Source: Acetobacteraceae bacterium
GTDB taxonomy: Bacteria; Pseudomonadota; Alphaproteobacteria; Acetobacterales; Acetobacteraceae
Assembly: GCA_024280945.1 (NCBI GenBank)
Contig: JAMXLO010000002.1
Location: 62,001-126,000 of the forward strand
Length of the DNA: 64,000 nt
Direction of reading: 5' to 3'
Part shown: positions 1 to 64,000 of the stretch, in pieces
Numbering within the stretch: the first letter of the stretch is position 1
Layout: the number at the start of each line of letters is the position of its first letter
Notes under the pieces: generated by a model
Seen by the model: only the letters and a program-made list of their open reading frames with translations
The model's database searches: none
What the model was told of the DNA's origin: nothing
Position numbers and translations under genes: made by a program

Positions 1-323
1 TGTTTGAACGGCAGAACCAGCCGGCGCCCCTGTGCGTCATAGCGCAACGCGGCGCGGGCGCGGGCGAAGACCGGCGGCTCTGCGCGACAGGTGGGACACA
101 AGCGCTGGGCGCCACCGATCGCGGCACTGGCGAACGGCACGCCGCATCGCGTACAGAATGGTTCGCTGATGAAGCCGGTCTGGCGGAAGCAATCGGCACA
201 AAGCAGGCCCTGGCGGTCCACCTCCGCGCCACATATTGCGCAGCGCGGCGGCAGCAGCACGTCGAACAGCGCCCGGACAGCGCGCGTCGCAGTATCAGTG
301 ACCGGCTGATGCCTCGCCAACAC
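1..323 (-). CDS. comF: ComF family protein, 3' part cut by window edge
   Basis: Translation of the minus strand gives the N-terminal part of a ComF-type protein. Four CxxC pairs form the double zinc ribbon: CAIC, CADC, CTRC and CPTC, within the first 85 residues. They are followed by ARAALRYDAQGRRLVLPFK, which leads into the phosphoribosyltransferase domain that lies beyond base 1. The family is linked to DNA uptake and to double-strand break processing, but its role in alphaproteobacteria is not settled. The start is uncertain. A GTG at 323 overlaps the end of the rhodanese gene by 29 bases and is the best upstream candidate; there is no ATG in this frame before the zinc ribbon. Confidence 0.85.
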   Translation of the reverse strand, partial: MLARHQPVTDTATRAVRALFDVLLPPRCAICGAEVDRQGLLCADCFRQTGFISEPFCTRCGVPFASAAIGGAQRLCPTCRAEPPVFARARAALRYDAQGRRLVLPFK

Positions 324-1896
324 CGAATGCCACCGTGTTATCCCGCTTGATCTGGTTCGCCAGCTCGATCTCCCATGCAAGATAGGCGTGCATCGCCTCT
401 TCCACCCCGGAGTTTCGATCATAGGCGCGCAAATAGCTATCGATGCACGCTTCGTCGGGGGGATTGGTGCGGTCTTTGACCAGCGGACGACCAAATGCGT
501 GCCACGCCTCCGTGCCACCCTCGAGAACCCTCACCTCGGCCGGACACAGCGCTTTCACCTCATTCACGGCCAGCCGCGCCGCAATACCGTCAGGCGACGT
601 GATCACCACGTGCTTCGCGCCGGCGAGTTGCGGCTTCAGCCCGTCCAACCGGGTCCGCACTCCCCAGATTGCGCCGGGGATGTGACCTTCGCGAAAGTCG
701 ATGCTGCGCGCGAGATCGATCACCACGGTCCCCTCGCCGCTGTCGATCAGACCGACCAGGCCGGTGACGTCGATGGTCGCCGCTTTGCTACCGAGTTCGG
801 GTACCGGCAGTCGCTCCCGGCCGCTGGTACGGATCGCCTCCAGCCCGCCCTCGACGACGAACACGTTGCGATGACCCATCTGACACAGCCAGGCGCCGGC
901 CATCCGTGTCCGCACACCGGTGTCGTCCACCAACACGATCCGCGCATTGCGCACACCGATCCATTGATCGGTCGCCTGCACCAACTGCCCGCCCGGCGCA
1001 CTGATGCTGCCGGGACGATGGCCCGCGCGGTACTCCGTCGGATCGCGCACATCGAGGACGTAGAGCGTGCGGTCGTCATCGTCCTCGAACCGTGCCAGGT
1101 CGATTGCGCCGATGACGCCGACGCCTGACTCCTCGGCGAAGGCCTGCGCGCGCCGCAGCGCGGTGGCGGCGGTCTTTGGCGTGCCAGGTGCGAACTTCTC
1201 GGTTCGGCCGCGGTCGCAGCGGAAACCGGCCAGTTCCCAGCCCATCGTGCCGTTGCGCAGCGCCATCACCTTGTTCGGGATGCCGGCACGACGGAGGCTT
1301 TCGGCGCCCATGATGCTGCGGGTGCGGCCGGCGCAGTTCACAACCACCAGCATGTTTGGATCGGGTGCAATATCGCCGATGCGATACACCAGTTCGCCAC
1401 CGGGGACGCTGATACCGGTGGGGATCGACATGCGCACGAATTCCTCGTGCGTGCGGCTGTCGAGCACCACGATATTCTTGCCGGAATCGATCCAGGACTT
1501 GAGGTCCGGCGGATCGACGCTCTCGGTGCCGTAATGGTGCTCGACCCACTCACCGAACGCCTTGGACGGAACATTGACGCCGGAGAACAGTTCGTAGCCA
1601 GCCGCCGCCCATGCTTGGGTACCGCCGTCCAGCACAGCGACATCGGAGCAGCCGATCTCTTCCAGCCAGGAACCGAGCTTTTCTGCCAGGCCGCGGCCGT
1701 CATCGACACAGCAAATGCGTACGCCGAGCCGGGGCAGCAAGGCACGCGCGCGGATCTCCCGTTTCGACATCGGGCAAGGGACCGCCCAGAAAAGATGCGA
1801 GGCACCAAATTCGCCGTCTTCGCGCGCATCCAGTAGTGCAAGCTCCCGACCGTCGAGCAGCCAGGCATGCAGCGTTTTGGCGTCGATGCGTTTCAT
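295..1896 (-). CDS. Four-domain rhodanese-like protein
   Basis: A 533-residue protein with four consecutive rhodanese folds, at about residues 5-105, 125-225, 262-360 and 375-470, and a helical tail. Rhodanese domains transfer sulfane sulfur through a loop cysteine. Only the second domain has a normal loop, CAGRTRS, with Cys188. The matching loops are VDDGRGL in the first, VDDTGVR in the third and SPDGIAA in the fourth, so those three look non-catalytic and may be structural or binding modules. The domain boundaries are recognisable from repeated LDxR/DPxE starts and GG..AW ends. The ATG is preceded by AAGGAGGA at good spacing. Downstream comF overlaps its 3' end, so the two may be co-transcribed. 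Confidence 0.92.
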   Translation of the reverse strand: MKRIDAKTLHAWLLDGRELALLDAREDGEFGASHLFWAVPCPMSKREIRARALLPRLGVRICCVDDGRGLAEKLGSWLEEIGCSDVAVLDGGTQAWAAAGYELFSGVNVPSKAFGEWVEHHYGTESVDPPDLKSWIDSGKNIVVLDSRTHEEFVRMSIPTGISVPGGELVYRIGDIAPDPNMLVVVNCAGRTRSIMGAESLRRAGIPNKVMALRNGTMGWELAGFRCDRGRTEKFAPGTPKTAATALRRAQAFAEESGVGVIGAIDLARFEDDDDRTLYVLDVRDPTEYRAGHRPGSISAPGGQLVQATDQWIGVRNARIVLVDDTGVRTRMAGAWLCQMGHRNVFVVEGGLEAIRTSGRERLPVPELGSKAATIDVTGLVGLIDSGEGTVVIDLARSIDFREGHIPGAIWGVRTRLDGLKPQLAGAKHVVITSPDGIAARLAVNEVKALCPAEVRVLEGGTEAWHAFGRPLVKDRTNPPDEACIDSYLRAYDRNSGVEEAMHAYLAWEIELANQIKRDNTVAFGVGEASAGH

Positions 1897-1973
1897 GGCG
1901 GCTCCTCCTTGCGTGAGCGTAGGCGCGGGAACGAATGCTTGGCAACGAAGAGTGGCCGGCGCACAGGGAGGTG

Positions 1974-2756
1974 ATGAGCTCTGCCATCGAGATCTTCGAC
2001 CGGCGGGTGGTGCGGTGGCACCGCGACCGCGCGGCCCGCCGCGTCGGCGGTATCGCGGAGGTGTTGCGGGACATCGCCCGGAGACTGCTCGATCGGCTCG
2101 ACGATACGACGCAGCGGTTCACTCAGGCACTGGATGTCGGTGGGCGCGGCGTGGTGGCGCCATTGCTGCGCGCCCGCGGGATCGATGTGGTGAGCTGCGA
2201 TCTGTCGGCGTCCATGGCCGCGCTGAACGGCGGCCCTGCGGTGGCTGCGGACGAGGAGTTTCTGCCATTCGCACCCGACAGCTTCGATCTCGTGGTGGTC
2301 AGCCTCTCGCTGCACTGGGTCAATGATCTGCCCGGGGCGTTGATCCAGCTGCGGCTCGCGCTGCGTCCAGGTGGTCTGCTGCTTGCCAGCCTTCCGGCAC
2401 TCGGCACGCTCGCGGAATTGCGGCAGGCCCTCACCGAGGCCGAGATCGCGCTGACCGGAGGTGCGTCACCCCGCGTGTCACCTTTCCCCGACCTGCGAGA
2501 CTGTGCGGCGTTGTTGCAGCGCGCTGGCTTTGCGTTGCCGGTGGCCGATGTCGAGGACTTGCAAGTGCTTTACGCCGAGCCGCTGCGGCTGCTGCACGAG
2601 CTCCGCGCTTCAGGGGAGACGAACGCGCTGTGCCAGCGCGACCGACGTGTGCCGCCGCGAGCTTTGTTTCCCGCGGCGTTGGCTGCGCTGCCGGAGACCG
2701 ATGGTCGTGTGCCAGCAACCCTGCGCCTGGCCGTGCTGACAGGTTGGGCGCCGTAG
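1974..2756 (+). CDS. SAM-dependent methyltransferase, BioC/NDUFAF5-like
   Basis: Class I methyltransferase of about 260 residues. It opens with the IFDRR..RRHRDRAA-type segment typical of the NDUFAF5/BioC-like subfamily. The SAM site follows as LDVGGRG, then CDLSASM, and the acceptor loop region FDLVVVSLSLHWVNDLPG. The mitochondrial relative modifies a complex I subunit; whether the bacterial protein does the same is not known. ATG 1974 is chosen because the family motif starts right after it; an in-frame ATG at 1935 would add 13 unlike residues. AGGGAGG lies only two bases before 1974, an unusually tight spacing. The gene is divergent from the rhodanese gene. Confidence 0.82.
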   Translation: MSSAIEIFDRRVVRWHRDRAARRVGGIAEVLRDIARRLLDRLDDTTQRFTQALDVGGRGVVAPLLRARGIDVVSCDLSASMAALNGGPAVAADEEFLPFAPDSFDLVVVSLSLHWVNDLPGALIQLRLALRPGGLLLASLPALGTLAELRQALTEAEIALTGGASPRVSPFPDLRDCAALLQRAGFALPVADVEDLQVLYAEPLRLLHELRASGETNALCQRDRRVPPRALFPAALAALPETDGRVPATLRLAVLTGWAP

Positions 2757-2886
2757 GCTCATCCTGGGATTCGGCGAAATGGATGCCCGCGCAAAACAAG
2801 GGCGTCGACGTGGTTAGACCAGGGCCAGGTGGAATTGGCGTGGAATTGGCAAGGAGCGGCGATCTGCCGTGCGCGATCGAAGTAAC

Positions 2887-3426
2887 TTACTTGACCGGCA
2901 ATGATCGTTCGTCCCGCGTCACCGTGACGGGCCGAATGCTGGCGCGGCCGCGACGCGATTCGGTTCTCGATGATCGACCAAGGGCCTTGGTCTTATTCGT
3001 GGTCGATCTCGACTTCCCGGCCAGCTGCTCCAGCGAACAGCTTTCAAGTACGCCAGCCACAGCATCTCGCGCTTCTTGCATCAGCGACTGCAGCCTGCAC
3101 TTCTTGACATCCACGCAATCTGCACATTGATGGTAGCGCGTGCGGCTCGCGCATGGCGTCAGAGCGAGTGGCCCATCGAGCACGCGAATGACATCAGCGA
3201 CCGAGACCGAATCGGGCGCGCGCGCCAGCCGATAGCCGCCCTGTGCGCCACGACGACTCTCTACAATGCCCTGATCGCGCAATTGAACAAAGATCGCCTC
3301 GAGAAATTTTCGCGAAACCTGTTCCTGCTCGGCCATCTCTGCAATCTGTATCCACGCGCCGCCCGGTACCTCCGCGGCGAGGTGCAGGAGCGCTCGGAGC
3401 GCGTATTTCGCTTTGCTCGATAGCAT
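2887..3426 (-). CDS. Rrf2 family transcriptional regulator
   Basis: 179 residues. The winged-helix N-terminus MLSSKAKYALRALLHLA and the GGYRLAR wing are diagnostic of Rrf2. Cys92, Cys101, Cys104 and Cys110 lie in the loop where IscR-type members bind an iron-sulfur cluster, so cluster or redox sensing is plausible. A basic, Ser/Arg-rich tail of about 40 residues follows the usual end of the family. The start at 3426 has GCAGGAG seven bases upstream; a longer frame beginning at 3513 lacks family similarity. The gene is divergent from an FAD protein and near a sulfonate-type ABC operon, which suggests a CymR/CysR-like sulfur role. That role is inference from context. Confidence 0.9.
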   Translation of the reverse strand: MLSSKAKYALRALLHLAAEVPGGAWIQIAEMAEQEQVSRKFLEAIFVQLRDQGIVESRRGAQGGYRLARAPDSVSVADVIRVLDGPLALTPCASRTRYHQCADCVDVKKCRLQSLMQEARDAVAGVLESCSLEQLAGKSRSTTNKTKALGRSSRTESRRGRASIRPVTVTRDERSLPVK

Positions 3427-3476
3427 GACCAGCTCCTGCGGCAGTGACAGCAGGCGGTCAACCCCCTTCGCACCCA

Positions 3477-3506
3477 CCGGATAACTTTTGGCCGGATAAT
3501 TTTGGG
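3477..3506. repeat. Tandem 15-bp direct repeat in divergent promoter region
   Basis: Two adjacent copies, CCGGATAACTTTTGG and CCGGATAATTTTGGG, agree at 13 of 15 positions. They lie between the divergent Rrf2 and FAD-protein genes, directly next to a TTGACA hexamer. The position suits an operator for the Rrf2 protein, but this is inference. Confidence 0.6.
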
Positions 3507-3536
3507 TTGACATTGCCGGCCTATGTATGTCCGAAT
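3507..3536 (+). promoter_or_regulatory. Candidate promoter of the FAD-protein gene
   Basis: A perfect TTGACA at 3507-3512 sits about 45 bases before the ATG at 3557. The best -10 match at 16-18 bp spacing (CCGAAT, 3531-3536) is weak, so only the -35 is convincing. The tandem 15-bp repeat abuts it upstream. Confidence 0.35.
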
Positions 3537-3556
3537 TCCTATGGGGTTAATAGGAA

Positions 3557-5005
3557 ATGACCATGCAACCAACGATCGCCGTTATTGGCGGGGGATTCAG
3601 CGGGACCCTTCTGGCACTTTGGCTGCAACGGCTGTCTCCGGCGCGGGCCGATATTTGTCTGATCGAACGGAGTGGGCAGTTCGGACGCGGGCCGGCATAC
3701 AGTTCCGATAATCCGAACCATCTGCTCAATGTGCCAGCGGGACGGATGGGGGCCTTCCCCAATGTACCGCTCGATTTTGTCCGCTGGTTGAAGCAGCACC
3801 ACCCCAGCCAATTCGGCGCGGGCTCCCCAGCAGACACTGCCTTTGTCTCGCGTCAGTTATACGGCAGCTACCTTCAGGAATTGCTTGATCTCGGCCTTCA
3901 CGGCAATCACCCGACGCGATTGCGATTGGTGCACGGCAACGTGGTCGCGATTCGCGAACGCGTTGGCGGAATGGCACTGACCATGGCATCCGGCGCGCGA
4001 CTCATTGCGGACATGGCAGTGTTGGCCATCGGCAGCGCGCCGCCGCCGCTACATTCTGACGCAGCGACGCTGCACCTGGCCGGACTTTGGCGGACCAGCC
4101 CATGGCAGCCTATGACGTTCGCCAATTTGCATCCACAAGCCACGGTGCTGCTGGTAGGCACCGGATTGACCATGGTCGATGCGGTGGTGAGCCTACTCGA
4201 CGCAGGCCACACCGGACCGATCCACGCGCTGTCGCGCCACGGGCTGTTACCGCGGCGCCATGCCGAGGGCCCGGCCGCGCCCACTGTATTGCCGCTGCCG
4301 CTGCCAAGCAGCATCTCGTCACTCACGCATTGGATCCGCAGTGAGGCTGCTCGTGCATCGCAGGCTGGGATCGCCTGGCAGCCGGTGATCGATTCGCTGC
4401 ATCCGGTGACTCAGGGGTTTTGGCAAGGACTGAACAGCATCGAGCGCAAGCGATTTCTGCGCCACATGCGGACCTGGTGGGATGTTCACCGTCACCGTAT
4501 GGCTCCGCAAATTGCTGACCGCATCCAGGCTGCACAGAATTCCGGTCAGTTGCGGGTGCATGCTGGCCGGATCACGGCCTGTGATATCAGTGATGGCCAG
4601 GCGGCCATCACGTTCCGGCCGCGCGGGAGCGACAGAGCGCGAACCCTCGGGGCCGCACGCGTAATAGACTGCACCGGTTTCGGCGCCGACATCACCCAAA
4701 CCGTCGATCCGCTGTTGCGTGCGGTGCTGCGGAGCGGCATCGCGCGCCCCGACCAGCTCCGTCTTGGACTGGACGTGACTGCCAAGGGTGCCGTGTTGGA
4801 CCGCTCAGGAGCGGTCTCCGACCGGCTGTTCGCGATCGGTCCACTCACCAAGGGAGCGCACTGGGAGATCACTTCGGTCCCGGACATTCGGTCTCAGTGC
4901 TGCGATCTGGGGCGCATGCTCGCCGCACGCATGGCGCAACTGGGCCGATCCCCTGCCTGGGCCGCCGCCCGGGCCGGTCAGACAGCGCCAGCCTGGTCTC
5001 CTTGA
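3557..5005 (+). CDS. FAD/NAD(P)-binding protein
   Basis: 482 residues. The N-terminal Rossmann motif is IAVIGGGFSGTLLA, at residues 7-20. The segment YSSDNPNHLLNVPAGRMGA matches the NAD_binding_9-type FAD/NAD(P) family. A second nucleotide-binding stretch, VLLVGTGLTMVDAV, lies near residue 200, and a C-terminal DCTGFGAD segment resembles other flavin oxidoreductases. The substrate is unknown. Such proteins are predicted two-nucleotide oxidoreductases, and homologues sit beside sulfur or nitrogen uptake genes. Here the gene is divergent from an Rrf2 regulator and upstream of an ABC import operon. ATG 3557 and ATG 3563 are both possible; neither has a strong ribosome binding site. Confidence 0.85.
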   Translation: MTMQPTIAVIGGGFSGTLLALWLQRLSPARADICLIERSGQFGRGPAYSSDNPNHLLNVPAGRMGAFPNVPLDFVRWLKQHHPSQFGAGSPADTAFVSRQLYGSYLQELLDLGLHGNHPTRLRLVHGNVVAIRERVGGMALTMASGARLIADMAVLAIGSAPPPLHSDAATLHLAGLWRTSPWQPMTFANLHPQATVLLVGTGLTMVDAVVSLLDAGHTGPIHALSRHGLLPRRHAEGPAAPTVLPLPLPSSISSLTHWIRSEAARASQAGIAWQPVIDSLHPVTQGFWQGLNSIERKRFLRHMRTWWDVHRHRMAPQIADRIQAAQNSGQLRVHAGRITACDISDGQAAITFRPRGSDRARTLGAARVIDCTGFGADITQTVDPLLRAVLRSGIARPDQLRLGLDVTAKGAVLDRSGAVSDRLFAIGPLTKGAHWEITSVPDIRSQCCDLGRMLAARMAQLGRSPAWAAARAGQTAPAWSP

Positions 5006-5040
5006 GGTGGCCCCAAAAGCGACTCAAGCCGCCGAACGGC

Positions 5041-5131
5041 CAAGGTAGGAGAAAAAGAATCTTTTTTGCCCGCGGATATTGCGCTGCATAGGAAAAATAT
5101 TCTCAATATTGGGGCCGGCTTCGTGCCGGCC
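5041..5131 (+). promoter_or_regulatory. AT-rich presumptive promoter and leader hairpin of ABC operon
   Basis: Bases 5048-5112 are strikingly AT-rich for this genome, with runs AAAAAGAATCTTTTTT and AAAAATATTCTCAATATT. This is the only promoter-like stretch before the ABC operon, although I cannot assign -35/-10 boxes. It is followed by a stable hairpin, GGCCGGC-ttcgt-GCCGGCC (5113-5131), that would lie in the 5' leader. Confidence 0.45.
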
Positions 5132-5186
5132 GGTTCCGGGGTGGTGGCCTGATCCACGACACCGGCGAGCGATGAAAGGAAGACCC

Positions 5187-5246
5187 ATGGCTCGACCGAT
5201 AGTTGTTCTCACGCGCCAGCGGTGCTGGGCGCCGCGATGTAGCTGA
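5187..5246 (+). CDS. Candidate Cys-containing leader peptide (uORF)
   Basis: A 19-codon frame encoding MARPIVVLTRQRCWAPRCS and ending in TGA. It is preceded by GAAAGGAAGACCC, a good Shine-Dalgarno at normal spacing and better than that of the next gene. Two Cys codons (UGC, UGU) and a Trp codon cluster in the last seven codons. It lies 66 bases before the first structural gene of a sulfonate/nitrate-type ABC operon, behind an AT-rich promoter-like region. Cys-rich leader peptides that sense cysteine supply are established for sulfur operons in actinobacteria. A matching role here is inference from position and composition. It could instead be a chance frame. Confidence 0.5.
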   Translation: MARPIVVLTRQRCWAPRCS

Positions 5247-5284
5247 ACCGCCAGCACTATCGCCGCGGTCACGAGGCCGCCCCC

Positions 5285-5307
5285 ATCATCTTTGGCTGAA
5301 AGATCAT
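5285..5307 (+). promoter_or_regulatory. Hairpin over the translation start region of the ABC operon
   Basis: ATCATCTTT-ggctg-AAAGATCAT can fold with one mismatch and ends five bases before ATG 5313. It covers the ribosome binding region of the first operon gene. It could couple translation of the upstream 19-codon frame to that of the operon, but no rho-independent T-run is present. Confidence 0.35.
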
Positions 5308-5312
5308 CATCG

Positions 5313-5555
5313 ATGCTGCAATCGCACATCATCGACATCGATGGCGTGTTCGTAGGTGCCGCCATCCGTATCGACCGAGGCTATCGTTTCGTCGCCACTG
5401 ACCTGCGCATGGAAGAACTCGACGCGTCCATCTGGCCATCGCTGACAGATGTCCAGCGCGTCGCGCGCCGCGTTTACCGCGACGCCACTTCGGCGGGCCC
5501 ACTCACGCCGTCGCTGCACGCCCGCGCCCATCTCACCGCAATCAAGGGCCGCTGA
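5313..5555 (+). CDS. Small conserved-looking protein heading ABC operon
   Basis: 80 residues, starting MLQSHIIDIDGVFVGAAI. The pattern is IIDIDGVFVGAAIR..GYRFVATD..MEELD.S.WPSL.DVQR.ARR, with alternating hydrophobic residues that suggest a small beta-rich soluble fold. There is no signal peptide or membrane segment. I do not recognise a named family. Its stop is three bases before the ATG of the binding-protein gene, so it is almost certainly co-transcribed with the transporter. An in-frame TTG at 5292 would add seven residues. ATG 5313 is preferred, but its ribosome binding site is weak and overlaps the hairpin at 5285-5307. Confidence 0.7.
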   Translation: MLQSHIIDIDGVFVGAAIRIDRGYRFVATDLRMEELDASIWPSLTDVQRVARRVYRDATSAGPLTPSLHARAHLTAIKGR

Positions 5556-5558
5556 TCC

Positions 5559-6638
5559 ATGGCACACCTCACCCGTCGCACCATCCTGCATGCCACCGGC
5601 TTTGCCGGCGCGGCAGCGCCACTCGGGCTTATGGCCCCGCGCGTGTTTGCTTCCAGCCGGCCAACTGCGTCCGCTCTGACGTTTGGCACTCCGCCAATCT
5701 GCCACGCGTCTGCCGAAGCGCCGGTGACGGTGGTCGAGGGACCACGGCGCAATCTCAAGCTAACGTGGAATGCCGGCGCGATCTGCACCGTCGGCGTCCC
5801 GGTCGCCCAGACCAAGGGTTACTTCGAGAAGCGCAATCTGAATGTCGAACTGATCAATTTCGGTGGCTCGACGGATCAGCTGCTGGAAGCAATCGCGACA
5901 GGCAAGGCGGACGCCGGTGTCGGCATGGCGTTGCGCTGGCTGAAGCCGTTGGAACAGGGGTTCGATGTGCGCATAACCACCGCGACCCACGGCGGCTGCA
6001 TGCGGCTCTTGGCTGCCAAGGCGAGCGGTATCACCAAACTGGAGGACCTCAAGGGCAAGACGGTGGGTGCCAGCGATATGTCGGCGCCTGACAAGAACTT
6101 CTTTTCGATCCGACTTGCGAAACTCGGCATCGATCCGATCAGCGACGTGCAGTGGAAGGTATTTCCAGCGGATCTGTTGCCGATCGCCCTGCAGAAGGGC
6201 GAGGTACAGGCGTTCACTCAAGGCGATCCGCTGGGCTGGGTCATACGTGATCGCGACGGCCTGACGGAGGTCGCCACCAACCTCACTGGTGAGTATGCGC
6301 ACCGGGCCTGCTGCGTGCTTGGCGTGCGCGGCAGTCTGCTGCGCGACGATCGCGCGGCGGCCGCCGCGATCACCGAGGCCGTGCTGGAGGCACAGGAATT
6401 CGTCACCACCAATCCCGACGCGGCGGCGGCAATTTTCGCGCCCTATTCGCCGGTGGCGAAGCCAGACCAACTGGCCGCCATGCTGCGGAGCCACACGCAT
6501 AATCACCACCCGGTTGGAGCTGATCTTCGCCAGGAGATCGCGGCTTACGTCGAGGAGCTGAAGGCAATCTCGGTCATCAAGCCCAGCACCAATGCCGACC
6601 GGTTTTCCGATCGAGTGTACGCCAATGTTCTTGGCTAA
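5559..6638 (+). CDS. ABC transporter periplasmic binding protein, SsuA/TauA/NMT1-like
   Basis: 359 residues. The Tat-type signal LTRRTILHATGFAGAAAPLGL sits at residues 4-24, so it is probably exported folded. The mature part carries the NMT1/SsuA signature: substrate-lobe start LKLTWNAGAICTVGVPVAQTKGYFEKRNLNVELINFGGSTDQ (written here only in part elsewhere), then GKADAGVGMA, and LEDLKGKTVGAS beginning the second lobe. Relatives bind aliphatic sulfonates, taurine, nitrate or thiamine precursors; the sequence does not decide which. It is followed by a permease and an ATPase overlapping at their ends, forming a complete importer. The neighbouring Rrf2 gene and the Cys-containing leader frame favour a sulfur substrate, by inference. 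Confidence 0.88.
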   Translation: MAHLTRRTILHATGFAGAAAPLGLMAPRVFASSRPTASALTFGTPPICHASAEAPVTVVEGPRRNLKLTWNAGAICTVGVPVAQTKGYFEKRNLNVELINFGGSTDQLLEAIATGKADAGVGMALRWLKPLEQGFDVRITTATHGGCMRLLAAKASGITKLEDLKGKTVGASDMSAPDKNFFSIRLAKLGIDPISDVQWKVFPADLLPIALQKGEVQAFTQGDPLGWVIRDRDGLTEVATNLTGEYAHRACCVLGVRGSLLRDDRAAAAAITEAVLEAQEFVTTNPDAAAAIFAPYSPVAKPDQLAAMLRSHTHNHHPVGADLRQEIAAYVEELKAISVIKPSTNADRFSDRVYANVLG

Positions 6639-7653
6639 ATCTCAGCAATCGGCAGAGACTGCGGGGCAGTCGATCGCTGACGCGCCCGAGATGCCAGCCG
6701 CACGGGGCGCCACATGGATCACTGGAGTCTGGGCAGCCGGTGTCTGGCTTTTGGCAGCCGCGATCAGCCGATTCATACCTGACATCGATGACTTCGAGCG
6801 AACCAATTTGCTCGCCGACATCATGGCCGGGATCGGCGTTGTCTTCGTGATCCTTGCATTGGGCAGCCGCTTCTCTGGCGTCAGGCCGCCAGAGCGCGCG
6901 CGTAGCGTGGGGCCGTGGTTCCTGCTGCTCGCGGTAGTCTTGGCGGTATGGGAGTTGCTTACAGCCAAGTTCGCACTGCTGCCTCGGCCTTTCTTTGCGG
7001 CGCCCCAGGGATTGCTGGAGGTGTTCACTGACGACTATCCTCGGTTGGTAGAGAGTGTGTGGCATTCGCTGCGTCTGCTCGCTGGTGGCTACGCGATTGG
7101 CGCGGCGATCGGCTTCGTCGCGGGTGTCGCAATCGGTTGGTCGCGTCGTGTGGGCTACTGGGCGCACCCAGTGCTGCGGCTCATCGGGCCATTGCCGGCA
7201 ACCGCCTGGTTGCCGATCGCCTTCTTCGCCTTTCCGTCCAGTCACAGCGCGAGCACATTCCTGATTGCGCTTGCGACCGCATTTCCGGTCACCGTGCTCA
7301 CCTGGTCCGGCATCGCAAGTGTCAATCGTGCCTATTACGACGTGGCGCGCACAATGGGCGCCTCGCAATCCTTTCTTGTGCTCAAGGTGGCGATTCCCGC
7401 CGCGTTGCCTTCGGTGTTCGTAGGGCTGTTCATGGGACTTGGCGCTTCGTTCTCGGTCCTGGTTGTGGCCGAGATGATGGGCGTGAAGGCTGGGCTTGGC
7501 TGGTACATGCAATGGGCTCAGGGCTGGGCCGCCTATGCAAATATGTATGCAGCTCTGCTGGTGATGGCGTTGATGTGCACCGGACTCATCACGCTGTTAT
7601 TCCGCCTGCGGGACCGGCTGCTCGCCTGGCAGAAGGGGATCGTGCAATGGTAG
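6625..7653 (+). CDS. ABC transporter permease, SsuC-like
   Basis: About 342 residues. Three hydrophobic segments precede the transport domain: WITGVWAAGVWLLAAAI, IMAGIGVVFVILAL and WFLLLAVVLAVWEL. A binding-protein-dependent inner membrane domain follows. The coupling loop for the ATPase is around YDVARTMGASQSFLVLKVAIPAALP, which keeps the EAA-type pattern. The N-terminal pair of helices ahead of the usual SsuC start is an extension. The start at ATG 6625 overlaps the binding-protein gene by 14 bases; ATG 6592 is an alternative. The last codons overlap the ATPase start at 7647, so the genes are translationally coupled. Confidence 0.88.
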   Translation: MFLAKSQQSAETAGQSIADAPEMPAARGATWITGVWAAGVWLLAAAISRFIPDIDDFERTNLLADIMAGIGVVFVILALGSRFSGVRPPERARSVGPWFLLLAVVLAVWELLTAKFALLPRPFFAAPQGLLEVFTDDYPRLVESVWHSLRLLAGGYAIGAAIGFVAGVAIGWSRRVGYWAHPVLRLIGPLPATAWLPIAFFAFPSSHSASTFLIALATAFPVTVLTWSGIASVNRAYYDVARTMGASQSFLVLKVAIPAALPSVFVGLFMGLGASFSVLVVAEMMGVKAGLGWYMQWAQGWAAYANMYAALLVMALMCTGLITLLFRLRDRLLAWQKGIVQW

Positions 7654-8435
7654 CGGCGGCCTTCCGCGTCGTTGCCGACGCAGGAGCGTCGGTCGAGGTG
7701 CTGAAGGTCAGTCATCGCTTCGACCTGCACGGCAAACCGCTCCCTGTCCTCGAAGATGTTAGCTTCCGGGTAGAGCCTGGCGGGTTCGTCGCCCTGCTCG
7801 GGCCGAGCGGCTGCGGCAAATCGACCTTGTTGCGACTGGTGGCCGGCCTTGAGCCACCGTCCCGCGGCGCCTTGTCGGCGAATGATGCTCCGATCGATGG
7901 CCCGGATCCGTCGCGTGTGCTGATGTTCCAGGATCCCACGCTGTATCCCTGGCGCACGGTGAGGAACAACGCAGCGCTTGGCCTGGAGGCGCGTGGACTG
8001 AAGCACAGTCATTCGCCGCGCGTGGACAAGGCACTGCGTCTCGTCGGTCTCACCAACTTTGCCGATGCCTACCCGCATCAGCTCTCGGGTGGCATGGCGC
8101 AGCGCGCCGCTCTTGCGCGCGCTCTGGTGAATGACCCGGAACTCCTCCTGCTCGATGAGCCTCTCGGCAAGCTTGATTCGATGACGCGCATCACCATGCA
8201 GGGCGAGCTGGTCTCGCTGTGGGAGCGCTCTGGTTTTACGGCGTTGCTGGTGACGCACGACGTCGAAGAGGCGCTGTTCATGGCACAGCGCGTGATCGTG
8301 TTGAGCGATCGCCCCGCGCGCGTTAGGGCCGACGTGCCGGTCGATCTACCCTATCCACGCCATCGCGGCCACTCGCGGCTCGCCGACCTGAGACGCGAGG
8401 TGCTGCGCCTGCTCGGGCTGGATGGGACTTGGTAA
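7647..8435 (+). CDS. ABC transporter ATP-binding protein, SsuB-like
   Basis: 262 residues. Walker A is GPSGCGKST, the Q-loop lies at VLMFQDPTLYPWRTV, the signature is LSGGMAQR, Walker B is LLLLDEP, and the H-loop is VTHDVEEA. The order and spacing are those of the nitrate/sulfonate/taurine importer ATPases (SsuB/TauB/NrtD). It energises the permease encoded just upstream, with which it shares seven bases. The frame continues open far upstream, but ATG 7647, overlapping the permease stop, is the sensible start because the domain begins shortly after it. It is the last gene of the operon and converges on the amidohydrolase gene. Confidence 0.92.
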   Translation: MVAAAFRVVADAGASVEVLKVSHRFDLHGKPLPVLEDVSFRVEPGGFVALLGPSGCGKSTLLRLVAGLEPPSRGALSANDAPIDGPDPSRVLMFQDPTLYPWRTVRNNAALGLEARGLKHSHSPRVDKALRLVGLTNFADAYPHQLSGGMAQRAALARALVNDPELLLLDEPLGKLDSMTRITMQGELVSLWERSGFTALLVTHDVEEALFMAQRVIVLSDRPARVRADVPVDLPYPRHRGHSRLADLRREVLRLLGLDGTW

Positions 8436-8467
8436 TGTCCACGCCCCCCATTCAGCGCGGCGCACGG

Positions 8468-9310
8468 CTAGGCCTTGCGCGGTGACCAGCCGTACGCCTT
8501 GGCGCAGGCGCCGCCCATGAGCATCGCCCGCTCCGAGGTGCTCAAGCGATCAGTCTTGAGGAACGGTTCGACGGCCTGCTCGTAGTTGACGACGGCAAAC
8601 GCACGCGTCCAGTCAGTGCCCCACAGACAGCGCTCGAACCCCCAGGCATCGAACACGCGGGCCAACGGGTCCCAGATGTCCGGGAAAGGATACGGCTGCT
8701 GCGACAGCGTGCAGGCACCACTGACCTTGATCACCGCGTTTGGACGCTTGGCAAGCTCCAGCACCTTCGGAAGCTCGGCCCACGGATGCGACGGCGCGGG
8801 CGGCACGCGCGGTTGCACGATGCCCAGATGGTCGATGATGAACCGCGTGTCGGGATGGCGATCGATCAGAGCTGTACCCACGTCCAGGTTGCCCCAGAAC
8901 AGGATGTTTACCGGAAGATCGTAGCGAACGGCTGCACGCAAAATTCGGTCGAGACCCGGATCGGTCGGCTCACGCCCCGACTCTTTCGGCAGCATGATGC
9001 GGATGCCGACGGCGCCCGGTATCTTCTTCCACTCAGCGATGACATCGGCCACCGCCGGATCGTCTGGATTGACCGGCTTGACGATGGCGAACCGATCAGG
9101 ATGCGCCTGCTGCACCTCTACCGCATAGCTGGCGTCGTACTGATACAAGCCGAAGGCGGAAATGAAGATCGCGCCGTCGACGCCGACTTTATCCATCGCC
9201 GCCACCATCTCGTCACCGGTGACGTGATCGGGCCAGTTCGGCACGCTGTGCCACGGCCGTTTCGGCGTGTTTGCTTCATAGGCATGGACCTGGGAGTCGA
9301 TGATCGTCAT
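8468..9310 (-). CDS. Amidohydrolase family protein (Amidohydro_2)
   Basis: 280 residues, TIM-barrel amidohydrolase of the Amidohydro_2 type (relatives include 2-pyrone-4,6-dicarboxylate lactonase and decarboxylases). Visible signatures are the start TIIDSQVHAYEANTPKRPW with the strand-1 His, FIIDHLGIVQPR with a metal-ligand His, and CLWGTDWTRA near the C-terminus with the catalytic Asp. The strand-1 HxH pair is reduced to a single His (QVHAY), common in this subgroup. ATG 9310 has AGAGAGGAG seven bases upstream and is preferred over a start at 9331. The physiological substrate cannot be told. It stands alone between two unrelated operons, convergent with the ABC operon. Confidence 0.87.
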   Translation of the reverse strand: MTIIDSQVHAYEANTPKRPWHSVPNWPDHVTGDEMVAAMDKVGVDGAIFISAFGLYQYDASYAVEVQQAHPDRFAIVKPVNPDDPAVADVIAEWKKIPGAVGIRIMLPKESGREPTDPGLDRILRAAVRYDLPVNILFWGNLDVGTALIDRHPDTRFIIDHLGIVQPRVPPAPSHPWAELPKVLELAKRPNAVIKVSGACTLSQQPYPFPDIWDPLARVFDAWGFERCLWGTDWTRAFAVVNYEQAVEPFLKTDRLSTSERAMLMGGACAKAYGWSPRKA

Positions 9311-9356
9311 CGGATAGCTCCTCTCTGCCAAGGCTTATCCGATATCAGGCTTGGCA

Positions 9357-12300
9357 TCATTCGGCCAGCACCGGCTCCCCGACCCTGCTGCGCGCATGGT
9401 GGTCGGCGGCGATCAGCATATACACCGCCGGCACGACGAACAGCGTGAACAGCGTGCCGATGGCCAGGCCCGACGCAATCACCAGGCCCATATTGAAGCG
9501 TGACACGGCGCCGGCGCCGGTGGCGACGATCAGCGGCACAACGCCCAGCACCATCGCTGCGGTGGTCATCAGGATCGGCCGCAAGCGGATGCCAGCGGCC
9601 ATTTCGATCGCCTCCCGCCGCGAGTGGCCTTCCTTCTGCAGGTTATTGGCGAACTCGACGATCAGGATACCGTGTTTGCTGATCAGCCCCATCAGCGTCA
9701 CTAAGCCCACCTCGGTGTAGATGTTGAGACTGGCGCCGCCCACGCCGAGACCGACGAAGAACAGCGCTCCGGCAATCGACATCGGCACCGAGACCAGGAT
9801 GATGAACGGATCACGGAAACTCTCGAACAGTGCCGCGAGCGACAGGTAGATGATGATCAGCGCGAAGCCGAAGGTGAGCAGGAAGCCGCCCGACTCCTGT
9901 ATGTACTGCCGCGACAGGCCGCCATAGTCGACCGTATATCCAGGTGGTAGCTCGCGCTCGGCGAGATCCTGCAGGAAGCTCACGGCTGTGCCAAGTGCAA
10001 CGCCAGGTGCAGGCACGCCCTGGATCATCGCGTCATTGAGCTGCTGGAAGTGATTGAGCGACTCCGGCGCCGTGCGCGTGACGATGCGCGCGACGGTGGA
10101 AAGCGGAACCGAAGCGCCGCTCTCGGTTCGTATGTAATAGTTCAGCAGCTGCTCGGCGTTCAGCCGGTAGCGCTGCTGCACCTGCGGGATCACCTTGTAC
10201 GAACGGCCGTCCAGCCCGAAGTAGTTGACATACCCGCCGCCGAGCATGGCACTCAGCGCGCTGCCGACATCGCTCATCTTCAGGCCAAGCAGCGCAGTCT
10301 TGCTGCGATCGATCTCCACCGTCGTCTGCGGCTTGTCGTAACGAAGATCGGTGTCGAGATAGATGAACAATCCGCTCTTGCGCGCGTCTTGCAGAAACTT
10401 CTGCGCCACATCGTTGATGCGGGCGAACGGGTCAGTGCTGCCGATGATGAACTGGATCGGCAGGCCCTGACTGCCAGGCAGCGGTGGCGGCTGGAATGCC
10501 GCGACCTGCGCACCGGCGATGCCGGCCATCTGTTGTTGCACCAGGGGTTGCAACACGGCCGTGGTGCGCTCGCGCTTGTCCCAGGGCTTCAGCACCATGC
10601 CGGAGATGTTCTGCCCGGGCATATCGAGCTGGAAGACGTGGTCGGTCTCCGGGATACTGGCGAAGTCCTGATAGATTTGCCGGTCGTACAGCTGGCGCTG
10701 CTGCAGCGTGGAGTTGGCGGCGTTCTGTGCTGAGGTGATAATGACGCCCTGATCCTCCTGCGGCGCCAGTTCACTGGTCGCCGAACCGTAGAGGAAATAG
10801 ATGCTGCCAAGGATGATCAGCGCGAACACCGTGGTCACCGGCAGATAATTCAGGCTGCCATGCAGCCAGCGTTCATAGCGGCGATGCAGGGCATGGAACC
10901 GGCGGTCGATGAAATCGATCAGGCGACCTTCCCAGCGCGGCAGGTTGCCACTCGCGCGCAGCAGGCGCGACGTCATCATAGGCGACAGTGTCAGCGCGAT
11001 GATCGCCGAGACGGTGACGGCGCCGACCAGAGTGAACGCGAACTCGGTGAACAGCGCGCCGGTCAGTCCGCCCTGGAAGCCGATCGGCACATACACTGCG
11101 ACCAGCACGACGGTCATCGCGATGATCGGACCGGCAAGCTCGCGCGCGGCCTGGACCGCCGCCGGTATCGGCCGCATGCCGTCTTCCAGGTGGCGATTGA
11201 CGTTCTCCACCACGATGATGGCGTCGTCCACCACCAGGCCAATCGCCAGCACCAGTGCGAGCAAGGTCAGCAGGTTGATCGAGAAGCCACACAGCAGCAT
11301 GAAAGTGAACGTGCCGATCAGCGACAGCGGGATGGCAATCACCGGAATCAGCACCGACCGCGGCGAGCCGAGGAAAACGAACACCACCAGGGTGACGATC
11401 ACGACGGCCATGATCAGAGTGCGGATCACCTCATTGATCGCACTGCTGACGAAGTCGGTGGAATCGTAGACGATCTGACCGTTCAGCCCCTGCGGCAGTT
11501 GCGACTGTATCCCCGGGAAGATCGCATGCACGCCATGGATCACGTCGAGCAGGTTGGCGGCTGGCGCGACCTGGATGCCGATATATACCGCTTGCTGGCC
11601 GTCGAAACCGACCGCGGTCTCGTAGTCGTCGAAACCAAGGGTGACGTTGGCGACATCCTTCAGTCGTACGATCGCGCCGCCGCTTTGCTTCAGCACCAGG
11701 TCACGGAACTCGTCGAGTGAATGCAGATCGGTGGAGGCGGTCAGATCTACCTGCACCATCTGGCCCTTGGTATTGCCGAGGCCGGAAATGTAGTTGTTGG
11801 CCGCGAGCGCCTGCGAGACATCGGCGGCGGTCAGGCCATAGGCGGCGAGCTTCTCCGGGTCGAGCCAGGCGCGCAGAGCGAAATACTTGCCGCCCAGGAT
11901 CTCGGCGGTCTGCACACCTGGCACCGCCTGCAGTTTCGGCTGCACGACGCGCACCAGGTAATCGGTGATCTGGTTCGGCGCCAGCACGCTGCTGTTGAAG
12001 CCGATATACATCGCATCGATCGTCTGGCCGATCCGCACGGTAAGGGTGGGTTGCTGTGTACCGGGCGGCAACTGGCTCAGCACCGAGGCGATCTTGGTGT
12101 TGATCTCGGTCAGCGCCTTGTCCGCATCGTAGTTGAGGCGGAGATAGACGGTAATGGTGCTGACGCCGGAGGTACTGGTCGACTGCATGTAGTCGATACC
12201 ATTGGCCTGCGCGATTGCGTTCTCCAACGGCGTGGTAATGAACCCTGTGACCACGTTGGGGTCGGCGCCATAATAGACCGTGTTGATGGTGACCACGGCA

Positions 12301-12425
12301 TTCTGCGTCTGCGGATATTGCAGGACCTGCAGGGTGCCGAGTGCGCGCAGACCCAACACAAGGATCAGTAGGCTGACCACCGATGCCAGCACCGGACGAC
12401 GAATAAAGATGTCGGTAAACTTCAT
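9357..12425 (-). CDS. RND efflux pump inner membrane transporter (HAE1 type)
   Basis: 1022 residues, a full-length AcrB/MexB/MexF-like proton/drug antiporter. It begins MKFTDIFIRRPVLASVVSLLI, a typical first helix. The proton relay pair Asp400-Asp401 lies in AIGLVVDDAIIVVENV, and the repeat structure of two halves with large periplasmic loops is clear. It is the third structural gene after the outer membrane and adaptor genes on the minus strand, 9 bases after the adaptor stop. It pumps substrates from periplasm or membrane through the tripartite complex. The substrate range cannot be predicted. Expression is probably set by the TetR gene heading the operon. Confidence 0.95.
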   Translation of the reverse strand: MKFTDIFIRRPVLASVVSLLILVLGLRALGTLQVLQYPQTQNAVVTINTVYYGADPNVVTGFITTPLENAIAQANGIDYMQSTSTSGVSTITVYLRLNYDADKALTEINTKIASVLSQLPPGTQQPTLTVRIGQTIDAMYIGFNSSVLAPNQITDYLVRVVQPKLQAVPGVQTAEILGGKYFALRAWLDPEKLAAYGLTAADVSQALAANNYISGLGNTKGQMVQVDLTASTDLHSLDEFRDLVLKQSGGAIVRLKDVANVTLGFDDYETAVGFDGQQAVYIGIQVAPAANLLDVIHGVHAIFPGIQSQLPQGLNGQIVYDSTDFVSSAINEVIRTLIMAVVIVTLVVFVFLGSPRSVLIPVIAIPLSLIGTFTFMLLCGFSINLLTLLALVLAIGLVVDDAIIVVENVNRHLEDGMRPIPAAVQAARELAGPIIAMTVVLVAVYVPIGFQGGLTGALFTEFAFTLVGAVTVSAIIALTLSPMMTSRLLRASGNLPRWEGRLIDFIDRRFHALHRRYERWLHGSLNYLPVTTVFALIILGSIYFLYGSATSELAPQEDQGVIITSAQNAANSTLQQRQLYDRQIYQDFASIPETDHVFQLDMPGQNISGMVLKPWDKRERTTAVLQPLVQQQMAGIAGAQVAAFQPPPLPGSQGLPIQFIIGSTDPFARINDVAQKFLQDARKSGLFIYLDTDLRYDKPQTTVEIDRSKTALLGLKMSDVGSALSAMLGGGYVNYFGLDGRSYKVIPQVQQRYRLNAEQLLNYYIRTESGASVPLSTVARIVTRTAPESLNHFQQLNDAMIQGVPAPGVALGTAVSFLQDLAERELPPGYTVDYGGLSRQYIQESGGFLLTFGFALIIIYLSLAALFESFRDPFIILVSVPMSIAGALFFVGLGVGGASLNIYTEVGLVTLMGLISKHGILIVEFANNLQKEGHSRREAIEMAAGIRLRPILMTTAAMVLGVVPLIVATGAGAVSRFNMGLVIASGLAIGTLFTLFVVPAVYMLIAADHHARSRVGEPVLAE

Positions 12426-12434
12426 GCTGCCACC

Positions 12435-13547
12435 TTAGTGGTCGGTGGGTTCGGGCGCCGCATTGTCTGCGGGCTGGATACTGTTGTTGATGGTGACCGG
12501 CGAGCCGTTATGCAGCTTCATCTGGCCAGCGGTGACGACGACATCGCCCTGCTTCACGCCGCTCAATATGGCGACCTGGTCGCCGCGTCTGGCTCCGGTG
12601 GTAACAAAGGTCTGTCTGACCGTCTTCGCCGCGTCATTCTGCTCGACGATGAATACCGTGCTGCCATAGGGATTATAGGCGACCGCCGTCTGCGGCAGAG
12701 TGATGTGACGCTGCTGCTCACCGGCATCGATGTCGATCGTGGCATACATGCCGGGCAACAGCCGGCGGTCTGGATTGCCCAGCGTGGCACGCACCTGCAC
12801 GTTGCGCGAGTTCGCGTCGACCTGCGGATTGATCGCGGTGATCTTTCCCGCGAAGGTCTGCCCCGGATACGTATCGACCTTGATCGAGATCTGCTGATCG
12901 ATCCTGATCCGGTCCAGCGCTTGCTGCGGCAGAAAGAAATCGACATAAATCGGATCGAGGGCCTGCAACGTGACGATGGTGGTGCCTGCGTTGAGAAACT
13001 GCCCGACATCGACGGCTCGGATACCTAGGTGACCGCTGAACGGAGCGCGCAGGTTCTTCTTGTCCACCATCGCCTTTTGCTGCTCGACCTGGGCACGCGC
13101 GTTCTTCAGATTGAAAGTGTCGGAATCGACCTGCTGCTGGCTCACCGCCTTCGCCTTCCACTGCTTCACGTCGCGGTCATAGGTGACCTGGGCGAGATCC
13201 GCGGTGGCCTGCAGCGCCTGCAGCTTGGCCACATCATCCTCCGAGCGCAGCCGCAGCAGCACAGTGCCGGCGGCAACATCGTCGCCCGAGTTGAAATGCA
13301 GTTCACCGACGATGCCGGAGACCTCCAGCGACAGGTCAGCGCCATTCACCGCACGCAGGCTGCCGACCGCCTCGAGCTGTGGCTGCCACTCCTGCATTCC
13401 GGCGGTGACGGTGGAGACGGTCTGCGGCGGATTGGCCATGGCGGCCAGCACCTGGTGGATCATCCGTGCCTTGAAGTTCTGGAACGCAAAGAATCCGCCC
13501 AGAACGACGCCCACCCCGACCAACATGATAATCATACGCTTGATCAT
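12435..13547 (-). CDS. RND efflux periplasmic adaptor (membrane fusion protein)
   Basis: About 370 residues. An N-terminal uncleaved membrane anchor, IIMLVGVGVVLGGFFAF, is followed by the HlyD/MexE-type architecture. The lipoyl half-motifs flank a short helical hairpin (LQALQATADLAQVTYDRDVKQW, partly). The second half begins NLRAPFSGHLGIRAVDVGQF. A beta-barrel and a membrane-proximal domain end the protein. It bridges the RND pump and the outer membrane channel. The start is ATG 13547, with GGAGA eight bases upstream, because the anchor begins there; a longer frame to 13703 runs into the preceding gene. It sits between the outer membrane factor and the pump gene in one operon. Confidence 0.93.
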   Translation of the reverse strand: MIKRMIIMLVGVGVVLGGFFAFQNFKARMIHQVLAAMANPPQTVSTVTAGMQEWQPQLEAVGSLRAVNGADLSLEVSGIVGELHFNSGDDVAAGTVLLRLRSEDDVAKLQALQATADLAQVTYDRDVKQWKAKAVSQQQVDSDTFNLKNARAQVEQQKAMVDKKNLRAPFSGHLGIRAVDVGQFLNAGTTIVTLQALDPIYVDFFLPQQALDRIRIDQQISIKVDTYPGQTFAGKITAINPQVDANSRNVQVRATLGNPDRRLLPGMYATIDIDAGEQQRHITLPQTAVAYNPYGSTVFIVEQNDAAKTVRQTFVTTGARRGDQVAILSGVKQGDVVVTAGQMKLHNGSPVTINNSIQPADNAAPEPTDH

Positions 13548-13558
13548 GTCCGTCTCCG

Positions 13559-15037
13559 TCAGGACTGCTTTGCGTTTTCGGCAACCTGCGGCGCGACATC
13601 GCTGCGATGCCACCAGCCGCCACCCAGTGCCTGGAACAGTGCCGCCGTATCGGCGTAACGGTTTGCCTCGGCTTGAACGAGGCTGATACGCGCCTGCTGC
13701 CACGTCCGCTGCGCGTTCAGCAACGTAAGGTAGTCGATGGCACCAAGTTGATACTGCCGTCGCGCCAGATCAAGGCTGGCAGCCGCCGAACGCTCGGATG
13801 CGGCGGCGGCCACCATCGCGTCGGCATCAGACTGCAGCGCACGCAGCGTGTCGGCGACATTCTGACATGCCTTGATCACCGTGCTGCGGTACTGCGCGGC
13901 TGTCTGCTCGAATGCGGCGACCGCGGCGCGCTTGCGATGCAGCAGGGTGCCGGCATCGAACAGAGTCTGGGTGATGCCGCCCGCAATACTCCATACCCCG
14001 GTGCCGGGCGCGAACATGTTGGTGAAATTGTTCGACGCGGTGCCAAGGCTGCCAGTAATGCTGAACTGCGGCAGCTGATTGGCCGTGGCAACACCGATCT
14101 GCGCCGATGCCGAATGAAGCTGCGCCTCGGCCGCGCGCACGTCCGGGCGTTGCTCCACCAGTTGCGACGGCAGGCTGACTGGAAGGTCATTCGGCAGACG
14201 CATGCTGTCGAGTGCAAACATGCCGGCGGCTTCATGCGAAGGAAGTTGGCCAACCAGCGCAGCAAGCTGGTTGCGGGTTTGCGCCAGTTGCTTCTGCAGC
14301 GGCGGCAGCGTGGCGCGCGTCTGCGCGAGTTGCGCTTCCTGCGTCAGCACGTCGGCCTGTGACGCACCACCCAGGTTGAAGCGATCGCGCACCAGCTTCA
14401 GCGACTGCGCCTGGTCGCGGATGATGTCCTGCGTGGCGGCGATCTGGCCACGCAGCGATGCCTCCTGCACCGCCGCGACCACGACGTTGGAGGTCAGCGT
14501 GAGATAGGTCGCCTCGAGCTGAAAGCGTTGATACTCCGCCTGTGCCTCCAGCGATTCGATCTGTCGCCGCGTTCCGCCCCACACGTCGAGCGCGTAAGAG
14601 ATGTTCAGCTGTGGCGTGACCAGACCGAATGTCGCGATGTTGCTCGGCTGGCCAAAGGTGGCGCCCGAGAATCGTTGCTTCTCGGCCTGAAAGTTGAAGC
14701 TGGCCTGCGGGAACAGCGCTCCCTGTTCGGCGTAGACGTTCTCCTGTGCCTGGCGCAGGGCGGCCTGCGCGGCATCGAGATCGGGATTGGCTTTCAGCGC
14801 CTGTCCAATCAACTGATTGAGCGGTCGGGAGCGGAACAGCGTCCACCAGTCGCCGGGAATGTCGCGATCGGCCAGGAAATGCTGTGCGTCGCCACCGCGC
14901 ATCCTTACCGATGCGGTCTGCGTGGCCAGCGGCTCGGGCGTATAGCCGGTATCGGTCGGTGCCGCCGGACGTTCGAAGTCGGGACCGACCGCACATCCGC
15001 CCAGACTCAGCACGAGAGCGAGTGCCGTTCGCTTCAC
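13559..15037 (-). CDS. RND efflux outer membrane factor, NodT/OprM family lipoprotein
   Basis: 492 residues. It has a lipoprotein signal with lipobox LGGC (Cys15) and the mature start AVGPDFERPAAP, typical of NodT/OprM proteins. Two repeated outer membrane efflux halves follow, with LNQLIGQALKANPDLDAAQAAL and VAAFEQTAAQYR-type helices that form the trimeric channel. It provides the exit duct of the tripartite pump encoded downstream. Its ATG overlaps the stop of the TetR gene in an ATGA arrangement (15034-15037), so regulator and pump form one transcript. Nothing is truncated. Confidence 0.94.
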   Translation of the reverse strand: MKRTALALVLSLGGCAVGPDFERPAAPTDTGYTPEPLATQTASVRMRGGDAQHFLADRDIPGDWWTLFRSRPLNQLIGQALKANPDLDAAQAALRQAQENVYAEQGALFPQASFNFQAEKQRFSGATFGQPSNIATFGLVTPQLNISYALDVWGGTRRQIESLEAQAEYQRFQLEATYLTLTSNVVVAAVQEASLRGQIAATQDIIRDQAQSLKLVRDRFNLGGASQADVLTQEAQLAQTRATLPPLQKQLAQTRNQLAALVGQLPSHEAAGMFALDSMRLPNDLPVSLPSQLVEQRPDVRAAEAQLHSASAQIGVATANQLPQFSITGSLGTASNNFTNMFAPGTGVWSIAGGITQTLFDAGTLLHRKRAAVAAFEQTAAQYRSTVIKACQNVADTLRALQSDADAMVAAAASERSAAASLDLARRQYQLGAIDYLTLLNAQRTWQQARISLVQAEANRYADTAALFQALGGGWWHRSDVAPQVAENAKQS

Positions 15038-15720
15038 TTCGGCCGGCTCCGAAAGATCGCCTGGACATGCTGGCGCACCACCGCCTGGGCCGAGCGGATG
15101 CGCTCCTCGCTGATGGTGTCCCAGTGCAGCACGCGCGACGTGCCCCAGCCGCAGAAGATCTTGGCCTGGCCGATCAGCGTCATCGTGTGCAGCAGCACCT
15201 GCTCGTCATCCTGCGCGCGGCCGATCAACCGCCCGATGATGGCGCAGCACGGCGAACAGACGTGGCGGATCATATCGTCCTGCAGCGCATAGACCGCCGC
15301 ATTCGGTTCCACCTCCATGCGCGCAAAGAATTTTTGGCGGCTCTCGCGATTGGGCACGCTGTCATCGAGGATCAGCCCGACCATGACGTCGAGGATGTCG
15401 CTCAACAGGTCGATGAGCCGTTGGCGCGGCAGGTGGTCATCGGCCAATGCGCTGTGCACGCGCTTGAGGGTGGTGGCGAAGCCGACCTGCATCTGTTCGC
15501 TTATCTGTTCGACCACGGCGCGATACAGGCCTTCCTTGCTGCCGAAATAGTACTGAATGGCGGGCAAGTTCACGCCGGCCCGCTCGGCCAGGGTGCGCGT
15601 GCTGGCGCCCTCAAAGCCGCTGGCGGCGAACAGCTCGAGTGCCGCCTCCAGGATCCGGCCGCGCGTTTCTTCGCCGCGTTGATGGGATCCCGGTCGGAAC
15701 CGGCTGATACTGACGGACAT
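15034..15720 (-). CDS. TetR/AcrR family regulator of the RND operon
   Basis: 228 residues. The N-terminal helix-turn-helix is ILEAALELFAASGFEGASTRTLAERAGVNLPAIQYYFGSKEGLYRAV in outline (residues 22-70), classic TetR. The C-terminal ligand domain resembles the CerR/DUF1956-type group (AQDDEQVLLHTMTLIGQAKIF). It is the first gene of the efflux operon and overlaps the outer membrane factor start by four bases. It therefore likely represses its own operon and is released by a pump substrate. An imperfect palindrome at 15770-15789, overlapping a TTGACT hexamer, is a candidate operator. The role is inferred from the arrangement, which is common for such pumps. Confidence 0.92.
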   Translation of the reverse strand: MSVSISRFRPGSHQRGEETRGRILEAALELFAASGFEGASTRTLAERAGVNLPAIQYYFGSKEGLYRAVVEQISEQMQVGFATTLKRVHSALADDHLPRQRLIDLLSDILDVMVGLILDDSVPNRESRQKFFARMEVEPNAAVYALQDDMIRHVCSPCCAIIGRLIGRAQDDEQVLLHTMTLIGQAKIFCGWGTSRVLHWDTISEERIRSAQAVVRQHVQAIFRSRPK

Positions 15721-15769
15721 TCTGTTGCCCCAGATTGCGGAGCGGCCTGCTATATCGTCCGACCGCCAA

Positions 15770-15789
15770 AGTCAATCGATCGATATACT
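15770..15789 (-). promoter_or_regulatory. Candidate TetR operator and promoter of RND operon
   Basis: AGTCAATCGATCGATATACT matches its own reverse complement at 16 of 20 positions, with a perfect core ATCGATCGAT. On the minus strand it ends in TTGACT, followed 15 bases later by TATAGC, a possible though short-spaced promoter about 20 bases before the TetR start. The overlap with the -35 fits repression. Confidence 0.5.
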
Positions 15790-15853
15790 ATTCCCCGCTA
15801 GCTGCGATCACATCTCTGCGCCGGATGGCAGTGGACGGCAGAAAGTGACGATT

Positions 15854-16474
15854 TCAGCGATAGTGTCGCGAGGGCTGGATCTTTCCACCGGCCACGGCGA
15901 CACGAGTCGCCGGTGTGGCTTGTTTGCACTGGATCGCGCCGAGAAAACTGCGGTCAAGCGATTGGGTGGGCTCGATCAGCCCGCCGCGTCGGACATGCTG
16001 TGCCTTCAACTGCTGATAGACCGCAAGAACAGCATCAGCGTAGCGATAGCTCTCCTCGGGAAACACCGCTCGATTAGGGCCGGCATTGTACGCCACCAGC
16101 ACCATATATGGATTCCCGGCAAAGCGTCGATCATTCGCCAGCACGCGCAAAAATTGCATGCCACCTAAGATGGACTGATGCGGGTCGAGAGGATCGGCCA
16201 CGTGCATCGCAGCACTGGTTTCAGGCATCAGCTGCATCAGACCCTGTGCACCCTTTGACGACACGGCACGCGGATCAAAGCTGCTTTCAATCTGAGTGAT
16301 CGCCTGGGCGAGGTCAGGATCGATACGCAGGCGCTTGCCCGCCCTTTCGTAGACACTCTTGAGGCTCGCGTGGATGGCCGTCGGATTTATCGGCCGCGAT
16401 GTACATTCGTGATGGGTCTGTCCGAGAGCGACCACCGGCCATAACAAGAAAGCGAGCGCCATACGTCCAAGCAT
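15854..16474 (-). CDS. Soluble lytic transglycosylase-like protein (SLT domain)
   Basis: About 206 residues with signal peptide MLGRMALAFLLWPVVALGQT. A small SLT (goose-lysozyme-like) domain follows: catalytic Glu63 in QAITQIESSFDP, then SSKGAQGLMQLMPETS and LVAYNAGPNRAV, the three diagnostic motifs. It cleaves peptidoglycan in the periplasm to anhydromuropeptides. Such small enzymes often serve secretion or conjugation machines, but none is nearby, so a housekeeping or remodelling role is as likely. ATG 16474 is chosen because the signal peptide starts there; no good ribosome binding site is visible, and the frame stays open upstream to 16678. It is divergent from the next oxidoreductase gene. 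Confidence 0.87.
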   Translation of the reverse strand: MLGRMALAFLLWPVVALGQTHHECTSRPINPTAIHASLKSVYERAGKRLRIDPDLAQAITQIESSFDPRAVSSKGAQGLMQLMPETSAAMHVADPLDPHQSILGGMQFLRVLANDRRFAGNPYMVLVAYNAGPNRAVFPEESYRYADAVLAVYQQLKAQHVRRGGLIEPTQSLDRSFLGAIQCKQATPATRVAVAGGKIQPSRHYR

Positions 16475-16605
16475 CGTTGCATTTGTTCTATGGTCGCCCT
16501 CGCTGTCATTACCCCCGTTGGGATACCCCCGCAGTTGGTTGTGTGAGCCGCTGGTCCTACACTTGCTGCTCGTCGGCGGAACAAACAGAGATGGGGAGGA
16601 AGCAG

Positions 16606-17532
16606 ATGACGGCGGGCTTGGGTCTTGGTCTGGTGCCGGGGGCAGGCTGGCGAGCCAGCGAGATTCAAGATGTCGCACGGGCCGCAGAAGATGCGGGATT
16701 CGATGCGGTCTTCTGCACCGAGTTGAACAACGACGCGATCGGCACCGCGCAGTTGATGGGTCTGGCCACTCGGCGGATCAGAGTCGGAACTTGGGTCGCC
16801 CACACATTCCTGCGGCTGCCCTATCTCTGCGCCAAGGCTGCTATTCTCGCCGGGGACGCCACCGACGGAAGAATGATCCTGGGTCTCGGCGTGAGCCATC
16901 AGCCGGTGAACAAGGCGCTCGGCATCGAGATGGCCGATCCAGTCGGCACCCTACGCAGCTATGCCACCGAGGTCATCGCCTGGCTCCGCGGCGACGGACC
17001 CGCAACGCATCTTCCGCAGCAACCCTCGCCTGTTCCGGTTCCTGTCTATCTCGCGGCCCTGACCTCGCAGAACGTCGAACTGGCCGGTGAGATCGCCGAC
17101 GGCGTGATGCCTCTATGGTGGTCGGTTGAAAGAGTCGAGCGAAGCAGGCGGTGGATCGAACGCGGCCGTGCCAGATCAGGAAAACGTGGCACATTCGAGA
17201 TGGCCCTCGGCCTGCCGACCTATGTCGGAAATGACATTGACGCCTTGCGGGCAGCCGCGCGGGCCAACCTGGGTTTTTTCACCGGCCTGCCGTTCTTCCA
17301 GCGCTTGCTGCGGGCGAGTGGCTTCGCTGAGGAAGCCAGTAAGGCCGAGTGGGGCGGTGGTGGCGAGGCGTTGAGCGACCGTGTCCTCGACGCAATCTGC
17401 TTGCTCGGTCCGATCGAACGATGCCGCGAGCGAATTGCTGCTTATCGTGAAGCCGGCCTCGATCTGCCCATCCTCTGGCCGGCTCTTGGCGTCCAGAACG
17501 CCCGCGAGATCATCGCGGTCTTCTCGCGATGA
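16606..17532 (+). CDS. LLM class flavin-dependent oxidoreductase
   Basis: 308 residues, luciferase-like monooxygenase TIM barrel. Visible are GLGLGLVPGAGWRASEIQDVARAAEDAGFDAVF in outline, then LATRRIRVGTWV, and DGRMILGLGVSHQPVNKALGI, the phosphate-binding region of the F420/FMN group. The C-terminal LDLPILWPALG matches F420-dependent reductases more than alkanesulfonate monooxygenases, but the cofactor cannot be decided from sequence alone. ATG 16606 has GGGAGGA seven bases upstream; the upstream open frame is not conserved in character. It is a single gene, followed by a repeat-rich intergenic stretch. Confidence 0.87.
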   Translation: MTAGLGLGLVPGAGWRASEIQDVARAAEDAGFDAVFCTELNNDAIGTAQLMGLATRRIRVGTWVAHTFLRLPYLCAKAAILAGDATDGRMILGLGVSHQPVNKALGIEMADPVGTLRSYATEVIAWLRGDGPATHLPQQPSPVPVPVYLAALTSQNVELAGEIADGVMPLWWSVERVERSRRWIERGRARSGKRGTFEMALGLPTYVGNDIDALRAAARANLGFFTGLPFFQRLLRASGFAEEASKAEWGGGGEALSDRVLDAICLLGPIERCRERIAAYREAGLDLPILWPALGVQNAREIIAVFSR

Positions 17533-17567
17533 TGCCTGGTATCGGTGAAGCGTGCATCGGCCTCACG

Positions 17568-17605
17568 TGTCATTGCGACTCTCGTGGATGCGAGAGGAAG
17601 CAATC
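17568..17605 (+). repeat. REP-like element, TGTCATTGCGA family, copy 1
   Basis: TGTCATTGCGAC is followed by a hairpin (CTCTCG-tggatg-CGAGAG) and AAGCAATC. The same order recurs at 45658 and, inverted and partial, at 24356. It lies intergenic after the LLM gene. Confidence 0.7.
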
Positions 17606-17668
17606 TCGCGCCAGGTGCGCGCCTGGCCCGAGGTAGCTTCGTCCCGCCACGCTTCACCGCAGGTCTCT

Positions 17669-17767
17669 TAGAGCGCGATCGCTTGAAGCGGAATCGTTGG
17701 AAAGCGTGAATCGCGCTCTACACCAATGAATCGCAGAGCATGATCGGGTCAACCTGATCCGATCATG
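17669..17767. repeat. Mosaic palindromic intergenic element (RIME-like)
   Basis: Two successive hairpins: TAGAGCGCGAT (17669-17679) pairs with ATCGCGCTCTA (17710-17720), and CATGATCGG (17739-17747) pairs with CCGATCATG (17759-17767). The arrangement resembles the intergenic mosaic elements known from rhizobia and relatives. It ends 20 bases before lysE-family ATG 17788 and may also influence read-through into that gene. Confidence 0.6.
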
Positions 17768-17787
17768 TCTTAGGAGCGGGAAGAAGA

Positions 17788-18402
17788 ATGCAGCTCGAAC
17801 TCTATCTTGGCTTCGTCATCGCCTCCACCGTGCTCATCCTTATCCCCGGGCCGAACGTCTCGCTGATCGCTGCCAACTCGATCGCCTATGGCATGCGCTA
17901 TGGCCTCTTGACCGTTGCAGGGACCTCGTCTGCCATCGCGTTGCAGCTGGCGCTGACCGCGCTGGGGCTGACCGCGACACTCGGTATCCTTGCTGGCTGG
18001 TTCGAGTGGATACGCTGGATCGGTGTCGGCTACCTGCTGTATCTCGGCATCCGGCAATGGACTACGGAGCCGGTCGATCTCACCCGCACGAAGCCGCAGC
18101 CACGCTCATTCAAGGCGCTCGCGTCGCGTGGCTTCGCGATCTCGCTCACCAATCCAAGGGCGCTGCTGTTCTATAACGCATTCTTCCCACAATTCTTGAC
18201 ACCTGATGCGCCAATCGCGCCGCAGGTGGCATTGCTGTCACTGACTTTCTTTCTTATCGCCGCCGGACTTGATTCTTGCTGGGCGCTGCTTGCGGGTCGT
18301 GTGCGTGGTTTGCTGGCGATGCGCTGCAGGCTGCGCAACCGGCTGTCAGGTGGATTCATGATCGGTGCCGGGATCGGCCTGGCGCTGGCACGTCGCGAGT
18401 AG
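17788..18402 (+). CDS. LysE/RhtB family exporter
   Basis: 204 residues, about six membrane helices. The family-defining N-terminus VIASTVLILIPGPNVSLIAANSIAYGMRYGL is present in outline, with the conserved PGPN motif at residues 20-23. A second conserved block, ALASRGFAISLTNPRALLFYNAFFPQF in outline, lies at 110-136. Members export amino acids or derivatives across the inner membrane; the substrate here is unknown. TAGGAG lies 13 bases upstream of the ATG. The gene is monocistronic, between a repeat element and a convergent GFA gene. Confidence 0.92.
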   Translation: MQLELYLGFVIASTVLILIPGPNVSLIAANSIAYGMRYGLLTVAGTSSAIALQLALTALGLTATLGILAGWFEWIRWIGVGYLLYLGIRQWTTEPVDLTRTKPQPRSFKALASRGFAISLTNPRALLFYNAFFPQFLTPDAPIAPQVALLSLTFFLIAAGLDSCWALLAGRVRGLLAMRCRLRNRLSGGFMIGAGIGLALARRE

Positions 18403-18519
18403 CCATCGGTTCGGCGGACGCGCGAAGAAGCGGGGCAGTCACTGAAATCACGATGCTTTCTGCTGCGATCCAATCGTCGCATTCAGTTATCCAGCGACGT
18501 TCAACCCAGGCTGCGGTCT

Positions 18520-18927
18520 CTACTGTCGCTCCGACTTCGGGACTTCACGCAAGTCCATCGACCAGGACAGCGCCGAACGGCACCAGATTTGCCGCCTTGG
18601 TGCTGCGAACTGCGCACGTTGATCGATTCCGCCAATGCGCAGCCCGTATGTCGATGGGTTTGGCTCCGGCGAGGTGGAGTAGATCGGCGTGCCGCATTCC
18701 GGGCAGAACCCGTGCGCGCGCTTGTTCCCGCTCTCAGCCGTTTTCATGTAGACCTTCGGCGTCCCACCGACAAGCTTGAAGGTCCCTGGCAGGCTGGCGA
18801 TGTTGGCGCGAAACGCCGTACCGGTCAGCTTCTGGCAATCCGTGCAATGACACACCCGGACTGTCCCCGGATCGACCTCTGCCTCGTAGCTGATGTTTCC
18901 GCAGTGGCACCCGCCGGTGATTTTCAT
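18520..18927 (-). CDS. GFA family protein (CENP-V/GFA domain)
   Basis: 135 residues. Zinc-binding cysteines appear in the canonical order: GGCHCGNISYE (Cys7, Cys9), VCHCTDCQKLTG and HGFCPECGTPIYS. This is the glutathione-dependent formaldehyde-activating (GFA/CENP-V) fold, and most members of this size have no proven formaldehyde activity. The last 15 residues are a short, poorly conserved tail. No ribosome binding site stands out before the ATG. It is convergent with the LysE gene and unlinked to any formaldehyde pathway in the window. Confidence 0.9.
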   Translation of the reverse strand: MKITGGCHCGNISYEAEVDPGTVRVCHCTDCQKLTGTAFRANIASLPGTFKLVGGTPKVYMKTAESGNKRAHGFCPECGTPIYSTSPEPNPSTYGLRIGGIDQRAQFAAPRRQIWCRSALSWSMDLREVPKSERQ

Positions 18928-19047
18928 GATTGTCTCGTCCCTCCCTCGTCATCCCCGCGCCCGCATCATCCGCGCGCCCGCGGGATCGAGCCTATCGACG
19001 GCGGGGAATGATGAAGCCTCCGACGCCGCGCCGATCAATTCCTCAGG

Positions 19048-20226
19048 CTAGAAGCTCAACGGCTCCTGGATGACCGGTGTCCAGCGCCCATCCTTCACCA
19101 CCGACAGGAACGACTGATTGGACGCATGGTGATTGGTGGAGTTCAGCGACAGTGGCGGACCACCGAAAATGTCGCGCCAGTCCTGCATACTCTCCATCGC
19201 CACGATGAAGCTGTCCGTCGTGAGATCGCGTCCCGCCTTCTGCAGCGCTGCCACGGTGAAGCCTGCGGCGACGTAGCCGGCCTCGCCGAGATAGTTGGGG
19301 TCGATGCCGAAGGTCTGCCTGAACTTGGTCGCGAACGCGTGGACTTCGGGTCGCGGATCGTCCGGATAGCGATAGGGCGCCGGCGACATCGAAAAGAACC
19401 CTTCCGCGGGACCGCCGGGTGCCTCAGCGACAGCCGTGGAATAGGTGGCGAAATTCCCCATGAAGATCGGATTCCAGTCGATCTTGTGCGCCGTCTGCAG
19501 AATGATCACCGTGTCCTTCACGATGCTGCCAAGTACGATGAGATCGCAGTTGGCGTCGCGCAGCTTGGCGATTGCGCCGTTGAAGTCGGTGTCCGTGGGC
19601 TTGTGACCCGTAGTGCCGCCCAACTTCAGCCCCATCGCCTCGACCTGCGCCTTCGCACCGGCCAGCACGTCGCGGCCATAGTCGGTGTCCTGATACATCA
19701 CGCCGACCGTCTTGACGCCCTTCGTAGCGGCGAAGTGCTTCACGCCGGCCCGCATTTGGTCATAGTACGAGGCGAACTGGCCAAACTTGTACTTGTTGAA
19801 CGGTTCGTACATCGAGCGCGCACAGGTCGTCGGGAAAACGTTCGGCACTCCCTTCTCGATCATCGACGGCATCACCGCATCGTTCATCGGCGTACCGCCA
19901 TTGCCCACCGCCAAAAAGATGTTGTCGCGGTTCAGCAGCTTGTTCATCGCCTGCACCGCCTTCGGCACGGTGTATTCCATATCCTCGACGATGAAGCGGA
20001 TCTTGCGCCCGTGCACTCCACCCTTGGTATTGGCTTCATCGAAGGCCAGCCGCATGCCATCGGCATTGTTGACGCCCTGGACGGCGGTAACCCCGGACAG
20101 GTCGGCCATGCAGCCGATGACGATTTCGTTGTCGCTGACGCCACGCGTGGCTGCGCGCGCGATGGCTGGAGCGAACAGAGTGCTTGTGGCCGCCACCAGC
20201 GTCTGGCGTCGCGTAAGTCTCGGCAT
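19048..20226 (-). CDS. ABC-type branched-chain amino acid-like binding protein
   Basis: 392 residues. A Tat-like signal, LTRRQTLVAATSTLFAPAIARA, precedes a Leu/Ile/Val-binding (Peripla_BP_6) domain. Motifs are IVIGCMADLSGVTAVQGVNNADGM in outline, GVHGRKIRFIVEDMEY and a typical GVMYQDTDYGRDVLAGAK hinge region. No livHMGF-type permease or ATPase gene is adjacent. It precedes a class-III aminotransferase on the other side in the same orientation (31-base gap, aminotransferase upstream). The ligand is likely a carboxylate or amino acid-like compound handled by the neighbouring enzymes, which is inference. Confidence 0.88.
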   Translation of the reverse strand: MPRLTRRQTLVAATSTLFAPAIARAATRGVSDNEIVIGCMADLSGVTAVQGVNNADGMRLAFDEANTKGGVHGRKIRFIVEDMEYTVPKAVQAMNKLLNRDNIFLAVGNGGTPMNDAVMPSMIEKGVPNVFPTTCARSMYEPFNKYKFGQFASYYDQMRAGVKHFAATKGVKTVGVMYQDTDYGRDVLAGAKAQVEAMGLKLGGTTGHKPTDTDFNGAIAKLRDANCDLIVLGSIVKDTVIILQTAHKIDWNPIFMGNFATYSTAVAEAPGGPAEGFFSMSPAPYRYPDDPRPEVHAFATKFRQTFGIDPNYLGEAGYVAAGFTVAALQKAGRDLTTDSFIVAMESMQDWRDIFGGPPLSLNSTNHHASNQSFLSVVKDGRWTPVIQEPLSF

Positions 20227-20257
20227 TGTCGTACTTTCCTCCCTGTCGTGGTTCGGG

Positions 20258-21574
20258 TTATCCGCCGTTCAGGAGTGACCTTCGGCTGGCAAGAAACTCC
20301 TCCACCGCAGACGCGAGCCGATCGCATTCGGCATCGCCGATCGGCAGGCAGAGGGTGAACATGCCGCGCCGCGCCAGCCAGATCCCTTGCGCCAGCATGT
20401 CAAAAAAGAACAGTTCTTTCAGTTTCTGATCGCCCTTCGCCGCATCCGCCGGCGAACGGACCGGATGGCGCGTAAAATGCACCGCCAACATCGAGCCGAT
20501 GCCGGTGAATTGCATCGGCGCGTTCTGTGCGCGGCACAGCGCATTCAGCCGCTCGCGCAGCGCATCGCCGCGAGCGTTCAGGGCGCGCGCAGCATCGGGA
20601 GTATAGATCTCTGTCAGCCCAGCCAGGCCGGCCGACATGGTCAGCACATTGTTGTTGAACGTGCCCGCATGCGGCAGCGCGTCGGGCCGACGCGGGTCGA
20701 ACAGGTCCATGATGTCGGCGCGCCCGCCGAAGGCGCCGAACGACATGCCGCCGCCGATATATTTTCCGAATGTGGTCAGGTCGGGCTTGACGCCGCGCAC
20801 CTGCTGCAGCCCGCCCGGCGCCAGCCGCGAGGTCATCACTTCGTCCAGGATCAGCAGCGCACCCACCTTGGTGGTCTGCTCGCGCAGCATGGTCAGAAAC
20901 TCGGGTGCAGCCGCGATGCAGCCGCCACCCCCCATCATCGGTTCCAGAATCACCAATGCGAGGTCTGAGGCGTGCTGCTCGATCAGCGCGCGCGTGGCGG
21001 CGATGTCGTTATAGGCTGCCAGCACATACTCGAACGGCGCGTTGATCGGCGAGCCGCCACCGGCAAAGCCGAACACCGCGCCGTGGTAGCCGCCGTTGAA
21101 CACCATCACCTTCGACCGACCGGTGAAGATGCGCCCGACCGAAATCGCCAGCAGGTTCGCCTCGGTGCCGGAGTTGGTGAAGCGTACACGCTCCAGTCCG
21201 AACCGGTCGCAGACGGCGCGGGCGAATCTCGCCTCGATCAGGTTGGTGCCGCCGAAGTTGACGCCGGCATCCAGTGCGCGATCCACCGCGGCACGGATCA
21301 CGGGATGCGAATGGCCATAAATGCCGGCGGTGTATTCGCCGAGAAAGTCGATGTACTCGGCACCGTCCAGGTCCCACAGCCGGCATCCTTCGCCGCGCGC
21401 GATGCCGAGCGGAAACGGCGCGTAGTGCAGCACCGTGCGGGTGTTGCCGCCCGGCATGACTGCGGTGGCCTCCACGAAGCGGGCGAGGCTCTTTGGGTTG
21501 CGCTTGACATACGCTTCCTTCGCCTCGGCCAGGGCCGCGTCGATATCCGCGTTGCGCAATTCCGTCTCGCTCAT
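20258..21574 (-). CDS. Class III aminotransferase, glutamate-1-semialdehyde mutase-like
   Basis: 438 residues, fold-type I PLP enzyme. Key positions are the cofactor phosphate region [13 protein letters not shown] (residues 132-144), GGYHGAVFG, Asp244 in [11 protein letters not shown] and the Schiff-base Lys271 in [19 protein letters not shown]. It resembles HemL-type aminomutases, but true HemL is a housekeeping enzyme with a different context. Such paralogues act on other amino acids or amines. The substrate is not predictable. It is the first gene of a minus-strand pair with a periplasmic binding protein and is divergent from apt. Confidence 0.9.
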
Positions 21575-21700
21575 CAGGCGCCTCCGCTATGTCACCGACA
21601 GTCTGCCCGCCCATCCGGTCGTTCGGCAACCGGCTGCATTGCAGGTCCGTGCCCCGCGTTCTACATGCGACACCGAACCCGTGTTGGGAAAGGCAGGCGC

Positions 21701-22216
21701 ATGGACCTAAAGGAATATATCCGGGGGATTCCGGATTTTCCGAAGCCCGGCATCCTGTTCTACGACATCTCGACGTTGCTGCGGGACGCGGATGCTTGGC
21801 AGGTGGCGATGGGTCGCATGGCGAAGGCGGTGCGTGCCTATCAGCCTGACATGCTCGCCGGCATCGAGAGCCGCGGCTTCCTGATCGCCGCGCCGCTGGC
21901 TCTGAAACTCGGTTGCGGCTTCATCATGCTGCGCAAGCGCGGCAAGTTGCCCGGCGAGACGGTCGGCCTGAACTACGCGCTCGAATACGGCATGGACCGG
22001 ATCGAGGTGCAGGCCGACGCGATCCAGCGCGGCCAACGTGTGGTCGTGGTCGACGACCTTTTGGCGACCGGTGGAACCATGGCGGCCGGCATCAATCTGC
22101 TGCGTGAACTGGGCGCCATGGTGCCGGCGGCCGCGGCCCTGATCGAGCTGACCTTCCTGAAGGGGCGTGGCCGTCTCGACATCCCATGCGAGGCGCTGGT
22201 TTCTTACGACGCCTAG
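21701..22216 (+). CDS. apt: Adenine phosphoribosyltransferase
   Basis: 171 residues, the normal length for Apt. It converts adenine and PRPP to AMP in purine salvage, in the cytoplasm. The start [18 protein letters not shown] is the family hallmark, with [14 protein letters not shown] and the PRPP loop [14 protein letters not shown] at residues 114-127. The ATG at 21701 follows AAAGGCAGG. Its TAG stop (22214-22216) coincides with the first CTAG of the repeat element 22213-22289. This insertion may therefore have supplied the present C-terminus. Confidence 0.95.
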
Positions 22217-22289
22217 TGTGGTGGTTCCGAAGTCCGCCACTTTGTGGATCAGCCGCCGTAGCGGACTTCGGAACCAGAAACCACACTAG
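22213..22289. repeat. MITE-like hairpin A, CTAG-bounded
   Basis: A 77-bp inverted repeat. The left end CTAGTGTGG continues as TGGTTCCGAAGTCCGC, and the right end is its reverse complement with four extra bases. The TA of the terminal CTAG is a typical IS630/Tc1-mariner target duplication. It carries no coding frame. Confidence 0.75.
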
Positions 22290-22302
22290 CATCAATGGTT
22301 TG

Positions 22303-22378
22303 CTAGTGTCCTTATCGATATCGGAAGTCCGCATCTAACGGATCCACACTGTAACGGACTTCCGAATCGGGACACTAG
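22303..22378. repeat. MITE-like hairpin B, CTAG-bounded
   Basis: A 76-bp inverted repeat, CTAGTGTCC..TCGGAAGTCCG and reverse complement ..GGACACTAG. It shares its CTAGTGT ends and CGGAAGTCCG-type core with element A, from which 13 bases separate it. The two are related but not identical. Confidence 0.75.
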
Positions 22379-22450
22379 ACAAACTGGCCGGCCTGGTCTT
22401 TGCGCGTTGGCTGGTTCAGGCTAGGAAGGTCGCATGGTTGGGATGCCGGG

Positions 22451-23521
22451 ATGACCGACCTGCCGCCGAGTCGGCGCCGATTGCTGACATGGGCGACGAC
22501 ACTGCCCGCCGCGATGCGGGCAGGAGCGTTGTCGGCCGCGCCTTCGCCGACGGCGGTCGCGCCATTTGCCGAACCGGCAAAACTGCTGGTTGCGGGCCCT
22601 GCCGATGGGGCACTGAATCGCTGGGCCGATGCGCTGCTGCCGGCACTCGAGCAGTCGTTGCCGCCTGACACATCCATCCGCCGGGTCGAGGTCGGCAGCG
22701 CCGATGGTGTGACCGGCGCCAATCAGTTCGAGGTTCGTGGCGTACCCGATGGCCAGACCGTGCTATTGGCGCCCGGACAGGCGGCTCTTGCCTGGATGGT
22801 CGGCGATCCGCGCGCGAAATTCGACGTTGCGCACTGGGTGCCCGTGGTGGCGGGAACCCGTGTCGGGCTTGTCGTCGGTCGGACCAGCGTTTTGGCAGGC
22901 GACCCTCATGCCCGCATCGTGGCGACAAACCCGGCAGGCTCCGATCTCGTCGCGCTGCTCGGCCTTTACTTGCTGGGCGTGCGCTTGGAAGTGGTGTTCG
23001 GTCCCGTCGAACCAGATGCGGCCGAAACGGCGTTCCTGCAGGGCTCCGCCGATGTGGTGCTGCTGCACGGGCAGCGCGTCCCCGAACGGTTGGCCGCCTT
23101 GCAGGCTGCGGGCGCGCAACCGCTGTTCACTCTCGGCACATTGGACAATACCGGCCACCTGATCCGCGACGCGACCTACCCGCAGCTGGCGCATTTTTCC
23201 GAACTCTACGCGACCCGGACCGGTGTGCCGCCGAACGGACCGCTCTACGACGCCTGGTGCGCCGCTGCTGCGGCCGTGCAACTGGTGTTCGGCATGGTGC
23301 TGCCGCAGTTGACGCCTGCCGCGATGGTATCGCTCTGGCGGCGGGCCGGCAGTGATGCCGTCGCATCACTCGGCGTGCAGACGATCGCTGCCTCGGCAAA
23401 CGTCCGGCCGTTGGCGGGACCGGTTGCCACCACCAATACCGCGGCAACTGCCGCGAGTTCGGTCGCGATCCAGGAATTGCGCGGCTGGCTCGCCGGTCGG
23501 CTCAACTGGCGTCCGGCCTGA
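22451..23521 (+). CDS. Tat-exported TctC/Bug-like solute binding protein, atypical
   Basis: About 356 residues. A Tat-like signal (SRRRLLTWATTLPAAMRAGALSA, residues 7-29 in outline) leads a divergent two-lobed binding protein. The segment VPDGQTVLLAPGQAALAWMVGDPRAKFDVAHW in outline resembles the PDGxTLL...NP..YD.A.W pattern of tripartite tricarboxylate (TctC/Bug) receptors. The rest is too divergent for a firm family call. No tctA/tctB membrane genes are near. ATG 22451 is chosen since the signal starts there; an ATG-less upstream extension reaches 22400. It precedes the racemase-like gene by 17 bases on the same strand, so it probably belongs to that operon. Confidence 0.7.
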   Translation: MTDLPPSRRRLLTWATTLPAAMRAGALSAAPSPTAVAPFAEPAKLLVAGPADGALNRWADALLPALEQSLPPDTSIRRVEVGSADGVTGANQFEVRGVPDGQTVLLAPGQAALAWMVGDPRAKFDVAHWVPVVAGTRVGLVVGRTSVLAGDPHARIVATNPAGSDLVALLGLYLLGVRLEVVFGPVEPDAAETAFLQGSADVVLLHGQRVPERLAALQAAGAQPLFTLGTLDNTGHLIRDATYPQLAHFSELYATRTGVPPNGPLYDAWCAAAAAVQLVFGMVLPQLTPAAMVSLWRRAGSDAVASLGVQTIAASANVRPLAGPVATTNTAATAASSVAIQELRGWLAGRLNWRPA

Positions 23522-23538
23522 CGCGCAGGAGGTCCACC

Positions 23539-24348
23539 ATGAAGCTCTGGTATCAGAGCATGTCCCGCCAGGCGGAGTGGGGCGGCTATCCGCGCGTGCT
23601 GCGCGGCATTCTTGACAAGGTGCGCGACCCTGAGACCGAGATCCACGTCGCCGGCATCACCGGGATCGGCGGCGTCGGCGATCAGTTCCGCTATCTTGAA
23701 TACCTGGAGACCGGCGAGGTCCTGAAGAATGTCCATCGCGCGGTACGCGAAGGCTTCGATGGGTTTTTGATCGGCAATATCGCCGATCCCGGCCTGCAGG
23801 AGGCGCGCGAGATCGCCGACATCCCGGTGCTGGGCCTCTGCGAGTCAGCGCTGCATATCGCCTGCATGATGGGCACGAGTTTCTCGCTGGTGACGATCAA
23901 CGAGAAGTTCACCCCGCGCATCGTGGAGAATGTGCGTCGCTATGGCTTGCGCGACCGGATGGCCGCGGTGAACCGCATGCAGGTGGATCGGCTGACCGAT
24001 CTCGGCGCTGGCTTCGAGCCAGGTCCCGCGCGCGATGCGATCGCGGCGCAGTTCGAGCGCGCGGCACAGGCCAATGCGCGGGCGGGTGCAGAGGTGGTGA
24101 TCGCCGCCGGTGGTGTGGTGATGGCGCTGCTGGCGCACGCTGATATCCACGAGGCCGCCGGGATGCCGATTCTGAACGGCATTACCAATCTCGTGAAGTT
24201 GGGCGAGATGGCGGTGAGAATGAACCGGCTGATGGGCGGCCGCTTCACCTCCAAGCGCTGCAGCTACGCGCCCCCGCCGCCCGGGCAGATCGTCGAGTTG
24301 CGCAAGCACTACGGTGCAGACGTTTATCCGACGGTGAAGGAGCCATGA
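23539..24348 (+). CDS. Asp/Glu/hydantoin racemase family protein, noncanonical
   Basis: 269 residues with the Asp/Glu racemase fold. Family landmarks are visible: FDGFLIGNIADPGLQEAREIADIPVLGLCESALH in outline at residues 73-106 and the later VVIAAGGVVMALL. In hydantoin and Asp/Glu racemases the two catalytic cysteines sit in the C-F/x-D-P-G and L-G-C-x-G-M loops. Here these positions are Asn80 and Ala189/190, so neither is present. Cys101 is a different position. A racemase reaction is therefore doubtful; a related lyase or isomerase role, as in maleate isomerase relatives, is possible. AGGAGG precedes the ATG by seven bases. The operon continues with a binding-protein-like gene and an aldolase. 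Confidence 0.82.
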   Translation: MKLWYQSMSRQAEWGGYPRVLRGILDKVRDPETEIHVAGITGIGGVGDQFRYLEYLETGEVLKNVHRAVREGFDGFLIGNIADPGLQEAREIADIPVLGLCESALHIACMMGTSFSLVTINEKFTPRIVENVRRYGLRDRMAAVNRMQVDRLTDLGAGFEPGPARDAIAAQFERAAQANARAGAEVVIAAGGVVMALLAHADIHEAAGMPILNGITNLVKLGEMAVRMNRLMGGRFTSKRCSYAPPPPGQIVELRKHYGADVYPTVKEP

Positions 24349-24355
24349 GATTCTG

Positions 24356-24384
24356 GTGTCATCCGCGAGGGTCGCAATGACACG
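24356..24384 (-). repeat. REP-like element, TGTCATTGCGA family, inverted partial copy
   Basis: On the minus strand it reads CGTGTCATTGCGACCCTCG and continues CGGATGACACC, matching the copy at 17566 at all but two of about 25 positions. The start codon of the gene at 24377 lies inside it, and its GAGGG serves as ribosome binding site. Confidence 0.65.
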
Positions 24385-25222
24385 TGAACTCACCCTCCGC
24401 ACCGCTCTGGGCACATCGCCTCTGGTGCGTGCGCTGAAGCAAGGCGCCGTCGCATCGGACCGGGTCGCATTCGACTTCATCGAGGTGGAACCGGTCACTC
24501 GTGCCTTTCGTCGCATGACCCGCGCGATGGAGTTTGACCTGTGCGAGATCGCTCTGACCACCCACGCGCAGGCGCATGCCTGTGGCAAGCCGATCACGGC
24601 TTTGCCCGTCGTGCTGTTGCGCGGTCTGCATCACGCTGCCCTGATCTGCCGGCGGGATTCGCCATTGCGCGGACCGGCGGATCTGGCTGGCAAACGCATC
24701 GGTGTGCGTGCCTGGTCGCAGACCACCGGCGTCTGGGTGCGCGGCATCCTGCACGATGAATACGGTATAGCGCCGGATGCGATGACCTGGATGACCGAGG
24801 AAGACGCCCATGTGCAGGAATTCGTCGACCCACCCTTCGTCCAGCGGATCGCCGCCGGCCAGCGGCTGCCGGCGATGCTGCTCTCCGGCGAAATCGACGC
24901 GGGCATCGCGCTGGCGACGGATCCCGCACAGGTCCGCCCAGTGATTCCGAATGGCGATGCGGTCGCAGCCGAGTGGTCGCGCAAGAGCGGCGTCTACCCG
25001 ATCAATCATGTCGTGGTGGTCAAGGACGCGCTTCTGGCCGAGTATCCCTGGCTCGCCGATGAACTGATGCGGCTGTTCGTCGCGTCGGCGGAAAAATCCG
25101 GTAAGGCCGTGCCGTACGGTGTCGATGCCAACCGTCCTGCCATCGAGTTGCTGATGCGCTATGCTGCCCGGCAGGGATTGATCCCGCGAGCCTACCGCGC
25201 TGAAGAATTGTTCGTGACGTGA
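24377..25222 (+). CDS. 4,5-dihydroxyphthalate decarboxylase-like / ABC binding protein-like
   Basis: 281 residues, no signal peptide, starting MTRELTLRTALGTSPLVRALKQG. The fold is that of type 2 periplasmic binding proteins, and the closest family in sequence character is 4,5-dihydroxyphthalate decarboxylase. The segments ADLAGKRIGVRAWSQTTGVWVRGIL in outline and FVDPPFVQRIA fit that group. The lack of a leader suggests a cytoplasmic enzyme rather than a receptor. ATG 24377 lies in a dispersed repeat that also provides GAGGG. A GTG at 24356 would be the alternative start. The gene is 28 bases after the racemase-like gene and 46 before the aldolase. Confidence 0.78.
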   Translation: MTRELTLRTALGTSPLVRALKQGAVASDRVAFDFIEVEPVTRAFRRMTRAMEFDLCEIALTTHAQAHACGKPITALPVVLLRGLHHAALICRRDSPLRGPADLAGKRIGVRAWSQTTGVWVRGILHDEYGIAPDAMTWMTEEDAHVQEFVDPPFVQRIAAGQRLPAMLLSGEIDAGIALATDPAQVRPVIPNGDAVAAEWSRKSGVYPINHVVVVKDALLAEYPWLADELMRLFVASAEKSGKAVPYGVDANRPAIELLMRYAARQGLIPRAYRAEELFVT

Positions 25223-25268
25223 TGCCCTCGCGTACGCGGGGGCTGAAACGACGTGTGAGGAGGAGACG

Positions 25269-26132
25269 ATGGCAGACATCCCCCGCCTGAATGGCGCGAT
25301 CAAGGCGTTGGAGTCCGGCAAGCCGGCCTTCGTCCCCTTCACCAGCGGCGAGATCAGCAACGCGCTGACCATCAGCAGTGCGCCATATGACGGCGTGGTG
25401 TTCGAGATGGAGCACAACCCGTACGACATAAGGGCGTTGCGCGACTGCCTGCAGTACATGCTGAACCGGCGGCAGATCGCCACTTCGGGCAGCATCGCGC
25501 CGGCGGTGACCCCGTTCGTGCGCATCCCACCGAACGGCGGCGAAAACAGCCAGTGGATCGCCAAACAGGTGCTGGATATTGGCGTCTATGGCATCGTATG
25601 GCCGCACGTATCCTCGGTCGAGGACGCCCGCAACGCCGTGCAGGCCTGCCGCTATCCGCGCCCGCGCGAGGTCAAATACTACGATCCGCCGGGCCAGCGG
25701 GGTGACGCGCCGCGCACGGCCGCGCGCTACTGGGGGCTGACGGATCAGGAATACTACCCGCGCGCCGATACCTGGCCGCTGAACCCGCAGGGCGAGATCC
25801 TGGTGGTGATCATGTGCGAGGAGAAGCGCGCGATCGCCAACCTGCCGAAGATGCTGGAACAGGTCCCGGGCATCGGCGTGGTGCTGATCGGCGAGGGCGA
25901 CCTGTCGCAGGACCTTGGTCATCCGCGGCAGTACGAACACCCGACGGTGGCTTCGGCAATCAACGAGATCCTGGCGATCTGTAAGCAGTACGACGTGTCA
26001 TGTGGCCATCCGCACGTGGACGCAAAGAATGTCGAGCAGCTGATCGAGCAGGGCTTCCGCTGGCTGATGCCGGGACCCGTGCCGTCGTTCGCGGCGCTTG
26101 AGATCGGGCGGCGGGTCTCCGGCCGGGCATGA
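25269..26132 (+). CDS. HpcH/HpaI aldolase/citrate lyase family protein
   Basis: 287 residues, TIM-barrel class II aldolase of the HpcH/HpaI type. Landmarks are the early YDGVVFEMEHNPYD segment at residues 40-53 (the metal-binding region begins here), GVYGIVWPHVSS at about 107-118, VVIMCEEKRAI with a metal-ligand Glu and GIGVVLIGEGDLSQDLG with the Asp ligand region. Relatives cleave 2-keto-3-deoxy or 4-hydroxy-2-oxo acids to pyruvate and an aldehyde. AGGAGGAGACG precedes the ATG. It ends the plus-strand cluster with the racemase-like and decarboxylase-like genes, suggesting degradation of an organic acid; the compound is unknown. Confidence 0.88.
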   Translation: MADIPRLNGAIKALESGKPAFVPFTSGEISNALTISSAPYDGVVFEMEHNPYDIRALRDCLQYMLNRRQIATSGSIAPAVTPFVRIPPNGGENSQWIAKQVLDIGVYGIVWPHVSSVEDARNAVQACRYPRPREVKYYDPPGQRGDAPRTAARYWGLTDQEYYPRADTWPLNPQGEILVVIMCEEKRAIANLPKMLEQVPGIGVVLIGEGDLSQDLGHPRQYEHPTVASAINEILAICKQYDVSCGHPHVDAKNVEQLIEQGFRWLMPGPVPSFAALEIGRRVSGRA

Positions 26133-26136
26133 TCTC

Positions 26137-26225
26137 ATCGGCCGTTCGGCCGATTGCGCCGCCGCGGCGATCCTAAGACGCGAGGCGCTGGTTTCCGCCA
26201 GCGGTAACCCCGCTCGTTTGCGGGG
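26137..26225 (+). terminator. Run of three hairpins downstream of aldolase gene
   Basis: Three close hairpins: ATCGGCC/GGCCGAT (26137-26154), CGCTGG/CCAGCG (26186-26203) and CCCCGC/GCGGGG (26208-26225). None has a T-run. They probably stabilise the 3' end or aid termination. The remaining 150 bases to the next ATG hold no recognised site. Confidence 0.4.
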
Positions 26226-26376
26226 AGCGTCGAGGTCCCGAAGAACGGGAAAACTGTGCAGCTTGACGTACGCCTCGTTCAGTAAGTGCAAAATCAGTTG
26301 CCAGCAACGTTGTCCTTGCGCAAGGTCGGATCACTCGCCCTGAGAAGAATCCGATGGATAACCGTGCCGAGGCGCA

Positions 26377-28230
26377 ATGAGGGGAATGTCGCTCACTGGC
26401 AGCACGAAGCCTGTCCGCAGGTGTCTGAGATGTTCGGCCGCGGCAGTGCTGCTTGCCATTCTGCTGGGCCTGGCGTCCACCATCGCACACGCGGCCAAGG
26501 ATAACCCGCTGCGCCCGCCTGACACCTCGAGCCCCCGCGCCACGCTGCAAGGCTTCATAGAATCAACGGATCACATCTACCGCAACGTGACAGGCGCGCT
26601 CGAGTCCTATCTCGCGTCCGAGCGGCTTTATCTTGGAGCCGAAGAACGCGAGAAACATAGGACCGGCTTTTTGCACGCGTCGGATGCCGTTCGCTACCTC
26701 GACGTGTCAGACGTTCCCCCTGTGCTGATGGACACCGTCGCCATGGAGCGTCTCGTGCAGCTCAAGGAGGTGCTCGATCGCATCGACATTCCTGCCATGG
26801 CGGACATCCCGGACCAGCAGCAGATGGCGCACGATGGATCGAAGCGGTGGCGGCTGCCAAACACCGAAATCGACATCGTTCTGCTCGAGAACGGCCCGCG
26901 AGCGGGCGAATATTTGTTCTCGGCGGCGACCGTCAACCGACTTCCAGAGTTCTACAAGTTGATCAGGGACCTGCCCTACAAGCCTGGGCCGGGCGCGACT
27001 TTGGATCGGACGTTTCGGATGGCCAGTCAGGATGACTCGGCCACAGTTTATGACGGTTTCCTTAGCTCGCCCGTCGGGTTGCGGCACATCATTCCTCCTC
27101 GCTGGATGTTGCACTTGCCGCAATGGGCCAAGGCGCGTGTCCTCGGGGTAGCGACCTGGCAATGGCTGGGTCTGGGGATCGGCCTGGCAGTCGCTGCCCT
27201 CATCATCACCACCGGCCGTTCGATCGGACGGCGCCACGCCGGCAATAGTGAGGACGTTCCAACCTCACGTCGGTGGCAGGCGTTGGCGCCACCGCTCACT
27301 GTCATCATCGGGGCCGGTCTGGTGGTGCCGTCCTTCGCCTCGCTGCTGCGGATCGGCGGAGCCGTACGCATGGTCCTCGAATATGCTGCGACCGGCGCGC
27401 TGTATCTGGGCGCGGCATGGCTGGCGATCTCGGTATCGGTCCTGGCGGGCGAGCTCCTGGTGGCGTCCGAGCGACTGACGCCTCGTAGCCTCGACAGCCA
27501 ATTGATCAGGCTCGGTACGCGCCTGATCGGCTTGGTCACAGCAACCGCCATCCTGATCCGATGCGGCGACGAGTTGGGTTTTCCCGCCTATTCCGTTCTC
27601 GCCGGGCTGGGTGTCGGTGGCCTCGCTGTCGCTCTGGCCGCGCAGAGCACCATTGCCAACCTCATCGGCTCGATGCTGATCGCGCTGGAGAAGCCATTCC
27701 GCGTCGGTCACCTGGTCAGGATCAGCGGCAGCGAAGGAACCGTGGAGGATGTTGGCTTCCGCAGCACCCGCATCCGAACCGCCGACAACACGCTGGTATC
27801 CATCCCGAGCAGCACTGTCGTGAACACCACGGTGGAAAACCTCACTTCGCGGATCAAGCGCCGCGAGCGATTCTTTTTGCAGGTCACCTACGATACGCCG
27901 CGCGAGAAACTGGAAGCGGTGATCGCTGGCATCCGACAGCTCATTGTCGATCATCCGTCGGCAGAGGAGCAGACGTGTGAGGTGCACTTCAACAACTTCG
28001 GCGAGAGCAGCCTCGACATCTTGGTGATCTTCCATCTTCAGGTGACGAGTTACGCGGACGAGCTGCGGGAAAGGGAAGCGATACTTCTGGGGATCATGAC
28101 CCTGTTGAAGGACGCCGGAGTGGAACTCGCCTTCCCCACGCGGACGCTTCATTTGACCGGTGCGGCCGAGAATGCGGCGGCACGGCCAAGAGCCGTCCCG
28201 GCACCGATCGGGTTCGCCTCTCGGTCCTGA
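26377..28230 (+). CDS. MscS family mechanosensitive channel with long N-terminal domain
   Basis: 617 residues. A signal peptide (about 20-40) and a periplasmic domain of about 210 residues with no recognised fold come first. Four or so membrane helices then lie between 255 and 420. The MscS core follows: pore helix SVLAGLGVGGLAVALAAQSTIANLIGSMLI in outline (405-436), then the beta domain KPFRVGHLVRISGSEGTVEDVGFRSTRIR in outline, and the C-terminal cytoplasmic vestibule. The Gly/Ala pattern of the pore helix is intact. It should release solutes on membrane tension at hypo-osmotic shock. The gene seems monocistronic, with the next gene 83 bases downstream. Another in-frame ATG lies at codon 4. 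Confidence 0.9.
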   Translation: MRGMSLTGSTKPVRRCLRCSAAAVLLAILLGLASTIAHAAKDNPLRPPDTSSPRATLQGFIESTDHIYRNVTGALESYLASERLYLGAEEREKHRTGFLHASDAVRYLDVSDVPPVLMDTVAMERLVQLKEVLDRIDIPAMADIPDQQQMAHDGSKRWRLPNTEIDIVLLENGPRAGEYLFSAATVNRLPEFYKLIRDLPYKPGPGATLDRTFRMASQDDSATVYDGFLSSPVGLRHIIPPRWMLHLPQWAKARVLGVATWQWLGLGIGLAVAALIITTGRSIGRRHAGNSEDVPTSRRWQALAPPLTVIIGAGLVVPSFASLLRIGGAVRMVLEYAATGALYLGAAWLAISVSVLAGELLVASERLTPRSLDSQLIRLGTRLIGLVTATAILIRCGDELGFPAYSVLAGLGVGGLAVALAAQSTIANLIGSMLIALEKPFRVGHLVRISGSEGTVEDVGFRSTRIRTADNTLVSIPSSTVVNTTVENLTSRIKRRERFFLQVTYDTPREKLEAVIAGIRQLIVDHPSAEEQTCEVHFNNFGESSLDILVIFHLQVTSYADELREREAILLGIMTLLKDAGVELAFPTRTLHLTGAAENAAARPRAVPAPIGFASRS

Positions 28231-28313
28231 CTGGCGCCACGGGCGCGCCGATTGCCAGCGGTGCTGGCCTCGCGCAAGGTCGCGCCACTTGCGTCTCCCG
28301 AAAGGACCTGCCC

Positions 28314-29855
28314 ATGAACGGCGCCGAGAGCCTCGTCCATACACTGCTGAAGAGCGGCGTCGATACGTGCTTTTCCAATCCCGGCACATCCGAAATGCAC
28401 TTCGTCGCCGCACTCGACCGCGTGCCCGGCATGCGCTGCGTCCTTGGCCTGTTCGAGGGCGTGGTGACCGGCGCCGCCGACGGCTACGCGCGTATGTCCG
28501 GCAAGCCGGCGGCGACGTTGCTGCACTGTGGCCCCGGTCTCGCCAATGGTCTTGCCAACCTGCACAACGCGCGTCGCGCGCAGACACCGATCGTCAACAT
28601 TGTCGGCGATCAGGCCACCTATCACCGCCCCAACGATGCGCCGCTCACCGCCGATACTGAAGGCTGGGCACGTGGCGCCTCCGCCTGGGTCCGCACCGCC
28701 TCCTCCTCGGCAACCGTCGGCGCCGATGCCGCGGTCGCGGTGCAGGCCGCGCGCACGCATCCGGGCCAGATCGCCACGCTGATCCTGCCGTCCGACACGT
28801 CTTGGGACGAAGGCGGCGCCATCGCCGATCCGGTGCCGGTGCCGCCGAAGCCGCAGTCCGACCCGGCGCAGATCCGCAATGCCGCGGAGATCCTGCGCCG
28901 CGGCCAACCCACGCTGATCGTTTTGGGCGGCGAAGCGGTGCACGCCGGTGCGCTGGAGAATGCGCATCGCATTGCCGCTGCCACTGGCGCGCGCCTGATT
29001 GCTCAGGGTGCCAACGCGCGCATCTCGCGCGGCCGCGGTCGTGTGCCGGTGGATCGCATTCCCTACGTCGTCGATGTCGCCGTGAAGGCGCTGGCGGGGA
29101 CGCGGCACGTCATCCTGTGCGGGCTGCGCAAGCCGGTGACCTTCTTTGCCTATCCCGGCAGCAAACCGACCACGCCGATCCCGGCGGACGCCGACATCCA
29201 TGTCCTTGCCCGCACCGACCAGGACGCGGCCGCGGCGCTTGCCCAGCTGGCAGACGAACTATCGGCGCCACGCGTCGCTGTCCCGGACCCGGGTCCACGC
29301 CCCGAACCACAGCGTGGCCCACTGACACCGGACTCGGTCGCCGCCACGCTCTCAGCGCTGATGCCGGAGGAGGCAGTGATCACCGACGAAGCCGTCACCT
29401 TCGGGCGCGGCTTCTTTCCATTCACCTACACCGCACCGCCGCATGACTGGCTGAACTCCACGGGCGGCGCGATCGGCTGCGGCCCGCCGCTCGCCACCGG
29501 CGCCGCGGTCGGCGCGCCGGGCCGACGGGTCATCGCACTGCAGGCGGACGGCTCGGCGATGTACACGCTGCAGGCGCTATGGACCCAGGCACGCGAGCGG
29601 CTGGATGTCACGACCGTGCTGCTGTCGAACCGCAAATATCAGATCCTGCTGGGAGAGCTGGCGAATGTCGGCGCCAACCCCGGCCGTACCGCGCTCGACA
29701 TGCTTGACCTGGGCAATCCCGATCTCGACTGGACGAAGCTGGCCAATGGCATGGGCGTGGAGGCCGCGCGGGCTGATTCGTGCGAGGGTTTCGCCGACCT
29801 GTTCGTCCAGGCCAACAGCCGCAAGGGACCGTTCCTGATCGAACTCATGATCTGA
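28314..29855 (+). CDS. Thiamine diphosphate-dependent enzyme, acetolactate synthase/benzoylformate decarboxylase-like
   Basis: 513 residues, three-domain ThDP enzyme. Glu48 in LGLFEGVVTGAADGYARM activates the cofactor. The C-terminal ThDP/Mg motif is ADGSAMYTLQALW...SNRKY, where the usual GDG is ADG. The central domain seems to lack the full FAD site of true acetolactate synthases, and the protein is shorter than IlvB (about 560-590). Together with a missing small subunit, this favours a 2-keto acid decarboxylase or lyase of the MdlC/oxalyl-CoA group. GAAAGGACC precedes the ATG. No linked pathway genes identify the substrate. Confidence 0.88.
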   Translation: MNGAESLVHTLLKSGVDTCFSNPGTSEMHFVAALDRVPGMRCVLGLFEGVVTGAADGYARMSGKPAATLLHCGPGLANGLANLHNARRAQTPIVNIVGDQATYHRPNDAPLTADTEGWARGASAWVRTASSSATVGADAAVAVQAARTHPGQIATLILPSDTSWDEGGAIADPVPVPPKPQSDPAQIRNAAEILRRGQPTLIVLGGEAVHAGALENAHRIAAATGARLIAQGANARISRGRGRVPVDRIPYVVDVAVKALAGTRHVILCGLRKPVTFFAYPGSKPTTPIPADADIHVLARTDQDAAAALAQLADELSAPRVAVPDPGPRPEPQRGPLTPDSVAATLSALMPEEAVITDEAVTFGRGFFPFTYTAPPHDWLNSTGGAIGCGPPLATGAAVGAPGRRVIALQADGSAMYTLQALWTQARERLDVTTVLLSNRKYQILLGELANVGANPGRTALDMLDLGNPDLDWTKLANGMGVEAARADSCEGFADLFVQANSRKGPFLIELMI

Positions 29856-29947
29856 CAAGGAATCAGTCCTGGCGGCGAGGTAAGGGACGTGTGGCTGGAG
29901 CAACGGGGACGCGCCTCTACCTCGCCCCCGGAAACTCCCCGCACTGC

Positions 29948-30625
29948 TCACTTCGTGCTTGCGTTGCCATCGCGGAGCACCTTCACTGCGGTGCGTTGTG
30001 CATCCTCGTATCCTTTCAAGGCACGTGCGTGTCGCTGCTCAAGCGCGACAAGCTCGTCTGTCCGCTTGCTTGTCAGATAGGCGAAGCGGGGTGACGCAAG
30101 CACGTCTCCTTTCGCCGGCACTTCGCCGTCTCGCATCGAAAGTTTGCGTCTGATCTGCGCCAAGAAGAAGCGCCAACGCTGTATGTACTTCTTGGCGCGT
30201 AGCACGTCAGACACGAGTGCCTCGGCGGGCCTGTCACGCATACCCGTTGGCGCAGCCAGCTCGTCATCCCCAGCGAACAAATCCAGGACGGCTTCGTTAT
30301 CTATGATATCGTTGCAGAGCGCGACGCACTCATCGCAAATGAAAACTGTGGGGCCGGAAATGAGCTTGCGCACCTCGTGCTGTGACTTGCCGCAGAATGA
30401 GCAATAGAGTGTGCCCGTGCTCTCCAGGGCCGAGGTTCCAGCCGCTGCGTGTGGTGCCCTCGATCGAGCTGCCTCAACTTTTGCGGCCAGGATATTCCAG
30501 TTCTGATAGCCGAACATTTTCGCGACGAGTTCCAGACAATCGCTGTGTGTGGTTGCGACGGACTTCGCCTTCAGCGCTTCGCGCAGAGCACGCGCCATGA
30601 CTTTTGCATCGCGGAAATCGCGCAT
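29948..30625 (-). CDS. Glyoxalase-like N-domain with ClpX-type C4 zinc finger
   Basis: 225 residues. The first 50 ([45 protein letters not shown] in outline) match the short N-terminal segment common in proteobacterial proteins annotated as glyoxalase-superfamily. The middle carries a complete ClpX C4 zinc finger: Cys75, Cys78, Cys97, Cys100 in [19 protein letters not shown] and [14 protein letters not shown]. No AAA+ ATPase part follows; the last 90 residues are charged and helical. The zinc domain in ClpX mediates dimerisation and adaptor/substrate contact, so a regulatory or adaptor role is conceivable. GAGGTG precedes the ATG. It stands alone. Confidence 0.85.
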
Positions 30626-30964
30626 GACAGCACCTCATCATCGGCGAGCGGGAGAGATCGGTGCCTGCCTTGCCGACCCGTTCGCCAATGGCGCCGGACG
30701 GAGTGGTTTGATACGTTTACCATCCCCATAGGGCGCAGGCGGCAGGTGTATCAGCCCAGTACCGACTGTGGTGCAACACTTGGTTCAGGTCAATCCAAGG
30801 CCCCGTGTGCAGTCGCCCCACCTCGGCATGCGCTCATCTGTGCTCCAGCCGTACACCGTCGGCCACCACGCCGCGCCGATCAGAGCGGCCTGCCCACGCC
30901 CTGGCAGATCGCAGCATGGTGCTTGCTCTACCACTAGAGGTTGTGCAACAACCGCGACCCGCCC
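30626..30964. other. Intergenic stretch without recognised gene
   Basis: This 339-base gap between divergent genes has no convincing coding frame. The plus-strand frames have poor composition. On the minus strand, GTGGTAGAGC (30925-30934) looks like a tRNA D-arm but no cloverleaf can be built. It should hold promoters for both neighbours. Confidence 0.5.
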
Positions 30965-32782
30965 ATGAGCGCCCGCATTCCCGCCTTATGCCCCTGCGGC
31001 AGCGGCCTTCGCGCCGTGCGGTGTTGCACCCTGCAGCGCGGCTCTCTGCCGCCCCCGGAAGCCATCCGCCATCTCGTTCCGATCGTGGAACGCGCGATGC
31101 AGGCGCATCGCCAAGGAGCGGACGAGACCGCCGAGCGCCTCTGCCTCGACGTCCTGGAACTCGCCCCTGATCGACCCGGGGCTCTCTCGATCCTGTACGA
31201 AATCCGCAAGGCCCAAGGTAAGCATCAGGCGGCCGAGGCGCTGATCCGCCGCATTGTCGCCTTCGATCCCAACAATCTGGCAGCGACCAACGAACTGGCG
31301 CTGATCCTGCTCGGCAAAGGCAGCCTGGCGGAAGCCGAACACCACGCGCGTAACGCCATCCGCGTCGCACCAGAGAACCCGCGGGCGCACAACCTGATGG
31401 GCATGATTCTGACCGAGGCAAACCGGCCGCAGGTCGGCGAATACCACTACCGCCGTGTTCTCGAACTTACCGACCAACGCGACCCTGTCCTGCTCGCCAA
31501 TCTCGCGTGGAACCTGAAGAACCAGGGCCGCATGCAGGAAGCGCGCACGCTGTATCAGGAATCTGTCGCCGCCGCGCCAAAGATCCGTCAGACGCTGCTC
31601 GGGTTCGCGCGCCTGGAAGAAGCCGATCGCAACTTCGACGGCGCCGCGACGATCCTCGATAAGGTCAGTGCCCTGTTCCCCAAGGACCAGGGCGTGCAAC
31701 TCACGCGCGCCGTACTGCTCGGCCGCATGCGCCGCTACGACGAAGCATTGGCGATGATCGACGGCGCGGCCGGTGACAACGGCCAACTCGGCCCCAACGA
31801 GCTTTTAGAAAAAGGTCGGCTGCTGGATCAAATCGGGCGTTATGACGACGCCTGGGCAGCCTTCGCCGAGGGCAAGCAGCTGGCGCGCAAATTGTCGGGC
31901 CAGGAATATCTGGACGACAGCGCGCAACAACAGATCGAGCGGCTGCGCGGCTTTTTCATCGCTGGTCGCCTGCGTCTGCTGCCGCGTGCGCGCACCCGGA
32001 CCGATATGCCGCAGCCGATCTTCATCCTGGGCTTTCCGCGCTCGGGCACCACGCTGGTTGAGCAGACGCTCTCGGCGCACCCGAATATCGCCGCCGGCGA
32101 TGAGCTGCCGCTGATCCACGAGATAAGCGCAATCCTGCCGCGTATGTTGGCGAGTCCTTTGGGTTACCCAGAGGCGTTGGCCGAGCTGTGGATGGGGGAT
32201 CAGCGCGAAGGGCTCGACAATCTGCGCGACTACTACCTGCAGAAGGTGCGGCAGATGGGCGTGTTGCGCCAAAGTGCGACACGCTTCACCGATAAGATGC
32301 CGCTGAACGAAACGCATCTCGGCCTGATCGCTCTGCTGTTCCCCGAGGCGCCGCTGATCCATGTGCTGCGTCACCCGCTCGACATCATGGTCTCGGCGTT
32401 CTCCAATCAGTTCACCCACGGCTTTTTCTGCGCTTACGATCTGGAGACCGCCGCACGGCACTATGTGCGCGTGATGGACCTGGTGCAGCACTACCGTGCC
32501 GAGATGACGTTGCGTTATCTGCCGATCCGCTACGAGGACATCGTTGCCGACCAGAAGGCGAGCGTCCACAGCATGTTGGCCTTCATCGGCGAACCTTTCG
32601 ACAAGGCCTGTCTGACCTTCCACAACAACCGGCGCTATGCGCGTACCGCCAGTTATGCGCAGGTGACCGAGCCTCTGTATGACCGCTCGGTGTACCGCTA
32701 CCGGCACTATCGCACCGAGCTCGAACCGCTACTGCCGATCCTCCGCCCGGTTATCGAGCGGCTCGGCTACGCGGTGGACTGA
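30965..32782 (+). CDS. TPR-repeat sulfotransferase with N-terminal SEC-C-like motif
   Basis: 605 residues. A CPCGSG..CC motif near residues 9-21 resembles a SEC-C metal-binding element. About six tetratricopeptide-type repeats follow (residues 35-310), for example AATNELALILLGKGSLAEAEHHARNAIRVAPENPRAH in outline. A sulfotransferase domain occupies the C-terminal 270 residues, with the PAPS 5'-phosphosulfate loop FILGFPRSGTTLVEQTLSAHP (about 353-373, in outline) and a LRHPLDIMVSAFSNQF 3'-phosphate region. It would transfer sulfate from PAPS to a glycan, lipid or peptide acceptor. No signal peptide is visible. It overlaps the next gene by one base, TGATG, so the two are coupled. Confidence 0.87.
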   Translation: MSARIPALCPCGSGLRAVRCCTLQRGSLPPPEAIRHLVPIVERAMQAHRQGADETAERLCLDVLELAPDRPGALSILYEIRKAQGKHQAAEALIRRIVAFDPNNLAATNELALILLGKGSLAEAEHHARNAIRVAPENPRAHNLMGMILTEANRPQVGEYHYRRVLELTDQRDPVLLANLAWNLKNQGRMQEARTLYQESVAAAPKIRQTLLGFARLEEADRNFDGAATILDKVSALFPKDQGVQLTRAVLLGRMRRYDEALAMIDGAAGDNGQLGPNELLEKGRLLDQIGRYDDAWAAFAEGKQLARKLSGQEYLDDSAQQQIERLRGFFIAGRLRLLPRARTRTDMPQPIFILGFPRSGTTLVEQTLSAHPNIAAGDELPLIHEISAILPRMLASPLGYPEALAELWMGDQREGLDNLRDYYLQKVRQMGVLRQSATRFTDKMPLNETHLGLIALLFPEAPLIHVLRHPLDIMVSAFSNQFTHGFFCAYDLETAARHYVRVMDLVQHYRAEMTLRYLPIRYEDIVADQKASVHSMLAFIGEPFDKACLTFHNNRRYARTASYAQVTEPLYDRSVYRYRHYRTELEPLLPILRPVIERLGYAVD

Positions 32783-34242
32783 TGGAGTCCCCGGCGCCGC
32801 GCGCGCTCGCGCCTGGCACAGTGGCACTGCCGATCGACGAAGTTCTGCGCATCGCCAACGAATACGAGCGTGGGAGCCGGCTCGCGGACGCGCAACGACT
32901 GCTCAACCACATCCTTGGCGGAGCACCGCACCAGGGGGATGCGTTGCACCTTGCCGGCGTCGTCGCCTTTCGCCTTGGCGACATCGACACGGCATTGGAT
33001 TTGATGGTGCGCTCGCTCCGGCATGGCATCGATACACCGCTGTACCTGCGCAACATCTGCGAGGTCTATCGCGCGCTGGGACGGCTGGATGAGGCGCTGG
33101 CGACGGCACAGCGCGCCATCGCTCTGGCACCCGCGGATCCACTCTGCCTGCACAACCAGGCCGTCATCCACTACCACCGTCTGGAACTGCAGGCGGCGCT
33201 GGACTGCGCCGGCCGGGCACTGCGGATCGATCCATCATTGCCCGGCGCGCACTTCATCCGCGCAGAAGCACTGCTGCTGCGTGGCGAATGGGCCGAAGGC
33301 TGGCAGGAGTACGAGTGGCGCTTCCGCATCCCCGGCGCTGCACCGCTGATGCCACCGACGGCAAAGCCGCAATGGGACGGCAGGCCCTTGATTGACGGCA
33401 CGCTGCTGCTGATCGCGGACCAGGGTTTTGGCGATGTTATCCAGTTTGCGCGCTATATCCCGTGGGTCGCGGAACGCTGCTCCCACGTCGCGATCGCCGC
33501 CAACGCCGAGGTCGCATCGCTGTTGCGGCAGATTGCACCGGGCGCACGACAGTTCCTTCGTTGGCAAGATGCGCCTGACTACGCCGCCTTCTGCCCGCTT
33601 TCTGGCCTGCCGCGCCTGGCCGGCACGCGCATCGACAACGTCCCCGCCCCGGTGCCGTACCTGCGCGCCGATCCAGCCCGCGTTGCGCGCTGGGCCGATC
33701 GGCTGGAAAGGCTCGTGCCACGCGGCTTTCACCGCATTGGCCTGATCTGGGCAGGGCGGCCAACGCACAACAACGACCGCAACCGATCAGCTCTGCTCGC
33801 CGATTTTCGACCCCTGGGCAATGTCGCCGGCATTGCGTTGCTTGCGCTGCAAAAAGGGCCAAAGACCGAGCAGGCCGGCGCCTGGTATGGCCGCGCGCCA
33901 ATGATCAACATCGGCGCAGAGATTGCCGACTACGACGACACGATGGCCATTCTCGACAACCTCGATCTGCTGGTCAGCGTTGATACCTCGGTTGCGCATC
34001 TCGCCGGAGCGATGGGGCATCCGGTCTGGATCATGTTGCCGCGCGCACCCGACTGGCGCTGGCTGCTCGATCGCAGCAACACACCGTGGTATCCGAGCGC
34101 AAGGCTCTTTCGTCAACCGAATGCGCGTCGCTGGGACGATGTGGTGCAGGCAATCGGCGAGGAGCTCAATGCGTCACTCCATCAGGACGCCATCGGCACC
34201 AGGTGTGACAGGAAAATCTCGGCGCACGCGCGCCACGAATAG
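32782..34242 (+). CDS. TPR protein with GT9/GT41-like glycosyltransferase domain
   Basis: 486 residues. The N-terminal 180 are TPR repeats (ALHLAGVVAFRLGDIDTALDLMVRSL, LYLRNICEVYRALGRLDEALATAQRAI in outline). The rest resembles the heptosyltransferase-like domain common behind TPRs in alphaproteobacteria: LLLIADQGFGDVIQFARYIPW, FHRIGLIWAGRPTHNNDRNR and LDLLVSVDTSVAHLAGAMGHPVWIMLP in outline. It may glycosylate a protein or surface glycan. It is translationally coupled to the TPR-sulfotransferase, suggesting a shared acceptor. The last 60 bases overlap the convergent glycosyltransferase gene, and the tail HQDAIGTRCDRKISAHARHE looks unlike the rest, so the stop may have moved. Confidence 0.85.
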   Translation: MESPAPRALAPGTVALPIDEVLRIANEYERGSRLADAQRLLNHILGGAPHQGDALHLAGVVAFRLGDIDTALDLMVRSLRHGIDTPLYLRNICEVYRALGRLDEALATAQRAIALAPADPLCLHNQAVIHYHRLELQAALDCAGRALRIDPSLPGAHFIRAEALLLRGEWAEGWQEYEWRFRIPGAAPLMPPTAKPQWDGRPLIDGTLLLIADQGFGDVIQFARYIPWVAERCSHVAIAANAEVASLLRQIAPGARQFLRWQDAPDYAAFCPLSGLPRLAGTRIDNVPAPVPYLRADPARVARWADRLERLVPRGFHRIGLIWAGRPTHNNDRNRSALLADFRPLGNVAGIALLALQKGPKTEQAGAWYGRAPMINIGAEIADYDDTMAILDNLDLLVSVDTSVAHLAGAMGHPVWIMLPRAPDWRWLLDRSNTPWYPSARLFRQPNARRWDDVVQAIGEELNASLHQDAIGTRCDRKISAHARHE

Positions 34243-35210
34243 CGTTCCGCATGGGCGCGGCAGGCCGCGCGATCTGCTGCCAGCGCCGCCAACGCGGCGG
34301 TGCGCAGATCTGTATTGACCTCGCCGATCTTGCCGTGCGCCTCCGCCAGCACATCGATCGGCCCGGTCACCGGATAGGCCGCGATCGGCGTGCCGCAGGC
34401 CAGCGATTCCAGCAGGACCAATCCGAACGTGTCGGTAAGGCTGGGAAACACCAAGACGTCCGCACCCGCATAAGCACGCGCCAGTGCCCCGCCAGATCGT
34501 GCGCCGGTGAACAGCACATCAGGATGCTCACGTTTCAGCCGCGACAGAATCGGGCCATCGCCCACCACCACCTTGGATCCCGGCAGGACAAGCTCCAGGA
34601 AAGCGTCGATGTTCTTCTCCACGGCAACACGCCCCACGTACAGGAACACGGGACGCAGCAGGCCCCAGTCCTCACGCGGCTCCGGCTTGAACAGATCAAG
34701 ATCCACACCGCGCGACCAGGAGCGTATGTTACGAAAACCTCGCCGGGCCAGTTCGTCGCGCAGCGACTGCGTCGCCACCATGGTGCCCTGCGCTGCGCCG
34801 TGGAAACGACGCATCCAGGCATAAATGGGCTGCACGGGGATACCCGTGCGCGCCTTGATGTATTCGGCAAATCGCGTGTGGAACGCCGTGGTGAAGTGGA
34901 GCCTATTGCGCATCGCCCAGCTTCGAGCCGCCATCCCCAGCGGTCCCTCCGTCGCGATGTGCATCGCCTCCGGCGTGAACGCCTCGATCATCTGTACAAG
35001 TCTTCGACGTGGCAGCAGTGCCAGCGGAATGTCGCTGTAGGTCGGGCAGGGGATCGTGCGGAACCGATCGGGTGAAATCACCTCGACCGCGTGTCCCATC
35101 GCACGCAGTTCTTTCACCACCGTGGTCAGCGTGCGTACCACGCCATTCACCTGCGGCGACCACGCATCGGTGACGATCAGAATCCGATGCGACGATGCGG
35201 GAGACAGCAT
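34182..35210 (-). CDS. Glycosyltransferase family 4, MgtA/PimB-like
   Basis: 342 residues, two-Rossmann GT-B enzyme. The N-terminal HRILIVTDAWSPQVNGVVRTL and the C-terminal FLYVGRVAVEKNIDAFLEL and VFPSLTDTFGLVLLESLACGTPIAAYPVTGP (both in outline) carry the GT4 EX7E-type donor site. Close relatives in alphaproteobacteria make glucuronosyl or mannosyl diacylglycerol glycolipids. ATG 35210 matches the domain start; the frame is open to 35285. It lies behind the LpxH-like phosphoesterase and near a lipid kinase, suggesting lipid or envelope metabolism. Its 3' end overlaps the convergent TPR gene by 61 bases. Confidence 0.88.
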   Translation of the reverse strand: MLSPASSHRILIVTDAWSPQVNGVVRTLTTVVKELRAMGHAVEVISPDRFRTIPCPTYSDIPLALLPRRRLVQMIEAFTPEAMHIATEGPLGMAARSWAMRNRLHFTTAFHTRFAEYIKARTGIPVQPIYAWMRRFHGAAQGTMVATQSLRDELARRGFRNIRSWSRGVDLDLFKPEPREDWGLLRPVFLYVGRVAVEKNIDAFLELVLPGSKVVVGDGPILSRLKREHPDVLFTGARSGGALARAYAGADVLVFPSLTDTFGLVLLESLACGTPIAAYPVTGPIDVLAEAHGKIGEVNTDLRTAALAALAADRAACRAHAERYSWRACAEIFLSHLVPMAS

Positions 35211-35247
35211 GGCGTCGCAATCGGCATGATCGAGGTGGGCGGTTGTG

Positions 35248-36066
35248 TCAGGCAGCTTCGCGCAACATGCTGCGGCCGGGTGCAAAGAATGACAGGCGAT
35301 TGACCTCCGCCCAGTCGATCAGTTCGAGCCGCCCGTCATGATGTTCGACCAGAGCTGTGCAGCTCTCCACCCAGTCGCCGTCGTTGAGATACAGCACGCC
35401 ATGCAGGTCACGTATCTCGGCCTGATGTATGTGGCCGCACACCACGCCATCGAAGCCGCGTCGACGCGCCTCCACCGCGAGTGCATTTTCGAACCGGTCG
35501 ATCGCCTTCACCGCTTCCTTCACCTGGCGCTTCAGCCAGGCTGACAGCGACCAGTACGGATAGCCGAGGCGTCGACGCAGAGCATTGAACCAGCGATTGA
35601 AATCGAGCGCGGCCGAATAGGCCCAGTCGCCCAGCAGCGCCAGGAACTTGGCATAGCGCACGACACTGTCGAACTCGTCACCATGCATGATCAGCAGGCG
35701 TTTGCCATCGACAGTGACGTGCTCGGCTTCCGCGAGCAGCCTGATGCCAGCGATCTCAAGTCCCATCGGTAGCCAGGCGCGGAACATCTCGTCGTGATTG
35801 CCGGGAATGTAGGTCACTGCGGTGCCGCCGCGCGCATGGCGCAGGATCTGGCGCAGCACATCGTCATGGTGCTCGTCCCAGTACCATGACTTGCGCAATC
35901 GCCATCCGTCGAAGATGTCGCCGACTAGGAACAGATGCTGGCAGCTCGTACGCCGAAGGAAGTCGGCCAGGAAATCGCAGCGCGCACCGCGCGTCCCGAG
36001 ATGGGTGTCCGATATGAAGACGCTGCGATAGAGCGGTCGAGCACCAGGAACGATGGGGGCGTTCAT
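35248..36066 (-). CDS. Metallophosphoesterase, UDP-2,3-diacylglucosamine diphosphatase-like
   Basis: 272 residues with all calcineurin-like motifs in order: FISDTHLG, GDIFDGW, GNHDEMF, MHGDEFD, GHIHQAE. This set, with the WYWDEHHDDVLRQIL segment, matches the LpxH-like group often seen beside GT4 glycosyltransferases in alphaproteobacteria. It could hydrolyse UDP-diacylglucosamine in lipid A synthesis, but many such paralogues act on other phospho-lipids. A dimetal centre is expected. It starts the minus-strand pair with the GT4 gene and is divergent from a lipid kinase, across an AT-rich 178-base gap that should hold promoters. Confidence 0.88.
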   Translation of the reverse strand: MNAPIVPGARPLYRSVFISDTHLGTRGARCDFLADFLRRTSCQHLFLVGDIFDGWRLRKSWYWDEHHDDVLRQILRHARGGTAVTYIPGNHDEMFRAWLPMGLEIAGIRLLAEAEHVTVDGKRLLIMHGDEFDSVVRYAKFLALLGDWAYSAALDFNRWFNALRRRLGYPYWSLSAWLKRQVKEAVKAIDRFENALAVEARRRGFDGVVCGHIHQAEIRDLHGVLYLNDGDWVESCTALVEHHDGRLELIDWAEVNRLSFFAPGRSMLREAA

Positions 36067-36244
36067 GTGGCGCGGGATTTACTCCGACTTTCCTGTGGAT
36101 GAAGTGAAGTTTAGATGACGAAACAAAATATTGCCGCGGAATGCGAAGGTCATTCCTCAGCAACTGAACTGCCATCGTCCTGCAATATGTTGAATGGCAC
36201 GACTGGCAGCTTGCTGCCGTCGATTCGCCCATGCGACTCGCACT

Positions 36245-37114
36245 ATGATTATTGTGTTCAATCCAGCTGCCGGCATGCGTCGCGCCAGTCTGTTATGGCG
36301 GGTCCTCGACGTGTTGATGGCGAATGGCATTCGCATTGAACTGGCAGAGACATACCGATCGGGACATGCTGAGGCTTTAGCACGCGAAGCAGCAGCTCGC
36401 GGTGCCCCGATGGTGGTCGCCGCTGGTGGCGACGGCACGATCGCCGAGGTCGCCAACGGCCTGTTGGGATCACCCACGTGTCTTGGTGTCATCCCCCTTG
36501 GCACGGCCAACGTGATGGCACGCGAATTGGCACTGCCGTTTGAACCACGCGCGGTCGCGGCGGCGCTTGCCTTTGGTCGTACGCGGTTGGTTTGGCCCGG
36601 ATTGGCGCGCAACACCTACGGATCCCGGTTGTTCGTGCAGATGTTGGGTGTGGGATTCGATGCGCAGGTGGTGCACCGCCTGCCTGCTGCGCTCAAGCGT
36701 GCCCTGGGTCGCAGCGCCTATGCAGTGCAGACACTGCGGGAGCTGCCGCTGTATCGCTACAAGCCGATACACATTTGTTTGGACGGACAGGAGACCCAGG
36801 CGTTCAGCGTCATCGTCAGCAAGGGACGCCTCTACGGCGGCAGCTTTCTTCTAGCCCCGACAGCCTCTCCCGCCGAACCTGGATTCTCGGTCGTCCTGTT
36901 CGACCATGCGGGTATCGGGGCCCCGCTGCTCTACGGTGCCGCATTGCCGCTGGGCCTGCTGTGCCGAGCACCAGGCGTCAGGCACGTCCGGGCACGGGAG
37001 GTCGATTTTGTCGGCGATGATGTCTTGCCGGCGCAGGCGGACGGCGACCCCGCCGGCTGGACGCCGATCAACATCACCGATGCACCTGCGGCAATACCAG
37101 TCGTGGTCAGGTAG
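36245..37114 (+). CDS. Diacylglycerol kinase family lipid kinase
   Basis: 289 residues. It starts MIIVFNPAAGMRRASLLWRVL and has the nucleotide-binding GGDGTIAEVANGLLG loop and LGVIPLGTANVMARELALP in outline, the signatures of the DagK/YegS catalytic domain. A C-terminal beta domain with SKGRLYGGSFLLAPTASP follows. It phosphorylates a lipid alcohol, such as diacylglycerol or a sphingoid base, at the inner face of the membrane. ATG 36245 is favoured by domain alignment; an in-frame start at 36194 adds 17 unlike residues. Its stop TAG abuts the stop of the convergent MetY fusion gene. Confidence 0.88.
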   Translation: MIIVFNPAAGMRRASLLWRVLDVLMANGIRIELAETYRSGHAEALAREAAARGAPMVVAAGGDGTIAEVANGLLGSPTCLGVIPLGTANVMARELALPFEPRAVAAALAFGRTRLVWPGLARNTYGSRLFVQMLGVGFDAQVVHRLPAALKRALGRSAYAVQTLRELPLYRYKPIHICLDGQETQAFSVIVSKGRLYGGSFLLAPTASPAEPGFSVVLFDHAGIGAPLLYGAALPLGLLCRAPGVRHVRAREVDFVGDDVLPAQADGDPAGWTPINITDAPAAIPVVVR

Positions 37115-38929
37115 TTACTCGCCGGGACTTGCCTCCAGCGCCTGATCCAGATCCGCGATCAGGTCCTCTGCGGTCTCCAGCCCGATCGACAGCCTGATCA
37201 CGTCCGGCCCGGCGCCTGCGGCGAGGCGCTGCTCGTCTGTCAGCTGTCGGTGCGTCGTCGATGCCGGGTGCAGGATCAGACTGCGGGTATCGCCGATATT
37301 GGCCAGATGCGAGAACAGCCGGACGTTCTCCACCAGCTTCACCCCGGCATCGTAGCCGCCGCGCACACCGAACGTGAATACCGCGCCCGCACCCTTCGGC
37401 AGGTATTTGCGTGCCAACGCACGATACGGGCTCGATTCCAGTCCTGCGTAGGTTACCCACGCAACCCGCGGATGCCGCTCCAGGAACTCCGCCACCTTCT
37501 GCGCATTGGCGCAGTGCCGTTCCATCCGGACATGCAGTGTTTCGATCCCGGTGATGGTCAGAAACGCGTTCATCGGCGCGAGCGTCGGTCCATAGTCGCG
37601 CAGCGCCACCGCACGCGCCTTGGTGGTGAATGCGAAGTCGCCGAAATTCTCGTAGAAGCGCAGTCCGTGATAGGCCGGCTCAGGCTCGGTCAGCGCCGGG
37701 AATTTTCCCCCCTGCGACCAGTCGAACCTGCCGCTCTCGACCACCACGCCACCCAGCGAATTGCCGTGGCCGTCGAGGAACTTGGTCGTGGAATGCACTA
37801 CCAGATCGGCGCCCCATTCGATGGGGCGGCACAGGTATGGTGTCGCCAGCGTGTTATCGACGATCAGCGGAAGACCGGCTTCGTGCGCAACCTTCGCCAC
37901 CGCTTCCAGATCGACGATGATCCCACCGGGATTCGCCAGGCTCTCAAGAAAGATCGCCTTGCAGCGCGGCGTCAGCGCGCGACGAAAATTCTCCGGATCG
38001 TGCGGATCGACGAAATGGCAGGTCCAGCCAAGCTTCTTGAAGGACAGGCCGAACTGGGTCAGCGATCCGCCATATAGGTTGCGTGATGCGACGAATTCGT
38101 CACCTTGCTCCATCATGGTGGCGAAGGTGATGAACTGCGCCGCGTGGCCAGAGGCCGCTGCGCAGGCCGCTCGTCCGCCTTCCAGACTGGCGATGCGCTC
38201 TTCCAAGACCGCCACTGTCGGATTGGTCAGCCGCGAGTAAATGTAGCCGAAATTGTGCAGGTTGAAGAGCGAAGCAGCGTGATCGACATCGTCGAACACG
38301 TAAGCCGTGGTCTGAAAGATCGGCGTCGTGCGTGCGCCGGTAGTCGGATCTGGCGCCGCCCCCGCATGCACCGCGCGCGTCTCGAAACCATAGTTCACAT
38401 TGGCAGACGGCAAGCTGCGCGGCTTCGATTTGCGTTCTGTCGGAGCCTCCGGCGCCCGGTTGCGGATGATCCCCGAGTTCACGCCGCTCCACGACAATTC
38501 GCCACCGAGACGGCCGAACTCGATCTTGGGGCAGCGGTTCATGACCACTTCGATGCCGGTGGCTTCGGCGCGCGCAGCGGCCGCATCGTTGCGGACGCCA
38601 AGCTGCATCCACACTACCGCTGCACCGATCGCAATCGCATCGTCGACGATCGGCCCCGCCTGGTCCGAGGCGCGGAAGATGTCCACCATGTCGATCTTGT
38701 CGGGAATGTCGCGCAGGCTGGCGTAGACCTTTTCGCCCAGCTGTTCCTGGCCGGCGGTGCCCGGGTTCACCGGAATGACCCGATAGCCTTTGCCCTGCAG
38801 ATATTTCATCACGAAATAACTCGGGCGGTTCCAGTTGGATGACGCGCCAACCATCGCGATGGTGCGCACCGTCGACAGGATGCGGCGGATCTTCGCGTCA
38901 GAATACGGGATCGGATCGATCGCGGTCAT
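37115..38929 (-). CDS. CoA-binding domain fused to O-acetylhomoserine sulfhydrylase (MetY-like)
   Basis: 604 residues, two enzymes in one chain. Residues 1-145 form a CoA-binding (YccU-type) Rossmann domain with [33 protein letters not shown] in outline. After a linker, residues 178-600 are a Cys/Met metabolism PLP enzyme with the cofactor Lys383 in [13 protein letters not shown] and the [22 protein letters not shown] signature in outline. The second part matches O-acetylhomoserine aminocarboxypropyltransferase, which makes homocysteine from O-acetylhomoserine and sulfide. The two are usually separate neighbouring genes in alphaproteobacteria. The reading frame is uninterrupted, so the fusion is real in this sequence. 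No SAM riboswitch is visible upstream; a perfect palindrome lies at 38963-38986. Confidence 0.9.
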
Positions 38930-38962
38930 GGCGTGTCCTCCAGAGATGTCGCCACAACGGGT

Positions 38963-38986
38963 ACGGAGGACGCTTGCGTCCTCCGT
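38963..38986. terminator. Perfect palindromic hairpin between Tim44-like and MetY genes
   Basis: ACGGAGGACGC and GCGTCCTCCGT are exact complements separated by two bases. The sequence lies 25 bases after the Tim44-like stop, reading the minus strand, with no T-run. It may end that transcript or protect its 3' end, or act in the MetY leader. Confidence 0.45.
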
Positions 38987-39010
38987 GTCCCTTGGCAGCA
39001 GATGCTACTT

Positions 39011-39949
39011 CTATCGCGCCTGCTGGATCGCTGACAGGATCCACTGCCCGCCCGGCGAGCGGACGAACGTCCAAAGCTCGGTCGCCGTCACGTGCTCGTT
39101 CGGGTTGCCGTCCACGATCCGTCCGTTGGCATCCACCGTCACGTCGACCATCGAGAATCGCATCGCCACCGAGGCGTATTCCCGATTGCCCTCGCTCCAC
39201 GCCTGTGCGAGGTCGCCTTGCAGCAGGCGCACATTCGTCACCTCGTTGCGCACGCCCCGGCTCGCCTGATCGGCCAATTGCTCGGAAAAGTAGCCGAGCA
39301 TCTCCGGCGTCACCAACGCGCGCAGCGCGTTCAGGTCATGTCGGCTCCACGCGGCCTGGATCGCCTGCAGCTGCTGCTCGAACGCCTGGTAGTCCTGTGG
39401 GCCAATCTGCAACGGCGGCGGTCCGCTCGGTTGCGCAAAGCCTCCGCCCACCGGGGGTGCTCCGCTGCGCGCAAAGATGTTGGGGCCGCCGGCCAGCGCC
39501 GGCGAAGAGCGGCGGAACAGGCCGATCAGGAAGCGCACCAACAGCACGATCAGGAAGATTTGCAGCAGGAATCCGAGGAAGCCGCCGAACCCCATCATGC
39601 CGCCGAAGAACCCGTGGCCAAGCAACAGCCCGCCAAGCCCCGCGCCGATCAGGCCCCCCATCAACCCCGACATGAAGCCGGAGCGCGGCCCGTAGCCAGG
39701 TGCGTTATAGCCGCCGTACCCAGGGGAGGGATTGTTCGGCGTCACACTGCGCTGCATCGGCGCGGCCGCGTAGGGCGCGGTCCGCGTCGTCGGCGGAGAC
39801 GACCATGTCATGCTGCCGCGGCTGCCGAACGAACTGCCACCGCCGGCGCGGGCATCCGCAAGGCCCGGCGCCAGCGCAAGGGCCAAGGCGGATACCGCCG
39901 CCAATCCCATGGACGTCCGTCGCATCGCTTTTCTCTGTTTTGTGATCAT
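39011..39949 (-). CDS. Tim44-like domain protein, membrane anchored
   Basis: 312 residues. A signal-like N-terminus (GLAAVSALALALAPGLADA) leads a Gly/Ser/Pro-rich region of about 60. A Gly/Met/Phe-rich hydrophobic segment of about 60 residues follows, including FLLQIFLIVLLVRFLIGLF (about 128-146). The C-terminal 150 residues form a Tim44 (NTF2-like) domain, YQAFEQQLQAIQAAWSRHDLNALRALVTPEMLGYFSEQL in outline. Bacterial homologues are inner membrane proteins of poorly defined role, often linked to envelope integrity. It precedes the MetY fusion on the same strand. Confidence 0.85.
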   Translation of the reverse strand: MITKQRKAMRRTSMGLAAVSALALALAPGLADARAGGGSSFGSRGSMTWSSPPTTRTAPYAAAPMQRSVTPNNPSPGYGGYNAPGYGPRSGFMSGLMGGLIGAGLGGLLLGHGFFGGMMGFGGFLGFLLQIFLIVLLVRFLIGLFRRSSPALAGGPNIFARSGAPPVGGGFAQPSGPPPLQIGPQDYQAFEQQLQAIQAAWSRHDLNALRALVTPEMLGYFSEQLADQASRGVRNEVTNVRLLQGDLAQAWSEGNREYASVAMRFSMVDVTVDANGRIVDGNPNEHVTATELWTFVRSPGGQWILSAIQQAR

Positions 39950-39975
39950 GCGCAGAAATATGGTGCTGGTGCGCC

Positions 39976-41307
39976 TCAGGCACCAGCCATCGTCATCCCT
40001 TCGACGCGGACGGTCGGCGCATCGGTGCCACGCCGGAACTGTAGATCGTTGGCCGCAGTCAGGTGCGCAAACATCTCCAGCAGATTGCTGGCGACGGTGA
40101 TCTCCGCCACCGGCTCGGCGATCGCCCCGTTACGGATCATGAAGCCGGATGCGCCGCGGCTGTAGTCGCCCGTCACCCCGTTCACGCCCATGCCGATCAT
40201 CTCGGTGATGTAGAGGCCCAGCTTGATGTCTGCCATCAGCTGCGCCGGGGCCATTTCCCCGGGCGAAAGACACAGGTTGGTTGGACCCGGTGCCGGTGGC
40301 CCACCTGTGCCGCGCGATGCATGGCCGGTGGACCGCATGCCAAGCTGTCGCGCCGACCGGCTGTCGAGCAGCCAGGTGGTCAGCACGCCCGCGGCCACGA
40401 TGTCGCGCGCGGCGGTGGGAGTTCCTTCGCCGTCAAAGGCGCGCGAGCGCAGTCCGCGCACCCGGCGAGGATCGTCATGGATCCGTATCGTATCGGGGAA
40501 AACGCGCGTTCCCAGGCGATCTTTGAGAAATGTCGTGCCACGGGCGACCGACGCCCCGCTGATCGCTCCGATCAGGTGCCCGAGCAGGCTGCCCGCGACG
40601 CGGGGATCGAACACCACCGGCAGTTTCGCTGTCTTCGGCCGGGTGGGGTTCAGCCGGATGACAGCCCGTTCGCCGGCGCTGTGGCCGATCGCCGCGGGGT
40701 CATCGAGGTCGGCCAGGTACACTGTCGAGTGGTAGTCGTAGTCCCGCTGCATCGCTGTCCCGCTGCCAGCGAGTGCTGTGGCGGACACCGAGTGGCCGGT
40801 GCGCGCATGACGCCCGGCGAAACCAGCCGAGGTAACCAGGAATGCCTCGGTGCGCGAGAAACCAGCCTCTGCGCCCTCCGAGTTGGTGACCCCGGACACC
40901 GCCAATGCGGCCTCTTCGGCGGCCGCGGCGCGGTTCATCAGGTCCTCGGTGGATGGCTCCGTCGGGTCTTCCAGGTCCAGCGCCACCGGCTCCGGCGGAG
41001 CGGCGGTCTCGGCGAGACCGGCATATGGATCTTCTGGCACCACTCTCGCCATGGCGATCGCCCTCTCGGCGAGTTCGGTGAAGCTGGCAGGGTCGATGGC
41101 GCTGGAGGACACGATCGCCGCCCGCTGCCCGAGGAATACGCGCAGCCCCACATCGCGGCCTTCGGATCGCTCTGCATGCTCCGTCTTGCCTAACCGGCGC
41201 TGCACGCCGATGGCCGTGCCGGAGATCAGCACCGCGTCCGCCGCATCCGCGCCAGCCGCGCGGGCCCGACCGATCAGGTCAGCGAGGAGGTCGAGCGGTT
41301 CAGGCAT
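39976..41307 (-). CDS. pmbA: TldD/PmbA family metallopeptidase, PmbA (TldE) type
   Basis: 443 residues. The N-terminus LLADLIGRARAAGADAADAVLISG and the RDVGLRVFLGQRAAIVSSSAID segment are typical of PmbA. The C-terminal ITEMIGMGVNGVTGDYSRGASGFMIRNGAIAEPVAEITVASNLLEMF in outline is the family hallmark. PmbA partners with TldD to cleave unfolded or ribosomal peptides such as microcin B17 precursors; the metal-binding HExxxH lies in TldD, not here. No tldD gene is in this window. ATG 41307 follows AGGGAGC; the frame remains open to 41571 over the neighbouring gene space. Confidence 0.9.
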   Translation of the reverse strand: MPEPLDLLADLIGRARAAGADAADAVLISGTAIGVQRRLGKTEHAERSEGRDVGLRVFLGQRAAIVSSSAIDPASFTELAERAIAMARVVPEDPYAGLAETAAPPEPVALDLEDPTEPSTEDLMNRAAAAEEAALAVSGVTNSEGAEAGFSRTEAFLVTSAGFAGRHARTGHSVSATALAGSGTAMQRDYDYHSTVYLADLDDPAAIGHSAGERAVIRLNPTRPKTAKLPVVFDPRVAGSLLGHLIGAISGASVARGTTFLKDRLGTRVFPDTIRIHDDPRRVRGLRSRAFDGEGTPTAARDIVAAGVLTTWLLDSRSARQLGMRSTGHASRGTGGPPAPGPTNLCLSPGEMAPAQLMADIKLGLYITEMIGMGVNGVTGDYSRGASGFMIRNGAIAEPVAEITVASNLLEMFAHLTAANDLQFRRGTDAPTVRVEGMTMAGA

Positions 41308-41335
41308 TGTGAGCTCCCTGCTCCATTCGTTTTCT

Positions 41336-41725
41336 TCATATGGCCCTGACAAGCGGAGAATAAGGAATGAGCTTTCTGTCGACCGTGTAGAGATGAACAG
41401 GCTCCGACATCGCTTGTGCGACAATGGCGCGATCGAACGGATCGCGATGATGCATTGGTAGATTGGCGAGAGCGGCGGCGGCTTGCCAGCGCAGTGGCAA
41501 CTCGACAAACCCGGTCGAGATGGCCGATGAGGCGATGTCCTCTGGTCGAACCGCGAAACTGATTTTGCCAAGCCGTGCCTTGATGGCGATTTCCCAAATG
41601 CTCACCACGCTGAACACGATCTCGTTGGTGGGATCCTGAAGCAGGTCGCGCATATCGGCCGGTAATCGGCCGTACTCGTCGAGAGCCCAAATCAGCAGAT
41701 GCGTATCCAACAGGGCCCGTGTCAC
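41336..41725 (-). CDS. PIN domain toxin, VapC-like
   Basis: 129 residues. The acidic residues of the PIN nuclease centre are present: Asp7 in ALLDTHLLIWA, Glu45 in VSIWEIAIK, Asp95 and Asp98 in HHRDPFDRAIVAQA. The HHRDPFDR motif marks the subgroup paired with Phd/YefM antitoxins. It would cleave RNA and inhibit translation unless bound by the antitoxin encoded just upstream. The start overlaps the antitoxin stop by four bases, ATGA. Full-length and apparently intact. Confidence 0.9.
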   Translation of the reverse strand: MTRALLDTHLLIWALDEYGRLPADMRDLLQDPTNEIVFSVVSIWEIAIKARLGKISFAVRPEDIASSAISTGFVELPLRWQAAAALANLPMHHRDPFDRAIVAQAMSEPVHLYTVDRKLIPYSPLVRAI

Positions 41726-41958
41726 CGTCCCTCGAATTCGGCGATGATCTCGTCAGGCAGAGGGTCGTCGAAATCATCCGAAACATGGAGTTGGCCGGCC
41801 AGTATGCCCAGCTTCCGCGGCTCCCGCTTCGGCTCGATCGGCACCAGACGCGCCACCGGTTTTCCCGCCTTGGCGATAATGACTTCCTCGCCAGCGACCG
41901 CCGCGTCGAGTAACCGCGACAACTGACTCTTCGCGGCATGGATGTTGACTGTAGGCAT
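41722..41958 (-). CDS. Phd/YefM-type antitoxin
   Basis: 78 residues. The N-terminal DNA-binding module MPTVNIHAAKSQLSRLLDAAVAGEEVIIAKAGKPVARLVPI in outline is characteristic of Phd/YefM antitoxins. The C-terminal part, KLGILAGQLHVSDDFDDPLPDEIIAEFEG in outline, is acidic and is the expected toxin-binding tail. It neutralises the PIN toxin and should autoregulate the pair. ATG 41958 is preferred over an in-frame TTG 12 bases upstream. The pair lies between pmbA and an M16 peptidase gene. Confidence 0.9.
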   Translation of the reverse strand: MPTVNIHAAKSQLSRLLDAAVAGEEVIIAKAGKPVARLVPIEPKREPRKLGILAGQLHVSDDFDDPLPDEIIAEFEGR

Positions 41959-42006
41959 CGACCCGTCCAAAGACTTAGCTAAGCGTAGTCCGGACGCCGC
42001 GGTGGT

Positions 42007-43299
42007 TCAAGCCGCCAGTCGTTCTACGATATCCCCAAGCGCCGGGACCCTCTCCGCCGGACCCATCGTCGCCAGCGTCGGTGTCCCGCGAAACAGCCGC
42101 GTGGCGGCGCGGCACACGTCGGCGGTGGTGACTGCATTCAGCTTCGCCACCGTCTCCGCGGTCGGCACCACCCGACCGAATACCTGCAACTGCCGAGCGA
42201 GTTGCTCGCAACGGCTGCCCGTGCTCTCCAGGGACATCAGCAAACTGGCCTTTACCTGCGCGCGAGCACGCGCCAGCTCCGGCTCGGTCACCTCGCTCTG
42301 GACCTTGCGCAGTTCCTCGAGCGTGATGGGTACAAGCTCCTCGGCCTCGCTCTCACCGGTGCCGGCATAGATTCCGAACAAGCCACCGTCGAGGAAGGGA
42401 GAGCTGAACGAGTAGATCGAGTACACCAAGCCCCGCTTCTCTCGCACCTCCTGGAACAGCCGGGACGACATACCACCCCCCAGCAGCGTCGAGAGCAGCA
42501 GCGCCGGATAGTAGTCGCGGTCGCCGTAGCCAACCGACGGGAAGCCCAGAACGATGTGCACCTGATCCAGGTCGCGCGCTTCGCGGAACTCCCCACCGCC
42601 GTACCGCGCCGGCAGCATTTCCGGGACCGGGTCGAGCGACAGATCGGCAAAATGCTGGTTGACCAGGTCCAGGATCTGCTCGTGCCGCAGCGCACCGGCG
42701 GCAGCGACCACAACATTGGGCGCCGCATAGTGCCGCCGCATATACCCGGTCAGTGTGGTCCGGGGCATCGACCGGATCCCGTCTTCGGACCCCAGCACTG
42801 GCCGCCCCAGGGGCTGGCCGGGGTAGGCATGTTCCTGAAAGTGGTCGAATATGATGTCGTCCGGCGTGTCGTTCGCCTGACCGATCTCCTGCAGGATCAC
42901 GCCCCGCTCCCGTTCCAGCTCCTCCGGCTCAAAAGTGGAGTGGGTCAGGATGTCGCCGATGATGTCGGCGGCCAGCGCGGTATCCTCCTTCAGAACCTTG
43001 ACGTAATAGGCGGTCTGCTCCCGCGCGGTATAGGCATTGATATGGCCGCCCACCGCTTCGATCTCTTCGGCAATCTGCGCTGCCGCCCGCCGCTCGGTCC
43101 CCTTGAAGGCCATGTGTTCCAGAAAGTGGGAGACGCCGTTCTCAGCCTCCTGCTCATGCCGCGAGCCGGTCGCCACATAGGCCCCCAGCGACACCGTCTC
43201 GACCCGCTCCATGCGTTCGGTGACGACAGTCAGGCCAGAGGGCAAGCGGGTCAGCTGGATGGCTTGGTTCACGGGCAGGTTCCTGATTGTATCGCTCAT
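42007..43299 (-). CDS. M16 family zinc peptidase (processing peptidase-like)
   Basis: 430 residues. The inverted zinc motif HxxEH is present, His58, Glu61 and His62 in GVSHFLEHMAFKGTERR, with the third ligand Glu region ELERERGVILQEIGQANDTPDDIIFDHFQE in outline about 75 residues later. The C-terminal half has the inactive repeat with RGLVYSIYSFSS. It is the size of mitochondrial-type beta processing peptidases and alphaproteobacterial PqqL-like single-chain enzymes, acting in the cytoplasm or periplasm. No signal peptide is seen. It lies 68 bases after the NHL gene on the same strand and could be read through. Confidence 0.92.
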   Translation of the reverse strand: MSDTIRNLPVNQAIQLTRLPSGLTVVTERMERVETVSLGAYVATGSRHEQEAENGVSHFLEHMAFKGTERRAAAQIAEEIEAVGGHINAYTAREQTAYYVKVLKEDTALAADIIGDILTHSTFEPEELERERGVILQEIGQANDTPDDIIFDHFQEHAYPGQPLGRPVLGSEDGIRSMPRTTLTGYMRRHYAAPNVVVAAAGALRHEQILDLVNQHFADLSLDPVPEMLPARYGGGEFREARDLDQVHIVLGFPSVGYGDRDYYPALLLSTLLGGGMSSRLFQEVREKRGLVYSIYSFSSPFLDGGLFGIYAGTGESEAEELVPITLEELRKVQSEVTEPELARARAQVKASLLMSLESTGSRCEQLARQLQVFGRVVPTAETVAKLNAVTTADVCRAATRLFRGTPTLATMGPAERVPALGDIVERLAA

Positions 43300-43367
43300 C
43301 AGTAGGTCGGCGAGGCGGCCAGTTTCAATGGCTGACCGGCTGCGCCGATCCCTTCACCTACCGCAAT

Positions 43368-44243
43368 TCAGTGCAACCGCACGAACTTGTCCACACTCCG
43401 ATCCACTGTCAGCCCAGCATAGACGTTGCCGTGCGAGTCCACTCCCACGCCGTGCACGTGGCGGCTCTCCATTCGAGCCAGCACGTTTCCCTTGGAATCG
43501 CGCACGCAGACGTATGCCGGTTTGTCGCCGTCTTCCTGTTCAGCGATGTAGAAGTTGCCATCCTTGCCGCGGGTAATGTCGTTCGGGCCGCCCATGCCGG
43601 TCCACTGGCCCAAGAACTTGCCGTCCGGCGAGAAGATCTGAATGCGCTTGTTCGACCGGTCGGCTACGTACAGGTTGCCGTCCGGATCGAAGGCAATGCT
43701 GTGCGGCAGATGGAACTCGCCCTGCCCTTTGCCCGGCGTGCCCCATGATGCGACCAGCCGGCCCTCTCGCGTGAAGCGGTGCACCCGCGCGTTGCGATAA
43801 CCGTCGGTCACGTAGATGGCACCATTGGGATGCGCCAGCATCTCGGTTGGGTGATTGAACGGCCCGGCCGCTCGCTGCGCGAGCCAGGGCGACCCAGTGC
43901 AGCCGGTGTCGGAGTGCACGCCGCGCTGCCCCAGTTCCAGCAGTGGCTTGCCGTCCAGTGTGAACGATTTCGCGACTGAGTCGGAACGGTCGGTTGTATA
44001 CACGATGTCATCGATGATCTTCAGGCCGTGCGGGTCGGTGACCTCGCCGGACCCCCAGGCGCCCAGGTACTTGCCGTCCGGATCGAACACCACCACCGGC
44101 GGGTTCTTGCGCTGGAAGACGTAGATGCGATCCTGCGAATCCGTCGCCACCCGGCTGACGATGCCGAGCGATTCGCCTGGCGGCATCTTGACGAAATCGC
44201 GGATCACCTCATAGCGATAGTCGCCTGTGCCAACCTGTGTCAT
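43368..44243 (-). CDS. NHL-repeat beta-propeller protein, peptidylglycine lyase-like
   Basis: 291 residues. At least five NHL-type blades are visible, with recurring motifs such as VFDPDGKYLGAWGSGE, GRLVASWGTPGKGQGEFHLPHSIAFDPDGNLYVADRSNKRIQIF in outline and GNVYAGLTVD. The closest named relatives are peptidyl-alpha-hydroxyglycine alpha-amidating lyases. No monooxygenase partner is nearby, so that activity is doubtful. There is no signal peptide. ATG 44243 has GGGAGGAG seven bases upstream; the frame is open much further, through DUF2182. It follows DUF1326 and DUF2182 genes in one tight minus-strand group. Confidence 0.87.
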   Translation of the reverse strand: MTQVGTGDYRYEVIRDFVKMPPGESLGIVSRVATDSQDRIYVFQRKNPPVVVFDPDGKYLGAWGSGEVTDPHGLKIIDDIVYTTDRSDSVAKSFTLDGKPLLELGQRGVHSDTGCTGSPWLAQRAAGPFNHPTEMLAHPNGAIYVTDGYRNARVHRFTREGRLVASWGTPGKGQGEFHLPHSIAFDPDGNLYVADRSNKRIQIFSPDGKFLGQWTGMGGPNDITRGKDGNFYIAEQEDGDKPAYVCVRDSKGNVLARMESRHVHGVGVDSHGNVYAGLTVDRSVDKFVRLH

Positions 44244-44260
44244 TTCACACTCCTCCCGGA

Positions 44261-45010
44261 TCATTGGGCTAACAGCCACACGCCAAACAACATCATCGCC
44301 CCGCCACCGATCCGTTCGATCCGAACGCCAACCGGCAGCAACTTCTCGGCGAATACAAAGACCGCGATCGCGGCAACCCAGAGCAGGTTCATCACCCCCG
44401 CCGCAAACAGCAACGCCATCAGGAGCCAGCAGCAGCCTAGGCAATACAACCCGTGTTCGGCGCCCATGCGCAATGCCCCCGCCCATCCGTCGCGCCAGTG
44501 GTTCAGCAGGAAAGCGAATGGTGACCGGCAATGACTGAGACAGGCATGCTTCAGCGGCGTGAATTGATAAATCCCCGCCATAACGAACAGAATGCCACCG
44601 AGTACCGAATTCCCCATGGCCAGCGCCGGCGACAGCAGCGCATAGTGTTGCAGTGCCCATTGCGCTGCGGTCGCCGCCAGGCTGAACGCACCCCAAACCA
44701 GCAGGTAGCCGGCGACGAACAGCACCATTGGCACGTAGGTTCCGTCGCGCTCGCGTTTGCGCCGCTGGAGCGTGCCGAAGGTCAGGATCATCGGCGCGGC
44801 ACCTGGCAACATCATGCCAAGCATCATCACCCACCACATGGCGAACACCCAGGGCACGGCGAAGGGCATCGCCATGCCTGGCATGTCGGGCATATCGCCC
44901 ATTGCCATGTCCATGCCTTGGCGCGCAGTGAACAAGTACAGCCAGGCGATGGCCGTCACGGCGGCGATCGCCAGGAGCGGCATGATGCGGCCCTGGCGCA
45001 GCAGGTTCAT
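44261..45010 (-). CDS. DUF2182 membrane protein
   Basis: 249 residues with about six or seven membrane helices. A Met/Asp-rich periplasmic-type loop follows helix 1: ARQGMDMAMGDMPDMPGMAM, at about residues 29-48. Then come WWVMMLGMMLPGAAPMIL and the Cys-containing segments KHACLSHCRSP and HGLYCLGCCWLLM, hallmark positions of DUF2182. The Met, Cys and His pattern hints at copper or other soft-metal binding, as predicted for this family (COG5486); the function is unproven. It starts five bases after the DUF1326 stop. Confidence 0.87.
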   Translation of the reverse strand: MNLLRQGRIMPLLAIAAVTAIAWLYLFTARQGMDMAMGDMPDMPGMAMPFAVPWVFAMWWVMMLGMMLPGAAPMILTFGTLQRRKRERDGTYVPMVLFVAGYLLVWGAFSLAATAAQWALQHYALLSPALAMGNSVLGGILFVMAGIYQFTPLKHACLSHCRSPFAFLLNHWRDGWAGALRMGAEHGLYCLGCCWLLMALLFAAGVMNLLWVAAIAVFVFAEKLLPVGVRIERIGGGAMMLFGVWLLAQ

Positions 45011-45015
45011 AGGGG

Positions 45016-45633
45016 TTACGCCGCCCAGGAAAATGCGGCGAAGTGGCCGTTGTTGCCTTTGCCAGCCATATCCAGATCAAGGCCGAACCCGTGCAGATGA
45101 AACTGGTTCGCACGCGCCAGCGCCAACCGCCGATTTGCCGGATGCGCCGTGTTGTCGATAAAGAACGGTTCGCCACCGCGGTTGCGCGACGCAACGCCCT
45201 CGATCTCGAACGACAACATGTCCGGGATATTGACCGAGCGCTTCAGCCCCTCGGTCTTGAACTCGATCGGCTTGAACTGCACGCCACGAAAGTCGCTCAC
45301 CAGATTGCTCCGGATCATGCCTGGCGTGCCACCCGCCTCGCCGGAGACGATCGGCGCCAATGCGGCACGCTGCGCCGCGTTGGCCCGATCGTCCACCACG
45401 CCGGCGAACACCCAGTCGCCATCGGCCATGATCTTCCCGGAGCGGATCAGCAGCGCGAAGCACAGCCCGGAGAGGTCAGTAGCGCCGCGCACGCCCTGGT
45501 CGATGCGGAAGATCAGCGCGGCGGTGCAGTGATCATGCGTCACCTCGCCCTGCGGATTGGTGTAGATGCAGGGACACAAGTAATCGCAGTTGCAGCTCTC
45601 CATGTACTCGCCGCTTATCTCCCAGTCTGGCAT
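45016..45633 (-). CDS. DUF1326 family protein
   Basis: 205 residues. The N-terminus carries the family's cysteine signature, EYMESCNCDYLCPCIYTNP, with Cys at 14, 16, 20 and 22 and a further CTAAL Cys. It is followed by a beta-rich domain (ALIFRIDQGVRGATDLSG, DFRGVQFKPIEFKTEGL). There is no signal peptide. The function is unknown; the clustered cysteines suggest metal binding. AGGAGGG precedes the ATG. DUF1326 and DUF2182 genes co-occur in many bacteria, so they probably act together. The 5' side borders a repeat element. Confidence 0.88.
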   Translation of the reverse strand: MPDWEISGEYMESCNCDYLCPCIYTNPQGEVTHDHCTAALIFRIDQGVRGATDLSGLCFALLIRSGKIMADGDWVFAGVVDDRANAAQRAALAPIVSGEAGGTPGMIRSNLVSDFRGVQFKPIEFKTEGLKRSVNIPDMLSFEIEGVASRNRGGEPFFIDNTAHPANRRLALARANQFHLHGFGLDLDMAGKGNNGHFAAFSWAA

Positions 45634-45657
45634 CGTTCCCTCCTAGAGGCCTGGCGC

Positions 45658-45754
45658 TGTCATTGCGACCCCCGCATAAGCGGGGCGAAGCAATCCCTAT
45701 GGCGGTGCGCTTCGTCTCCGAGCTTGCTTCGTCGCCGCGCTCCTCGCAATGACA
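45658..45754. repeat. REP-like element, TGTCATTGCGA family, full copy
   Basis: The outer inverted arms are TGTCATTGCGA (45658-45668) and TCGCAATGACA (45744-45754). Inside are the hairpin CCCCGC-ataa-GCGGGG (45670-45685), GAAGCAATCC and, inverted, GCTTGCTTCGTC. It is the most complete of three copies in the window and fills the gap between DUF1326 and an LLM gene. Confidence 0.75.
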
Positions 45755-45770
45755 CGCAAATGTTGGTGCA

Positions 45771-47129
45771 TCAGCAGTGCCGGTTATTAGCGCCCTCTGC
45801 TCTGGTCGCTGTCGGCCGAAGTAGCCCGAGGTTCTCGCGCAACGTCGCGCCCTTGTAATCCTTTTGAAAAATTCCGCGCCGCTGCAGTTCCGGCACGACA
45901 AACTTTACAAAATCCTCGAATGTGCCTGGGATGTGTGTGCCGCCGACCACATAACCATCGCACGCGCGCTCGACGAACCACTGTTCCAGCCGGTCGGCGA
46001 TGTCCTTCGGACCTCCGACGATCGCCTCGCGCGGCCGCCCGCGCCGCGTCACCTCCAGGAAGTCCCGCACGGTCGGATTGCGTCCGATCATACGCATCAC
46101 CCGATCGCGCATCGCCTGCATTCCCGACATGCCTTCCAGCTCCTCGTCGGTGAACGCCTCGTCCATCGCTTTCCTGGCGAAATCAAAATTCAACGCCTCG
46201 GACAGCAGCGACAAGCCGTCGACCTCGCGATACAGGCCATCGATCAGCGCCATCTTGTCCTCGGCTTCCGCCTTGGTCGCCGCCGCCACGGGATAGGCAA
46301 TCGTATTGACGGTCACCAGATTCGGATCGCGTCCTTGCCGCGCAATGCCTTCCTTGAAGGCCGCATAGCGGCGCTTGCCCTCTTCGAAATCGGGATAGCC
46401 GACGAACACCGTCTCCGCCCAGCGCTCGGAGAATCGCACGCCGCGATCCGAAGAGCCTGCCTGGATGATCACCGGATGTCCCTGCGGTGACCGCGGCACG
46501 GTGAATGTGCCGCGCGACGTCAGGTACTTCCCGCGGTACTCCATGCGGCGCACCTTGTCCGGATGCGCGAACAGCCCTGACTGCTTGTCCACCACGAGCG
46601 CATCGTCTTCCCAGCCATTCCAGCAGCCGAGGACGATTTCCATGAACTCGTCGGCACGATCATATCGCAGGTCGTGTGCGAGGTGTACCTCGCGCCCCAT
46701 GTTATGCGCCTCGCCATCATTCACCGACGTGACCACGTTCCACGCCGCCCGACCGCCCAGCATGTGGTCCACCGTCTGGAATCGCCGTGCAACATCGAAT
46801 GGCTCGTAATAGGTGGTCGATGCGGTGGCGCCGATGCCCAGACGACGTGTGGCAAAACCCATGGCCAGCAAGGTGGCAACCGGGTCCAGCTTCACCACCC
46901 GCACGCCGTTTGCCACGACTTCGGCGGGGTTGCCGCCATAGATATCCGGCATCGCCAACCGGTCGTCGAAGAACGCGAGCTGGAATTTCCCTTCCTCCAG
47001 CACCTGCCCGATCTTCTGGTAATACGCCGCGGTGGTGAAATCCGTGCGGCTTTCAGGATGCCGCCAGGAACTCGCCAGCGTCGTGCAGTTCTGTGCCTGC
47101 AGAAACCCGACCAGAACCATCTGACGCAT
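45771..47129 (-). CDS. LLM class flavin-dependent monooxygenase, NtaA/DmoA/SnaA type
   Basis: 452 residues, the size of the NtaA/SnaA/DszA group rather than SsuD. Landmarks are the TDFTTAAYYQKIGQVLEEGKFQLAFFDDRLAMPD segment in outline, then GRAAWNVVTSVNDGEAHNMG and HPVIIQAGSSDRGVRFSERWAETVF in outline. Members use reduced FMN supplied by a separate reductase to oxidise organosulfur, nitrilotriacetate or similar compounds. No reductase gene is in the cluster. It lies 12 bases after an SDR gene (same strand, SDR first), itself downstream of a crotonase gene, so it probably belongs to a catabolic operon. Confidence 0.9.
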   Translation of the reverse strand: MRQMVLVGFLQAQNCTTLASSWRHPESRTDFTTAAYYQKIGQVLEEGKFQLAFFDDRLAMPDIYGGNPAEVVANGVRVVKLDPVATLLAMGFATRRLGIGATASTTYYEPFDVARRFQTVDHMLGGRAAWNVVTSVNDGEAHNMGREVHLAHDLRYDRADEFMEIVLGCWNGWEDDALVVDKQSGLFAHPDKVRRMEYRGKYLTSRGTFTVPRSPQGHPVIIQAGSSDRGVRFSERWAETVFVGYPDFEEGKRRYAAFKEGIARQGRDPNLVTVNTIAYPVAAATKAEAEDKMALIDGLYREVDGLSLLSEALNFDFARKAMDEAFTDEELEGMSGMQAMRDRVMRMIGRNPTVRDFLEVTRRGRPREAIVGGPKDIADRLEQWFVERACDGYVVGGTHIPGTFEDFVKFVVPELQRRGIFQKDYKGATLRENLGLLRPTATRAEGANNRHC

Positions 47130-47141
47130 GACGTCGACCTT

Positions 47142-47894
47142 TCAGAACTGATACCGTCGCAAGCCGCCATCCACCGGAATGACAGTTCCGGTGATGTAGC
47201 GAGCCAACGGCGATGCGAGCCACACCGCCATCACTGCAAGGTCTTCCGGCTCACCCCAGTAGCGGACCGGTATCTCGGTCTCGGCGAAGCTCTTGCGGTA
47301 GTCTTCGGGATAGTTGCGGCGGATCTGCTCGCTCATGATGCGGCCCGGCGGGATCGAGTTCACCGTGATGCCGTACTGCCCCACCTCGCGCGACAGTCCC
47401 TTCGCCCAGGCATGCAATGCCGCCTTCGCGGAGAACGCCCCATTCAGATGCTCGGGCTCCGACTTGCCGGTGATGTTGATGATTCGCCCCCAGCGTCGCT
47501 CGATCATCTTTGGCAGCAACGCATGCGCGATCTGCCGCTGACGGGTGAAGTTCAGCGTCATCGCCTCTACCCAGCGTTCCTCCGGTGCGTCGATCGGCAG
47601 CACCCGGCTGCCACCGGCGTTGTTGACCAGGATATCGACATGCCCGAGTTCGGCGTAGGCGATATCGCGCAGCATCTCCGCTGCGTCTGCCGCCATGATG
47701 TCCTGCCGCACCAGCACGGGACGCACTCCACCTGCGGCAACTGCTTCCTCGGCCATCGCCTCCAGCAACTCGACGCGCCGCGCCGCCGCAGCAACGCGCA
47801 CACCTTCGATTGCCAGCATTTTGGCAATGGCCCGGCCGATCCCCATGCTGGCGCCGGTCACCAGGGCTGTCTTGCCCTTCAGCTGCAGATCCAT
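47142..47894 (-). CDS. SDR family protein with altered catalytic site
   Basis: 250 residues. The NAD(P) motif TGASMGIG (13-20) and NNAGG (91-95) are normal. The catalytic region reads INITGKSEPEHLNGAFSAKAAL. The Lys is Lys157, but the position four before it, normally Tyr, is Ala153, and the Ser of the tetrad is Thr142 or Gly143. The Rossmann fold and C-terminal NSIPPGRI segment are otherwise well kept. It may be a subfamily with a different mechanism, or a binding protein. It is followed by the LLM gene and preceded three bases by the crotonase gene. Confidence 0.87.
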   Translation of the reverse strand: MDLQLKGKTALVTGASMGIGRAIAKMLAIEGVRVAAAARRVELLEAMAEEAVAAGGVRPVLVRQDIMAADAAEMLRDIAYAELGHVDILVNNAGGSRVLPIDAPEERWVEAMTLNFTRQRQIAHALLPKMIERRWGRIINITGKSEPEHLNGAFSAKAALHAWAKGLSREVGQYGITVNSIPPGRIMSEQIRRNYPEDYRKSFAETEIPVRYWGEPEDLAVMAVWLASPLARYITGTVIPVDGGLRRYQF

Positions 47895-47897
47895 CGC

Positions 47898-48665
47898 TCA
47901 GCGTCCCTTGAACACCGGCTTGCGCTTTTCGATGAAGGCCCGGCGGGCCTCCTGCGCATCTTCGGTCTTGCTCAACATCACGGTGACGCCCTGTTCGAAG
48001 CGGTAGCCGTCGCGCGCCGGCATGTGCATCGTGGTGTTCATCGACTGCTTGGCATAGCGCATGCCGATCGGGCTCTTCGATGCGATCTCGGCGGCAAGCT
48101 TCAGCGCCTCCGGCATCAACTCCTCCAACGGCACGCAGCATTCCACGACGCCGGTGCGATACAGTTCCTCGGCCGGCACCCGCCAGCCGGTGTAGAACAT
48201 GCGCCGCGCCCGCGAACGGCCGAACAGCGTCTGCAGCATCGCTGCACCGCCGGCCAGGCCGACATCGATCTCCGGCATGCCAAGCTGCGCATTGTCGGAA
48301 CACAGAATGATGTCGCAGGACGCGGCCAGCCCGAGACCCGCCCCGAGCGCCGGCCCATTCACCGCGGCGATCACCGGCTTGGCACATTCGGCGATGGCGT
48401 TGAAGCATTCGCGCGCCAGCCGGTTGAAATGCCAGTATTCGCCCGGATGGTCGGGGTCGGGCCGTTCCTTCATGTCGGCGCCGGCAGAGAACATCCTTCC
48501 GGTTCCGGTCAGGATCGCTACGCGCACATCGTTGCGATCGGTCAGCGCATCGAAGGTGGTGATCAGTTCCTGGCGAAACTCCGAGTTCTGCGCGTTGACC
48601 GGCGGACGGTCCATCACCACGGTGGCAACATAGTCCTGCACTGTCAGTTTGACCGAACCGCCCAT
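47898..48665 (-). CDS. Enoyl-CoA hydratase/isomerase (crotonase) family protein
   Basis: 255 residues, crotonase fold. The oxyanion-hole segments FSAGADMKER (about 61-70) and NGPALGAGLGLAASCDI are present. In hydratases a Glu stands in GGGCELAM and a second in QPEILLG. Here the first position is Gly (GAGLGLA), while the second is kept as MPEIDVGLAGG. Loss of one Glu is usual in isomerases and other crotonases, so a simple hydratase role is unlikely. It heads the minus-strand group with the SDR and LLM genes and is divergent from an acyl-CoA synthetase. Confidence 0.88.
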   Translation of the reverse strand: MGGSVKLTVQDYVATVVMDRPPVNAQNSEFRQELITTFDALTDRNDVRVAILTGTGRMFSAGADMKERPDPDHPGEYWHFNRLARECFNAIAECAKPVIAAVNGPALGAGLGLAASCDIILCSDNAQLGMPEIDVGLAGGAAMLQTLFGRSRARRMFYTGWRVPAEELYRTGVVECCVPLEELMPEALKLAAEIASKSPIGMRYAKQSMNTTMHMPARDGYRFEQGVTVMLSKTEDAQEARRAFIEKRKPVFKGR

Positions 48666-48715
48666 GGCTGTTCCTCGATCGGCATTCCCGACTTACGCTA
48701 GGAGAAGGGAATACC

Positions 48716-50302
48716 ATGCGCAAGGATAGCGCCATGTCCATCTACGAGCAGAACCTTGACCGCAATCCGGCCAATTATGTGCCGCTTTCGCCGGTGTCTT
48801 TCCTGATGCGGGCAGCCCGCGTTTATGGATCGCGCACTGCAGTGATCTACGCCGAGCGACGCTACACCTATGCGCAGTTCTTCGATCGTGCACGCCGGCT
48901 GGCATCGGCCTTGGCCAATGTGGGCATCGGCAAAGGCGACACCGTGGCGATCATGGCGCCCAACATCCCTGAAATGCTGGAGGCACACTACGCCGTGCCG
49001 ATGCTCGGCGCGGTGCTGTGCTCGATCAATATCCGTCTGGATGCGGCGGCGGTTGGTTTTATCCTGCAGCACTCGGAAGCCAAGATCGTGCTGGTTGATG
49101 GCGAGCTCGCCCCATTGATGCCGACGTCCGGTCCTCGGGTCATCGATATCGACGGTGAGTACGAGGGTTTCATTGCAGGCGGTGATCCACAGTTTCCCGT
49201 GTGCCTGCCCGACGACGAGTGGCAGGCGATCGCGCTGAACTATACGTCCGGCACGACAGGAAACCCCAAGGGCGTGGTGCTGCATCACCGCGGCGCCTAC
49301 CTCAACGCGGTCGGCAATGCGCTGACCTTTGGGTTGTCGCCGCGCAGCGTCTATCTGTGGACACTGCCGATGTTCCATTGCAACGGCTGGACCTACACCT
49401 GGGCGGTGACGCTGGCTGGCGGCACACATATTTGCCTGCGTCGCGTCGAGCCCGCGCCGATCTTTGCCGCAATCGCCGAACATGGCGTGACGCATATGTG
49501 CGCCGCACCGGTGGTGCTGAGCATGCTGATCCATGCGCCGGAGCAGGCGCGCCGCACGTTCCCGCAGACCGTGCAGATCGCCACTGGCGGCGCTGCGCCA
49601 CCCTCCACGGTGATCGCCCGCATGGAGGCGATGGGCTTTGCGGTTACCCATCTCTATGGTCTGACCGAAAGCTATGGCCCTTCAACCGTCTGCATGTGGC
49701 AGCCCGAGCTCGATGACATGGCGATAGAGCAGAAGGCAGCCTTCATGGCCCGGCAGGGCGTGAATACGCCAACTCTGCAGGACGCGACGGTGCTCGATCC
49801 CGCCACCATGGCGCCAGTGCCAGCGGATGGCGCCACGATGGGTGAGCTGATGTTGCGCGGCAACACGGTGATGAAGGGCTATCTGAAGAACTCCGCGGCA
49901 AGCGACGACGTGTTCGCCGGAGGCTGGTTTCACACCGGCGATCTCGCGGTGATGCATCCCGATGGCTATGTCGAGGTCAAGGACCGGGCAAAGGACATCA
50001 TCATCTCCGGCGGTGAGAACATCAGCTCGCTGGAGGTAGAGGAGGTGCTTTACAAGCACCCTGACGTGATGGAGGCCGCGGTGGTGGCACGTCCAGACGA
50101 AAAATGGGGTGAGACGCCGCAGGCCTTTGTCACACTGAAACCCGACGCCGGCAAAGTGACCGAAGCCGACATCATCGCCTGGTGCCGTAGGCATCTGGCG
50201 CATTTCAAATGCCCGCGCTTCGTCACCTTCGGACCACTGCCGAAGACATCGACCGGGAAGATACAGAAGTTCGAACTGAGGAGCGTCGCTTCACACAACT
50301 GA
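48716..50302 (+). CDS. Acyl-CoA synthetase, AMP-binding (fatty acid/aromatic acid ligase)
   Basis: 528 residues. ATP-binding motif YTSGTTGNPKGVVLHHRGA, the ATP/Mg segment LYGLTESYGPST, and the C-terminal hinge GDLAVMHPDGYVEVKDRAKDIIISGGENISSLEVEEVL in outline are intact. The catalytic Lys lies in KTSTGKIQKFELR. It activates a carboxylic acid to acyl-CoA via an adenylate and probably feeds the divergent crotonase. The medium-chain/ACSM3-like group is likely by motif spacing, but substrate is unknown. ATG 48716 has AGGAGAAGGG upstream; ATG 48734 has AAGGA and is a near-equal alternative. Confidence 0.93.
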   Translation: MRKDSAMSIYEQNLDRNPANYVPLSPVSFLMRAARVYGSRTAVIYAERRYTYAQFFDRARRLASALANVGIGKGDTVAIMAPNIPEMLEAHYAVPMLGAVLCSINIRLDAAAVGFILQHSEAKIVLVDGELAPLMPTSGPRVIDIDGEYEGFIAGGDPQFPVCLPDDEWQAIALNYTSGTTGNPKGVVLHHRGAYLNAVGNALTFGLSPRSVYLWTLPMFHCNGWTYTWAVTLAGGTHICLRRVEPAPIFAAIAEHGVTHMCAAPVVLSMLIHAPEQARRTFPQTVQIATGGAAPPSTVIARMEAMGFAVTHLYGLTESYGPSTVCMWQPELDDMAIEQKAAFMARQGVNTPTLQDATVLDPATMAPVPADGATMGELMLRGNTVMKGYLKNSAASDDVFAGGWFHTGDLAVMHPDGYVEVKDRAKDIIISGGENISSLEVEEVLYKHPDVMEAAVVARPDEKWGETPQAFVTLKPDAGKVTEADIIAWCRRHLAHFKCPRFVTFGPLPKTSTGKIQKFELRSVASHN

Positions 50303-50411
50303 CCCGCGACGCTGGTCAAAAGCACTTCGCCAGGTATGGCCGGGTGGACTGAAACTTGTAGGCAGGGTGCGCTATAACAGGCCGGCGCACCCTGCTGTCA
50401 CAAATGGTCGT

Positions 50412-51653
50412 TTACTCCGCCGCGGCGCGCTGCACCGGGATGTCGGTCGAATAGCGCAGGTGCACCGGCGCGTTCGCTTCCCACGGGTCCTTCAGGCCGA
50501 GCGACTTGCCGTGCTCCTTGACTGCCGGCATCACCTCCTTCACCAGCAGCTCGATGCAGCGGCGACGATCCTCCTTCGACACCGTGCCGTCGTTGCCCCA
50601 GATGCCCATGATGCCAGGACGCGTCTGCTCGATCAGATGCTTCAGACGCGCGATCACCTGGTCCGGCGTGCCGGCGATGATCATTGTGTCGGCGACCTGT
50701 TCCTCGAAGGTTGGCTGGCCGCGCGGGTTCTTGGCACGCCCCACCGCGAACTCGACAAAGCCGCGCCGGCCGGAAGGCGAGAAATAGCCGGCTGGATTGG
50801 CCCAGACCGGATGTGCCAGACCGGTGAACTCGCCCTGCATCCACATGAACTGGCGCGCGTTCTGCAGCGCCTTCTCTTCGTTGTCCTGCACGTGCACGCG
50901 GATCAGGTAGCCGAAGTTTTCCGGGCCGGCATCGTAGCCGACCTCTTTCGCTGCCTTCGAGTAGGTGTCCCAGATCGTCTTCGTCGCGTCGATTGCGGTA
51001 TTCAGCGCGATGTACGGATAGCGCTGCTGCGCCGTCCAGATCACTGTCTCACGCGACAGCACGCCGGGTATCCACACCCGAGGATACGGCTTCTGCACCG
51101 GGAGTGCCCAGGGGTTGACCACGCGATGCTGGTAGTGTGTCCCTTCCCAGCGGAACGGTCCGGGCTCGGTCCAGATTTTGGTGACGAGGTCGTGCGCCTC
51201 GACGAAGCGCTCCCGGTTGTAGGCAGGGTTCACTCCGTTGGCCAGCTGCTCCTGGCCGCCGCCGCGCACGAAGCCCGATACCACCCGGCCCTTGGAGATC
51301 ATATCGATCATCGCGATCTCTTCGGCGAGTTGGACCGGATTGTCCGCCAGTGGCAACGGGTTGCCGAGGAAGACGATCTTCGCCCGCTTGGTCACTGCCG
51401 CGAGGATCGCGCCGAACATGTTGGTGCGCGACTGCATGCAGAACGGCGCATTGTGGTGCTCGTTCAGCATGATGCCGTCGACGCCCCACTCGTCGGCCAT
51501 GATGTACTCTTCAAGGTACTCGTTGTAGAGCCGGCTGCCCTCGACCGGGTCATAGTGGCTGTTGGAGAAGGTCAGTGCGGTGGCGCCGTATTTCAGCCCT
51601 TCCTTCGCGTCGTAGGCGGCCATCGGCTGTTCGGTAAAGTACATCAGGTGCAT
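50412..51653 (-). CDS. LLM class flavin-dependent oxidoreductase (bacterial luciferase alpha-like)
   Basis: 413 residues, luciferase-like barrel. Recognisable are the start HLMYFTEQPMAAY, the ADEWGVDGIMLNEHHNAPFCMQSRTNMFGAILAAVTKRAKIVFLGNPLPLADNPVQLAEEIAMIDMISKGRVVSGFVRGG block in outline, with the EHH motif, and PYPRVWIPGVLS. Relatives include alkanal and limonene/p-cymene-type monooxygenases. The FMN and reductase dependence is inferred. It is followed in the same orientation by nothing, and preceded by an alpha/beta-fold protein 12 bases upstream, whose substrate may be its product or precursor. Confidence 0.9.
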   Translation of the reverse strand: MHLMYFTEQPMAAYDAKEGLKYGATALTFSNSHYDPVEGSRLYNEYLEEYIMADEWGVDGIMLNEHHNAPFCMQSRTNMFGAILAAVTKRAKIVFLGNPLPLADNPVQLAEEIAMIDMISKGRVVSGFVRGGGQEQLANGVNPAYNRERFVEAHDLVTKIWTEPGPFRWEGTHYQHRVVNPWALPVQKPYPRVWIPGVLSRETVIWTAQQRYPYIALNTAIDATKTIWDTYSKAAKEVGYDAGPENFGYLIRVHVQDNEEKALQNARQFMWMQGEFTGLAHPVWANPAGYFSPSGRRGFVEFAVGRAKNPRGQPTFEEQVADTMIIAGTPDQVIARLKHLIEQTRPGIMGIWGNDGTVSKEDRRRCIELLVKEVMPAVKEHGKSLGLKDPWEANAPVHLRYSTDIPVQRAAAE

Positions 51654-51665
51654 GGCGTGCTCCCT

Positions 51666-52451
51666 TCAGTTCGCATTGACAAATGTCAAGACGAGCCTCG
51701 CCAGCTCGTCTGGTTTTTCCATGTCAACATAGTGCCCGCAGGCAGCGACGGTTTCCAGCCGCGCGTTGCGCAGCGACTTGACGTAGACGTCGCCCGCGCT
51801 CTTCGGCACATGTTTATCATCATCGCCCCACACCACCAGCGCCGGCGTCCTCACGCCACCCAGGAGGTGCGGCAGCGTCTGCGAGTACATGTACGGTTTC
51901 CACGCGGTGCGGAACACCATCTCACGGCAGATGTCCCACTGCTCCAGCTGGTCCGTTGTCACGTCGCCATAGACGCGCATGAACGCTTCCTGGTTGTGGA
52001 AACCCGCCTTCGGGTAATCGAGATACGACACGATCGCCTGGTCGGCGATATAGCCATCCGGCGGATTGATGCCCATCGCGCCGACCAGCACCAGCCTGTG
52101 GTATGTGGCCGGCGACTGGGTGGCCATCTCGGCCGCGATCCAGCCGCCAAAGCCCAGTCCCACCAGCGACACGTCTTTCAGCCCCAGGTCGGCAAGCATC
52201 CAGCTGTGCATCGCGGCGATGTCGCGCACGCTGCGCAGCCACTGTGGCCGTTCCGACTTGCCCCAGCCAGGATGGTGCGGCACCAGCACGTCGAAGCTTT
52301 GCGCCAACGTGTCGTAGAATGGCAGCCGGTCCGGCGTGCCAATATCGTGATGCAACACCAGTACCGGACGTCCGCTGCCGGCACGCATCAAATGCAGCTT
52401 GGTTCCGGCAATAGGCATGGAGGTCTCATTCCACGTCACGCTGCTCGGCAT
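51666..52451 (-). CDS. Alpha/beta hydrolase fold protein lacking nucleophile Ser
   Basis: 261 residues. The core starts GRPVLVLHHDIGTPDRLPFYDTLA, with oxyanion HH and the usual helix-strand order. The nucleophile elbow, normally GxSxGG, reads VGLGFGGW, so the Ser is replaced by Gly. The acid WGDDDKHVP and the His region CGHYVDMEKPDE are kept. It may be a lyase, cofactor-independent oxygenase-like, or non-enzymatic binder, or use another residue. The ATG at 52451 has AGGGG eight bases upstream; ATG 52418 is an alternative. It is cotranscribed with the downstream LLM gene and divergent from an SDR. Confidence 0.87.
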   Translation of the reverse strand: MPSSVTWNETSMPIAGTKLHLMRAGSGRPVLVLHHDIGTPDRLPFYDTLAQSFDVLVPHHPGWGKSERPQWLRSVRDIAAMHSWMLADLGLKDVSLVGLGFGGWIAAEMATQSPATYHRLVLVGAMGINPPDGYIADQAIVSYLDYPKAGFHNQEAFMRVYGDVTTDQLEQWDICREMVFRTAWKPYMYSQTLPHLLGGVRTPALVVWGDDDKHVPKSAGDVYVKSLRNARLETVAACGHYVDMEKPDELARLVLTFVNAN

Positions 52452-52531
52452 TCGACATCCCCTCTGGCGCTTGCTTGGCCGTCAGGATACTCACCGGTAG
52501 CCTGAGTGTCCAATGTGGCAGGAGAAGCGCG

Positions 52532-53290
52532 ATGCCGGACCTTGCGGGAAAAGTTGCAATCGTAACGGGTGCGAGTCGTGGTATTGGCGCCGCGGCAGCA
52601 CAGGCGCTCGCAGAAGCCGGCGCATCGGTCATGCTGGCAGCGCGCAGCCTGGCGCCGGTGGAGGCGAATGCGCAACACATTACCTTGAACGGCGGCAAGG
52701 CAGCCGCACTGACATGCGACGTATCCCACTACGCCGCGTGCGAACGGCTGGTGCATGAGACCACGCAGCGTCTCGGTCCGCCCGACATCCTGGTCAACAA
52801 TGCCGGCGTCATCGAGCCGATCAGCATGGTCGCCGCCGCCGATCCCCGCGAGTGGGCGCGCAGCATCGAGATCAACCTTATCGGTGCCTATTACGCGATC
52901 CGCGCCGTGCTGCCCGGCATGCTGGAACGCGGGCACGGCGACATCATCAACGTTTCGTCCGGTGCGGCCATCCGCCCGCTGGAGGGCTGGAGCGCGTATT
53001 GCACCGGCAAGGCAGGGCTGGCGATGCTGACGCGCGCGATCGATCTGGAGCATCGGGCCGGCGGTATTCGCGTGTTCGGCTTTCAACCCGGTACCACCGA
53101 CACCGATATGCAGGTGACAATCCGTGCCTCTGGTATCAACATGATCAGCCGGATACCGCGCGAGCAGCTAACCCCGGTAGCGCATCCGGCGCGTGCCATT
53201 GCTTATCTGTGTAGCAGCCAGGCAGATGACCTCGCGGGCAAAGAGTTCAGCCTGCGCGACGATGACTTCCGCCGCCGGCTGGGCTTCTGA
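52532..53290 (+). CDS. SDR family oxidoreductase, classical
   Basis: 252 residues. TGASRGIG (residues 12-19), NNAGV, the catalytic tetrad INVSSGAA...SAYCTGKAGL (Tyr and Lys in YxxxK) are all present. The C-terminus has SSQADDLAGKEFSLRDDDFRRR. It would reduce or oxidise an alcohol/ketone with NAD(P). AGGAGAAGC lies just before ATG 52532; the frame is open to 52475, but the fold begins after the chosen start. It is divergent from the alpha/beta-fold protein, sharing an 80-base promoter region, and could be part of the same pathway. Confidence 0.92.
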   Translation: MPDLAGKVAIVTGASRGIGAAAAQALAEAGASVMLAARSLAPVEANAQHITLNGGKAAALTCDVSHYAACERLVHETTQRLGPPDILVNNAGVIEPISMVAAADPREWARSIEINLIGAYYAIRAVLPGMLERGHGDIINVSSGAAIRPLEGWSAYCTGKAGLAMLTRAIDLEHRAGGIRVFGFQPGTTDTDMQVTIRASGINMISRIPREQLTPVAHPARAIAYLCSSQADDLAGKEFSLRDDDFRRRLGF

Positions 53291-53297
53291 TGCGGCC

Positions 53298-54260
53298 TTA
53301 CTTTCCCGCCATCGCTGCAGCGATGAGCTGACGCGCTGCTGGCGAGCGTCGATAGTACTGATGCGAGCTGGCAAAGTCGAAGTCGAAGTCGTGAAAACCG
53401 CTGCAGTCGATCATGGGGTACATTGCCGGCGGAAAATGCGTTGAATTTGCCCTGTCGTGCGGTCCTTCCTGGCCGAGCCGCTTGGCGCCCAGGTTGACCG
53501 TCATGCTTAGATGCAGCACTGCGTCATGGACACTGAAATAAGTACAGATCCGCGTCGCCAGTTCCTTGAGCGCGGTCAGCCGTCCGGTCGGGGGAAAGTC
53601 GAACCCATCGTAGCGTTCATCGGCCGCCGCCAGAAGTGCCGCGTCGAACAGCTTGGCAGGGCCATTCCCGTGAGCGAACCAACTCTCAACGGCCGCCTGC
53701 AGTGCCCAGTTGCCCATACTGTGCGCCAGCAGGATCACTCGGTTCCCGGTAGCACGCGCGCTGGTGACCAGGGGCAGCAGGTTGGCGAAGAAGGTCATGA
53801 TATGCTGGCCTGATTGCCCGGCTGTCGTCTGGTCCCGCTTGTACTGCTCCCAAGGGAAGGGAAATGACAGGAGGTGCCCTTCGGAGGGCCAGCTGAATGC
53901 CACCACGGTCGTATCGGCGGCCGGCACATTGGAACCCGCTAACCATTCCCGGTTGAACGCCGCACGTGTCAACGCATTTTCGAAACTGTTGGCGAAGCCG
54001 TGGATGAAGACCAGCAGGTTACGTCCAGGCGACGAGAGGTCGTCGATCGCCTGTTGGCTGAAGCCGCCACGCTGCACATCCTGAATACCGAGGATCGCTC
54101 CGGTCTTGTCGGCCGTCAGATCGGTCTGGTCGATGAACGCCGTGGCATAGGTGATCGCCGTCGGATCCGAGGGCGATACGATATCGGAAGTGTAGCTGCG
54201 CCAGTCTTCCAACGGGCCACGCACGACGCGGTTGGTGGCGAAATATACCGTCGTTGGCAT
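53298..54260 (-). CDS. Alpha/beta hydrolase, DUF900-like
   Basis: 320 residues. The order of motifs is that of the DUF900 group: LLVFIHGFANSFENALTRAAFN in outline near residue 88, VVAFSWPSEGHLLSF, and the nucleophile elbow VILLAHSMGNWAL with the Ser in AHSMGN. The His HFPPAMYPMIDCSGFHD is near the C-terminus. It has no signal peptide. A serine hydrolase is likely; the substrate is unknown. ATG 54260 follows GGGGGAAACGATC; a start at 54275 is less likely. It is convergent with the SDR gene upstream and follows another SDR gene on its strand. Confidence 0.88.
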   Translation of the reverse strand: MPTTVYFATNRVVRGPLEDWRSYTSDIVSPSDPTAITYATAFIDQTDLTADKTGAILGIQDVQRGGFSQQAIDDLSSPGRNLLVFIHGFANSFENALTRAAFNREWLAGSNVPAADTTVVAFSWPSEGHLLSFPFPWEQYKRDQTTAGQSGQHIMTFFANLLPLVTSARATGNRVILLAHSMGNWALQAAVESWFAHGNGPAKLFDAALLAAADERYDGFDFPPTGRLTALKELATRICTYFSVHDAVLHLSMTVNLGAKRLGQEGPHDRANSTHFPPAMYPMIDCSGFHDFDFDFASSHQYYRRSPAARQLIAAAMAGK

Positions 54261-54293
54261 GATCGTTTCCCCCAAGCCGGAACAGTTCGCCGT

Positions 54294-55043
54294 CTATACC
54301 ATCGTTAATCCGCCGGACACACTGATAGTCTGCCCGGTGATATAGCTCGCATCATCCGACAGCAGGAATGCGATCATCCCGGTGTAGTCGTCGGGTTGTC
54401 CCAGGCGCCGCAGTGGAATGGCACGTGCCAGCGCATCGCCGATCGACGGTGATGCGGCGCGGAAGTTTTCGAACAGCGGTGTCTCGGTCGGCCCCGGGCA
54501 CACCACGTTCAGCGTGACACCTCTACGTGCCAGTTCGCGCGCGAGCGTCTTGGTGAACGCAATCATGCCGCCCTTGCACGCAGCATACACCGCCTCGCCG
54601 GACGAACCCACGCGCCCGGCATCGGAGGCAACATTGACCACCCGGCCGAAGCCGCGTTCCGCCATACCGCGTGCCACCACGTGGTGCATGTTCAGCGGGC
54701 CGTAGAGATTGATCGCAATCACCTTGTCCCACAGCTCGCGATCGGTATCGAGGAAGTTCACCGGCGTATCCCATCCGGCGATGTTTGCCATCGCCTCAAC
54801 CGGCCCGCATCCCGCCTCAAATGCAGCGACCGCCGCGGCTATCTGCCCGCGGTTGGTGATGTCGACGTGATACGCCCGTGCCTCGCCGCACTGCGCTGCC
54901 GTCGCCTGCGCGCCCGTCTCGTCCAGATCGAAAATCCCCAGGATGCAGCCTTCCTGCGCCAGACGCAGCGCGGTGGCGCGACCGATACCGCTTGCACCTC
55001 CTGTGAGGATGACGCGCCGACCGCTGAGCCCCGGCATGCTCAT
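54294..55043 (-). CDS. SDR family oxidoreductase, classical
   Basis: 249 residues. TGGASGIGRATALRLAQ lies in the cofactor site, and the catalytic tetrad is normal: VNVASDAGRVGSSGEAVYAACKGGMIAF in outline, with Ser, Tyr and Lys. The C-terminus ITGQTISVSGGLTMV is typical of FabG-like 3-hydroxyacyl/alcohol dehydrogenases, of which 2-hydroxycyclohexanecarboxyl-CoA dehydrogenase is a close type. It lies just before the DUF900-like gene on the minus strand. Starts at codon 1 or 3 are both possible. It is part of the oxidoreductase-rich region 45.7-55 kb. Confidence 0.9.
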   Translation of the reverse strand: MSMPGLSGRRVILTGGASGIGRATALRLAQEGCILGIFDLDETGAQATAAQCGEARAYHVDITNRGQIAAAVAAFEAGCGPVEAMANIAGWDTPVNFLDTDRELWDKVIAINLYGPLNMHHVVARGMAERGFGRVVNVASDAGRVGSSGEAVYAACKGGMIAFTKTLARELARRGVTLNVVCPGPTETPLFENFRAASPSIGDALARAIPLRRLGQPDDYTGMIAFLLSDDASYITGQTISVSGGLTMV

Positions 55044-55135
55044 GCGGTGTGGAACGCGATGTTCCGCGACTGCTTCATATCGTCATGCCCTCGCAACCTT
55101 CGTGGCATGAGTAAACAATGTCCACCCCCTGTCAC

Positions 55136-55633
55136 TCAAGCAGAGCGCAACCTACCGGCGACCACCAGGGCTGCGAGGCTCAACATGGCGAAGACACCAC
55201 GCGCGAGATGGGACATTTCCCGGCGATCGCGCAATGGTCGCCAATCGTCTTCTATAGCCTGGCTTGGCCGGCCAAAGAAGTTGGCACCCGGGCCCCGCAG
55301 TTTGTGGTCCTTCAGCCAGACTTTGTTCACAGGAGGCGTAATCACCCAATATAATGCGTGCATGATGCGTAGGCATGTAAGGGCTGCCAGCACCAACCAG
55401 AAACGCGCTGTGGCCATCGACGTCAGGAGCAACAACAAGCCCGTCGACAGTATCGCGCCGAACTCACCGAACAGGCCGCCGATGGTGAAGCCCGGGTAGT
55501 AGATCGTCTGCACCGCGACATAAGTTTCACGTTGCAGTCGGCGCTTCCCCGGCAACTCCAATGCGTGCGCGAGCGGCAGTGCCATGCCCACCGACACAAG
55601 CAAGGTGCTCAGCACCTGTAGCAATTCATACAT
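55136..55633 (-). CDS. Small integral membrane protein
   Basis: 165 residues with about four hydrophobic segments: LLQVLSTLLVSVGMALPLAHAL, GFTIGGLFGEFGAILSTGLLLLL, ARFWLVLAALTCLRIMHALYWVITPPVNKVWL in outline, and VFAMLSLAALVVAG. The motif ALYWVITPPVNKVW resembles DUF1772-type membrane proteins, which include anthrone oxygenase-like members, but I would not assign a reaction. AGAGGAG precedes ATG 55633. No operon partner is evident; the next gene on this strand is 92 bases downstream. Confidence 0.75.
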   Translation of the reverse strand: MYELLQVLSTLLVSVGMALPLAHALELPGKRRLQRETYVAVQTIYYPGFTIGGLFGEFGAILSTGLLLLLTSMATARFWLVLAALTCLRIMHALYWVITPPVNKVWLKDHKLRGPGANFFGRPSQAIEDDWRPLRDRREMSHLARGVFAMLSLAALVVAGRLRSA

Positions 55634-56050
55634 TCTCGCTCCTCTGCCGGTGCATGCGGTCAAGCCCGGCGCGAAGGAAGCTCCGGGACGACCTTACGGC
55701 AGTCGCCTCGCTGTCCGTGCCTACTTGAACTGTGGGATCGGACGATCGTATCGCTCGGCGGCGTGTTCGCTGACGCCCGGCGGCGTCCGAACCATGGCGT
55801 AGCGGCAGCGGTGCCGCTGTGATGCTGCCGGCGGCAGCCGCGCAGCCGGTGAGAGTTACCCCCGCGATACGTCCCGGTTGATCCCTTGCCTCCACTGACC
55901 CCCAAGGGAACGCACTCGGCTCGGATACGTTCCGGTCGGTCAGGCCATGGCGGAACGCCAGGGCTGACATACTGCAAAAGCGGACTTGACCAGGGGCGAC
56001 ACGGGGCCGCCGTCACCATTTATGCGGCGTATGGATGGAGGCGTCAGGCC
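55634..56050. other. Intergenic stretch, no firm gene
   Basis: 417 bases. The minus strand shows a lipobox-like stretch (VTLTGCAAAAGSIT) in one frame and a plausible C-terminal end (RTPPGVSEHAAERYDRPI) in another, about 25 bases apart. This would fit a decayed or frameshifted small lipoprotein, but no start is clear. No repeat or RNA is evident. Confidence 0.4.
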
Positions 56051-56326
56051 ATGACAATGGCGCGCACAAGTCTCCTCGCTCTTGTCGGCATACTGGCAGC
56101 AGGTATCGCGAGCGCACAGCAAGGGCAGCCAGCGAGCGGTGCTGGAGCCGCAGGTGGCCCTCCTGGGTTCGGTGGCGAAATCGGCAGGCTCGGCCCACAA
56201 CAGGCGCCGACACAGCCGCGACCCTTGTTCAGCATCTTCGGCATGCCGGTTGGAATCTGGGCTCGCGTCCCCGCACCTTACAATGTCGCGGCCAACCGCA
56301 ACCTCGCCTCTCGCCCGATCGAGTAA
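56051..56326 (+). CDS. Small secreted Gly/Pro/Gln-rich protein
   Basis: 91 residues. The signal peptide is clear: MTMARTSLLALVGILAAGIASAQQ, with an ASAQ cleavage site near residue 22. The mature part is short, Gly, Pro and Gln-rich (QQGQPASGAGAAGGPPGFGG), and ends in IFGMPVGIWARVPAPYNVAANRNLASRPIE in outline, which looks less repetitive and possibly conserved. The function is unknown. GGAGG precedes the ATG by about 10 bases. A start at the third codon is equally possible. It is convergent with the 508-residue protein gene, with a terminator hairpin between. Confidence 0.7.
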   Translation: MTMARTSLLALVGILAAGIASAQQGQPASGAGAAGGPPGFGGEIGRLGPQQAPTQPRPLFSIFGMPVGIWARVPAPYNVAANRNLASRPIE

Positions 56327-56353
56327 GCGTCGGCTGCCGCGGTTAGGAACGGC

Positions 56354-56390
56354 TGAAAAAATGATGGCGGAACCTGGCCCCGCCATCATT
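56354..56390 (-). terminator. Rho-independent terminator of the 508-residue protein gene
   Basis: AATGATGGCGG (56360-56370) and CCGCCATCATT (56380-56390) are exact complements. On the minus strand the stem is followed by a run of six T. It lies 50 bases after the stop at 56441 and may also serve the convergent small gene. Confidence 0.85.
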
Positions 56391-56440
56391 GGCGCCTTGT
56401 GATGAAACGAAAGCGCGGGCGCGGCTCGCACCCGCTCTCC

Positions 56441-57967
56441 TTACGCTGCGTGCATCAGTTCCAGCGCGTCCTCGTAAACCGACATGTTCTTGCCGAACGA
56501 GATCGCTGCCGCCTGGCAGCCGCACACCAGGTGCATCCACCGCCACGGCTCGCGCGTGTTGTGGAACTCCTCGATCACCGCCTGATGGTGCTTGAAGGCG
56601 TGCATCTCGGTGAAATTGTCATGGCAGACAATCTGAGCGAGCCGGTTGATCAGCACCTGCGGATCGTAGCGGAGATTCACGTATTGCTGTGCCAGGTTGA
56701 CGGTCTCTTTCACCTCCGGCACCGCACGCATCATCCCAAGATTCGTCACCGTCGACCAGTCGGTCGGCGGCTGCGTGTAGATGCTCTGGGTGATCGCCTC
56801 GAGCAGCTCCTCCTGTGACCGGTGAGGCAGCGCGGCGACCGCGGTGGCATCCGGCTGCAACTCGGCCTCCATGCGATACTGGGTCGACTTCACCTCCGGC
56901 CCGGTGTGCCACAGCAGCAGGGTCAGCAGCTTGTTCTTCATGCTGAACCCGTCGAGCCGGATCAGGTAGCGCCGAAGGTTGGCACTGGTGTGCAGGTGCA
57001 CATCCATCGGATTGCCGGTGAGCGAGCGGAGGAACAGGCCCGCCGCGCCAATCGACAACGCCTCGCCGGCGCCCTCCAGTGACAGGCCATCGGCCAGCGC
57101 CTGGGCGATCATCTTCGGGATGTCGGGGTAGCCCTTTACCGCCCGAATCGCTTCGCCAAGTTCGCCGATCTTCCTCGTCTCATCCTCGCCGGTGCGCTGG
57201 CGAAGGATGCGGTTCAGCAGCCCATGCTCCTCGATCAGCGCATCGGCTTCCGGGACCAGGCGCTGGGCAGGGAAGCGGGCCACGTAACGGACCGCCGGGC
57301 GGAACAGAACTTTGAGGTGTTCCGTGCCGAAAGTCTCGAGGGCGCGCCAGAGATAGCCGGGGAACAGGAAGTAGTGGTCGTCCAGCGCGTTCTTCGGCAG
57401 GGCGACACTCATCAGCAGGTCGAACGCCTCTATGGCGGGGACGTGATCCCAGAGCCACAGGAAGATGTGGTCCGCCTTGAGCGCCTCGCCGCGGCTGCAC
57501 GCCTTCAGGAAGGCTTCCTTGGCCGCTTCGATGCCCTCGGTCGTGGCTGCCTCCTCGCCCGAGCCGTCGGCGGCGAGATCGGCGGTGCGGCTAACCTGGG
57601 CGCCCGAAGGATCGAGCGGGGCGAACTCCAGCAGGCTGAACGGCGACGTCACCGGGTCGTTGATGTGCTTGTTCGAGAGCGCGACGTGCTGGAGGATCGG
57701 CATGAACCTGTCCTCGCCTTCCAGACGGTTCACCAGGTTGGTGATCGCGTGCAGACCGGCCAGCGGATGCAGCGGGCCGCCATGATGGCCGGGGGGCAGA
57801 TCGGCCGAACGGACCACCGCGAGTGCGGAGGCGGTCAGCATGGTCTTGGTGGGTGTGCCGGAGCGCAGCTTCTCAAGCGTGCGATCAATAATTTCGGCAG
57901 GCGGGGTCTGCTCGATGAACTGGACCAGTGGTTCGATGGTATCAGGATATTGGACACGTCGATGCAT
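56441..57967 (-). CDS. Protein of unknown function, His-rich, 508 residues
   Basis: A soluble, helical 508-residue protein with no signal peptide and no family I recognise. Several motifs look functional: HHGGPLHPLAGLHAI at about 61-75, QHVALSNKHI at 93-102, LFPGYLWRALETFG, DVHLHTSANLRRYL and, near the C-terminus, MHAFKHHQAVIEEFHNTREPWRWMHL in outline. The number and spacing of His with Glu/Asp suggest a metal or haem site. ATG 57967 is chosen because GAGGAG lies eight bases upstream and the frame upstream is low-quality. It is monocistronic with its own terminator, and is divergent from a Crp/Fnr regulator. Confidence 0.8.
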   Translation of the reverse strand: MHRRVQYPDTIEPLVQFIEQTPPAEIIDRTLEKLRSGTPTKTMLTASALAVVRSADLPPGHHGGPLHPLAGLHAITNLVNRLEGEDRFMPILQHVALSNKHINDPVTSPFSLLEFAPLDPSGAQVSRTADLAADGSGEEAATTEGIEAAKEAFLKACSRGEALKADHIFLWLWDHVPAIEAFDLLMSVALPKNALDDHYFLFPGYLWRALETFGTEHLKVLFRPAVRYVARFPAQRLVPEADALIEEHGLLNRILRQRTGEDETRKIGELGEAIRAVKGYPDIPKMIAQALADGLSLEGAGEALSIGAAGLFLRSLTGNPMDVHLHTSANLRRYLIRLDGFSMKNKLLTLLLWHTGPEVKSTQYRMEAELQPDATAVAALPHRSQEELLEAITQSIYTQPPTDWSTVTNLGMMRAVPEVKETVNLAQQYVNLRYDPQVLINRLAQIVCHDNFTEMHAFKHHQAVIEEFHNTREPWRWMHLVCGCQAAAISFGKNMSVYEDALELMHAA

Positions 57968-58331
57968 TCGTGGACTCCTCGTCGTCGGTGCGTCTGCGCA
58001 GGTGCAGGCGGCGGTTGGTTTCGCCTTGCCATGCTCCGCCAGCGGCTGCCTGCGGAGGAGGCAACGCGAGGGACTACTTGCTTTCGCGATCTGGCTCATG
58101 GTCGGACGGTAGGACCTGGGTGTCAATGTTGCGGTAGCAGGTTCCGCTTTCAGCCGGACAGATCGCCTATTGGACCCGAAGCGGCCGCGAGCGGCAGCAT
58201 GCCACAGTCGCGGCCGCAAAGAGGATCCATGGAGTGTGTGTATCGTGCCACTTGTGTGCCGCTGCTCGGCACCGCATCATGCATTGCCTGTACCAAGTAA
58301 GCCTTTCACAGCCCTCGCTACCGAGAAAACT

Positions 58332-59027
58332 ATGACAGCGTTGCTCGATGTCGCGCCCTTCAAAGGTGTCGATCCTCTCGAACTGGACCGCCTTGAGGCG
58401 ACCGGACGAATTGTCGAGCCACGCGACGGGTCAAAGGTGTTCTCGGAGGGCGATGAGGCGGACGCCGTGTACGCCGTGATTGGCGGCACAGGCCACGTCC
58501 GCATCGGTGCAATCGACCGAAGCAGCAAAGGTCTCATGATTGAGATCTTCGGGGTTGGCGACATTTTTGGCGAAATCGGCGTCATTGACGGCGGTACGCG
58601 TTCGGCGGACGCCGTCGTCGAAGGTCGCGTGAGACTGTTGCGACTTAGCCGCAAGGTGTTTCTTGAGGCACTCAACAACAATGCATCTCTCGGCGCCGAT
58701 CTATGCCTCATGTTCTCCCGGCGCCTGCGTCGGACGTCGCTGCTGTTCCGCGACGCGACCTTTGAAAGCCTCGAGGTCCGGCTGGCAAAGCAGGTGCTGT
58801 ACCTCGCGGCGCGCGACGGTCGCCGTACGGAACGGGGCCTGCAGCTGGGCGGACGGTTCCGCCAGGGGGATCTGGCGGATTTGCTTGGCGCAACGACGCG
58901 CAGCATCATCACCATCCTGAACTCCTGGCGCGCGAATGGTCTGGTTGCTTTTGACCCGGCACGGGCTCAGCTGACGATATGCCGCGAACAGGAGCTGCAG
59001 CAGATGATCGGTTCTGAAGCCGACTGA
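58332..59027 (+). CDS. Crp/Fnr family transcriptional regulator
   Basis: 231 residues. A cyclic nucleotide-binding fold (SEGDEADAVYAVIGGTGHVRI, FGEIGVIDGGTRSADAVVEG in outline) joins a C-terminal winged helix, LQLGGRFRQGDLADLLGATTRSIITILNSWRANGLVAF in outline. The N-terminal Cys cluster of Fnr is absent, and the Glu/Arg/Thr of the cAMP pocket are only partly kept (FGEIGV..GTRSA), so the effector is uncertain. Targets cannot be named. ATG 58332 fits the domain start; a long upstream frame to 58170 is not homologous-looking. It is divergent from the His-rich unknown gene. Confidence 0.88.
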   Translation: MTALLDVAPFKGVDPLELDRLEATGRIVEPRDGSKVFSEGDEADAVYAVIGGTGHVRIGAIDRSSKGLMIEIFGVGDIFGEIGVIDGGTRSADAVVEGRVRLLRLSRKVFLEALNNNASLGADLCLMFSRRLRRTSLLFRDATFESLEVRLAKQVLYLAARDGRRTERGLQLGGRFRQGDLADLLGATTRSIITILNSWRANGLVAFDPARAQLTICREQELQQMIGSEAD

Positions 59028-59224
59028 GCTCCAATTCGTGGCGAAGCGCAGCACGCTCATACTTTGAGTGCATGCTCTACATTAGACCGCTTCATGTTCG
59101 GCCAAACGAGGTATTTCCACAGCAGGAACGGATGCTTTAACTCGACACAGCTTGTCGTACATCAAATTCGATCATCTGTATGCGCTATCCCGCGGACCTG
59201 GCTAACGCCGCGTAAGGGGGTCAT

Positions 59225-60406
59225 GTGACTTTCGACGCGGTTCGCAGTCGCTACGAGCAACATCTCTCTTCGTTGGATCTGGCAAGGATAGGAGCAAGCC
59301 TGCTTGTCCTATTCTATCATGTCCACTCAATAACAAGCCCGATCACCGGAAAGATGCCGTTCGGAGGCCTCTTTCAAAGCGGCAGCAGTCGTGGTGTGGA
59401 TATCTTCTTCGTGTTGAGCGGCTGTATCATCCTGTGGCGTCACCGACAGGAAGTCGGCCAACCGAGGCGCTGGCCTGCCTACATGTCGCGGCGCCTGCTC
59501 CGCATTTATCCGCCAGCGCTCATCATGACGGTGATTGCGGCGACAATGTACGCGAGCGGATTCGGAGGCGCTGAGAAAGCGGTCAAACTGGAGAGCCACA
59601 ACCTCATGCTCAGCCTGTTGCTGATGGCTGAACGCTCCTCCTCCGTACTCAATGTGGCGTGGACGCTGAAATATGTGGTCTTCTTCTACGTGCTGTTCGG
59701 CCTTGCCATCATTGACCGTCGGCTTGGTGCGCTTGCAATTGCGACCTGGCAATTGGCCATCTTGGTTCATGTCTATGCAGGCCTGGGCGGAAGCCAGTGG
59801 GATGCCTACTTTCTCCAGCCGATGGGCCTTGAGTTCGGCATCGGGGCGGCGGCCGCGCTGCTTATAGCCTGCTTCCCCGTCGGACTCCCGTTGCGAGCAT
59901 GCCGCAGTCTGCTGATCGGCGGCCTCGGCGTGTTCTTCTCGCTCAAGCTGTACGAATCCTTTGTGTTGCACCAGGAACTGCCCGCAGACGTGTCAGTCTG
60001 GGTATTCGGCATGAGCTCCGCCTCGATGATCGCCGGACTCGCTCTGCTGGATTTGCGCGGCCACATCCGCCTGCCGCCGATATTCAGGCTCCTCGGAGCA
60101 GCATCGTTTTCGATGTACCTGGTGAACTACTCGGCGATCGTCATCGCAGTCCGGGTCATGCAACTCGCCGGCGTTCCTCTCGGTGGCAATATTACCGCAT
60201 TCACTCTGGCTGGTTTGGCAATCTGCTGCGGCCTGGTGTTCCACGTCCTCATTGATCAGCCGCTGCAGCGAGAATTGCGAACACATCAATGGCTCGGTTC
60301 ACACAGGAACAGTTTGGCCGCCAAAATGCCAGCAAGAGCTCAGATCGGCCCGCGGACTACCGCCCTGTCAGAATCCGCTCCACCAGTTGCTTCACCGTCG
60401 GGATGA
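59225..60406 (+). CDS. Acyltransferase 3 (OafA/NodX-like) membrane protein
   Basis: 393 residues, about ten membrane helices. The N-terminal LDLARIGASLLVLFYHVHSI, with the conserved Arg and His, and GVDIFFVLSGCIILWRHR are diagnostic of acyltransferase 3. It would O-acylate a surface polysaccharide or lipid, using cytoplasmic acyl donor. The GTG start at 59225 overlaps a preceding ATGTGA; AAGGGGG lies five bases upstream. The C-terminal 50 bases run into the convergent nitronate monooxygenase gene, and the tail SESAPPVASPSG is low-complexity. It is probably monocistronic. Confidence 0.9.
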   Translation: MTFDAVRSRYEQHLSSLDLARIGASLLVLFYHVHSITSPITGKMPFGGLFQSGSSRGVDIFFVLSGCIILWRHRQEVGQPRRWPAYMSRRLLRIYPPALIMTVIAATMYASGFGGAEKAVKLESHNLMLSLLLMAERSSSVLNVAWTLKYVVFFYVLFGLAIIDRRLGALAIATWQLAILVHVYAGLGGSQWDAYFLQPMGLEFGIGAAAALLIACFPVGLPLRACRSLLIGGLGVFFSLKLYESFVLHQELPADVSVWVFGMSSASMIAGLALLDLRGHIRLPPIFRLLGAASFSMYLVNYSAIVIAVRVMQLAGVPLGGNITAFTLAGLAICCGLVFHVLIDQPLQRELRTHQWLGSHRNSLAAKMPARAQIGPRTTALSESAPPVASPSG

Positions 60407-61769
60407 AGCCGTTCGAGTAGTACGGATCCTTGGCGAACCTGAATGCATTGTGCCCACTGAACATCAGGTTCCGCTCCAACGCGGCGGACTCGTCGCTCTC
60501 ATGCGCGATGCTTTGCAGAGTCTTCTGAATACAGAAGCTCCGCGGGTCAGGCCGCTTGCCCGTGCTGTAGTCAGGATCCTGCTGTTCCCAGTTGGAAAAC
60601 CGACATTGGCTCAGGCAGCCCATACAAGCGACCTGGTCGGCCAGAATTTCCCTCGCCTTTTCAGGCGAGACGAACACCAATGTGGAGTCCGGAGTGCGCA
60701 AGGCTTCCGTAAAGCCCTGGGCCTCCCAGCGGCGCGCACGCTCGAGGTCGGCCGGCGTCAGATAGACCACGCGCTTGCGCGGGCCCACGCCGTACTGGGC
60801 GACATGCTCGCCGATCACCTCCGTGGTGTACGCCACCTGACGGTCGCTTCTGTCGCGCAGTTCCTGGATGAAGCCGTTGTTCACCGCACTCGAATAGAAC
60901 CCGGTGGGGCTGAATCGGTTCAGGAAGACATCTCCTTCCTGCAGCGTGCGCAGGCGTTCCTTCCATGCATCGCCGATCGGGCTTTCCTTGGTCAGCAGTG
61001 GACGCGTACCGAACTGAAATGCCATCGGCGCCAGATCGGGATTGTCGATCCAGTCCTGCCATTCCTCCAGCCACCAAACGCCGCCTGCCATGATGATCGG
61101 CGTGTCGTGCAGGCCGAACTCACGCATCAGCTTTCTAAGTGCGAGCACGCGCGGGAAGGGATCTTCGGGCTTGGTCGGATCCTCGCTGTTGGACAGGCCG
61201 TTGTGGCCGCCTGCGAGCCAAGGGTCCTCATAGACCACGCCGCCCAGCAGGGACGCCGCCTTGCAATAGGCGCGCTTCCATAGAGCGTTGAATGCACGGG
61301 CAGATGACACAATCGGGTAGTAGTAGACGTTGAACCGGGCAGCGATCTCGGACAGCCGGTACGGCATGCCGGCGCCACACGTGATGCCGTTGACGATGCC
61401 CTTCGCCTGCTCCAGCACCTCGGTGATGATGCGTTCGGCCGCACCCATCTCCCAGAGGATGTTTGCATGGATGCGTCCCTTGCCGCGGGCCAAGTCGTAC
61501 GCGCGGCGCGCCTGAGTGAGTGCGCCCTGGATCGCATAGGAAACCAGTTCTTCGTGCCGCTCCCTGCGGGTGCGACCGTGATAGACCTGGGGAATTCGTC
61601 GCCCGTTGGCGTCAAAGCTGTCCGCGTTGACGGCGCTGAAGGTGCCGACCCCGCCAGTGAAGGCCCAGTTGCCGGACGAGATTCCGTTCGAGATAGAGAT
61701 GCCCTTGCCGCCCTCCACGAGTGGCAGCACCTCCGCCCCACCCATGCGGATCGCGTTGATCAGCTTCAT
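60357..61769 (-). CDS. Nitronate monooxygenase/enoyl reductase-like FMN protein with Cys cluster
   Basis: 470 residues, longer than typical nitronate monooxygenases. The FMN barrel is clear (NGITCGAGMPYRLSEIA, IIMAGGVWWLEEWQDWI, MAFQFGTRPLLT). At Cys382, 385, 389 and 413 (CMGCLSQC and a later FCIQK) it carries a cluster-like cysteine set, absent from the canonical enzymes. A metal or iron-sulfur centre is possible. The reaction is therefore uncertain; a different FMN-dependent reductase is likely. GGGAGGCAAGG precedes ATG 61769. It is convergent with, and overlaps by 50 bases, the acyltransferase. Confidence 0.85.
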   Translation of the reverse strand: MKLINAIRMGGAEVLPLVEGGKGISISNGISSGNWAFTGGVGTFSAVNADSFDANGRRIPQVYHGRTRRERHEELVSYAIQGALTQARRAYDLARGKGRIHANILWEMGAAERIITEVLEQAKGIVNGITCGAGMPYRLSEIAARFNVYYYPIVSSARAFNALWKRAYCKAASLLGGVVYEDPWLAGGHNGLSNSEDPTKPEDPFPRVLALRKLMREFGLHDTPIIMAGGVWWLEEWQDWIDNPDLAPMAFQFGTRPLLTKESPIGDAWKERLRTLQEGDVFLNRFSPTGFYSSAVNNGFIQELRDRSDRQVAYTTEVIGEHVAQYGVGPRKRVVYLTPADLERARRWEAQGFTEALRTPDSTLVFVSPEKAREILADQVACMGCLSQCRFSNWEQQDPDYSTGKRPDPRSFCIQKTLQSIAHESDESAALERNLMFSGHNAFRFAKDPYYSNGFIPTVKQLVERILTGR

Positions 61770-61844
61770 GGGCCCTTGCCTCCCACAGGCCATACGACAC
61801 AACCGTTACGGCGGTTGTCTCCGGATGCAAAGTGAAAACCCGGC

Positions 61845-61876
61845 CTGTCATGGCCGGCTTGCGCCGGCCATGACAG
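61845..61876 (-). terminator. Strong hairpin downstream of pnp
   Basis: CTGTCATGGCCGGC and GCCGGCCATGACAG pair over 14 bp around a four-base loop. It begins six bases after the pnp stop. A GGGTTTTC follows on the minus strand a few bases later, consistent with termination. Confidence 0.6.
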
Positions 61877-61882
61877 TGAGAA

Positions 61883-64000
61883 CTACTCTCCGATCGCCGG
61901 CTGTTCGGCGACTTCGGGTGGCACGGCCTCGACCGGCGGCTGCTGTTCGCGACGTTCGCGGCGGTCACCACGGCCAGGCTTGGCGCCGACCTTCTCCGTG
62001 ATGTCTTCACCAGTCGCCTGATCGACCACCCGCATCGACAGCTTCACCTTGCCGCGCTCGTCGAAGCCGACGACCTTCACCTTCACCGGGTCGCCGACGT
62101 TCACCACGTCGGTGGTCTTGCCGACGCGGCCCGGCTGCAACTCGCTGATATGCACCAGCCCATCGCGCGAGCCCAGGAAGTTGACGAAGGCGCCGAATTC
62201 AGCAGTCTTCACCACCTTGCCGTTGTAGATCACGCCGACCTCCGGCTCCGCGACGATGCCACGAATCCAGTCGATCGCCCGCTGCGCCAGCAGCGCATCG
62301 GTGGCCGCGATCTTGATCGTGCCATCGTCCTCGATATCGATCTTGCAGCCAGTCTGCTCAACGATCTCGCGGATCACCTTGCCGCCAGTGCCGATCACCT
62401 CGCGGATCTTCTCGCGCGGCACGTTCATCACGGTGATCCGCGGTGCGGTGGCGGCCACGTCGCCGCGGTGGCCGGTGAGCGCCTTGGCCATCTCGCCCAG
62501 GATGTGCATCCGCCCCTCGCGCGCCTGACCAAGCGCGATTCGCATGATGTCCGGCGTGATCGAGGTGATCTTGATGTCCATCTGAAGCGCAGTGACGCCA
62601 GCCTCGGTGCCCGCGACCTTGAAGTCCATGTCGCCCAGGTGATCCTCGTCGCCCAGGATGTCGGACAGCACGGCGAATCCGCGGTCCTCCTTGATCAGGC
62701 CCATGGCGATACCCGCGACCGGCCGTCTCAGCGGAACACCCGCGTCCATCAGCGCAAGCGAGCTGCCGCACACGGTCGCCATCGACGAGGAGCCGTTGCT
62801 TTCGGTGATCTCCGAGACGACGCGCAGCGTGTAGGGGAACTTGTCCTTGACCGGCAGCAGCGGATGCACCGCACGCCAGGCCAATTTGCCGTGCCCCACT
62901 TCCCGGCGTCCCGGCGATCCCAGCCGCCCTGCCTCGCCGACCGAATAGGGGGGAAAATTGTAGTGCAGCATGAAGTGCTCGCGGTACTCGCCCTCGAGCG
63001 CGTCGATCACCTGCTCGTCCTGTCCGGTGCCCAAGGTGGCCACGCAGAACGCCTGGGTCTCGCCACGGGTGAACAGCGCCGAGCCGTGTGCCCGCGGCAG
63101 AATGCCCACCTCGGCGATGATGGGTCGGATTGATGTGGTGTCTCGTCCGTCGATGCGCCTGCCAGTGTCCAGGATGGCGCTGCGGACCACGTCCGCCTCT
63201 AGGTCATGGAACCGCGCCTTCGCCTTTTCCGGGTCCGCGCCTTCCGCCGCCAGTGCTTCCAGCATCCGGGCGCGCACCGCATCGACCTGCAGATGCCGCG
63301 CCTCCTTGGCCGGCTCGCGATACGCCTCCTCCAGGCCGGCGCGAGCCAGTGCGTCCACGCGCGCCTTCAAGGCCTGCTCCTCCGCCGTCGGCTCTGGGAG
63401 CGTCCAGGGGTCCTTCGCCGCATGCTCTGCCAGCTCGATGATCGCCTGGATCACCGGCTGGAAGCTCTCATGGCCGAAGGTGACGGCACCGAGCATGACG
63501 TCCTCGGGCAGTTCCTGCGCCTCGGACTCCACCATCAGCACGCCTTCCGAGGTCCCCGCCACCACAAGGTCGAGCTGCGTGTTCTTCATCTGCTCGGCCG
63601 TAGGATTGAGGATGTACTGGCCGTCCTGATATCCCACCCGGGCAGCCCCCACCGGGCCGAAGAACGGAATGCCGGACAGCGTCAGTGCTGCCGAGCAGCC
63701 GATCATCGAGACGATGTCCGGGTCATTCTCCAGGTCGTGGCTCAGCACGGTGGCCACCACCTGGACCTCGTTGCGGAAATTGTCGGGAAACAATGGGCGG
63801 ATCGGCCGATCGATCAGGCGGGACTTCAGCACCTCGACCTCGGACGGCCTTCCTTCACGCTTGAAAAAGCCGCCGGGGATCTTTCCGGCAGCGAAGGCCT
63901 TCTCCTGATAGTTGACGGTGAGCGGGAAGAAGTCCTGCCCCGGCCGCGAGCTCTTCACCCCGACAGCGGTGCACAAGACAATTGTGTCACCATAGCGGGC
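61883..64000 (-). CDS. pnp: Polyribonucleotide nucleotidyltransferase, 5' end beyond window
   Basis: About 705 residues are visible; the N-terminal 30 or so lie beyond base 64000, where the frame continues in ([15 protein letters not shown]). It degrades RNA from the 3' end with phosphate and is part of the degradosome. Two RNase PH domains are recognisable ([31 protein letters not shown] in outline for the first; [15 protein letters not shown] and [13 protein letters not shown] for the second), then KH ([12 protein letters not shown]) and S1 ([21 protein letters not shown]) domains. The Arg/Glu-rich tail after S1 is short. A hairpin lies just downstream. Confidence 0.96.

Follow-up and report, generated by a model that had tools for sequence, protein, structure and literature searches.

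The analysed stretch of DNA (64 kb, referred to as the window) contains an operon on the forward strand whose first gene (5313–5555, +), starting with the ATG at 5313, codes for a protein of 80 amino acids (DUF) that belongs to no Pfam or NCBIfam family. The predicted structure of this protein is confident (AlphaFold, pLDDT 84) and consists of three strands followed by helices, and a comparison of the model with the PDB gave no match below an E value of 0.001. The DUF family (5313–5555 in the window, and loci L054–L103) comprises proteins of 60–80 amino acids with the pattern IExxGxxAGxxV...GFRFxAS...LDGxxF and heads sulfur operons. In the window, the DUF gene has a poor Shine-Dalgarno sequence and is followed after 3 nt by the gene of an ABC substrate-binding protein (NMT1/SsuA-like, below the SsuA_fam cut-off; 5559–6638, +) and by the genes of an ABC permease (BPD_transp_1; SsuC/NtrB/SaoP-like, below the cut-offs; 6625–7653, +) and an ABC ATPase (7647–8435, +). 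These ABC components resemble sulfonate, taurine, and nitrate systems, with the binding protein and the permease scoring below the sulfonate and taurine cut-offs. Since they fall under the curated cut-offs, the genes are regarded here as a candidate SsuA/NMT1-like sulfur-uptake operon with a putative substrate. On the same strand as the operon, an FAD-NAD(P)-binding protein is encoded further upstream (3557–5005, +), and an Rrf2-family regulator with a Cys cluster (IscR and CymR model matches below the cut-offs) lies on the opposite strand (2887–3513, −). A protein with four rhodanese domains (295–1896, −) adjoins the Rrf2 gene and fits a sulfur-related neighbourhood.

Ahead of the DUF gene, the initial annotation had described a frame of 19 codons with a Shine-Dalgarno sequence and two Cys codons near its end. 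This frame, MARPIVVLTRQRCWAPRCS (5187–5246, +; ATG at 5187, stop codon TGA at 5244–5246), is real, as judged from the reading frame and from the corresponding leaders of relatives, and carries a start signal separate from that of the operon behind it, consisting of the ATG and the Shine-Dalgarno-like sequence AAAGGAAG (5175–5182, +) located 5–12 nt 5' of it. Because the frame is open in the 5' direction as far as position 5049 and contains an additional in-frame ATG at 5172, the exact start of the leader is uncertain. Two of the last seven codons code for Cys (Cys13, TGC, 5223–5225, +; Cys18, TGT, 5238–5240, +); they are separated single codons and do not form a run. The stable hairpin noted earlier upstream of the frame was recovered by folding as the stem-loop GGCCGGC-TTCGT-GCCGGCC (5113–5131, +), which is situated between the promoter region and the leader ORF and is immediately followed on its 3' side by GGTTCC (5132–5137, +). 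The spacer between the leader stop and the DUF start has a length of 66 nt (5247–5312, +) and, according to sequence, folding, and a terminator scan, lacks an intrinsic terminator; its segment CCAGCAC (5251–5257) is complementary to GTGCTGG (5222–5228), which includes the Cys13 codon. No match to a sigma-70 promoter or to an intrinsic terminator was obtained between positions 4950 and 5600, and a search of the 64-kb window for T-box or other known Rfam leaders gave 0 matches at gathering score. The intergenic region between the Rrf2 and FAD genes (3440–3575) and the leader promoter region (5005–5140) both carry ATAGGAAA and TTCCTATG, on opposite strands; these may represent a common operator, a possibility that is yet near chance.

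The motif RQRC..APRC, which had been named as a signature to be sought in related genomes, did not prove to be conserved: the exact sequence RQRCWAPRC occurs in the window copy alone among 299 genomes of the order. Two shorter motif matches elsewhere in the window's genome were rejected as both lie within long coding frames, and a second genome match to the window leader DNA (G000:C107) was dismissed as a chance match inside a gene. The proposed tie to the ABC binding protein had to be abandoned as well, since the 29 family loci that have orthologues of this protein (46–71% identical) are mostly devoid of both the DUF and the leader; it is the DUF that carries the link. A search with the DUF alignment detected this protein in 40 of 385 genomes of the class, and most of the DUF genes are preceded by a short frame with a Shine-Dalgarno sequence and Cys-rich last codons (for example ..CCCRR, ..DGCCCCN, ..SGTCC, ..CPACGR, ..ARMCRR, ..RTCCCRT, and ..CRCCR). 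The gap between leader stop and DUF is about 40–130 nt, mostly 50–125 nt, compared to 66 nt in the window. In the nearest relatives, which are Acetobacteraceae that share the operon order of the window, the tails read CPGRRCRR and CPGMRCRR versus CWAPRCS in the window, and the alignment of the family tails gives the pattern C-x-x-x-R-C at the stop with both Cys residues of the window in register, Cys13 matching the first Cys in the tails of several Acetobacteraceae leaders and Cys18 the second. Of the leader peptide as originally proposed, the Cys tail, its register, and its distance to the next gene are thus conserved across leaders, whereas the exact motif is not. The N-terminal parts of the peptides are unlike between families, their lengths range from 8 to about 50 codons, and number and spacing of the Cys residues vary. 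Two DUF leaders (L063 and L066) have the Cys cluster mid-way in a longer frame (MAQRRGVFVGLAFACGCCRGDGADVTIGSARHQ) and are without the RNA element described below. The conserved frame, its Cys tail, its position, and the sulfur genes that surround it are observed at these loci, and the comparisons support a Cys-codon leader that is conserved in kind and position before the first operon gene, and before other sulfur operons, in the Alphaproteobacteria.

In most of these leaders the short frame is preceded by a near-invariant RNA, CCGCGG..ATTTGA..CAGCTTGCRCCGCGTCACCAAACGCTAAAGCG, which was absent from the initial annotation. The Rfam model RF00521 (SAM-II, SAM_alpha) aligns with this element over model positions 1–79, and the element has a P1 stem and the conserved core sequences ATTTGA, GCTTGC, and GCTAAA, while the P2a pairing is short and the outer pseudoknot arm appears short. 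The scores against RF00521 are about 18–21 bits (20.7 and 18.5) and hence under the gathering score of 36, and none of the relatives' leaders gave a match to Rfam at gathering score. The element is interpreted as a SAM-II-like RNA with SAM as putative ligand. When 84,980 species genomes were scanned for the pattern of the element, at least 120 stretches were retrieved, and among the matches listed all belong to alphaproteobacterial genera or to alphaproteobacterial or proteobacterial MAGs; a model built from the element gave strong matches (at least 49 bits) in the class of the window only, among 299 genomes of the phylum. The element, which is probably missing from current annotation, was observed at L104–L223 and L230–L250 (e.g., L036, 1219–1300), ahead of sulfur uptake operons, and is widespread in the Alphaproteobacteria. 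One region (G407:C1:10577–10792; L270, L273) carries tandem elements, a strong (66 bits) and a weak one (27 bits), about 60 nt apart.

Taken alone, two Cys codons in a frame of 19 are not far from chance expectation. Leader frames were therefore also assessed by a blind procedure, in which the first ATG with a Shine-Dalgarno sequence 25–75 nt behind the element was picked regardless of codon content. This gave a frame in 44 of 77 distinct loci, compared to 2.2 per 77 in shuffled DNA, and the frames begin mostly 39–52 nt past the element. All except one (43 of 44) contain Cys within the last eight codons. The share of Cys among the residues is 24.7% in the tails, 3.1% in the remaining peptide, and 2.7% in shuffled DNA, and in the other two reading frames it is 6.2 and 0.6%. 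It is by this comparison with equivalent leaders that the Cys codons of the window stand above chance. The tail Cys codons at the blind-picked loci are both TGT (n = 73) and TGC (n = 35), they occupy each of the positions −1 to −9 and stand in different orders (CCCRR, GTCC, CGCCCC), and Cys runs are found in relatives' leaders. With wider limits, Cys tails were present in 47 of 50 short ORFs at DUF loci and in 21 of 25 at loci without the DUF. The 77 large frames downstream include MetN-type ATPases with a NIL domain (n = 14), NMT1_2 binding proteins (n = 9), NlpA/MetQ lipoproteins (n = 8), Cys/Met PLP enzymes (n = 4), and one MetE, and the loci were on this account assigned to a sulfur regulon. 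The leader is associated with the small DUF gene and with sulfur operons generally, and not with the ABC binding protein itself.

The arrangement of element and leader differs among the families. In Bosea- and Azospirillum-type loci (L116, L121, L135, L154), a hairpin is located between aptamer and leader and is followed by GGCTCC or CCTCT, sequences that are complementary to the leader's own Shine-Dalgarno sequence; it looks as if the platform of the aptamer governed translation of the leader. Alignments of the relatives show a hairpin of another sequence than that of the window (CCACGA..TCGTGG) between aptamer and leader ORF, and a GGTTCC/GGCTCC-like sequence, complementary to the Shine-Dalgarno sequence of the leader ORF, lies 3' of the hairpin in many of them. 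The GGTTCC of the window is thus a possible anti-Shine-Dalgarno sequence for the leader ORF. In Acetobacteraceae leaders, ATGCAGCTTGC places an ATG within the aptamer (L142, L161, L165, L174, L042, L043, and other Acetobacteraceae loci), and the frame that begins there, MQLAPRHQ.LKR..., continues into the Cys tail, so that leader ORF and aptamer overlap. This frame has Cys in its last eight codons in 26 of 31 distinct loci, compared to 9 of 31 for each of the other frames, and the leader ORF of the Acetobacteraceae thus appears to start inside the aptamer. If translation starts at this internal ATG, ligand binding would mask the leader's start codon.

Nearly all family members that possess the element score 65–79 bits with it. 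The best matches in the window (9.8 bits) and in its entire genome (20.6 bits) indicate that the SAM-II-like element is absent from both. Leaders without a convincing element before the DUF recur (L081, L093, L096, L100, L067, and the longer frames at L063 and L066). As the tail of the window leader is in register, as leader-only loci recur, and as no element is present, the window leader is considered a member of the family that lacks the SAM-type arm. Judged from these sequence comparisons, the window's genome is a derived form that has lost the aptamer and keeps just the Cys arm.

With a probability of roughly 0.75, the frame at 5187–5246 is a translated leader that couples expression of the DUF-ABC sulfur-uptake operon to the supply of cysteine. 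When Cys-tRNA is ample, the ribosome would pass Cys13 and Cys18 and be released at the adjacent stop; the 66-nt spacer would then be exposed and downstream expression would be low. When charged Cys-tRNA is scarce, the ribosome would halt on a Cys codon no more than seven codons from the stop and remain on the message, occupying the tail together with the first part of the spacer, where it would cover the complementarity between the Cys13 region and the spacer (5222–5228 and 5251–5257). The likeliest outcome of such a stall would be relief of repression, in that either Rho would be kept from the untranslated spacer or pairing between tail and spacer would be prevented and the DUF start become usable. 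Within this model, translation of the leader, the sign of the response, and the switch itself are what we infer. In most relatives, the SAM-II-like aptamer just upstream would probably decide whether the leader is translated at all, and if it controls the leader in this way, SAM and cysteine would be read on one transcript. On the complete scheme, a two-input switch in which a SAM-II-type aptamer gates translation of the Cys-codon leader, the leader controls the operon, and the window has dropped the SAM input, we are evenly divided.

A classical transcription attenuator, in which Cys stalling favors an antiterminator that blocks an intrinsic terminator before the DUF, would account for a leader with a Cys tail ahead of a sulfur operon, and a few Bosea-type loci (e.g., L154) do have a hairpin and then T/C-rich sequence past the leader stop. 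The window has no such terminator, however, and across 52 loci the strongest spacer hairpin seldom precedes a T run, and its stability (−12.9 kcal/mol) exceeds by a small margin that found with shuffled DNA (−11.4 kcal/mol), which makes this mechanism quite unlikely. Nor did a simple folding model with a stalled ribosome reveal a switch at the ribosome binding site, as the mean accessibility of the DUF Shine-Dalgarno sequence in the same number of loci was 0.251 in the free and 0.247 in the stalled state (single-structure energies). The folding of the first gene's start region that had been noted in the initial annotation exists as a stem of 6 bp (ATCTTT/AAAGAT), but this stem is weak and forms equally with or without the modelled ribosome. 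An attenuator in the strict sense, as suggested there, is thus not borne out. Since there is neither a terminator nor a modelled change at the Shine-Dalgarno sequence, the sensor would be Cys stalling, and the output is left between protection from Rho and opening of the start site.

That the leader frame of the window is a decaying remnant, its regulation gone together with the aptamer, is unlikely as well, if slightly less so than attenuation. Such decay would agree with the missing aptamer in window and genome, with a tail that has only two Cys and ends with one Arg less, and with the weak Shine-Dalgarno sequence of the DUF gene, but the frame is intact, as are its two Cys codons, which line up with those of the relatives, and other DUF loci retain a leader without an aptamer. 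It is very unlikely that the peptide is itself functional, for instance as a metal- or thiol-binding micropeptide. Cys- and Arg-rich tails do occur in many species, yet a functional peptide is hard to reconcile with N-terminal parts that are dissimilar between families, lengths between 8 and about 50 codons, variable number and spacing of Cys, and the location of these residues at the extreme end beside the stop and within a restricted distance of the following gene. Most improbable is the view that conservation concerns the RNA sequence around the stop of the leader (in many loci TGTCGNCGCTGA), with the Cys codons as its by-product. Nucleotide similarity near the stop is high in Acetobacteraceae and Bosea-type loci, but Cys is found mainly in the frame led by the Shine-Dalgarno sequence, and the use of both TGT and TGC in varied orders at all positions from −1 to −9 speaks for codons over an RNA motif. 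The reading preferred here thus remains a cysteine-responsive leader.

To our knowledge, cysteine leader peptides were previously known from Actinobacteria only. In the literature covered, which comprised few subscription journals, neither an alphaproteobacterial cysteine leader nor a pairing of aptamer and leader was found, and the Cys-codon leader with its usual SAM-II-like aptamer is, as far as searched, new for the Alphaproteobacteria. The leaders form an independent and widespread alphaproteobacterial set of at least 120 loci, most of them preceded by a SAM-II-like RNA that is not picked up with curated models. Their distribution suggests that the supply of cysteine, and in many cases of SAM too, is probably sensed by these bacteria on one messenger before sulfur is imported, and it predicts an integration of cysteine and SAM at the level of RNA and translation in genera such as Azospirillum, Bosea, Microvirga, and Roseomonas.

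The leaders of actinobacterial cys operons have Cys runs beside the stop and are without terminators, and Rho has been proposed to act on them (Seliverstov et al., 2005, PMC1262725); in mycobacteria, such leaders were shown to respond to cysteine (Canestrari et al., 2020, cited in PMC9094748). The leaders described here share with the actinobacterial ones a short ORF, Cys codons at the stop, sulfur genes downstream, and the lack of a conserved intrinsic terminator. They differ in that they occur in Alphaproteobacteria, are led by a Shine-Dalgarno sequence instead of being leaderless, usually follow a SAM-II-like aptamer, and often precede the DUF; unlike the mycobacterial polycysteine leaders, the window leader combines a Shine-Dalgarno sequence with two single Cys codons and no run. 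The upstream element of the relatives resembles RF00521 in matching all 79 model positions, P1, and the ATTTGA, GCTTGC, and GCTAAA cores, but is distinguished from it by scoring about 18–21 bits where 36 would be needed for gathering, by its short P2a, and by preceding uptake operons with Cys leaders and not metY, metA, or metX. SAM_alpha regulons had earlier been placed only before methionine biosynthesis genes of Rhizobiales and Rhodobacterales (PMC4239095). In the metA leader of S. meliloti, the Shine-Dalgarno sequence of a SAM-II aptamer controls translation from a start further 3' (Scheuer et al., 2022, PMC9373788), an arrangement similar to the one proposed here, but no Cys leader peptide has been described for metA, and the Acetobacteraceae leader ORF appears to start within the aptamer. 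Like a leader with tandem SAM aptamers, the leaders of most relatives would place two sensing devices in series ahead of a sulfur gene; there both devices are SAM-binding RNA aptamers, whereas here an aptamer-like RNA would be combined with a translated Cys-codon leader.
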